Shown here piece by piece: positions 1 to 29,530 of a stretch of 29,530 bases of DNA. The first letter of the stretch is position 1, and each line of letters begins with the position of its first letter. Made by a program: the position numbers and the translations under genes. Source of the stretch: a virus. The DNA lies in IMG/VR virus record IMGVR_UViG_3300037845_000068, positions 1 through 29,530 of that record; one strand, given 5' to 3'. The notes under the pieces are model-generated. The model ran no database searches. It had not been told where the DNA came from and saw only the letters and a list, made by a program, of their open reading frames with translations.

Positions 1-184
1 TGGCCATCGCCATGTTCGTTTCGCCGTCCATCACGACGGGGTTGTCCGCGCCGGACTTGAGAATCGAAATGGCAGGCAGTTGCTCGTTTTCGGGGATCTC
101 GCCGCAATGAATCCGGTTCGCCACCTTCGCGACCAATGGCCCGACCGATTGCAGGTAGTTCAGAAAGCCGAATTCGATGGCCAT
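1..184 (-). CDS. Tail terminator / tail completion protein, 5' part only
   Basis: This gene starts at an ATG 14 bases after the stop of the gp10-like gene and runs off the left edge, leaving 61 codons. The visible part begins MAIEFGFLNYLQSVGPLVAK and continues through a segment with RIHCGEIPENEQLPAISI. An N-terminal helix followed by an 'RI....P....LPAISI' strand fits the DUF3168/gp17-like tail-completion family, which caps the tail tube at the head-tail joint. Its place directly after connector, closure and gp10-like genes is the usual place for that family. The assignment rests on position plus a weak motif. A minor tail protein is the main alternative. Confidence 0.55.
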   Translation of the reverse strand, partial: MAIEFGFLNYLQSVGPLVAKVANRIHCGEIPENEQLPAISILKSGADNPVVMDGETNMAMA

Positions 185-198
185 GTTCGCCGCTCACT

Positions 199-678
199 TC
201 AGACGCCCCTCGCCGTCAATCCGGCTTCCAGAGAGCTTTCGACCATCGCCACCACGGCCGCCTCGTTGGCCGTGAACGCCGGACCCAGGAATGGGTAGGG
301 CTTAACCATCTTGCGGTTAGGCGTCCCGCGCCGACCCAGCGCGTGGCCGAACTCGACGAAGGCCCCGTAGAAATACTTCCCGCGGTACATGGCCGATTCG
401 TCGGTCGTGCTCCCGGTCGTGTCTCCGGTCGTCACCAGCAGGCGCACTTGTGAGTTGTCGCGCACGCGGCCAGAGCGGACCTTGATCTGGTCCTTCAAGT
501 GAGTACCCGGCGCCGTGCGTCCCGGGCCAGTGTTGACCAAGCCGGAGGCCGACTGCTGGATCACCTTGGCGCCGTCCCTGAGTGCGCGGCTGATGACCTT
601 GCGCGCATCGTCGCCGAGCTTGTTCAGCCTGGCAACCACTTGGTCGGCGTTCCTGATGGTGATGACGAATTGGGCCAT
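199..678 (-). CDS. HK97 gp10-like head-tail / tail completion protein
   Basis: The protein has 159 aa. I chose the ATG at 678 because it lies just after the stop of the head-closure gene (684) and begins the recognisable fold, MAQFVITIRNADQVVARL. The N-terminal half is helical with an 'RALRDGAKVIQQSA' stretch (about residues 31-44). The C-terminal half carries YFYGAFVEFGH (102-112) and KPYPFLGPAFT (126-136), the paired signature of the HK97 gp10 family, where the end of the protein packs against the neck. Length is normal for the family. It sits between the closure and terminator genes and should act in joining the tail to the filled head. No strong Shine-Dalgarno is visible, so translation may be coupled to the gene before it. 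Confidence 0.85.
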   Translation of the reverse strand: MAQFVITIRNADQVVARLNKLGDDARKVISRALRDGAKVIQQSASGLVNTGPGRTAPGTHLKDQIKVRSGRVRDNSQVRLLVTTGDTTGSTTDESAMYRGKYFYGAFVEFGHALGRRGTPNRKMVKPYPFLGPAFTANEAAVVAMVESSLEAGLTARGV

Positions 679-683
679 TGTCG

Positions 684-1079
684 TTAAGGCGTCGCCGGCT
701 TGGCTGGTCCCGATGTTTGTTCGTGGCAGAGCAGATAAAGCTTCTTGTGCAGTTCGTCGGGGTCGATCACCGCGTTGATGTCGAAAACCCTCTTGTTGCC
801 GCTGATGCCGTCGATGTACCACACGTCCATCTCGACCGTGATTCCAGGCTGGTAGCGCATCTCGACGATATGCGAGCAGTCGCCGACCACCTGCAGCGCG
901 GCCTGCATCTCGTGGCCGCTGGGCGTGCGGATGTGGCACCAGGCTTGCGTGAAGGGCTTCCACTGCTCGACCGGCTGGTTAGCCGCGTCGTAAGTCGCCG
1001 TCGCGTCCTGCATGATGGCAATTCGCTTGCGAAGCTTGCCAGTGTCGATTTCGTTGTCGAGGTAGCCGTCAAGTTTCAC
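684..1079 (-). CDS. Head closure / head-tail adaptor (SPP1 gp16-like)
   Basis: The protein has 131 aa with a GTG start at 1079, 12 bases after the stop of the connector gene. It shows the usual pattern of the phage head-tail joining family: a basic GKLRKRIAIMQ strand near residues 14-24, a turn rich in D/N/Q, a W..F..AWCHIRTPSG strand (about 40-56), a central HIVEMRYQPGI strand (about 70-80), then RVFDINAVIDPDELHKKLYLLC near the end. Family members form the ring that closes the portal channel and receives the tail. The length and position, between connector and gp10-like genes, match that role. Confidence 0.85.
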   Translation of the reverse strand: MKLDGYLDNEIDTGKLRKRIAIMQDATATYDAANQPVEQWKPFTQAWCHIRTPSGHEMQAALQVVGDCSHIVEMRYQPGITVEMDVWYIDGISGNKRVFDINAVIDPDELHKKLYLLCHEQTSGPAKPATP

Positions 1080-1091
1080 GTCCGTTGTCCG

Positions 1092-1778
1092 TTAGGCCGC
1101 CCGGCCGTAGTCGGCGGCGAAGAAAAGCGCTTCGACACCCTGCGGCCGGCTGCCGTCGCGGTGGTTGTAGGCGTGGTCCACGTGCACCAGCAGCAGTTCC
1201 CGCACGATCTCCCACCAGCGCGGCGGTGGCGGCGGCGTGGTCGCGTCGTAGGCGTAGCCTGCCACGTACTGGACCTGCACGCTGTTCATCACGGCGCGCG
1301 GCCAGGGCCAGACCGTGCCGTACTGCGGCGTGATCCGCCCCTGCTCGCCGTAGATGTCGACGATGTAGTCGCCCGTGCCCGTCTGGTTGCCCTGCACCAA
1401 CGTTTGCAGCGTTCCGGTCGTGTCGTAGTATTGAACGCTCGTCACGCTTTGCAGCGGAGGGTTGGCGATTTCCAAGAGCATGTAGGGATAGATCACGTTG
1501 CCGAACGGGCTGGCTCCCAAGACTTGCGGCGGATTCGGCACCCGAAACACGTCGAACCAACTGCCAGCGTAGTTCATGCGGAAGCTGTCGATGCGCATGG
1601 TCCAAGTGCTGGTCACGAACGTCCGGCTTAACGCCTGCTCCAAGTAGGAGCGCTCGCGAACGATCAGCTTTTTGATGAGCGGATCGTCGGCCGACGTGTC
1701 GATGCGCGTCCATGCCTTCACATCGTCGATGGAGACGGGTTCCACGGTCGGCGCGGCGTTGCATTGAATGGACCACAC
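1092..1778 (-). CDS. Head-tail connector (gp6 / phiE125 gp8-like)
   Basis: The protein has 228 aa with a GTG start at 1778. The N-terminus reads PVSIDDVKAWTRIDTSADDP (about residues 14-33), followed by LIKKLIVRERSYLEQALSRT. This is the helical signature of the phiE125 gp8/HK97 gp6 connector group, in which the helices form a ring under the portal. The central part is beta-rich with an S-V-Q-Y-Y-D strand, and the end has a helix (WWEIVRELLLVHVDHAY). It stands first in the conserved connector, closure, gp10-like, terminator order. A five-proline stretch near residue 186 is unusual but in frame. Confidence 0.85.
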   Translation of the reverse strand: MWSIQCNAAPTVEPVSIDDVKAWTRIDTSADDPLIKKLIVRERSYLEQALSRTFVTSTWTMRIDSFRMNYAGSWFDVFRVPNPPQVLGASPFGNVIYPYMLLEIANPPLQSVTSVQYYDTTGTLQTLVQGNQTGTGDYIVDIYGEQGRITPQYGTVWPWPRAVMNSVQVQYVAGYAYDATTPPPPPRWWEIVRELLLVHVDHAYNHRDGSRPQGVEALFFAADYGRAA

Positions 1779-1790
1779 GATTCACTCGGA

Positions 1791-2231
1791 TCAAGTTTGC
1801 TTCTTACCCTGCTCGCCCTGGTCCCTTCCCGGCTGTTCTTTGCCGCCGTTGAACGCCCGGCGCAGGCGGTCGAAAAGCGACGGGTTGGTGAACAACTCTT
1901 CGATCGCGGCCTTGACGCCTGCGGCGACGGCCGTGGCCAAACGCTGATCGGCCTCGGCGACGGTCGCAGCATCCTGCTTCGAGGAAATGAAGGGCGGCAC
2001 GTAGATCGGAGTCTGCGGCATCTTGTCGTTGGCCCGGTAGCAGTAGCCGCATTGGAGCCACTGGCGGATTTCAGGGAAGTCCTTCTCGTCGATCACGTAC
2101 TTCATGCCGGCCAGGAAGCGGTGCGTCATCTCGCGCCCGTCCGACTGCTTGTACGGCTTCATCGCCGTGGTCCGCATGATGTAGGTGTCGACCGGCTTGA
2201 AGCGGAGGTCGGTTTCGGTTTCGGTGGCCAT
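1791..2231 (-). CDS. Hypothetical virion-module protein with CxxC
   Basis: The protein has 146 aa. The ATG at 2231 is preceded by an AGGA sequence 8 bases upstream and defines a clean N-terminus (MATETETDLRFKPVDTYIMR). The first half is probably beta-rich and holds a Cys-x2-Cys pair in WLQCGYCYRAN (about residues 59-69). The second half is an alanine-rich helix (about 89-125) that ends in a Gln/Lys/Gly-rich hydrophilic tail. I do not recognise the family. It lies between the beta-rich capsid-module proteins and the head-tail connector gene, where phages often carry small neck or assembly proteins, but nothing in the sequence proves that function. Confidence 0.75.
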   Translation of the reverse strand: MATETETDLRFKPVDTYIMRTTAMKPYKQSDGREMTHRFLAGMKYVIDEKDFPEIRQWLQCGYCYRANDKMPQTPIYVPPFISSKQDAATVAEADQRLATAVAAGVKAAIEELFTNPSLFDRLRRAFNGGKEQPGRDQGEQGKKQT

Positions 2232-2248
2232 GCTCGTTTTCCTTTCGT

Positions 2249-2668
2249 TCAAGGTCTGGGTGTGCCGTTGATGACAAGCGTCGAGGCCCCGCCGTAGGTG
2301 CCCGTCGATTTGTATTTCACGCGAAGTTGGTCTCCGAGCAGGCCATTTAGGACAGTGTTCGCCGTCAGCGAGCCATCCGTGTAGGTCGTGTTCTGTGTCG
2401 TCACGCCGAGGTCGCCGCGTAGGTTGAAGGCCGCATGAACGCTGGATGTCGTAAAATGGAAGTTCGCAATGTCGTACCAGGTCGTGCCGCCGTCGGCCGT
2501 GGTCTGCACATAGGCATCGACCGTCGTGCCGCCGCTGTCGTAGGTGAACACGGCGTCCAGCAGCAACCCGCCGGAAGCGTCCAAGCCCACCAGTGCGACG
2601 CCTGTAGCCGTGACGGAAATCGCGGTGCCGATGCCGGTCAGGTTCAGCAGTGTCGTTCGTTGGGCCAT
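2249..2668 (-). CDS. Beta-rich virion structural protein
   Basis: The protein has 139 aa and starts at the ATG at 2668. It is rich in Thr, Gly, Val and Ala with alternating hydrophobic residues throughout, as in single-domain jelly-roll or Ig-like virion proteins. A recognisable segment is VDAYVQTTADGGTTWYDIAN (about residues 50-69), a pattern seen in phage structural proteins where 'Q.T.DGG.TW.DIA' forms a strand-turn-strand. It has no signal peptide and no Cys pair. It is one of three such genes in a row after the capsid gene, so decoration, head fibre or neck-whisker roles are possible. Confidence 0.75.
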   Translation of the reverse strand: MAQRTTLLNLTGIGTAISVTATGVALVGLDASGGLLLDAVFTYDSGGTTVDAYVQTTADGGTTWYDIANFHFTTSSVHAAFNLRGDLGVTTQNTTYTDGSLTANTVLNGLLGDQLRVKYKSTGTYGGASTLVINGTPRP

Positions 2669-2705
2669 CTTCCGCGGTTCCGCTTCCCGCGCTCCGCAAC
2701 CTCCC

Positions 2706-3356
2706 TTACGACGATTTCTTGGTGAACGAAATCCAGGCCGCGTAGAGGTTCACGGCGTCGTTGGCGTGCGTGCCGGGCGTCAGTTGGCAGCTAATCACGC
2801 TGTTGGCCGTGAGCGTGTTGGCGGCCACGCTGAAGCTGTAGACCGCTGCCGTCGTTCCCGTGACGGCACCCGTGTTGCCGCCCACGTTCGATCCGCCGAT
2901 GCCGTCCCACAGGCCAAAGGCCACCGTGGGCGTATCAGGGCCGGTCGTGGTGGCCATCGCCGCCAGGATGTTCAACGTGCAAGCCTGCGTCACGTCCATG
3001 TCCACCGGCAGGTAGACCGTCGGAAGCTGCAATTCGATGACGCTGGTGGCCACCCAGGAGACCACGATTGATTTGTCTGTCGCGCCGTTGGTCCTGGCGA
3101 TCGACGGCGCCGTGTTGCTGGTCAGCAAGCCGCCGGAAGGCGTGGCGGCCGTGTTGGGGATATTGTTGCTGGCGATCAAACGCGCCGAAAACAGGTCGAA
3201 ATTGATGCGTCCGGTGCCCTGGGACGTGGCGTTCGCGAATGAGGCACCAGCGTCGAGCACGAGCGACGTTCCCGATGGGAAGTGTAGCTCGGTGTTCGAT
3301 TGATGGAAGTAAATCCCCGTCCCGGCCTGGGAATAGGAGGTGTCAAGAGCGGCCAT
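2706..3356 (-). CDS. Beta-rich virion structural protein
   Basis: The protein has 216 aa and starts at the ATG at 3356, with an AGGAG sequence upstream. The composition is dominated by Thr, Ala, Ser, Asn and Gly, with almost no charged residues and no long helix. This is typical of an extended beta-sheet capsid decoration or fibre domain. Segments such as TSLVLDAGASF near residue 30 and VSWVATSVIELQLPTVYLPV near the middle alternate polar and hydrophobic residues. The end (WISFTKKSS) is basic. I do not recognise a named family. Position two genes after the capsid protein favours a surface or neck structural protein. Confidence 0.75.
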   Translation of the reverse strand: MAALDTSYSQAGTGIYFHQSNTELHFPSGTSLVLDAGASFANATSQGTGRINFDLFSARLIASNNIPNTAATPSGGLLTSNTAPSIARTNGATDKSIVVSWVATSVIELQLPTVYLPVDMDVTQACTLNILAAMATTTGPDTPTVAFGLWDGIGGSNVGGNTGAVTGTTAAVYSFSVAANTLTANSVISCQLTPGTHANDAVNLYAAWISFTKKSS

Positions 3357-3398
3357 GTCGTTTCAGGCTCCTGCTGGTCCGTTTGTTGTTCCCGCGGG

Positions 3399-3851
3399 TT
3401 ACTGACCCAACACGATGGCGCTGGAAGCCAGGTTTGCCGAGCCGATGACCGTGCCGCCTGCAGAGGTGCTGCCTTTGAAGCGGTAGAGCATCGCCGTCAC
3501 CGAGAGAATCGTCGAGTTGGCGATCGTCCTGGCAATGGCCAGTTCCACGTATCGCTGAGTCGAAAGCGGCCGGTAGAACTCGACCAGGCTCACCAGGTTG
3601 CTGGTTGCGCCTCCTGCGTCCGTGAAGGTGCTGGCCGTGCCGACGTTAGCCATGCCCGTCGTGCTGTTGGCCGTGTTCGCCTTGAGCTGCATTGAAACCA
3701 CGGCTGTCGAGGTGTTGGTGCCCCACTGCACGACGAACAGCAGGTCGTCCCAGCCGCCCATATCGACGATGCTGGTCGTGATCGTGGTCACGCCGGCCGC
3801 CGAGGTCTGGCTGACGCTCTGAACCGAGGTCTGGTAAAGAAGGTTCGACAT
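3399..3851 (-). CDS. Candidate capsid decoration protein
   Basis: The protein has 150 aa and starts at the ATG at 3851, with a good AAGGAG sequence 8 bases upstream. It follows the capsid gene directly, with a 57-base gap holding a small GC hairpin. It is Thr/Ser/Ala-rich and beta-like, with a central WDDLLFVVQWG strand (about residues 34-44) and an alternating QRYVELAIARTIANSTILSVTAMLYRF region (about 103-129). Small beta proteins encoded right behind the major capsid gene often decorate the shell. The call is from position and composition only; I see no specific family signature. Confidence 0.65.
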   Translation of the reverse strand: MSNLLYQTSVQSVSQTSAAGVTTITTSIVDMGGWDDLLFVVQWGTNTSTAVVSMQLKANTANSTTGMANVGTASTFTDAGGATSNLVSLVEFYRPLSTQRYVELAIARTIANSTILSVTAMLYRFKGSTSAGGTVIGSANLASSAIVLGQ

Positions 3852-3908
3852 CGAACAGGCTCCTTGAAACTTGCTGGTTTACGGCCGGCGTTCGCCGCCT
3901 TCCTTACG

Positions 3909-5375
3909 TTAGCTGTGGAGTTGCAACCGGCTGAAGGCCTGCGCCAAAACCGGCATGGCATCGGTCTCCTTGCGGAGGATGAAGCCGATTTGCGCCGTGG
4001 CGGCGTAGAGCTCGGCCAGGCGCTGAATCCTCATCGCCAGGGCGTCGGCGATGTGGTAGAACTGGAAATCGCCCAGGATGCCCACGTAAAGCCCGGCTGT
4101 GTACGTGTTGGGGGCGTACTCCGACATGATGTAGGGCTTGCCGTACACCGTGTCCGGGGCTCCCTGAACAAGCTGGGCGCCGCCGGTCACCCCCGGCTGC
4201 CAGAGGTACTGGCCGATGCCGTCCTTGAGCTGCCGGATGTTCTGCACCGTCGTGCGGTGGAAGATCCAGCGCAGGTTCGGGCTCATCTGGTACTGCTGCT
4301 TCAGGTTGTAGAAGCAGGAAATCAAGGCGTCCGCGGCGATGGCCGTGGTCGTGTTGGCTCCAACGATGTCGCGGCTGGTGTCGATGCCCATGTTGCTGGC
4401 CGTGAACACGCCCAAGGGCTGGTCCACGCCGATGCCGGTCATAAAGGCTGCTTCTTCGACGACAGCCACCTTGTAGGCCAGACGGTCGCGGATCAGTTGC
4501 TCGACGTTCATGCTGCTGGCGCGGAGCAACTTTTCGCTCACACGAATCAATTTGGCCACCGGATGAGGCCGCAACTCGCGCTTGCCGAACGTCATGGCCG
4601 TATCTTCGACGCCCGTGGCGATTTCCGCCGTCCAGTTGGGGTCGGACACGTCGGCTTCCAAGCTGGGCATACCCAGCGATTCGGCGTTCTCGCAGGTGTG
4701 CACGCGCGACAAGGCCCGGATGAACACCAAGTTGTTCACGAAAATGATGAGTTCGTTCATGAACTGCTGCGGGGCCACCATGAAGCCGCCCTGCGTGTCG
4801 AAGTCCATTTGCAAGGCGCGGAGTTCCTCGTTCTTGAACTCCCGCGTGCCGCCAACCTGGTAGCGTGCGAAGTTGCTGCGGTACTCTTCCGAGCCGTAGT
4901 ACGACTGGCGGTCCTTGGCCGAGTAGAATTGCCGCTTGCCGGTCGAGTCCTCGAACCATTTCTGCTTGTTGCGTAGCTCTTCGGGCGTGCCGGCCGCCGG
5001 GTTCAATGGATCGGGCGCGATCCAGCGGGATTCGAGTCCGCCGTTGGCCTTATCATCGCGCGCGAAAGCCGCCGCCATGCGGGCCTGTCGGCTGGCGTCG
5101 TCGGCGCCGGTCAGGTTGCCGGACTTCTTGCGGACCTCGACTTCATCGTCGATTTCGGCGAGCCGGCCGCGGACCTCGACGCCTTCCGCGTTCTTATAGC
5201 CGCAGATGCGGTCAAACTCGGTGCGCTCGTCGTGGTTGAGCCGCGTGGCTTCGAGCTTCTCGTTCTTGGAGCGGGTTTCGGCCGCGCCCCAGATGTCGCG
5301 CGTCCGCTTGACGAGGTTGTTCCGCTCGTGGAAAAGCTCGGCAGGGGTCAGTTCGCTAACCGGCTTGTCGGCCAT
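3909..5375 (-). CDS. Major capsid protein (HK97 fold)
   Basis: The protein has 488 aa. Residues 1 to about 100 are highly charged and helical (LFHERNNLVKRTRDIWG, then RLAEIDDEVEVRKK), which fits the scaffolding delta domain that the prohead protease removes in HK97-type phages. The core begins near residue 193 with DTQGGFMVAPQQF, the conserved entry to the HK97 fold. It continues with a predicted spine helix near EQLIRDRLAYKVAVVEEAAF, a GVDQPLGVF loop and an A-domain region with NLRWIFHRTTVQNIR and VYGKPYIMSEYAP, ending in a strand that holds IGFILRKETDAM. The order after portal and protease supports the call. Its ATG lies at the base of a hairpin that also hides its GGAG, so expression may be controlled in the leader. 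Confidence 0.95.
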   Translation of the reverse strand: MADKPVSELTPAELFHERNNLVKRTRDIWGAAETRSKNEKLEATRLNHDERTEFDRICGYKNAEGVEVRGRLAEIDDEVEVRKKSGNLTGADDASRQARMAAAFARDDKANGGLESRWIAPDPLNPAAGTPEELRNKQKWFEDSTGKRQFYSAKDRQSYYGSEEYRSNFARYQVGGTREFKNEELRALQMDFDTQGGFMVAPQQFMNELIIFVNNLVFIRALSRVHTCENAESLGMPSLEADVSDPNWTAEIATGVEDTAMTFGKRELRPHPVAKLIRVSEKLLRASSMNVEQLIRDRLAYKVAVVEEAAFMTGIGVDQPLGVFTASNMGIDTSRDIVGANTTTAIAADALISCFYNLKQQYQMSPNLRWIFHRTTVQNIRQLKDGIGQYLWQPGVTGGAQLVQGAPDTVYGKPYIMSEYAPNTYTAGLYVGILGDFQFYHIADALAMRIQRLAELYAATAQIGFILRKETDAMPVLAQAFSRLQLHS

Positions 5376-5418
5376 CGTTGGCGTCTCCGTGGCTTGCTTT
5401 GCCGGAGGTCTGCCAACG
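5376..5418 (-). promoter_or_regulatory. SD-sequestering hairpin before the capsid start codon
   Basis: On the minus strand, CGTTGGC (5418-5412) pairs perfectly with GCCAACG (5382-5376), which ends immediately before the capsid ATG. Inside it, CTCCG (5407-5403) pairs with CGGAG (5389-5385). The GGAG of the inner arm is the only good Shine-Dalgarno for the capsid gene, 9 bases from the ATG, so folding would hide it. The pairing is read directly from the sequence; the regulatory effect is inferred. Confidence 0.6.
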
Positions 5419-5478
5419 AAAAAGGAAGGCGCGAACCACCGGCAGATTGTTTGAATCTGCGAGTAGTCCGCGCCTTCC
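5419..5478 (-). terminator. Intrinsic-terminator-like hairpin in the capsid leader
   Basis: On the minus strand GGAAGGCGCG (5478-5469) and CGCGCCTTCC (5433-5424) form a perfect 10-bp stem followed by five T residues (5423-5419). The 35-base loop itself holds a 6-bp hairpin, CAGATT (5459-5454) with AATCTG (5448-5443). The T-run is only on the minus-strand side, so it is directional. It sits 43 bases before the capsid gene and downstream of the candidate promoter, so it is either a leaky terminator of the upstream operon or an attenuator. Confidence 0.7.
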
Positions 5479-5506
5479 CTGGAAGTGCGCTTCGTACTGT
5501 TTCCAG
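5479..5506 (-). other. Upstream stem-loop of the capsid leader
   Basis: CTGGAA (5506-5501) and TTCCAG (5484-5479) form a 6-bp stem directly abutting the terminator-like stem. Because TTCCAG runs straight into GGAAGG of the next hairpin, the two could compete for pairing, a layout typical of switching leaders. A further small hairpin, GCCC/GGGC, lies at 5519-5530. Confidence 0.45.
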
Positions 5507-5566
5507 CCGCCGCGTTACGCCCGCTTGGGCCTGGCGCGTGGCCGGGAGGTTTGATTGATTACGAGA

Positions 5567-5595
5567 AGTCTAGAACGGATTTTTGTTTTGTGCAA
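5567..5595 (-). promoter_or_regulatory. Candidate sigma70-type promoter for the capsid transcript
   Basis: On the minus strand TTGCAC (5595-5590) and TAGACT (5572-5567) are separated by exactly 17 bases in an AT-rich patch that is unusual for this window. Each hexamer matches four of six consensus positions. It lies just after the stop of the 75-aa gene (5614). It would start a leader of about 185 bases that holds the hairpins before the capsid gene. Whether the host sigma factor uses this consensus is assumed. Confidence 0.45.
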
Positions 5596-5613
5596 TCCCT
5601 TCTAATGGGTGGA

Positions 5614-5841
5614 TTAACTCACGCCTCCGGTCCTTCTTCTCCTGCCGGCCCCCAACTCGCTCTCGCTGACAAGGCCCAGCGTCACCGCCTGCTCGCGGTA
5701 GATTCCGGCCCGCTTCTTCCGCTCGGTGTCAGTCCAGCGAGATTGAATCCTCTTGCACGCGGCGGCTATCTCGTCCGGCATCGGCATGTACGGCGCGCCG
5801 GCGTCGTCGTTGTCGTAGCCGGCGATGTCGTCGATGGTCAC
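5614..5841 (-). CDS. Small conserved hypothetical protein
   Basis: The protein has 75 aa with a GTG start whose GTGA overlaps the stop of the preceding gene. It begins MTIDDIAGYDNDDAGAPYMP, then has a helix with EIAAACKRIQSRWTDTERKKR (about residues 24-44), and a basic GRRRR tail. I have seen short proteins of this shape (a 'DIA.YD' start, then 'EI.AAC..IQ..W...ER..R') mainly in Planctomycetota genomes, which is the best host hint here, although from memory only. The function is unknown. It is the last gene before the capsid leader and promoter. Confidence 0.75.
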   Translation of the reverse strand: MTIDDIAGYDNDDAGAPYMPMPDEIAAACKRIQSRWTDTERKKRAGIYREQAVTLGLVSESELGAGRRRRTGGVS

Positions 5842-6053
5842 GGCACGACCAATTGCGAATTCAATTCAGACAGGCGCGCGCCAAGAGCCACATTGATCGC
5901 AGCCTTGACCTGCGCGCGAATCGCGGCGGTCAATCCCGGCCCGCGCCGCCAAAGGTCAGACAACTCGCGCTCTTCGCGCGGCTCGCGTATCGGACATTGA
6001 AGGCATACCCGGATGCGCGCCGATTCCCGCCGCGACTCTTCGACCCGATCCAT
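5838..6053 (-). CDS. Small hypothetical protein, basic and helical
   Basis: The protein has 71 aa. I chose the ATG at 6053, which begins MDRVEESRRESARIRVCLQC and has an AAGGA 9 bases upstream. A longer reading upstream of it is arginine-rich out-of-frame sequence that overlaps the neighbouring gene. Most of the protein is charged, then a helix follows (GLTAAIRAQVKAAINVALGARL, about residues 43-64). A single CLQC pair near residue 17 could bind metal, but a second pair is lacking. Its stop overlaps the GTG of the next gene. No function can be assigned. Confidence 0.6.
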   Translation of the reverse strand: MDRVEESRRESARIRVCLQCPIREPREERELSDLWRRGPGLTAAIRAQVKAAINVALGARLSELNSQLVVP

Positions 6054-6067
6054 CGCAATGGTTCCTT

Positions 6068-6571
6068 TCAGTCCTGCGCCCCAGGCCGGTTCCGCGGCAG
6101 AACCTCGGCTGGCCCGGTTGGTTCCTTGTCGTCGTAGCTGGCGATCCGCACGCCGAGCTGACGCTGCTCGTTCACAAGCCGCGCGCCGCTCTCGTCGGGC
6201 CAAGCGAAATGGTCCGCCGCGCCGGCGCGCATGAGATTGTCGGCCACTTCCAGCGGTGCCAAGAGCAGGTCGCCGGCCCGGCAGGTGTATTTCGGTCCTG
6301 AGGCGTTGGCGTACATCTTGAGCCAGCGGTGGGTATGCTCGCGGTCGGCCTTGGCCTCTTCGACCGGCGGCAGGCGAGATTCGAGCGCGGCGATGCGGGC
6401 CTCGGCGCGCTCCAGGGAAGATGCAATCGCGGCGTTCTGCTCTTTGAGCGTGGCCACGTCATTTTCGAGAGCGACGAGGTACACCTCGGCGTGTCGCTCT
6501 TTGAGCGTGGCCACCCTGGCATCACTGGCATCATACGATTCGTCTTTTCGTCCAACGTGAACCGTTTCCAT
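6068..6571 (-). CDS. Coiled-coil hypothetical protein
   Basis: The protein has 167 aa. The ATG at 6571 overlaps the previous stop as TAATG and has GGAGG 8 bases upstream, so it is preferred to an earlier in-frame start. Residues about 15-75 form a coiled coil with heptad-like ATLKERHAEVYLVALENDVATLKEQ followed by ASSLERAEARIAALESRL. The second half (about 80-167) has an H-T-H-R-W-L segment, a lone Cys and a proline-rich end. It lies between the protease and the capsid gene, where scaffold or assembly factors are often encoded, so a scaffold-like role is possible. I cannot name a family. Confidence 0.7.
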   Translation of the reverse strand: METVHVGRKDESYDASDARVATLKERHAEVYLVALENDVATLKEQNAAIASSLERAEARIAALESRLPPVEEAKADREHTHRWLKMYANASGPKYTCRAGDLLLAPLEVADNLMRAGAADHFAWPDESGARLVNEQRQLGVRIASYDDKEPTGPAEVLPRNRPGAQD

Positions 6572-6930
6572 TACCAGAACCTCCACCACTTGCGTTTCTT
6601 AGCCACTGGCTGCGGCTGCTTGCCGATTTCGATGGGTCCGCACCAGAAGTCGCCGAACGGCAGTTTCCCGCATAGCACGCCTGCCTTGTCGCACCACGCT
6701 AGCCGCCAGTCGGTTTCACTGCCCGGATTCATCGCGTTCAGGTAGACGCCGCTCATCACCGGCCGGTGCCGCTCCCACCGTAAAACCGGGGCAAAACCCC
6801 GCAACGCGAAGTCTCTTTGCGACTGCGCCCGCGCCAGGTGAGACATGCAATCGGCAAGAGCTTGTTCCGGCGTCACGGCATCTTCCGTGCGGATGCCGCT
6901 CAAGGCTTCGCTGTCGATCAGGTCGCTCAT
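6571..6930 (-). CDS. Hypothetical protein
   Basis: The protein has 119 aa. The ATG at 6930 overlaps the preceding stop as TGATG and has GGGAGG 7 bases upstream. The N-terminal half is acidic and helical (VTPEQALADCMSHLARAQSQRD). The middle, with RPVMSGVYLNAMNP then DWRLAWCDKAGVLCGK and FWCGP, resembles a small beta domain with Trp and Cys residues. The C-terminus is strongly basic and aromatic (KKRKWWRFW). I do not recognise it. The R-P-V-x-S-G-V-Y pattern resembles short modules in phage proteins of unknown role. Confidence 0.7.
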   Translation of the reverse strand: MSDLIDSEALSGIRTEDAVTPEQALADCMSHLARAQSQRDFALRGFAPVLRWERHRPVMSGVYLNAMNPGSETDWRLAWCDKAGVLCGKLPFGDFWCGPIEIGKQPQPVAKKRKWWRFW

Positions 6931-7235
6931 CAATTCGCCTCCCGCGCTCGCAACTCGCCGATTGCTCGATCCATTTCAATGGCGGTCATCGATTCCGGCG
7001 GGGGCCTGACCTTGAGCATATCCGTGGCGTCCATGTCGATGTCGCCAACATCTTCGGCGATACGAAGAAGAGTCGCCCCATCATACCAATCCGTATTGTT
7101 GCCGATCACGAGCGCCTCGTCAGGACCAAGATGAACAACGCAGTGCCAGTCACCTTTGTCGATGCCGGTAATCGTCTTGCCAACTGCCTCTTCGGCCGTC
7201 AGGAAGCGTTTCATCTCGTCGCATGGTTCGTTCAT
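6930..7235 (-). CDS. Small hypothetical protein
   Basis: The protein has 101 aa and starts at the ATG at 7235 with GGGGG 7 bases upstream. It appears to be one small beta-rich domain (EEAVGKTITGIDKGDWHCVVHLGPDEALVIG, about residues 15-45), followed by an acidic stretch (EDVGDIDMDATD) and a short helix at the end. Its stop overlaps the next start. The pattern 'GKTI..I..GD.....L..DEALVI' is seen in small proteins that bind nucleic acid or act as inhibitors, but this is a loose likeness and I give no function. Confidence 0.7.
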   Translation of the reverse strand: MNEPCDEMKRFLTAEEAVGKTITGIDKGDWHCVVHLGPDEALVIGNNTDWYDGATLLRIAEDVGDIDMDATDMLKVRPPPESMTAIEMDRAIGELRAREAN

Positions 7236-7321
7236 GTAGTGACCCCCGACACTTCAGCAAAAATTCGTTTAAGTGCCGAGCGCAATGGATCGAGTGGCTC
7301 GGTCGGCTGCTTCTTGTCCGA
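7232..7321 (-). other. In-frame open extension beyond the protease stop
   Basis: After the TGA of the protease (7324-7322) the same frame stays open for 29 more codons, reading SDKKQPTEPLDPLRSALKRI and then FAEVSGVTT. It ends with a TGA that overlaps the ATG of the next gene as ATGA, the spacing this genome uses between real genes. No ATG or GTG lies in this frame, only a TTG (residue 13). Read-through, a recent nonsense mutation, or a tiny TTG-started gene would all explain it. Confidence 0.35.
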
Positions 7322-9043
7322 TCATGTCACATCGGCACTAAAACCAAAAACAGACGCAGCTTGACCGCCTGAGTATTGGGCAAGTTGCATCTTGTCGCGA
7401 CGCGATTGATCGGCGGCAACGTCGTCGAGAGCGATCAACTCGTCGTCGCTCACGCCAGTGGGCATTTCCATCGCCGTCAACCATGAAGAACGCTTCAAGA
7501 AGAACGTATCCTCGCACGGAGAATGGGAAACCCCGTCGCCGCAGTCGATCCACTCTTCAACGAGACAAATCAAATCGTCCTTGCTGCCGGTCAGCGTCAG
7601 CCCGGCAAAACTCAAAGATTCGGCCACCTGCAAAATACATCCGTGGCAGTGGCGGAACATCAGCCGTCCTGGGTGCGCGTCGAAAAAGCAGACGAACGTG
7701 CCTGGACTGAAAGCGGCCGCAGTCGTATCGCTGCGCGTTTCCTCGGGCGCAGCAAGCGGCGAACCATTCGCATCGCACCAAGCGAATTTACCATCCGGCC
7801 CACGCTTCTTGAAACCGCTTCCCTCACGCTGCACGCCGTCTGCAAGCGGCGCCAACCCCATCAGCCGCTCGCCTTCCTCGACCGCCGCCAGGCTGCGCAG
7901 CGCCACGCCGACGTGCGCCGTCTTGTAGGCCGGCTCCATCGTCGGACTCACGTCGGTCAACTGCGCGCGGTGGATCTCGCGGACACGACCCAGGCCGTCC
8001 CTGGTCCACTTCTCGCCGTTGTCGTGGTGCACGCGCATGCCGAACGACAGGCCCTTGAAATCGCCGCGCTCGATCGACTCGATCAGCCCGGCCCCCTCGG
8101 GGTGCTTCTCGCCGGGCTCAATCTCCACGTCCAGGCCGTTGGGCTTGTGCTCCAAGCGCAGCGTGCCGGCCGAGCGGGTGCCCAGCGGGATCTTGGACCC
8201 CGCCATGCCATGCTCGTACTTGGCCACCACTTCGCCGCCGTTGTCCAAGTGCTCCTTGAAGGCGTGCGGCATCAATTTCTCGCGGAAGCCGCCCATCGGC
8301 TCCGACAGCGCGTTGTAGGGGATGTGCCCTACGATCACCTTGGTCTGGCCCTTGCGGCGGATCTCGACCGGGATGAAGCGGCGGTCCTCGTCGACGCCGG
8401 CCAGTTCCGCGCTGCGCCCTTCATCGACCTTGATGCCGTGCTTCTTGGCCGCGGCATGGATCTTGGCCAGCACGACGGCCTTTTTGTCCTCGGGGATGCC
8501 CTCGGTCTGATTGAAACGTGCCAGCGCATTCCGGCAGTGGGACTCATCCATCAGAGGCAACTTCCACGTCTCGGGGTCGTTCGCGTCTCCCACCCAAGCG
8601 AAGTCCTTGGTGTGAAGATGCTGGCCGGCGACTTCCTTCGTTTTGGGTTTGCTCCGCATCTCGCCGAACCCCTTGCCGCATGAGCGGCACATATAGGAGT
8701 AGTTCTCCTGGGTTGCGCCCACGGCCTCGTTGGTCTCCTGCTTCGGCATGGAATAGGTGTCGGCACTCATGCAGTAGGTGCAGACCGGCCCCGGCTCCAT
8801 GTCCATCGCCAATCCCTTGGCGCGTTCCTGCTCAAGCTTCAAGGCCGCCGCGCGTTCGACCTCCTCCCGAAGCTGCTTGCGCTCCTGTTCGAGCTTGAGC
8901 GCGGCCCGCTCGACCTCCTCGTCGAGCAGCTTCTGCTTGCGCTCCTGCTCCAACTTAAGCCCGCGTTCGACTTCCTCCCTGAGCCGGGCGCGCTCGACTT
9001 CTTCTTTCAATGGCGCGTTCGGGCTGGCGGTGGTCAGTGACAT
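7322..9043 (-). CDS. Prohead protease (HK97 family) with coiled coil, zinc ribbon and C-terminal extension
   Basis: The protein has 573 aa and starts at the ATG at 9043 with AGGAG 8 bases upstream. Four parts can be seen. Residues 11-78 are a charged coiled coil made of three near-copies of EEVERAALKLEQERKQ. Residues 88-122 form a zinc ribbon (C88-x2-C91, C119-x2-C122). Residues 145-205 carry FAWVGD...LMDESHCRNALARF, a helical region often seen before proteases of Mu-like phages. Residues about 222-395 are the protease: GHIPYNALSEPMGGFREKL, the catalytic His in YEHG (H278), the catalytic Ser in GLSFGM (S333) and a QLTDVSP strand. Residues about 400-573 are an unexplained Cys-rich extension. 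HK97-type proteases run to about 200 aa, so this one is greatly enlarged. It matures the capsid protein; the coiled coil may act as scaffold. Confidence 0.9.
   Translation of the reverse strand: MSLTTASPNAPLKEEVERARLREEVERGLKLEQERKQKLLDEEVERAALKLEQERKQLREEVERAAALKLEQERAKGLAMDMEPGPVCTYCMSADTYSMPKQETNEAVGATQENYSYMCRSCGKGFGEMRSKPKTKEVAGQHLHTKDFAWVGDANDPETWKLPLMDESHCRNALARFNQTEGIPEDKKAVVLAKIHAAAKKHGIKVDEGRSAELAGVDEDRRFIPVEIRRKGQTKVIVGHIPYNALSEPMGGFREKLMPHAFKEHLDNGGEVVAKYEHGMAGSKIPLGTRSAGTLRLEHKPNGLDVEIEPGEKHPEGAGLIESIERGDFKGLSFGMRVHHDNGEKWTRDGLGRVREIHRAQLTDVSPTMEPAYKTAHVGVALRSLAAVEEGERLMGLAPLADGVQREGSGFKKRGPDGKFAWCDANGSPLAAPEETRSDTTAAAFSPGTFVCFFDAHPGRLMFRHCHGCILQVAESLSFAGLTLTGSKDDLICLVEEWIDCGDGVSHSPCEDTFFLKRSSWLTAMEMPTGVSDDELIALDDVAADQSRRDKMQLAQYSGGQAASVFGFSADVT
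8810..8977 (-). repeat. Tandem coiled-coil repeat in the protease gene
   Basis: Three units of 18-19 codons encode EEVERGLKLEQERKQKLLD, EEVERAALKLEQERKQLR and EEVERAAALKLEQERAKGL. Both the DNA and the protein are similar between units, which suggests recent expansion by slippage or recombination. Confidence 0.85.
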
Positions 9044-9089
9044 GTTCGTTACTCCTGGGTTGCCGCCACGTCATGGCCGGCGGGTTGGA

Positions 9090-9182
9090 TTACTCATCGT
9101 AGGGGAAGTCATCGCCCCACTCCTGCTCCATCGGGCCGGAAGGCTCCGCCATGCCGTCCTCTTCATCATCGGGGTCGTTCAC
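9090..9182 (-). CDS. 30-aa acidic peptide
   Basis: A GTG-started reading frame of 30 codons reads MNDPDDEEDGMAEPSGPMEQ, then a short end with EWGDDFPYDE. About half of the residues are Asp or Glu. GGGGG lies 8 bases before the GTG, and it fills the space between the 94-aa gene and the protease gene. It is too short for a family call. A DNA-mimic or charge-based interaction role is only a thought. Confidence 0.4.
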   Translation of the reverse strand: MNDPDDEEDGMAEPSGPMEQEWGDDFPYDE

Positions 9183-9199
9183 AGCAGCAGCCCCCGGTC

Positions 9200-9484
9200 T
9201 CACTGCGACCCCAGACGCATATCGACTTCTTCGGCAACGGTCAGCGTGATCGGTTCGACGTTGGCCGCCGGTTTTGCGAACGGCAACGCCGCCGCCTCGA
9301 CCAGCGTTTTCAATTCCACCATCATATCACTCTTGAACCGATCCTTGTTGAACGCCGTGGTCTTCGGACCCAGCTTCAAGCCCGTGGGAAGGTGCGTCAG
9401 CGTGATCGTCGTGCATTCCTCCACGGTTGCCGTCTCGAACTTCACGTCGCGCTCGTCGAAGGGGCGCGGGGCTTTAGACTTCAT
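9200..9484 (-). CDS. Small hypothetical protein
   Basis: The protein has 94 aa and its ATG overlaps the preceding stop as ATGA. The N-terminal half is beta-like (VKFETATVEECTTITLTHLPTG, about residues 14-35), followed by a Lys/Asp-rich helix and an Ala/Pro-rich stretch. The end is acidic (LTVAEEVDMRLGSQ). I do not recognise a family. It is co-transcribed between two other unknown genes in the stretch between portal and protease. Confidence 0.65.
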   Translation of the reverse strand: MKSKAPRPFDERDVKFETATVEECTTITLTHLPTGLKLGPKTTAFNKDRFKSDMMVELKTLVEAAALPFAKPAANVEPITLTVAEEVDMRLGSQ

Positions 9485-10116
9485 AAAAGCGCCGACCTGT
9501 CGCGCCAGGTTTCTTCGGTGGTCTGCGGCGCGGGCTTTTCGACGACGGGATCGGGAAGGCCCCAGTCGACGAATTGCGCCGTTCGCATGTCGCCGTTCGC
9601 ACTGCTCATCAGCGGGCGAAGCCGCGTTGGGCCGCTTCCTTCCGCAATCTGCGGCAGGTCAGGCGACTCGACGTACAACTCAGTGGTTTCCCATGAACTG
9701 GTCTTGCCGAGGCCGATGATTTTCGCGTTCGGCGGCAGCTTCAAAATCGCCGCAAGAAGCTCATGCGAGACCTCGAAAATTCCGAGGCGGCGACATTCCT
9801 CGTCGGTCGATGTTCCCGGAGTAGTCCGCCCAAGACGGTCGTGTTTCTTTGTATTCCGCTCAAACCGCAGTGGGGCCGGATAGCGAACCTTGCGACGCTT
9901 GATGTCACCCGCCGAGTCGAACTCCCTGGAAACTTCCGGCGCGCCGGCGGCATTCCGCGTCCAATGATATTCGAGCACGACGCCGCTCTCCGTATCGGCC
10001 TCGATCGGGAACGGAATCTCCTCGCCGTTGGCGTCAAAGAGGTTCCCGTAGTCGCCGGCATGGACCGAGAGAAGCATTGGCTTGCCTTTCAAAGCAGGGG
10101 CGGACGAAGATTGCAT
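9481..10116 (-). CDS. Hypothetical protein
   Basis: The longest reading is 211 aa from the ATG at 10116. A second ATG at 10077 (MLLSVHAGDYGNLF) has an AAAGG 7 bases upstream and may be the real start, giving 198 aa. The protein has a beta-rich first half (FDANGEEIPFPIEADTESGVVL) and a helix near SHELLAAILKLPPNAKIIGLG, a pattern seen in small phage proteins of unknown role. The end is proline-rich and charged. It overlaps the next gene by ATGA. No catalytic motif is visible. Confidence 0.65.
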   Translation of the reverse strand: MQSSSAPALKGKPMLLSVHAGDYGNLFDANGEEIPFPIEADTESGVVLEYHWTRNAAGAPEVSREFDSAGDIKRRKVRYPAPLRFERNTKKHDRLGRTTPGTSTDEECRRLGIFEVSHELLAAILKLPPNAKIIGLGKTSSWETTELYVESPDLPQIAEGSGPTRLRPLMSSANGDMRTAQFVDWGLPDPVVEKPAPQTTEETWRDRSALL

Positions 10117-10141
10117 CCTGGGCTACTAATTGTCGCCATGC

Positions 10142-10306
10142 TCAACCCTTGTTTTTCGCGTACCATTCCCGCAGCCGGGCCACCCGGTGCGCCTTGTGCA
10201 TCGCCTCGTCGCGGGTGGCACCCTCGGCGTGCGCGACGACCTTGTGCTTGGCCTTGTTGAAAATGGCGACGCGGTGGTTGCCCTCGGCGCGAAAACTGTA
10301 CGGCAT
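10142..10306 (-). CDS. 54-aa basic hypothetical protein
   Basis: A 54-codon gene starts at the ATG at 10306 with a clear AAGGAG 8 bases upstream, three bases after the preceding stop. It reads MPYSFRAEGNHRVAIFNKAK and continues with a helix (about residues 31-48, DEAMHKAHRVARLREW) and a KNKG end. It is strongly basic and His-rich. The shape of a small beta hairpin followed by a basic helix fits a nucleic-acid-binding or assembly peptide, but I recognise no family. Confidence 0.6.
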   Translation of the reverse strand: MPYSFRAEGNHRVAIFNKAKHKVVAHAEGATRDEAMHKAHRVARLREWYAKNKG

Positions 10307-10309
10307 GGT

Positions 10310-10543
10310 TCAGGCTCCTTGAATCGTGGCGGAAACGGCGTATGGATTCGGCTCGAAAATGGCGGCTTCGTGGTCGCCGCACCAATCATGCGTGTACGTC
10401 TTTGGCCATTGCTGCCAATCTGAATCGGCTTTCATCACTGGCGAACGGCGACGGCATTGGCCGCTTACACCATCGGCAACGATTCCACGCCGGTCACGCG
10501 CCGCATTCCAGAAACGGCATGTGGCGCACGTCGGTTGACTCAC
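10310..10543 (-). CDS. Small four-Cys zinc-binding protein
   Basis: The protein has 77 aa and its ATG overlaps the preceding stop as ATGA. It begins with TCATCRFW (C6-x2-C9), then has GQCRRRSPVM (C30) and THDWCGDHE (C55). Four Cys in this order, with Trp after the first pair and CRRR-x-P in the middle, are a common phage zinc-ribbon-like small protein. The 95-aa protein at 18192-18479 shares the TCxTCRxW...GxCRxxxPVM...CG framework, so the two look related. The function is unknown. Confidence 0.75.
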   Translation of the reverse strand: MSQPTCATCRFWNAARDRRGIVADGVSGQCRRRSPVMKADSDWQQWPKTYTHDWCGDHEAAIFEPNPYAVSATIQGA

Positions 10544-11082
10544 CCAGTTGCCTCCCGCTTTGGTTCGTATTCGTACCGCCGTCCGTCGTCGCGGCTCCTG
10601 CGGTACAAGATCGGCTTGACGTAGCTCACCTCGACGACATCTTCGCTGGCCTCCCGCTGGGCCTTCCAGGCCAGAAAGAGAGGTTCTGCTGCGATCAAGG
10701 CGTCAACGGGATCAAGCCATTGCGGTTCGTACCAAAAGCATCCCCGGCGCTCACCTTCGTACTGTCCCATGACGGCCCAGCTATCGCCCTGAATGGAAAT
10801 CTGCGCTTCGAGCCGATGCTCGCGCATGATGCGGCAGGCTTCGACGCACCGGCGACCATCGGCAGCGCGCCGCTCAAATTCCTGCGAAGCCTTCTTGGCC
10901 TCCGCGTAGTCAAGGATTTCCGAACCGCCATACCGCTTCGGAAACCAATATCCAGGTACGTCCGGCTCGTCCGACAAGTCCATTCCGGCCCATATCGTCT
11001 CCGCCTTTGGCTGTTTGGGCCACGCGAACAGCGCCGCCACCGCGCCAGCAATCATCGCCAGGAAACCGCGTCGTTCGTTCAT
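10540..11082 (-). CDS. Hypothetical exported-looking protein with RRxFL N-terminus
   Basis: The protein has 180 aa. The ATG at 11082 overlaps the preceding stop as ATGA and has GGAG 6 bases upstream, so it is preferred to an upstream GTG. It begins MNERRGFLAMIAGAVAALFA: a twin-Arg followed by a hydrophobic segment, as in a Tat-like signal or an N-terminal anchor. The mature part is about 155 aa with no named domain. It includes GYWFPKRYGGSEIL and RRCVEACRIMREH. A sister arrangement (MERRSFLQSLIGLAAGAIG) is seen at 23982-24476, although the remaining sequence differs. Confidence 0.7.
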   Translation of the reverse strand: MNERRGFLAMIAGAVAALFAWPKQPKAETIWAGMDLSDEPDVPGYWFPKRYGGSEILDYAEAKKASQEFERRAADGRRCVEACRIMREHRLEAQISIQGDSWAVMGQYEGERRGCFWYEPQWLDPVDALIAAEPLFLAWKAQREASEDVVEVSYVKPILYRRSRDDGRRYEYEPKREATG

Positions 11083-11183
11083 CGGTGTCTCCACCACTGG
11101 AAGGCCATCGTAATCAGCGATCCGATCACTGCGCCAATCGCCGAGAACATCGCCGCCCGCCAGCCGTCGTTGTGCTTGGTCAC
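11079..11183 (-). CDS. 34-aa single-pass membrane peptide
   Basis: A GTG-started 34-codon frame overlaps the portal stop as GTGA and the next start as ATGA, so it fits exactly between two genes. It reads MTKHNDGWRAAMFSAIGAVI and then GSLITMAFQWWRHR. Residues about 9-27 form one transmembrane helix, with a basic C-terminus. The double coupling argues that it is translated. Phage peptides of this size can be holin-like or anchor proteins, but no function can be read. Confidence 0.6.
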   Translation of the reverse strand: MTKHNDGWRAAMFSAIGAVIGSLITMAFQWWRHR

Positions 11184-13873
11184 GCCAGTTCCCTTTCCGC
11201 TTTCTTCAGCTCTTTCTTGGCCCACGACTTGGTCATGCCTTCAACATCGGCCTTGTCGAACTTCCCGCGCAGACCGAACTCGATTTTACTGGCCAGGCGA
11301 TGCGCTGGCAAATAGTCGGCCCCCGCCGCCATGTCGGTTTCTTCGGTGAATTCGTGAACCGTCGTGGTGGCCTGCTCGTCCTCGGGCAGCGTCGATTCGA
11401 CGATGATCGTGCCCTTGTTCACCCAAGGGTACTTTTGATGATTCCCGCCTTCCACAAAAGTCGTGTCGATTCTGTCCCTAATGATGTCGCCATCGACCAG
11501 CCGGACCTTGATCTTTGGTTCGGCGATCGTGCAGTATTCGCCCACGAACGCATCATCCGGGATCGTGTCGAGCTTGCCTTCGCCGCCATCCATCACGCTC
11601 CGCATCTTGGCGTCGTGCCGCTCGGCGAAGTCAGCGGCATCGTCCACGCTGTCGCCGCGCGCCAGGGCTTTTAGCATCGCCAGCGCCGAGGAAGCCGCAA
11701 TTGTCTGCTCGTCATCATCCAGCTCGTCGCTGACCCAGCCCTCATTATCGCCGATGATCGGAAATTGCGCCTTCACGCCGAAATCCGAAAAATCCTGCGC
11801 CTCGACGCTGCTGTCGCGCACCGCCTCGGCATCTACAAGGTACGTCGTGAACTCGCCGAACTTCCCGATCAACCGTTTGTCAAACGGGTCGTCCTTCTTG
11901 CTCCGCAACTCCAACGGCGGCACTCTGGCCCCGTCCTCCTGCCAGCGCTTGGCGATGGCTTCCACCCGGTCGGTGAACGTTGTCGGGTCGCCATCCGAAG
12001 CGTCGAGCAACTCCAACCGTCGGCTGTCGCAATGCTGACGGGTCACGTCCCAGGCGAAGGCGGCCGGCGTCACCGTCTCGTTGGCGTTGATGAGCGCCAG
12101 GTGCGCCTCGGCCGCCGGTTCCAGCGCCGAACGCATCTCCGTTTCGTGCTTGGCGTAGAATGTGTCGAGCCAATTCAGGAACTCGTTGGGCTTCTTCGCG
12201 GCACGGCGGGCGCTCTCGACCTCGCGAAAGCTCATGCGTCCCATCGCATCGCCCCAGATTGAGCGCAGGGCGTCCTTCATGCGGTTGTTCGGCTGGTTGC
12301 CACGATTAGCCGGCGTTCGGCGCGGCGGCTTTTTGGCCGGCTCGGCTGGTTTGCGGCCGTTGCCGTTCTGGCCGTCGAGCCCGGTCGCCGATTGGCCGTT
12401 CGGTTTCGGCAGTTGAGCAGTGGTTTGCGGTTTCACTTCGATTGGGTCCACCATCGCGTTAATGTCTGCTTCTTCCAACATGCGGAAGCTGGTCCGCAAG
12501 AGCACCTTGGCGGTTGGCTTGGGCAGGATGCCGTTGCCGACTTGCGCCAGGATAGCCGTGATGGCCTGGATCTGCTGGCCTTGCAGAGCGGTGTCCTTGT
12601 GGTCGCGGTCGACGTCGGCCCCTTCCTTGAACTCGTCGATGGCCTGCTTCTGTTTCAGGTTCGCAACCGCAGCCGTGGTCATGTTGAACGGAAACCAAAA
12701 GTTGTCCAGTTCCTTGCCGCCGGGGTTGTCCCCCTCCGACACGCGGGCTTCATTCGGATTGCGGTAGCCCGCCATGATTGCTTCGCGGTTGCTCTTTGCG
12801 CGGGCGGTCGCGTCCATCACTCGCGCGGCACGGCGGTCAAAACGGAAATAGAAGCCAGCTTTGCATTCCTCCTCGCTCAGAAGCCAGTAGCGCAAGCGGT
12901 TTTCCCAGCGGCAAAGCCACGGGTCTAGGCACGTTTCAAGGTACTCGAGGAATTGGTGCTCGATGTTCGAAAACGTCGCGTGGTCCAGCGCCCCTACCAT
13001 GTGTTGTGGAATTCCGAACCAGGTCGCGATTTCCTCTTTTGTAAATTTCCTGGTCCCTAAAAATTGCGCCTGGTCGAAGGGCATCGTGATCGCTTGGAAC
13101 TTGTAGCCCGCCCGCAGAATGCCGAACTTGTTCGCATTGGCCGGCGATTGGTGGATTTTGTTCCACTGCTCACGAAAATGGGCTTCGGCCTGGTCGCTCA
13201 TCTTGCCATCATAGGTGAACACTCCCCTCGGCACCGCGCCGTTGCCGAACAAGGCCGCGCCGGTTTGCTCCGTGGCCAATGCGATTCCCAGGCACTCCCG
13301 CGCCATTCTGACGGGGGAATAGCCGACGATTCCGTCTGGCGACGGGCCGATCACCGTGAACAACTTGGCCATGGGCACGGTCTCGGCATCGCCACCATCG
13401 TAGTTCGTCACCTTGTAAACGATGTGCCTGTTGTGACGCTGCGGCTCTACGCGCGGCGTGGCGATCGACCACATGCTGTCGAGCTCGCCGCGGCGCCAAA
13501 CGGGTTCGGCGTAGCCCGAGCCGTATACCAATGTGTTGCGCTGGGTCTGCTCCTTGAACGTCATGCCGTCCATCTCGTCGTTGGCCTTGACGTTCAGCAC
13601 GTACTCGGCGTTGTGGCCATCCTGGCGCTCGTGGCGGTCGCCCTGTTGCCGGTAGACGTGCACCGGCATCTTGCCAAGGGACGACGCGATCAAATCCACG
13701 CAGCGGTAGACCGTGCCGATGGTCATCGCCGTGTAGCTCGACACCAGCACGCCGGCCGTCGAGGGGCTGCCGGTAAAATACTGGGCCACCACGTCGTTTT
13801 GCGGGTGGCCCAGCGTTTGCTTGGTTGCGCGGGTCTCTTCGGCGCGGGCGGGGCCGAGAAGGGTACTCAGCAT
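11180..13873 (-). CDS. Portal protein (HK97 type) with long C-terminal extension
   Basis: The protein has 897 aa, starting at the ATG at 13873, which overlaps the preceding gene by 7 bases. Residues about 40-430 are an HK97-family portal: TIGTVYRCVDLIASSLGKMP, VGYSPVRMARECLGIALATE, the QWNKIHQSPANANKFGILRAG region, and FGIPQHMVGALDHATFSNIE followed by FLEYLETCLDPWL. A Pro/Gln/Gly-rich linker (about 480-530) leads to a helical region (about 530-660) and then a domain ending near residue 870. Usual portals of this family have about 400-550 aa, so about 350-400 residues are extra. Near the end a motif with HEFTEE (840-845) and DYLPAHRLASKIE (853-865) looks like a short zincin-like region. The portal forms the ring through which terminase pumps DNA. 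Confidence 0.93.
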   Translation of the reverse strand: MLSTLLGPARAEETRATKQTLGHPQNDVVAQYFTGSPSTAGVLVSSYTAMTIGTVYRCVDLIASSLGKMPVHVYRQQGDRHERQDGHNAEYVLNVKANDEMDGMTFKEQTQRNTLVYGSGYAEPVWRRGELDSMWSIATPRVEPQRHNRHIVYKVTNYDGGDAETVPMAKLFTVIGPSPDGIVGYSPVRMARECLGIALATEQTGAALFGNGAVPRGVFTYDGKMSDQAEAHFREQWNKIHQSPANANKFGILRAGYKFQAITMPFDQAQFLGTRKFTKEEIATWFGIPQHMVGALDHATFSNIEHQFLEYLETCLDPWLCRWENRLRYWLLSEEECKAGFYFRFDRRAARVMDATARAKSNREAIMAGYRNPNEARVSEGDNPGGKELDNFWFPFNMTTAAVANLKQKQAIDEFKEGADVDRDHKDTALQGQQIQAITAILAQVGNGILPKPTAKVLLRTSFRMLEEADINAMVDPIEVKPQTTAQLPKPNGQSATGLDGQNGNGRKPAEPAKKPPRRTPANRGNQPNNRMKDALRSIWGDAMGRMSFREVESARRAAKKPNEFLNWLDTFYAKHETEMRSALEPAAEAHLALINANETVTPAAFAWDVTRQHCDSRRLELLDASDGDPTTFTDRVEAIAKRWQEDGARVPPLELRSKKDDPFDKRLIGKFGEFTTYLVDAEAVRDSSVEAQDFSDFGVKAQFPIIGDNEGWVSDELDDDEQTIAASSALAMLKALARGDSVDDAADFAERHDAKMRSVMDGGEGKLDTIPDDAFVGEYCTIAEPKIKVRLVDGDIIRDRIDTTFVEGGNHQKYPWVNKGTIIVESTLPEDEQATTTVHEFTEETDMAAGADYLPAHRLASKIEFGLRGKFDKADVEGMTKSWAKKELKKAERELA

Positions 13874-14217
13874 GGCGGTGCCTCGATGACCTCGCGCGGG
13901 ACGGCGTAGCTGGCCGCTATTGCCTCGAAGTGATGCTGCATCGTTTCGAGGTACGCCAGTTCTTCGGCTGCGATGCGGATAGGTGACATGCCGCGCAGCT
14001 CGCGGTAGTGGTCCATCCCCTGGTCGATCGTCCGCCCGTTGCGCCGGTCGTCCATGAACCGCTCAACTGCCCCGTCTCCGTAGAGCAGGCAATACTCGTC
14101 GCCATCCCGCGCCCAGGCTTCCATGCACGCCTTCAACTCGGCGCGCACGATCGACTCGACGCTTTCACCGTCGCGCAGCCTTTTGGCAATCGGCGTCATG
14201 CTGCTGTCGGTGCTCAT
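13867..14217 (-). CDS. Small hypothetical protein
   Basis: The protein has 116 aa and its ATG overlaps the preceding stop as ATGA. It is mainly helical and charged, with AKRLRDGESVESIVRAELKA near residues 11-30, a short YCLLYGDGAVERFMDDR stretch and a helix with AAEELAYLETMQHHFEAIAASYA (about 82-105). I see no known fold. It lies between the large terminase and portal genes, where most HK97-like phages have no gene, and overlaps the portal start by 7 bases. Confidence 0.7.
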   Translation of the reverse strand: MSTDSSMTPIAKRLRDGESVESIVRAELKACMEAWARDGDEYCLLYGDGAVERFMDDRRNGRTIDQGMDHYRELRGMSPIRIAAEELAYLETMQHHFEAIAASYAVPREVIEAPPC

Positions 14218-14480
14218 GTCGTCTCCACGATTCTGTTCTCCGGCGGCGCTTCGGCCGGCGTGATGAAGGGCGACTCTGGCGCGCCGTCAAGTTGCGGAAT
14301 GGGAACCATCGACGGCTTCTCTCGTTCGCGGCCCAAGATCGACGCCAAAAGGATCAGGCCTCCCACGATGATCGGGCACAAGGGCGGCCAGGCCATCCAC
14401 AACCCGACGCCGATGGCCGTCAGGCAGGCCGTCTCGAGCGTCAACCGCCAGGTGAGCCATTTGAGCCTTCCCTTGGCCAC
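14214..14480 (-). CDS. Small membrane protein, two predicted helices
   Basis: The protein has 88 aa. I preferred the GTG at 14480 because GGAGG lies exactly 8 bases upstream; an earlier in-frame GTG at 14495 would have none. Residues about 12-35 (LTLETACLTAIGVGLWMAW) and 38-54 (CPIIVGGLILLASILG) are likely membrane helices, followed by a Pro-rich soluble tail of about 40 residues. It overlaps the next gene by ATGA. A two-helix small protein near terminase could be holin-like, but the motif evidence is only hydrophobicity. Confidence 0.6.
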   Translation of the reverse strand: MAKGRLKWLTWRLTLETACLTAIGVGLWMAWPPLCPIIVGGLILLASILGREREKPSMVPIPQLDGAPESPFITPAEAPPENRIVETT

Positions 14481-14485
14481 ACACG

Positions 14486-16192
14486 TTACCTCCACGACGG
14501 CAGTTCGACAAACCCGATGTGCGGGAGGCCGTCGTCGCTGTCGTCAATTTCCGGGGCGATTTGCAGCGCCATGGCCAACGAAACCGCGCCGTCGATGCGT
14601 CCCCTGCTGTGCTTCTTGGAGAGCTTTTGGTTCCCGGCCGTGTCGATGACCACCTGGCAATTCCCGATCATCCATCGGAGCACCGGGTTGCCGCCGTGCC
14701 GTAGCCTGCCGTTGAGCGCCAGCTTCTCGACCTTCTGCGTGGCCGGCGTCATGCTGATGAAACCTTGGCCGAATTCTACCATTTCCGGGCCGTGCCGCAT
14801 AACCCGCATGGCGAATTTTCGGGCCAAGTGGCGGTCAAAGGCGATTTGCTGAACGTCGTACAACTCGAACGTCTTGGCCATGTCGGCTTCGATCTCATCC
14901 TCGTCGATCGCGTTGTCCTGGGTCAGCTTCAGGTATCCAGCTTTCTCCCAGGTCAGGTAGCTCACCCGGTCCTTCTTCTCGCGCTCGCGCTGGTTGGCCG
15001 TGTCGTTGGGCACCCAGAACCACGCCTTGACGTAGGTTTCGCCTTCGATGTCCGGGAACACGAGCACGTAGGCCGTCGTGTCCTGGGTACTCGACATGTC
15101 GAAGCCGCCCCAGCAGCGCTGGCCTTCCAAGATGGCTGGGTCGAACGGTTTGGCCCCCAAGTCCCACGTTTCGAGCGGCAGCCAAAGAACGGATTGTTGG
15201 GTAATCACGTTCAAGTGAAGTCGTTTGAAGGTGTTCGCGTAGGCGGCGTTGTGCTTGGCCTTCTCACACTCGCGGCGCAGGTAGTCGAGCGATACGCTCA
15301 CGTCGAGGTTGGGATTGGCCTTCTTCCAATTTGCCTCGTCTGTCCAATCGTCATCGCGCGAAAGCTCGTAAATTACCGGCAGGAAGTGCGGATCATAGCC
15401 GGGCTTCTCGGGGTCGCCGCCATTGTCGCGCACCTCGCACGCCTCTTGGTACTTGTCGTTGCAAAGGCTCGGGCGGTCATAATCGGCCGTGCTGATCGAG
15501 ATGATGAGCGTCTGCTTCCTGTTTTTCGATGCCGTCGAAGTCGTCAGCACGTTGAATAGCTCGGGACTCGGCTGCGTGTGCAGTTCATCGACGATGACCA
15601 AATGGCTGTTGCCGCCGTGCTTGGTTTCAGCATCGGCGCTGACCACGCGCAGGTAGCTATGGCCTTTGTGGAGCATGATCGACCGCGATTGACCGGCTTC
15701 GGCATGGCCACCAAAAATGCGGCATCGCATCTTTAGGCTCGGTTCTCTCTCGACCATTTCCTTCGCGTGCCGAAAGAGCATGCCGGCCTGCTCGCGGTCG
15801 GCCGCCGCAACGTAGTCTTGTTGGCCGATTTCTGGGTCGCAGAAAAGCACGAAAAGGGCGATTCCCGCCCCCATCGGGCTCTTCCCGTTCTTCCGAGGCA
15901 CGTAGATAAACGCCTCGCGATAACGGCGAACCTCGCGACCAGCGCTGTCGATATACTTCCAGCCGAAGAGGTTTCCGACGATTGCCTTTTGCCACGGTTC
16001 AAGAACGAAGCGCTCGCCAGCCAATTGACCTTCGATGTGTCGTAGGCAGCCGTCTTCGGGATGGCCGAAAAAGTCGATAGCCAACTGTGCTGCATCGTGG
16101 TCGAGCCAGCAGTTCGCCTTAGTGGCGAAGGGGTCGTAACCCGGAATCAAACGCAGCGTTTCTTCCAGGTCTCGTTTCTCGCCATCTTGCAC
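14486..16192 (-). CDS. terL: Terminase large subunit
   Basis: The protein has 568 aa and starts at the GTG at 16192, 12 bases after the small subunit's stop, with a GAGG 7 bases upstream. The N-terminal ATPase shows a Walker A-like VPRKNGKSPMG (about 98-108), Walker B HLVIVDELH (about 197-205) and a TLIISISTADYD coupling motif (about 228-239). The C-terminal RNase H-like nuclease has acidic residues in GGFDMSS (D365), IAFDRH (D453) and RIDGAVSLAMAL (D534). This set fits the Terminase_1 family of HK97-like phages. It pumps the genome into the prohead through the portal and cuts the concatemer. Its length is normal. Confidence 0.95.
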   Translation of the reverse strand: MQDGEKRDLEETLRLIPGYDPFATKANCWLDHDAAQLAIDFFGHPEDGCLRHIEGQLAGERFVLEPWQKAIVGNLFGWKYIDSAGREVRRYREAFIYVPRKNGKSPMGAGIALFVLFCDPEIGQQDYVAAADREQAGMLFRHAKEMVEREPSLKMRCRIFGGHAEAGQSRSIMLHKGHSYLRVVSADAETKHGGNSHLVIVDELHTQPSPELFNVLTTSTASKNRKQTLIISISTADYDRPSLCNDKYQEACEVRDNGGDPEKPGYDPHFLPVIYELSRDDDWTDEANWKKANPNLDVSVSLDYLRRECEKAKHNAAYANTFKRLHLNVITQQSVLWLPLETWDLGAKPFDPAILEGQRCWGGFDMSSTQDTTAYVLVFPDIEGETYVKAWFWVPNDTANQREREKKDRVSYLTWEKAGYLKLTQDNAIDEDEIEADMAKTFELYDVQQIAFDRHLARKFAMRVMRHGPEMVEFGQGFISMTPATQKVEKLALNGRLRHGGNPVLRWMIGNCQVVIDTAGNQKLSKKHSRGRIDGAVSLAMALQIAPEIDDSDDGLPHIGFVELPSWR

Positions 16193-16204
16193 GGCGCGAC
16201 CTCG

Positions 16205-16654
16205 CTAGCCGGCAAAAAACCGTTCCTTGCCTTGCTTCTTTCCGCCGCTTGCGGCTGGTGCCGGCACCCTCGCTCTCGACGACGGCGTGAATCCGAACTC
16301 AAGGCCGATCTTGTGGGCCTCTTCGCTCATCTTCTTGGCGTGGCTGAAGAGCGGATGGGCGCGTTCTGCGACCAGTTCGTTTTCCGGCAGTAGGCGGATC
16401 ATTTCGCTGGCCTTGACGAATTGACCCTGGAAGAAGCAATACCGCAAGAGCGCGTCGCGGTCGCGCGGCTGCAACAGGTCTGGGTTCACCGTGGCGATCA
16501 CATCATCCCAAACTGACAAGCCGTGATCGTCGAGACAGTCCGGCCGAACGAGTTCTCCCTCGATGTGCTTGAGGTCTTCGCCGTCGCGCTTGTACTTCGC
16601 GGTCCATGGCGCTAGGTCGCCGATCGGTTTGGGTTTTGGTCCGCGGATCGCCAC
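16205..16654 (-). CDS. terS: Terminase small subunit, P27 family
   Basis: The protein has 149 aa and starts at the GTG at 16654 with AAAGG 6 bases upstream. The start, MAIRGPKPKPIGDLAPWTAK, is a typical P27-family N-terminus, and residues about 50-95 (DDVIATVNPDLLQPRDRDALLRYCFF) give the helical DNA-recognition region. A basic, Gly/Lys-rich C-terminus (GGKKQGKERFF) fits DNA or large-subunit contact. It is placed directly before terL, as usual, and should recognise the packaging site. Confidence 0.85.
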   Translation of the reverse strand: MAIRGPKPKPIGDLAPWTAKYKRDGEDLKHIEGELVRPDCLDDHGLSVWDDVIATVNPDLLQPRDRDALLRYCFFQGQFVKASEMIRLLPENELVAERAHPLFSHAKKMSEEAHKIGLEFGFTPSSRARVPAPAASGGKKQGKERFFAG

Positions 16655-16657
16655 GCT

Positions 16658-16858
16658 TCACCTTTCTCGTCTCGGCCCGTCGAACTCCGGCCAAAAATAC
16701 TCGCAAACGTCGATCAGAAGAATAATCGGCGCGATCCAACTGATGACCATGATGAGAAGCAGCACGTTTTCGTCATTGCGAACGAACCAACGAAGATGGA
16801 TGACTAAGACGATCGCGCAGAAGGCCACGTAAACGGAAAACCAGCCTTCAAATCCCAC
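16658..16858 (-). CDS. Small membrane protein, two predicted helices
   Basis: The protein has 66 aa with a GTG start at 16858 that overlaps the HNH gene's end; GGAGG lies 9 bases upstream. Two hydrophobic segments are visible, about residues 6-24 (WFSVYVAFCAIVLVIHLRWF) and 32-52 (VLLLIMVISWIAPIILLIDV). A short linker with RNDEN and an acidic/aromatic end (CEYFWPEF) follow. It is a two-helix protein of holin-like size, but nothing proves function. It lies between HNH and terS. Confidence 0.65.
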   Translation of the reverse strand: MGFEGWFSVYVAFCAIVLVIHLRWFVRNDENVLLLIMVISWIAPIILLIDVCEYFWPEFDGPRRER

Positions 16859-17258
16859 GGTCCCAATCCTCCATCGCCTGCGCCCGTCGCGCCGCCACCT
16901 GTTTCAACTCGGCCAGCATCTTCTCGCCTTCCGGCGTTCTCGCGTTCCCGTAGCCACGGTCCACGATGGCCGTCTTGAGCGAATGGTGCCGCTTGCACAG
17001 ACCGCTCGTGTTGGCCGGGTCGAAGAAGCGCGGGTCGTGCGGACCATCGACGGCTTCCACGTGGTCAAGTTCCGTGGCAATCTGCCGGCACTGGCTCTCC
17101 AACGAGCATAGCACGTTGCCGGCGTAGGAGAAATACCAGTCGCGGTACTTCCGCCAGCGCCGGCCGTAGCCGCGCTCTTGCGAGGTTCCGCGGCGGCGGT
17201 CGTATTCGCCGGGCGGCGGTGTGGGGTGCGGGCGGTATTGCTTGGGGGCTAGGGGCAT
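16848..17258 (-). CDS. HNH endonuclease
   Basis: The protein has 136 aa and starts at the ATG at 17258, overlapping the preceding gene by 10 bases. The HNH core is visible: C51 and C57, ATELDHVEAVDG (DH at 65-66), PANTSGLCKRHHSLKT (N83, C88, H91 and H92). The zinc ligands are spaced irregularly compared with C-x2-C forms. The N-terminus is basic and proline-rich. Placement just ahead of terS and terL matches the HNH/terminase pairing seen in HK97-like phages, where the HNH protein assists genome cutting. A homing endonuclease is less likely given its place in the operon. Confidence 0.88.
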   Translation of the reverse strand: MPLAPKQYRPHPTPPPGEYDRRRGTSQERGYGRRWRKYRDWYFSYAGNVLCSLESQCRQIATELDHVEAVDGPHDPRFFDPANTSGLCKRHHSLKTAIVDRGYGNARTPEGEKMLAELKQVAARRAQAMEDWDRGI

Positions 17259-17575
17259 GACTGCGCGGACTCTGCTGCAAGTTCTTCATTTGTCTTGCCG
17301 AGTTTCCAGTTGAACGAAAGCTCGAACTTATCTCCGCAGTCCGGGCAGCGCTGGGCATGGTCAACCCAAATCAGGTAGCGGAATTCGTCAAGTGGGATAT
17401 TGCTCATCACCGAGACTTTGCCCATTGTTTCGCAAGTGTGGCAGAAATATGGGAGTTCTTGAAGCTCGACCTTCCACCAGACATGATCGGGAAACTCTCG
17501 CCGGTTGATAGCGCCGCTTTCGTGCGTGAGCACCATCTCCTTGATCGGACGCGACTTTTTCTCGGCTATTGGCAT
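17249..17575 (-). CDS. Cys-pair protein, paralog of the gene before it
   Basis: The protein has 108 aa and starts at an ATG that overlaps the preceding stop by 10 bases. It contains PDHVWWKVELQELPYFCHTC (residues 29-48) and later DHAQRCPDCGD (C77-x2-C80). Two Cys-x2-Cys pairs separated by about 30 residues make a zinc-ribbon-like fold likely. The segment from PDHVWW to the NEELAAE end matches the neighbouring 101-aa protein at about half of its positions. The job is unknown. It overlaps the HNH gene's start. Confidence 0.75.
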   Translation of the reverse strand: MPIAEKKSRPIKEMVLTHESGAINRREFPDHVWWKVELQELPYFCHTCETMGKVSVMSNIPLDEFRYLIWVDHAQRCPDCGDKFELSFNWKLGKTNEELAAESAQSCP

Positions 17576-17871
17576 CGTTCGTTTTCCTCCTCCTCCTCGA
17601 GCTGAACGTTCGTCTTATCCAGTTTGAATTCGAGCGCCAGAATCCACTTTTTGCATTTTGGGTTGCGATTGCGGTGGTTAAGCCACATCATATAGAAAAG
17701 CTCATCCATCGGGACGTTGCTCGCCGCCTCGACGCGGCCATGCGTTTTGCAGGCGTGACAGAAGAATGGGACGCTGCGCATCTGCACGCGCCACCAAACA
17801 TGATCGGGGTGCGCTTCTCTGGCACGCGCTCCGATCTCATGCGCCGCTGCGGATAACGAAAGGTACTCCAT
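17566..17871 (-). CDS. Cys-pair protein, tandem paralog
   Basis: The protein has 101 aa from the ATG at 17871, two bases after the preceding stop. It contains PDHVWWRVQMRSVPFFCHAC (residues 22-41), the framework SNVPMDELFYMMWLNHRN, then NPKCKKW (C73). The first Cys-x2-Cys pair matches the next gene, but the second pair has lost its first Cys (Asn instead of Cys). The copy may therefore not hold zinc in the same way. The C-terminus is a run of glutamates. The two genes overlap by 10 bases and are a clear local duplication at the protein level. Confidence 0.75.
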   Translation of the reverse strand: MEYLSLSAAAHEIGARAREAHPDHVWWRVQMRSVPFFCHACKTHGRVEAASNVPMDELFYMMWLNHRNRNPKCKKWILALEFKLDKTNVQLEEEEENERCQ

Positions 17872-17873
17872 GG

Positions 17874-17996
17874 TCACCACTGCCTTTCCACGAATTCTTG
17901 TGCCAGCGCCGCCGCGATCTGCGTGGCCGCGTAACGCCGCTGCGTGTTCAACTCGGCGATGCGGGCTTGCAGGTCTGCTTGCTCTTCGTCGGTCAT
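17874..17996 (-). CDS. 40-aa helical peptide
   Basis: A 40-codon gene starts at an ATG that overlaps the preceding stop as ATGA and ends two bases before the next ATG. It reads MTDEEQADLQARIAELNTQR, then RYAATQIAAALAQEF and VERQW. It is a single amphipathic helix with a Leu/Ala face, as in small phage coiled-coil peptides. Coupled overlap at both sides supports it as real, but function is unknown. Confidence 0.6.
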   Translation of the reverse strand: MTDEEQADLQARIAELNTQRRYAATQIAAALAQEFVERQW

Positions 17997-18190
17997 GCCT
18001 CGTCGCGCTCCTGCACTCCATTGAGCCGACGCTCGATCTGCTTGGCGCAAGCTAGGCAGTCGGCGGCCGTTTTGTCCTCGTGTTCGATGCGGGCGAAAGC
18101 CGCCAGCACTTCGATCCCGCCGCGCAGGGCACGGAGTTCGGTTTTCGTCGCCGTCAATTTTGCTTCGCCGTTCTTGACCGTGAGTTGCAT
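17993..18190 (-). CDS. Small hypothetical protein with CLAC
   Basis: The protein has 65 aa and starts at the ATG at 18190, one base after the stop of the preceding gene. It begins with a short beta-like MQLTVKNGEAKLTATKTEL, then becomes helical with AADCLACAKQIERRLNG (C44-x2-C47, about). A single Cys-x2-Cys could bind metal or pair in a dimer. Its end overlaps the next gene by ATGA. No family is recognised. Confidence 0.65.
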   Translation of the reverse strand: MQLTVKNGEAKLTATKTELRALRGGIEVLAAFARIEHEDKTAADCLACAKQIERRLNGVQERDEA

Positions 18191-18191
18191 G

Positions 18192-18479
18192 TCAGGCGGC
18201 CTCGTCCTTCGCTTTCCCGTCGTCGTACAGCCCGCAGGCCAAGAAGTTGTGCGGCACCTTGGGGTAGCACGTCTGCATCGGCACCTGCCCTTGCGGCGTG
18301 ACGCCCAGCGCGACCATCACCGGCGGGCCACCGCGGCATTCGCCCATCACGTTGGCACCTAGGTTCATCGGGTCGGTCGGCCCCTTGTGCCAGTGGCGGC
18401 ACGTCTTGCAAGTCAACTGCGGTTCCGGCTCTTGGCCGTTGGCTTCGATGGCGTCGGGTTCGACGATGAGTCGGTTCAC
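18192..18479 (-). CDS. Small zinc-binding protein, TCxTCRxW type
   Basis: The protein has 95 aa and its ATG overlaps the preceding stop as ATGA. It carries QLTCKTCRHWHKG (C24-x2-C27), GECRGGPPVM (C48), a Cys near 71 and FLACGLYDD (C82). The order of Cys residues and the CR...PVM framework match the 77-aa protein at 10310-10543, so the two look related. Such proteins are common in phages and probably hold one zinc. The role is unknown. Confidence 0.75.
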   Translation of the reverse strand: MNRLIVEPDAIEANGQEPEPQLTCKTCRHWHKGPTDPMNLGANVMGECRGGPPVMVALGVTPQGQVPMQTCYPKVPHNFLACGLYDDGKAKDEAA

Positions 18480-18712
18480 TGAAAAAGTCTCCGTAAATCC
18501 CGCAACTGCGTAATGTGCACGACGATCAAGCTTTTCTGGCCCAGCGTCAACGGCGTCGACTCGTCGTGCAAGATTGAACTGAACGTGAGCACCTGGCCGT
18601 TTATCCGGTCAAGCGTCCCGAAAACCGCCCCTTCCGATTCGCAATTCTTCGTGATGACGTACCGCGCACCGACCTCAAGCTCACCGGCGAGTCGCTGCAT
18701 CGCGGGCGTCAT
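18476..18712 (-). CDS. Small hypothetical protein
   Basis: The protein has 78 aa and starts at the ATG at 18712, 24 bases after the spike-like gene's stop. Hydrophobic and polar residues alternate (VGARYVITKNCESEGAVFG, about residues 14-32; LTFSSILHDESTPLTL, about 42-57), which suggests a small beta-barrel. It ends with a basic helix (LRDLRRLFQ). I see no specific motif. It overlaps the next gene by ATGA. Confidence 0.65.
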   Translation of the reverse strand: MTPAMQRLAGELEVGARYVITKNCESEGAVFGTLDRINGQVLTFSSILHDESTPLTLGQKSLIVVHITQLRDLRRLFQ

Positions 18713-18736
18713 GTCAAAATTTACCTGCCGTTCATT

Positions 18737-21208
18737 CTACGATATCTGGAACGTCAAGACCACCGATTTTCCGTTCGCTGCACCAGCCGGCACAAGCACG
18801 TAGAGCGTTCCGGTAGCTGGATTCGACGGCGAACGGACGAACACGTTCTGCCCGCTGTTGGCGTTGTTGTGCGGCTCAAGGTACTGCGGCGAGCCGCCCA
18901 GAGTCGCCAGCGCACCACCAGCAGTTTGGAGTACCTGCAAGTCCGCGGGCGTTGCCGTGCTGGCGATGACCTTGGCCGCCACGGTTGCAACCACTGAGGG
19001 ATCGACCAGATACCATCGCAGTGCGCGTTTCTCGACGTGGAATCCGCGGTTCGTGTTCACGTCGGTCACTGGCCCCGGCGGGAAGGCAATTGAATCGAGG
19101 TCGTTGCTGCCGGCGATCCCCAGAGGTGTCTCGTCGTCGTGGCTGCCGGCGTTTCCGTACCACTGGTAGCCGAGCCCGACTTGCCCCACGTAGAACAACT
19201 GCGACTTCGTGACGTGGCCGCCTGAATCCAGAAGCTCGATGGCGGTACATGGCCCCATCAGGTCGTTCGAGGTCGTGAACTTGGAAACGTCGTAAAAGGC
19301 GTTCGTCTGGTAGGTCGCTAAGTAGCAAAGGTACGGCGTACCGATACCGGGGATGCCCAGCGTCCACGGGCTCGCCAAGCTGGCAACCCGCGTCGATGAA
19401 TTCCAGCCCGTGATGAGGATTTGCTCGCCCGTGCTCTGGTTTGTGACGTACCAGCCGATGGCCGTTCCCTCGGGGAGCGGCTGCGTGGTGAATGAGCCGT
19501 CGTTTGCCAGTATGATCGTGTTCGACGTGCCGCCCTGTGCTTTGCCGGCGCGGACGGCGGAAACGTCGTCGTTGTTCTTGATGAGCGTGCGGTTCGGCTG
19601 GTCGGCCGGAAGCGGCGGGTAATTCGAGTGCGTGAACGGGTTCGTCGGGTTCTGGCCGCCGGGCCACTCGATGACGACGATGGCCGGCAAGGTCGAACCG
19701 GCCGGTGTACTCAAGGTCGGCATGGTGACGCCAACGTAGCCCAGGCCCCAGGAACCCAAGCCGGACGCCTGCTGCGCGACCGAGTTCATCGCTAGGCCAT
19801 AGCCGAGATTCGCCACCGCCGTCGGTGCCAGCGTGACGTTGCCTCGAACCCGGAAGGCCCCCACGGTTGCCGGCACGTACCAAGGACCGCCGTTGAGGAC
19901 TGGCGATCCGCTCGTCAAGTTGAATGACCAGAGCGCCGGGTTGTTCGTCGGGTTGATGTAATACTCGGCCGTGTTCACGAGCAATATCGTGTCGCTGACC
20001 CAGAGTAGCCCGCGCATGTTGACCAAGCTGCCGGCGATGTTCAGTTGCCCCCCCTGGTTCAACGGCCCCCAGTTTTTCACGATGCTTGCCGCGCCGCCGT
20101 TGGCCGGAATCGAAAGCTCGTAGAGGTTGTAGGGTGTGTTCCCGCCGTTACCGATGGCGAACCATGTGCCAGTGCTCGCCCGGTAGGTGAGCCCGCGAAA
20201 GGAAGTCGTCGGCATCGACGCCACGCCGAGGTACGTGAAGCTGATTGGCAGCGCCGAACCGACGACGCTGGCCGCGCTGCCGGAAATCGAGCCGTCCGTC
20301 ACGCTAACGGTCTGGCTACCGGTCGTGTTCAGCGTCGCAACCGATGTGAAGACGCCGTTGTCGCCGCTAACGAACGTGTGCGAGCCCGGCAATACCGCAG
20401 CGCCGTCCGAACTGCTGAAGGTCGCCGTGCCGGTGTAGGTCGTGACCACGTTGCCGCTGGCGTCGATAGCGCTGATGACGATCGCGTTGCTGATGCCCGA
20501 GGCCGTCGAGCTTGGGTAGGCCACCTTGAAGGCGTTCGCCGCCAAAGCGCCGCTGACGGTACTACTGGCGTTGCCGGAAATTACCCCGTCGCTGGCTGTG
20601 ATCGTCTGCGCCCCGGTCGTGTTCAGCGTTGCCGAAGTCGTGAACGTGCCAGCGTCGCTGGGGGCGAAGGCGTGTGAACCTGGCAGAACCGCCGAACCGT
20701 CGCTGCTCGTGAAGGTCGCCGTTCCTCCGTAGCTTGGCACTGCGTTTCCGTTGACATCGACCGCCGTAATCGTCAGCGCGTTCGGTCGACCGACGACGGT
20801 GGTGGCCGGATAGGTCACGGTGAAGGCGACGGCCGTTCCGCCGCCCACGGTGCTCGTGGCCGTGCCGCTGATCGTGCCATCGCTCGCCGTGATGGTTTGC
20901 GTGCCGATGGTGGCGAGCGTTGCCGTCGTCGATAGCAGGCCGGCATTGGTGTTCGTGAACGTGAGAAATCCAGGTACGGTTGCGCCGGTGTCGCTGCTGG
21001 AAAAGCTGACGGTGCCGAGGTAGCTGGGAACGACATTACCGCCGGAGTCGACGGCCGTGATGATGAGCGCGTTGACGACGCCAGCCGTCACGTTCGCGGG
21101 ATACGTCACCGAAAACGCCACGGCAGGTTTGACCGCGATTACCGGCGGCGCGACAGCCAGAGCCTGCTGAATTCCCACGCCGCCTGAATAAACGGAACTG
21201 CGGCCCAT
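18737..21208 (-). CDS. Large Ig-repeat surface or tail-spike-like protein
   Basis: The protein has 823 aa and its ATG overlaps the preceding stop as TGATG. Residues 30-318 are three Ig-like repeats of about 97 residues, each starting near VAFxVTYP and carrying NALxITAVDxxGNxVPSY and TATLxTxGxQTITASDG. The rest, about 320-823, is a large beta-rich region. It begins SFTYLGVASMPTTSFRGLTY and has repeated 'W..G..P.LY.L' patterns that look like a beta-propeller, then a Gly/Asn-rich segment with GYQWYGNAGSHDDETPLG. Such proteins act as adhesins or receptor-binding spikes on phage tails or host surfaces. It follows the repeat protein and is the most likely receptor-binding candidate here, by inference. 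Confidence 0.7.
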   Translation of the reverse strand: MGRSSVYSGGVGIQQALAVAPPVIAVKPAVAFSVTYPANVTAGVVNALIITAVDSGGNVVPSYLGTVSFSSSDTGATVPGFLTFTNTNAGLLSTTATLATIGTQTITASDGTISGTATSTVGGGTAVAFTVTYPATTVVGRPNALTITAVDVNGNAVPSYGGTATFTSSDGSAVLPGSHAFAPSDAGTFTTSATLNTTGAQTITASDGVISGNASSTVSGALAANAFKVAYPSSTASGISNAIVISAIDASGNVVTTYTGTATFSSSDGAAVLPGSHTFVSGDNGVFTSVATLNTTGSQTVSVTDGSISGSAASVVGSALPISFTYLGVASMPTTSFRGLTYRASTGTWFAIGNGGNTPYNLYELSIPANGGAASIVKNWGPLNQGGQLNIAGSLVNMRGLLWVSDTILLVNTAEYYINPTNNPALWSFNLTSGSPVLNGGPWYVPATVGAFRVRGNVTLAPTAVANLGYGLAMNSVAQQASGLGSWGLGYVGVTMPTLSTPAGSTLPAIVVIEWPGGQNPTNPFTHSNYPPLPADQPNRTLIKNNDDVSAVRAGKAQGGTSNTIILANDGSFTTQPLPEGTAIGWYVTNQSTGEQILITGWNSSTRVASLASPWTLGIPGIGTPYLCYLATYQTNAFYDVSKFTTSNDLMGPCTAIELLDSGGHVTKSQLFYVGQVGLGYQWYGNAGSHDDETPLGIAGSNDLDSIAFPPGPVTDVNTNRGFHVEKRALRWYLVDPSVVATVAAKVIASTATPADLQVLQTAGGALATLGGSPQYLEPHNNANSGQNVFVRSPSNPATGTLYVLVPAGAANGKSVVLTFQIS
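20255..21121 (-). repeat. Three Ig-like protein repeats
   Basis: The repeats are at residues 30-126, 127-224 and 225-318 of the 823-aa protein. Repeats 2 and 3 share GTATFxSSDGxAVLPGSHxF and SATLNTTGxQT-like segments, so they are the closer pair. Confidence 0.85.
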
Positions 21209-23961
21209 CAGTCGTTCTCGCCGTAGATGGGAATTCGTTCAACGCTGTTGCCGTGCACCTGGCCAACGCTCCCATCGCAGCCGTAGACCATGAACCGCAG
21301 CCCCACCAACACGGCGTCCGGCACGACGAACGCGCTGAGAATATCATAGGCCCAGCGCGACGTGCGAGGCATGACCATCGGCCGATTTTCTTGGAATCCG
21401 AAAGCGGCCGGTATGCCCAGCGAAAGCGGGATGACGCGCGGCTCAATCCAGTGTGCCGACCAGGCCGAACGCAAGGCCGCTCGCGGCACCCAATCCTGGT
21501 AGCCAAAAGCGAGCGGGATATTCGCCACCGGAACCGGGATGCCGATCCAGAACGCTTGGTTGCCGGCGCGAGCAAAAGCCAATGGCTGACCGATGAAGCC
21601 GAACGCCGATGGGTCTTGCGTGGCAGGCGGCGTCTGCTTCCAGTAGGCGTCGTTTGCGGCCCTGGCGGCGACCGGCGCGCTTTGGGTCTGCCAGCCAAAA
21701 GCGGCCGGAAAGCTTTCTTCCGTGATCCTGGCGCGCTGGTCGAGCCAATAGACCGAGATTGCTGCACGTTGCGCCGGCCGCGCTTCCGCTGGCATGACCG
21801 GCCCGCGAATCCATTCCTCGCCCAAGGGCAGTATCGTCGGCTGCTTGGCCGAATATGCCTCGACGGCGCTTCGCGCTGCGGTCGCGGCGCGTTCCGTCTG
21901 CCAGCCCCGCCCCATCGGCATCGGGTCGGCAATCTCGAACCACATTTGCCGCCAGTAAGCATCGTTCGCCGCGCGCGACGAGGCTGGCGCGAGTTGCGGC
22001 AAGAGCACTGCGCCGGGCGAAGGCGGGTCGGCGATCTGAAAGGCAGAGTACGTCCAGTAGGCGGACGGCGCGGCGCGGTTCGGTGCTGGTGCCGAATGGG
22101 TTTGGTATCCAAAAGCCGCCGGGATACCGAATTCCAGCAGCCACAACGCTCGCGGTTCGATCCAATACGCGAGCGGAACCGAACGCCGCGGAAGCCGCGA
22201 GGCATCTTCCTGGAATCCCCTGGCGGCCGGCAACTCGATCGGCGGCACGGCGATCGTGATGGCATAGGCCAGGTTCTCCGCACGACCCACCGCCGTTGCA
22301 AGATGCGTTTGAAAACCGAACTGCGCCGGCAGGCCGAAGTCGAGGTTGATGAGCTTCGGCTCAATCCAGTAGGCCGGTGAAGACGGCCGCCGGTTCGCGT
22401 CGGCCCGTTCCGTCTGCCAGCCAAAAGCAACGGGCCGCCCTGGATCAAGATTGACGAGTCTAGGCTCGATCCAATAGGCCGCTGGCGACGGCCGCTGCGC
22501 GCCTGTCGCGCTTGCTGTTTGATGGCCGAACGCCAGGATCAACGGCTCGACGTAGGGATGCTGCTCAAGCCAATAGGTGCTCGGTGCCGAACGCGCCGTA
22601 AACCGGCTGAAAACATCCGTCAAACCAAGACCCTTGGCCGGCGGCACTTCGATGTAGGCGAAGCTGGCGAATATCTGATAGGCGTCCGACTGGGCGCGAG
22701 CAGGGCCCGGAGCGGAGTGCGTGATCCAGCCCATTGCAGGCGGCATCGAGGCAAACAGGTCGCCCACCCGCGGGTCAATCCAGTAGACGGCGCTGGATGC
22801 CCGCTGCATCGCCCGCGAGATCGGTTCGATGTACCCGCCGCCTTCGGCCGGCTCCTCTCGCACCGGCCGTTGAATCAGTGCGTAGGCTTCCTGATTGGCC
22901 CGTGCCGGCAGCCGGGCGAATTCCGTCTGAGAGCCCTTGCCAGCCGGCGCGTCAGGCCCTTCGATGCCGGCTTTGTGGTCGATCCAGTAGGCAGTCGGGC
23001 CGGCGCGCGGCGCGGAAGGCGTCAGAACGGTTTGCCAACCAAGAGCGACCGGCAGACTTTCCTCGGCGCTGCGTGCGGGCGGCTCAATCCAATAAGCGTG
23101 TCTGGCAGCGCGCGGAGGTTGCTTGGGGAACCAATCTTGGTCGCCGAATGCCGACGGTCGGCTTTCCTCCGCAGAACGTGCCCGAGGTTCGATCCAGTAC
23201 GATGAAACGGCCGATCTCGGCCACGGCCTCGGCGTCCAATCCTGCACGCCGTATTGCGACGGCAGGCTTTCCTCCGCCGACCTCGCCGGTGGCTCGATCC
23301 AATAGGTGTGAACACCGGCGCGCGGCGGTTGTCGAGGCGTCCAATCCTGCTGCCCTTGGGTCGGCGGCACGTCGATCGGCAGGTCCAGCGGCCAGCGAGG
23401 CATGAGCCAATAGGCCATGTTCGAAGCGCGCGGCGCGGCCGGAGCCGTCAACGTCTGATGGCCGAAGTTCCACAGCAGGTCCAAGTTGACGAACGTCGAT
23501 TGGATCGAATAGGCCAGTTGGGACGCGCGAGGCGGCTGCCGCGGCTGCTGGTCCTGATGGCCCATTCCGCCCAAAAGCTCCTGGCCGACGAACGTCGAGA
23601 AGATGTCGTAGGCGTTCGCTGGTGAGCGGACTGCAGGGCGTGGAATTTCGTTGTTCGCCGTGAAGGGGGCGATCTGCGCGAAGTCTGCCTCGGGCACCTT
23701 GGCGGTCACGAAATAGGCGTCCGGCTGCGCCCTTTGAGCGGCCGGCGCGCGGTCTGGTATCGGCAGTCCCTTCCCCTGCTGGGGCTCATCCGCTTCTGGC
23801 ACGGCGGCGGCGATCGCGTAGGCGGCGGCAGTGGCACGCGGTGCCGGTCGCGCCTGCTCTGGAAAATAACTACGCTGGACCTGCGGCTCATCCGGGGGAG
23901 GCATCCTGCCGAAAGCAAACGGCTGCTGGATCGGCGCAGGTTTGCGGGCGGAAATGTCCAC
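21208..23961 (-). CDS. 917-aa repeat protein of ~35-residue YWI / FGYQ units
   Basis: The protein has 917 aa and starts at the GTG at 23961. From about residue 40 to 870 it consists of about 25 copies of a unit of about 35 residues. The loose consensus is (A/P)xRAxxxAYWIEPxxxxxEExxPxAFGxQxxxxP, with AYWI (or AYDI, TYWI, AHWI) and GxQ as the constant points. Codon use varies between units, so the repeat is ancient in DNA terms. The last 45 residues (LVGLRFMVYGCDGSVGQVHG onward) are a distinct capping end. There is no signal peptide or membrane helix. The same unit is in the partial gene at 28718-29530. It is probably a long rod or surface-binding structural protein, given its neighbours; I know of no named family. 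Confidence 0.75.
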   Translation of the reverse strand: MDISARKPAPIQQPFAFGRMPPPDEPQVQRSYFPEQARPAPRATAAAYAIAAAVPEADEPQQGKGLPIPDRAPAAQRAQPDAYFVTAKVPEADFAQIAPFTANNEIPRPAVRSPANAYDIFSTFVGQELLGGMGHQDQQPRQPPRASQLAYSIQSTFVNLDLLWNFGHQTLTAPAAPRASNMAYWLMPRWPLDLPIDVPPTQGQQDWTPRQPPRAGVHTYWIEPPARSAEESLPSQYGVQDWTPRPWPRSAVSSYWIEPRARSAEESRPSAFGDQDWFPKQPPRAARHAYWIEPPARSAEESLPVALGWQTVLTPSAPRAGPTAYWIDHKAGIEGPDAPAGKGSQTEFARLPARANQEAYALIQRPVREEPAEGGGYIEPISRAMQRASSAVYWIDPRVGDLFASMPPAMGWITHSAPGPARAQSDAYQIFASFAYIEVPPAKGLGLTDVFSRFTARSAPSTYWLEQHPYVEPLILAFGHQTASATGAQRPSPAAYWIEPRLVNLDPGRPVAFGWQTERADANRRPSSPAYWIEPKLINLDFGLPAQFGFQTHLATAVGRAENLAYAITIAVPPIELPAARGFQEDASRLPRRSVPLAYWIEPRALWLLEFGIPAAFGYQTHSAPAPNRAAPSAYWTYSAFQIADPPSPGAVLLPQLAPASSRAANDAYWRQMWFEIADPMPMGRGWQTERAATAARSAVEAYSAKQPTILPLGEEWIRGPVMPAEARPAQRAAISVYWLDQRARITEESFPAAFGWQTQSAPVAARAANDAYWKQTPPATQDPSAFGFIGQPLAFARAGNQAFWIGIPVPVANIPLAFGYQDWVPRAALRSAWSAHWIEPRVIPLSLGIPAAFGFQENRPMVMPRTSRWAYDILSAFVVPDAVLVGLRFMVYGCDGSVGQVHGNSVERIPIYGEND
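21352..23844 (-). repeat. Array of ~25 protein repeats with AYWI and FGxQ
   Basis: The units were counted by the AYWI-type anchor in the translated protein, spaced about 35 residues apart. The clearest run lies between residues about 150 and 330, where YWIEPxARSAEESxPSxxGxQDW repeats three times with little change. Confidence 0.8.
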
Positions 23962-23981
23962 GGTGGATCAATGGTCCGTGG

Positions 23982-24476
23982 TTAGTCGTCGGGCGGCAAC
24001 TCGAACCAATCTCCGCTGAGAACCGCACCGACTTGCTGGCCGGGTTCGCCACGGAAGCGAATGAGCAAGCCAGCGTCGAAAAGCGGCTCAAAGTCCATCG
24101 GTGACTGCCAACTCATGTAACCGGAAGGAGCGTAATGGAAGCTGATCGCGGTGCGGTTGTCCGCGAGCGGCGGTCGAAGAATGGCGATTTCAACCGGCTT
24201 GGACGACGGTTGCATTGCGCCGTTGGCGACCAGGTGCGAAAGCCGAAACGCCTTATCGTCCTTGGCCGGAAAGAAGAAGGCGATTTGACCGTAATCGGGA
24301 ATCACGCCCTCGGCGATCAGCGAATCCCGCTCGCCGACAGGAATGGACCATTGATGCAGGTCCTCGTCGAAGCCAGTCGGCGCTCCAAAGAGCACTCGCT
24401 CGTACTCTTCGGCGCTGATGCCGATGGCGCCGGCCGCCAAGCCGATCAGGGACTGCAGAAATGAGCGGCGTTCCAT
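23982..24476 (-). CDS. Hypothetical protein with RRxFL N-terminus
   Basis: The protein has 164 aa. I chose the ATG at 24476, two bases after the preceding stop, because it begins MERRSFLQSLIGLAAGAIG. This resembles a Tat-like signal (RRSFL plus a hydrophobic stretch). The rest has a segment ERVLFGAPTGFDEDLHQW and a central IAFFFPAKDDKAFRLSHL strand, ending in GDWFELPPDD. There is no named domain and no metal motif. It stands before the 917-aa repeat protein and may be an accessory structural or assembly factor. Confidence 0.7.
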   Translation of the reverse strand: MERRSFLQSLIGLAAGAIGISAEEYERVLFGAPTGFDEDLHQWSIPVGERDSLIAEGVIPDYGQIAFFFPAKDDKAFRLSHLVANGAMQPSSKPVEIAILRPPLADNRTAISFHYAPSGYMSWQSPMDFEPLFDAGLLIRFRGEPGQQVGAVLSGDWFELPPDD

Positions 24477-24478
24477 AT

Positions 24479-24901
24479 TCAAGGCCCTGCTAGAACAAGG
24501 CTCTCCGGTCGAAGTTTTTCCCACCCAAATCCCTTCGGGAATCCCGAATGTATTGGCTGATTCTCGTCGTCGATGAGCAGCATCGTGTACGGTTTCCGCG
24601 GCGGGTCGCCGTCGGGATCGAAGATGTATCGCACGACGTAGTGCGTAGGTGGACCTTCAACGAGCCACGCCGCGCCGCCGAGCTTGCCGGATGGCCCCCA
24701 TTGAACCGTGCCGAGAACAAGTCCAAAGCAGACGATTCCGTTCTGCTGCGACCAGTGAACGATGTCGCCGCCTTGAAACCTCGTTGCTTTTCCGGTGCGT
24801 TTGCGGTAATCGGCCGCTGACTCATGCGGCAACGGCGGCGCTGGCGGCGGTTCTGGCTTGATGGCACCTTGCGGCGGAAATTGTGGAACCTTGCAGCCCA
24901 T
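24479..24901 (-). CDS. Hypothetical protein
   Basis: The protein has 140 aa and starts at the ATG at 24901. Residues 1-30 are Pro-rich (MGCKVPQFPPQG and PEPPPAPPLP), which is not a signal peptide. The remainder looks like a beta-barrel domain (DIVHWSQQNGIVCFGLVLGTVQW and HYVVRYIFDPDGDPP), followed by YTMLLIDDENQP. It may be a small SH3-like fold, but I cannot confirm this. It is four bases behind the preceding gene and two ahead of the next. Confidence 0.65.
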   Translation of the reverse strand: MGCKVPQFPPQGAIKPEPPPAPPLPHESAADYRKRTGKATRFQGGDIVHWSQQNGIVCFGLVLGTVQWGPSGKLGGAAWLVEGPPTHYVVRYIFDPDGDPPRKPYTMLLIDDENQPIHSGFPKGFGWEKLRPESLVLAGP

Positions 24902-24904
24902 TCT

Positions 24905-25249
24905 TTACCGCCTTCCCGCCTTGATCTCCGCTTCGATCGCCGGCCCGAACTCTGCTGGATAGCCTGCCGAGTCGTCCCATCGCACGAAGTAGGCTTGCCA
25001 CTCCGCTTCCGTCGCAAACTCCGTCGCCGCTTCCTGGCCGCGGAACTTGGCCACGTCGCACCATTGGACATGCGCCGAGCCGTCCGGGTTCGCTACGCCG
25101 CGGCCGAGCCTGCCGCTGACCGGGTGCTTGGCCAGGAAACGCTTGTAGACCTCGCCGGTGACGGGCTGCTGGCCGGATGGAACCGGCCTGCGCCGCGCCA
25201 GGTAGTCGGCGACGTGATCGTGCTCGGTCTCTTCAAGTTGTGGTTGCAT
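24905..25249 (-). CDS. Hypothetical protein
   Basis: The protein has 114 aa and starts at the ATG at 25249. It is hydrophilic with a helical start (PQLEETEHDHVADYLARRR), a middle with VYKRFLAKHPVSGRLGRGVA and an acidic/aromatic section AEWQAYFVRWDDS. No known motif is seen. It is co-directional and four bases before the next gene. Confidence 0.65.
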   Translation of the reverse strand: MQPQLEETEHDHVADYLARRRPVPSGQQPVTGEVYKRFLAKHPVSGRLGRGVANPDGSAHVQWCDVAKFRGQEAATEFATEAEWQAYFVRWDDSAGYPAEFGPAIEAEIKAGRR

Positions 25250-25290
25250 CGGCGAGTACCGCTAATCGCTTCCGCGCCCCATTCAACTGC

Positions 25291-25746
25291 TTACCACTCA
25301 AGCCAGACTAGGACAAAGCTGGATGTGGCCGTACCGATGTCTTGCCTGCATTCGATCGAGCTCGACGCCGCGCCGGCATCGTACACGTCGAAGATTTCCG
25401 AGGGATCGACCAGCATCCTCACCACCCCGCCGTGCGCGTTCCAGGAAGTCGCCCAGAGTGACCCAGCCACGATGGTCGGTTGGGTCGTAGCATAAGTCGT
25501 GTTGAACGCGACGCCGTTGGAAGGCGAGTGCGACGAGCCCTTCTGCACGTTGCCGGCGGTCGCCGAGCCGGTGCCCAAGGCCGAGTCGCGGGCGATGCGC
25601 GTGCGCATGGCCGTGCTGGTGGTGACTTCGCCGCCGTAGACGACTTCCTTGATGAAGCCGCCCACGCCCGATGCCGCTTGCAAAATCCAGTTGGCCACGC
25701 CCGTCGCTGGGGTAATGCCAAGCTGCGAGCCCGTGTACTGCGCCAT
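25291..25746 (-). CDS. Beta-rich structural protein
   Basis: The protein has 151 aa and starts at the ATG at 25746. It reads MAQYTGSQLGITPATGVANW and then Gly/Ala/Ser/Thr-rich beta segments such as GGFIKEVVYGGEVTTSTAMR, ending in SSFVLVWLEW. The pattern matches small phage virion proteins, which often have an 'I.ELV.GGE...ST.MR..V.R' segment followed by hydrophobic strands. It follows the tRNA-like gene. A virion or fibre-tip role is inferred. Confidence 0.7.
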   Translation of the reverse strand: MAQYTGSQLGITPATGVANWILQAASGVGGFIKEVVYGGEVTTSTAMRTRIARDSALGTGSATAGNVQKGSSHSPSNGVAFNTTYATTQPTIVAGSLWATSWNAHGGVVRMLVDPSEIFDVYDAGAASSSIECRQDIGTATSSFVLVWLEW

Positions 25747-25868
25747 GGTCGATTGTCCTCATTGGCAGTCCCTTTCCGCTCGGGCAATTCGACCACGGGT
25801 TAGTTATGGCCCAGGCAGGCGGCGTGGCAAACCGCCTTGTTGGTGGCGATCCTAGCCGGGCTTTTCAG

Positions 25869-25940
25869 TGGCAGCGGCCGGAATCGAACCGGCGAAAAAT
25901 GGGGTATGGACCCATTCGGGTTGCCAGCAACCACGCTGCT
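25869..25940 (-). tRNA. tRNA-like gene, anticodon CAT
   Basis: On the minus strand AGCAGCG and CGCTGCC can form a 7-bp acceptor stem with one mismatch (A1-C72), followed by the discriminator A. The T-arm is perfect: GCCGG, TTCGATT, CCGGC. The anticodon arm is ATGGG, TCCATAC, CCCAT, giving CAT. The D-arm is unusual: GTT/AAC or GTTG/CAAC with a short loop, then extra bases. Position 33 is C instead of the near-universal T. CCA is not encoded. Three G-C pairs at the anticodon stem and the 1-72 mismatch resemble initiator tRNAs. It could be a working phage Met-type tRNA or a decayed one. Confidence 0.6.
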
Positions 25941-25953
25941 CAAGAGTCGCGAT

Positions 25954-26211
25954 TCATTTTACAACCGCTTGTTCCGGCGTGCAAACCTTCTTTCCGTCCG
26001 GCCCCGTCATGTTCAAGAGCATCATATTGGTCTGGGATGGGAAGCCGACCTCGGCGAAGAAGTCCTTCGGTCGCATGACCAGGACCGCGTTCACGTCGAG
26101 GTGCGTCGCGCCGGGCACCAGCTTCGTGACTTCATCGGCCACGCTGTTTTGGTTCACGCCTTCGACGCCCACCAGCGAGACGATGGCCTTCAGGATGTCG
26201 AGCTTGTTCAT
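25954..26211 (-). CDS. Small hypothetical protein
   Basis: The protein has 85 aa and starts at the ATG at 26211. The first 30 residues are helical (MNKLDILKAIVSLVGVEGVN), followed by a small alpha/beta segment with LDVNAVLVMRPKDFFAEVGF. It has one Cys and a hydrophobic MMLLNM strand. No family is recognised. It precedes the tRNA-like gene with only 13 bases between them. Confidence 0.65.
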   Translation of the reverse strand: MNKLDILKAIVSLVGVEGVNQNSVADEVTKLVPGATHLDVNAVLVMRPKDFFAEVGFPSQTNMMLLNMTGPDGKKVCTPEQAVVK

Positions 26212-26221
26212 GCGGGTGGTT

Positions 26222-26614
26222 CTAGACCTGGGTGCCGAGCGACGCGCCCAAAACCAGCGGGCGGTAGCGGTAGTTTAACTCATCAAGCCGCCCTTTGCCA
26301 AGCCTAGCTTCGAGCCGGGCGATAAAAGGCCCTGGGCATTCGCCTTTGCGCGCCATTTCCCGAGCACAGTCGCGGCAGATGTTCCCGTCGCACTTCCGGC
26401 AGCGGTAGTGGTGGACGTAGCTCTCCGAGAACTCGTGGGCGTGCTGGGCTTCCAGGTAGGTATCGCCCGAACAGGCGAACGTGTTGCAGCCCCGCTTGAC
26501 CACGACGATCACCTTTTGGCAGTGGATGCACTGCGCCGTGTCGAACTCCATCAGGCCGTGCTTGTGGCCCGGATTGGCGTCGTAGCCGCTGTGGTCGATG
26601 GAAAGAAAGCCCAT
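26222..26614 (-). CDS. Multi-Cys zinc-binding protein
   Basis: The protein has 130 aa and starts at the ATG at 26614. Cys residues come as C29-x2-C32 (QCIHCQK), then C43 and C48, and later C72-x2-C75 with C80-x2-C83 (RCRKCDGNICRDC), and C93. This suggests two zinc sites. Proteins with such an N-terminal 'C.HC...' followed by a 'CRKCDG.IC..CA' ribbon are known in tailed phages, where their role is unclear. It begins 15 bases after the preceding stop. Confidence 0.78.
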   Translation of the reverse strand: MGFLSIDHSGYDANPGHKHGLMEFDTAQCIHCQKVIVVVKRGCNTFACSGDTYLEAQHAHEFSESYVHHYRCRKCDGNICRDCAREMARKGECPGPFIARLEARLGKGRLDELNYRYRPLVLGASLGTQV

Positions 26615-26629
26615 TCTGTCACGCTCCGC

Positions 26630-27319
26630 TCAAGGCTGATAAATCATCACCCTAGCTGCCAGGATTTCCGGTCCCTCGGCTGCTGCTGGCAGGAACGCCG
26701 CCACGACCGCCTCATAGCCCTGATTGCTCGTCCAACTCCAAGCGGCCGATTGCGATGTCGAACCCGTATTGACGAAATAGAGCGTATCCTGGAGTTGGTT
26801 CAAGGGCGTCGTCTGCGAATAAAGGTTGACCGGCGTGAAAGCTCCGCTGGAATTCTCGGCCAAACCCGTGGCGTTGGTCAAGAGTCGTAGCACGCCGATG
26901 TAAAGCTCGCCGCTGCCAGCCGGCGTAATGGCTACGCTCGCCGAAGCGGCCCCTGATGCGGCGGCTGCGTTATTCGTCGTGTCGAGCACGCTGCTGACGG
27001 CCCCGCCGGCCCATTCCGAGATGCTGATTGACGCATTGGCGCCAAGCCCGCTCACCGTCACGGTCGGCTTGACGCCGCCGGTCGAGTTGGCGAAGGAGAA
27101 GACGGCCACCTGAGAGGCTGATCCGGACTTACTCACTGCAGGCGAGCCGTAGGAGCCATTTTTGTCGTCCGAGCAGGAGAGGCCGGTAGTATTGTTAGTC
27201 GAGATCGTCACGACCAACAGGCTGGCCGAGGTCACGTTGGCGGTCGTGAATTGGACCGTCTGCGTGCCGCTGTTCACAGGGCCGGCGAAGCTGTTCTTCT
27301 GAAGCAAATCCCACGTCAC
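26630..27319 (-). CDS. Beta-rich structural or adhesin-like protein
   Basis: The protein has 229 aa. The GTG at 27319 begins VTWDLLQKNSFAGPVNSGTQ, with GGAG 7 bases upstream; reading further upstream would overlap the sulfotransferase frame. It is Ser/Thr/Ala/Gly-rich with pairs of strands, for example TSASLLVVTISTNN, TVTVSGLGANASISISEWAG and SGELYIGVLRLL. This resembles jelly-roll-like domains of phage and environmental bacterial surface proteins. No catalytic residues are visible. It starts two bases after the sulfotransferase stop. Confidence 0.7.
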   Translation of the reverse strand: MTWDLLQKNSFAGPVNSGTQTVQFTTANVTSASLLVVTISTNNTTGLSCSDDKNGSYGSPAVSKSGSASQVAVFSFANSTGGVKPTVTVSGLGANASISISEWAGGAVSSVLDTTNNAAAASGAASASVAITPAGSGELYIGVLRLLTNATGLAENSSGAFTPVNLYSQTTPLNQLQDTLYFVNTGSTSQSAAWSWTSNQGYEAVVAAFLPAAAEGPEILAARVMIYQP

Positions 27320-27321
27320 GC

Positions 27322-27915
27322 TTAGACTCCGAAGCGGTCGAAATTGTTGCTGAAGGTCCAAGTCGTGCCATTGGTTTCGAATCCGTCGTCGGCGTCCGTC
27401 GTGATGTTGCTCGTTACGGTCGGGTCGATGTCCACCGGGTAGACCTCGGGATGAGCGACCACGGCCCGGTACGCCAGCGGGATGACCGACTGCACGTCCC
27501 GGCGGACCATCAGCCGGCGAAAGATCGCCGCCTGTCGCTCCCGGTAGTCCGCCAGCGTGGCCGGGTCGATCCGCTCGCCGAAGGCCGCCTCGAACGACTG
27601 GCGGATTTCCTCCGGGTCGCGGTGCATCAGCACGATCCGGTAGCCGCCGCCCTCCTGATTCGGCTCCAGCGAATCGAGGAACCACGACATGACCTTGATG
27701 AGCTTGCCCTGATGTTGGATGGGCCAGCCGGGCTTGCCGCACTCCCGCATGGAAAGCTCGTAGAAGCCGCTGCGGTTCGGCCGGTAATGCTCGTCGCCGT
27801 GGTCGTTCAGCCGCTCGCGCGCCGGGTCGAAGGCCGATGTCAGACCACCAGCGGTCAGACAAGCCATCATCATCGACGTGCCCGTGCGAACGAAGCCGCT
27901 AACGACGTGGATCAC
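27322..27915 (-). CDS. Sulfotransferase-like P-loop protein
   Basis: The protein has 197 aa with a GTG start at 27915; GGGGG lies 7 bases upstream and the 41-aa gene ends one base before. It begins with IHVVSGFVRTGTSMMMACL (residues 2-20), the 5'-phosphosulfate-binding loop of PAPS-dependent sulfotransferases. Later it has YRIVLMHRDPEEIRQSFEAA (92-111), the 3'-phosphate region with R99 and S107. The family moves sulfate from PAPS to hydroxyl or amine groups on sugars, lipids or proteins. Members have about 230-300 aa, so this one is short. Its C-terminal 35 residues (DIDPTVTSNI onward) are Thr/Asn-rich and look like a structural-protein tail. Being in a virion module, it may modify a virion or host surface glycan. 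Confidence 0.78.
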   Translation of the reverse strand: MIHVVSGFVRTGTSMMMACLTAGGLTSAFDPARERLNDHGDEHYRPNRSGFYELSMRECGKPGWPIQHQGKLIKVMSWFLDSLEPNQEGGGYRIVLMHRDPEEIRQSFEAAFGERIDPATLADYRERQAAIFRRLMVRRDVQSVIPLAYRAVVAHPEVYPVDIDPTVTSNITTDADDGFETNGTTWTFSNNFDRFGV

Positions 27916-27916
27916 G

Positions 27917-28042
27917 TCACCACCCCCAACCCGAATGGTAGTCGATGGGCGATGTTGGCCAGTGCGAAGCAACGGCGAACAAACCGGCCAATGCACAGGC
28001 TACTGCGATAAAGAGCAGGCCAACTAAGCGCTTTTCCCCCAT
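27917..28042 (-). CDS. 41-aa membrane peptide
   Basis: A 41-codon gene starts at an ATG one base after the preceding stop and ends one base before the sulfotransferase GTG. It reads MGEKRLVGLLFIAVACALAG, then LFAVASHWPTSPIDY. Residues about 6-26 make one transmembrane helix with a basic N-terminus, followed by a short polar end (HSGWGW). It has the form of a small anchor or lysis-type peptide. The tight coupling on both sides supports translation. Confidence 0.65.
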   Translation of the reverse strand: MGEKRLVGLLFIAVACALAGLFAVASHWPTSPIDYHSGWGW

Positions 28043-28043
28043 C

Positions 28044-28718
28044 TCAGTACGCCTGCACCACGTTGAGCGTGAACTTCTGCCCGTCGCCTGGAAAATGCTC
28101 GTTCTTGGCGGCCGTCGTCACGCGCCACCAGTACCAGAAGAGACCGACCGTGTTCAAGTCGTTGCTCTGCCAGGTGTAACTCACCAATCCTTGCGGAGGG
28201 TTGTCGAGGTTTGCCGCCTGGTAGTTGACCTTGATCGAGTTGTCGACCTGGCTCGTCATATGGAAGGCCACCGTCGAGCCGGTCAGGTTGATTGGATTGC
28301 TGTTGGCGTCAACGAGTTGATCGCCGATGTTTGTGCGTAGGTCGTTCTGCGTGAAGGTCTTGGTCCGCGGTTGATTGATGACCGCTGGCGACGTGAAGGA
28401 GAGCGTCGTCAGGACTGGACTTGTGCGGTCGAGCACGTCGCGGAAGAAGATCCCGCCGCCGGCCACGCCGTTGACCGTCGCCGTGCAAAATAGCGAAATC
28501 TCATCGCCGCCGGCATAGCTGCTGGGAATTGTGGCCGAGCACATATAAAGGCCGACCGGCCCTGGGTGCGTCACCGTGCAGGTCACGGTCGGGTCGAGCA
28601 CGTCGTTGTGGTACATCGTCACGACCGGCGTTCCCGTGGCATCGGTGATGGCGCCCGTCTGCGGGTTCTGCGTCGTGAAGGGCTCGGTCAGAGGCGAGCC
28701 TGGAAGGTAGCCTGCCAT
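28044..28718 (-). CDS. Fibre or baseplate-type structural protein (BppU-like)
   Basis: The protein has 224 aa and its ATG overlaps the stop of the preceding repeat gene by one base. Residues about 25-98 form a domain with ATGTPVVTMYHNDVLDPTVT and SATIPSSYAGGDEISLFCTA, a strand-rich pattern found in phage fibre-attached proteins. Residues about 122-210 carry IGDQLVDANSNPINLTGSTV and AFHMTSQVDN, the 'DANGNPVNLTGATVRFHM' signature of BppU N-terminal domains, which dock fibres to the baseplate. Both domains point to the tail tip. The end has WYWWRVTTAAKN. Confidence 0.72.
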   Translation of the reverse strand: MAGYLPGSPLTEPFTTQNPQTGAITDATGTPVVTMYHNDVLDPTVTCTVTHPGPVGLYMCSATIPSSYAGGDEISLFCTATVNGVAGGGIFFRDVLDRTSPVLTTLSFTSPAVINQPRTKTFTQNDLRTNIGDQLVDANSNPINLTGSTVAFHMTSQVDNSIKVNYQAANLDNPPQGLVSYTWQSNDLNTVGLFWYWWRVTTAAKNEHFPGDGQKFTLNVVQAY

Positions 28719-29530
28719 CAGCTAATCATCCTGTTGCCGGTCACGCGCTGCGGCGACCAAACCACCGTCGAGCCGATCACGGTCGAGCCGATTATAAGCT
28801 GGAATGGTTCGGGAATCAAAGGCGGTACGCCGAGCGCGATCCTGTAGGCATCCGCCGTGCTCCGCGCAGACGCCGGAGCGCTTTGCGTCTGCCAGCCGAA
28901 ACTTGCCGGCAGGGCGGCCGCGTCAATCTGGCGCCGAACGATGGTCGAATAGGCTTCATTCGCCGCACGTTGGCCGGCGCGTGCGAGGTGCTCCTGGTAG
29001 CCTGCGCCGCCCATCAATTCCGGCGGCGGGATCGGATTGGCGATGCCGAACGCCGAGTTCGCCGGTCTGGCCGATACGGCGTGGTCCGGCATGTAGACCG
29101 ATGGCAGTGCGAGCAGCGATTCCTTGATGAAGCTTGCGACGATCAGGTAGGCATCTGGCGCTGCGCGCTGCGCGGCGCGTGCTCGATCAGGCTGTGTCCC
29201 CTGGCTGGCTTGCGGCTCACTCTGAACCACGAAGGAAACGTTGGCCAGATAGGCGTAGGTTGTAGCCCGCTGAACTGTGCGGACGACATCGGGTTGCCAG
29301 CCGAGCGACGCTTGCGGTTCGGACTGAACGACAAATGACGAGATAATCTGATAGGCTGCTGGCGCCGCACGCACCGCCTGCGTTCGTTCGGATTGAAAAG
29401 CGAATGGCGGAGATAACGACACATCGGGAACAACGAAGGAAACGCTGATCCAATAGGCCGCGTTCGCCGCGCGAGGTGCCAAGCGCGACTGGTCTTGAAA
29501 TCCCGGAGTGACGAACGCCAGAACGACTCG
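28718..29530 (-). CDS. Partial repeat protein of ~35-residue AYWI units
   Basis: The reading frame is open to the right edge, so the 5' end is missing; 270 codons are present. Seven units can be seen, with anchors AAYWI, AAYQI, YAYLA, DAYLI, SAFGI, EAYST and DAYRI. The spacer is often FVVPD or FVVQSEPQAS. Two neighbouring units share SFVVQSEPQASxGxQPD almost exactly, which suggests recent duplication. The end (QLIIGSTVIGSTVVW) is a cap with the motif IGSTV twice. The family is the same as the 917-aa protein at 21208-23961. A rod-like structural role near the baseplate is inferred from the BppU-like gene that follows. Confidence 0.75.
   Translation of the reverse strand, partial: RVVLAFVTPGFQDQSRLAPRAANAAYWISVSFVVPDVSLSPPFAFQSERTQAVRAAPAAYQIISSFVVQSEPQASLGWQPDVVRTVQRATTYAYLANVSFVVQSEPQASQGTQPDRARAAQRAAPDAYLIVASFIKESLLALPSVYMPDHAVSARPANSAFGIANPIPPPELMGGAGYQEHLARAGQRAANEAYSTIVRRQIDAAALPASFGWQTQSAPASARSTADAYRIALGVPPLIPEPFQLIIGSTVIGSTVVWSPQRVTGNRMIS

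Follow-up and report, generated by a model that had tools for sequence, protein, structure and literature searches.

The major capsid protein gene of a tailed phage is preceded by a real, conserved leader that joins a promoter, a terminator-like hairpin (P2) and a second hairpin (P3) in which the capsid Shine-Dalgarno (SD) sequence is paired. The leader lies in a 29.5-kb fragment of a phage genome taken from a virus record (hereafter the window, 29,530 nucleotides). It is apparently undescribed so far, and a search of the open-access literature found no capsid-gene leader or terminator of this kind. A regulatory role is likely, and on balance the leader probably acts in cis and is off by default, a conditional terminator and an SD latch together gating capsid expression. 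Tailed phages have to make their major capsid protein at the right time and in the right proportion to protease and portal, and to our knowledge few RNA-level controls of the major capsid gene have been described. A unit of promoter, terminator and SD latch before the capsid genes of distant phages would provide a concrete, testable control point, and a defined RNA element, possibly a new RNA family, with which phage transcription data could be reread.

Anatomy of the Capsid Leader

The head genes of the window lie on the minus strand in the order terminase, portal, prohead protease, small genes, capsid, and more head and tail genes. The capsid gene (3909-5375, minus strand) encodes a 488 aa protein of the HK97 fold (Pfam PF05065, E = 1e-47; PHROG 10, E = 4e-55), and 238 non-coding bases separate it from a small ORF ending at 5614. 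The initial annotation of this DNA had proposed a structured leader here, and folding of the minus strand from 5600 to 5370 bears this out: the 231-nt leader is far more stable than its shuffles (z = -5.86), none of 200 being as good. A tRNA/tmRNA search of the leader found none. Rfam 15 gave no match in the window, and the relatives and the leader alone gave chance-level matches only.

P2 (5422-5480, minus strand) is made up of 19 bp, a C.C mismatch and 7 bp closed by a 5-nt loop, counting G-U pairs. At -43.0 kcal/mol it ranks first in stability among 5,894 60-nt windows taken from the two strands, ahead of a next best of -35.0, and its own antisense is weaker (-34.8). A U5 tract (5419-5423, minus strand) follows directly, so that P2 and T5 show the anatomy of an intrinsic terminator, a G+C-rich hairpin and then a U tract. 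The perfect 10-bp stem with T5 described initially is thus present, but the length of the helix had been understated. The 5' and 3' arms of P2 are hereafter called strands 1 and 2.

P3 (5376-5418, minus strand) pairs the SD sequence GGAG (5388-5385), 9 nt before the ATG, with CCUCC (5408-5404) and ends one base before the ATG at 5375, confirming the earlier reading of a hairpin that stops at the start codon and holds the SD. In the folded leader of the window the unpaired probability of the SD is ~0. The anti-SD strand, strand 3 (ACCUCCGGC, 5401-5409, minus strand), is common to P3 and to an alternative helix with strand 2; strand 4 carries the SD.

The promoter of the window is weak. Its -35-like hexamer TTGCAC (5590-5595, minus strand) matches the consensus at 3/6 positions and its -10-like hexamer TAGACT (5567-5572, minus strand), across a 17-nt spacer, at 4/6, with an expected transcript start near 5560. 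The hexamers noted at the outset are therefore present but poor, and a consensus promoter scan of the window did not pick up the pair. The promoter is credible only because relatives carry much better ones at the same place, with TTGACA at the position of the -35. TTGACA with a spaced -10-like hexamer occurs 150-310 nt before the capsid start in 10 of 11 members recognized by P2 alone, whereas only 1 of 103 loci taken to be leaderless has this combination. This single exception may be locus L067, whose inspection shows both promoter and terminator. The distance from the expected start to P2 is 79 nt in the window and 73-95 nt in 19 of the 20 members measured.

Between promoter and P2 lies a 5' domain of ~80 nt (P1, 5481-5560, minus strand) that is structured but variable in sequence. 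Its mean folding z over 14 members is -1.2, and shared 7-mers in the members' 5' domains show no excess over shuffles. A 6-bp stem, CTGGAA/TTCCAG (5506-5501 with 5484-5479), had been proposed in this domain. The pairing is possible but is absent from the minimum-energy fold, in which a larger 5' hairpin (~5544-5503) takes up the CTGGAA sequence, and no support for it was found in relatives. No leader peptide is present in the window, and among 20 members a short ORF with an SD ending before P2 occurs only in L223 and L284; leader-peptide attenuation, which would need a conserved translated peptide, is rejected for these members. A metabolite riboswitch is unlikely, as there is no highly conserved aptamer and the 5' domain varies between members. 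A CCGCTGANGCG motif forms small hairpins twice per leader in L007 (5318-5369) and L017 (5787-5839), and CUC-NNNN-GAG mini-hairpins resembling these recur in other members, although the repeated motif is weak.

Distribution Among Phages

The capsid and terminase sequences of the window have no close relatives in the viral contig collection, and an exact search for the hairpin pattern gave no matches. Among plasmids and cultured phages, the nearest capsid is that of Streptomyces phage Chymera (~48% identity). Chymera has no such capsid leader, only a short G+C-rich hairpin (L002, 2727-2756) that lies between the protease and capsid genes without a T tract. An alignment of the window and Chymera capsids, followed by wider capsid alignments, was used to gather ~280 loci, some contigs being counted twice.

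In ~25 diverse phage loci the layout is kept: a sigma70 promoter, a variable leader of ~80 nt, P2, usually a U tract, P3 and the start codon. These members are the window (WIN), L005, L006/L010, L007, L017, L030, L033, L039, L043, L067, L078, L081, L085, L102, L104, L112, L143, L148, L209, L221, L223, L225, L255, L273 and L284. In all of them the layout stands directly before the capsid gene, and in most members with readable upstream genes the protease gene directly precedes the promoter. From the end of P2 to the start codon there are 31-52 nt in 16 of 20 members and 59-69 in the remainder. The element is absent from ~100 of 125 non-redundant capsid loci, where the capsid mostly follows the protease directly. 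The expectation that relatives keeping the capsid gene would also keep the paired arms thus fails for most loci but holds for the other ~25, where promoter and P2 are retained, in most cases together with P3, and compensatory changes are plentiful. The U tract is absent or poor in L030, L033, L209, L273 and L284, so P2 may not terminate in all members; P3 is missing in L104 and L143.

Position sets these hairpins apart. Terminator-like hairpins of -30 kcal or below occur within the 200 nt before the capsid gene in 11 of 119 loci, whereas other 200-nt sense bins hold 0-3. A covariance model built from four P2 hairpins (R1) was run against ~1.6 Mb of capsid loci, and its non-seed sense matches with E < 0.02 fell in capsid leaders only (L039, L102, L017, L043, L104, L143, L221, L223 and L225). 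Over 16 member contigs, clear matches (E < 0.01) were likewise confined to the capsid leader. Across the whole viral collection, a search with a DNA pattern yielded two members already known and one new one (L143), its other matches lying within coding genes. L143 was initially picked out by this DNA pattern alone, and its leader again precedes a capsid-like ORF. Against 545 bacterial genomes R1 gave six matches, all ordinary terminators (~30 bits) or coding hairpins and none near a capsid gene. Since R1 matches ordinary terminators, P2 alone is an unspecific probe, and the case for a single family is made by position, promoter, spacing and P3 rather than by P2 on its own.

Common descent of all members is likely, and the most divergent of them may have converged on a useful layout. 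The capsid tree does not support a single origin for the leader, at least three changes being forced by well-supported branches of an otherwise poorly resolved tree, so the patchy distribution on this tree points to exchange or repeated loss. Plain terminator-like hairpins with T tracts and no obvious promoter also occur before the capsid gene (L004, L008/L014, L061, L072/L075, L073, L076, L182 and L196), where they lie between the protease and capsid genes. They could represent the same control in a simpler form.

Covariation of the Paired Strands

In the four-sequence seed, two-sided changes affect 8 of 20 P2 pairs, compared with 2.9 in shuffles. The model-fitted alignment raises this to 15 of 19 pairs, although the fit itself biases this figure, to which reverse-strand matches also contribute. 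Because of the variable 5' domain, whole leaders could not be aligned automatically, and the statistics were therefore based on an alignment-free comparison, in which each 5' arm was paired with its own 3' arm and with the 3' arms of other members (22 members, 50,000 permutations). Own arms pair better than foreign arms in P2 (-39.8 vs. -23.7) and P3 (-16.4 vs. -13.3), and also in the alternative helix 2:3, between the 3' arm of P2 and the 5' arm of P3 (-20.2 vs. -16.3), each at the permutation floor of p = 2e-5. The control pairings 1:3, 1:4 and 2:4 are not self-specific (p = 0.88, 0.63, and 0.15, respectively). The results for P3 and 2:3 are not circular, because members were chosen on P2 and promoter only. 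P3 is also stronger than its counterpart in leaderless capsid genes (Mann-Whitney p = 3e-5). Sense P2 is more stable than antisense in 18 of 22 members (p = 0.0035), a bias suggesting that selection acts on the RNA of this strand rather than on a DNA palindrome.

The 2:3 helix of the window was located by an inverted-repeat search: the top of strand 2 (GCCGGUGGU, 5435-5443, minus strand) pairs with strand 3 at 8 of 9 positions, and the pairing is self-specific in the 22 members. The switching arms suggested previously, TTCCAG/GGAAGG, are not supported as such, and it is this pairing of the P2 3' arm with the P3 5' arm that has comparative support. Folding of the window without strand 1 gives a 2:3 helix of -21.3 as long as strand 4 has not yet been transcribed; with the segment otherwise complete, 2:3 reaches -28.1 against -29.7 for P3, i.e., it is 1.6 kcal weaker. 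In silico removal of strand 1 clearly favors 2:3 in ~8 of 22 members and shifts mean SD accessibility over the 22 from 0.27 to 0.31. Equilibrium folds of the 22 members show no uniform switch, nor is SD release by 2:3 clearly seen in them. Taken as sequence patterns, the three self-specific pairings suggest a hypothetical ladder of strands, 1:2, 2:3 and 3:4.

A Model for Capsid Gene Control

In these loci a terminator-like hairpin stands directly before the gene for an abundant protein, so what is its role? With promoter, terminator and SD-pairing hairpin directly before one gene, control of that gene in cis is the simplest explanation. The promoter inside the head operon would start a transcript of ~140-150 nt that ends by default at P2 and its U tract. 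In any RNA that reads through, whether from this promoter or one upstream, P3 would fold the capsid SD away and translation would be held back too, so that capsid synthesis would wait for an event that defeats P2. P2 helices range from -25 to -51 kcal, which a simple RNA switch could not outcompete, and an active factor would therefore be needed. The most likely agent would be an antitermination factor of the phage, or some other factor that covers the 5' arm of P2. If strand 1 is taken up in this way, 2:3 pairing could form, which would prevent termination and compete with P3 for the anti-SD; both the switch and the factor are speculative. Strong default repression of an abundant protein would be odd unless release is efficient. 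The attenuator or autoregulated leader envisaged by the initial annotation is thus matched by an unusual, conserved and covarying element in a subset of ~25 loci, but any regulation is deduced from its form. A further proposal is tentative and rather doubtful: that these leaders constitute an undescribed class of phage regulatory RNA, in which one strand ladder would couple termination to masking of the capsid SD and one event would open both levels.

At the lambdoid promoter PR', the intrinsic terminator tR' lies within ~200 nt and blocks the late genes until polymerase is made terminator-resistant by Q (PMC6606751). The capsid leader resembles this arrangement in placing promoter and terminator in one short leader, although the promoter of the window is weak. 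It differs in being internal to the head operon, where it immediately precedes the capsid gene, and in running on into a hairpin that pairs the SD. The put RNA of HK022, a structured leader of ~70 nt, follows closely on a phage promoter and precedes terminators (PMC9378689), similar in size and place to the 5' domain described here. However, put RNAs share sequence and structure, whereas this domain cannot be aligned from one member to the next. Nor do the members, with their variable 5' domains, show the pair of sequence-conserved stem-loops seen in put. By its anatomy the leader would fit Q- or put-type antitermination.

The overlapping strands recall the trp attenuator, with 1:2 as the terminator, 2:3 as the alternative helix and 3:4 as a hairpin further downstream, all three of them self-specific here. 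Unlike in trp, the terminator is 1:2 and not 3:4, no leader peptide is conserved, and the next gene's SD serves as strand 4. The coat-protein operator of MS2-type RNA phages likewise hides the ribosome site of a viral gene in a hairpin at its start, but here the phage is a tailed one with dsDNA, and the gene downstream of the putative operator is the capsid gene itself.

Alternative Explanations

The same unit could be a free-standing small RNA gene of 140-150 nt, trans-acting or protein-binding, for which the place beside the capsid gene is merely convenient. Its own consensus promoter and terminator and its constant length agree with this, and the terminated product would be abundant. The body of such an RNA is, however, the least conserved part of the element and holds no shared single-stranded seed, the distance to the capsid start is nearly fixed, the element runs on into the covarying, SD-pairing P3, and clear model matches are found only before the capsid gene; we regard a small RNA gene as unlikely. 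The geometry of P2 raises another reading. RNase III prefers long, nearly perfect duplexes, and P2 is of this type, so that P2 and P3 could serve as a site for RNase III or as hairpins shielding the 5' end of a capsid mRNA boosted by the internal promoter, termination at the U tract being partial or incidental. Several members lack the U tract, and a phage needs more capsid protein than protease or portal. Against such a processing or stability element, which seems distinctly unlikely to us, most members carry a U-rich tract right after P2, and P3, by pairing the SD with a covarying anti-SD, should lower and not raise translation.

It is very improbable that the leader is an ordinary operon boundary, where the portal-protease transcript ends at a terminator, late antiterminated polymerase reads on into the capsid genes and the rest is a compositional accident. 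A plain terminator without promoter is indeed seen in L004, L072, L076, L182 and L196, and R1 also matches ordinary host terminators at ~30 bits, but a boundary leaves unexplained why a promoter lies 73-95 nt ahead of P2, why P3 covaries and why the 2:3 pairing is self-specific.

Other Features of the Loci

Several further features were observed. The prohead protease ORF of the window (7322-9043, minus strand) is long, at 573 aa, with a DUF6582 match N-terminal to the Peptidase_S78 domain, and the portal ORF (11180-13873, minus strand) encodes 897 aa, of which the portal domain spans residues 54-381 only, leaving the C-terminal half with no assigned domain. A tRNA-Met (CAT) gene is predicted at 25868-25940 on the minus strand, shared with the head genes. 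In L005, a peptide encoded just upstream of the leader promoter (~3459-3655) resembles a helix-turn-helix DNA-binding segment and could be a local regulator.
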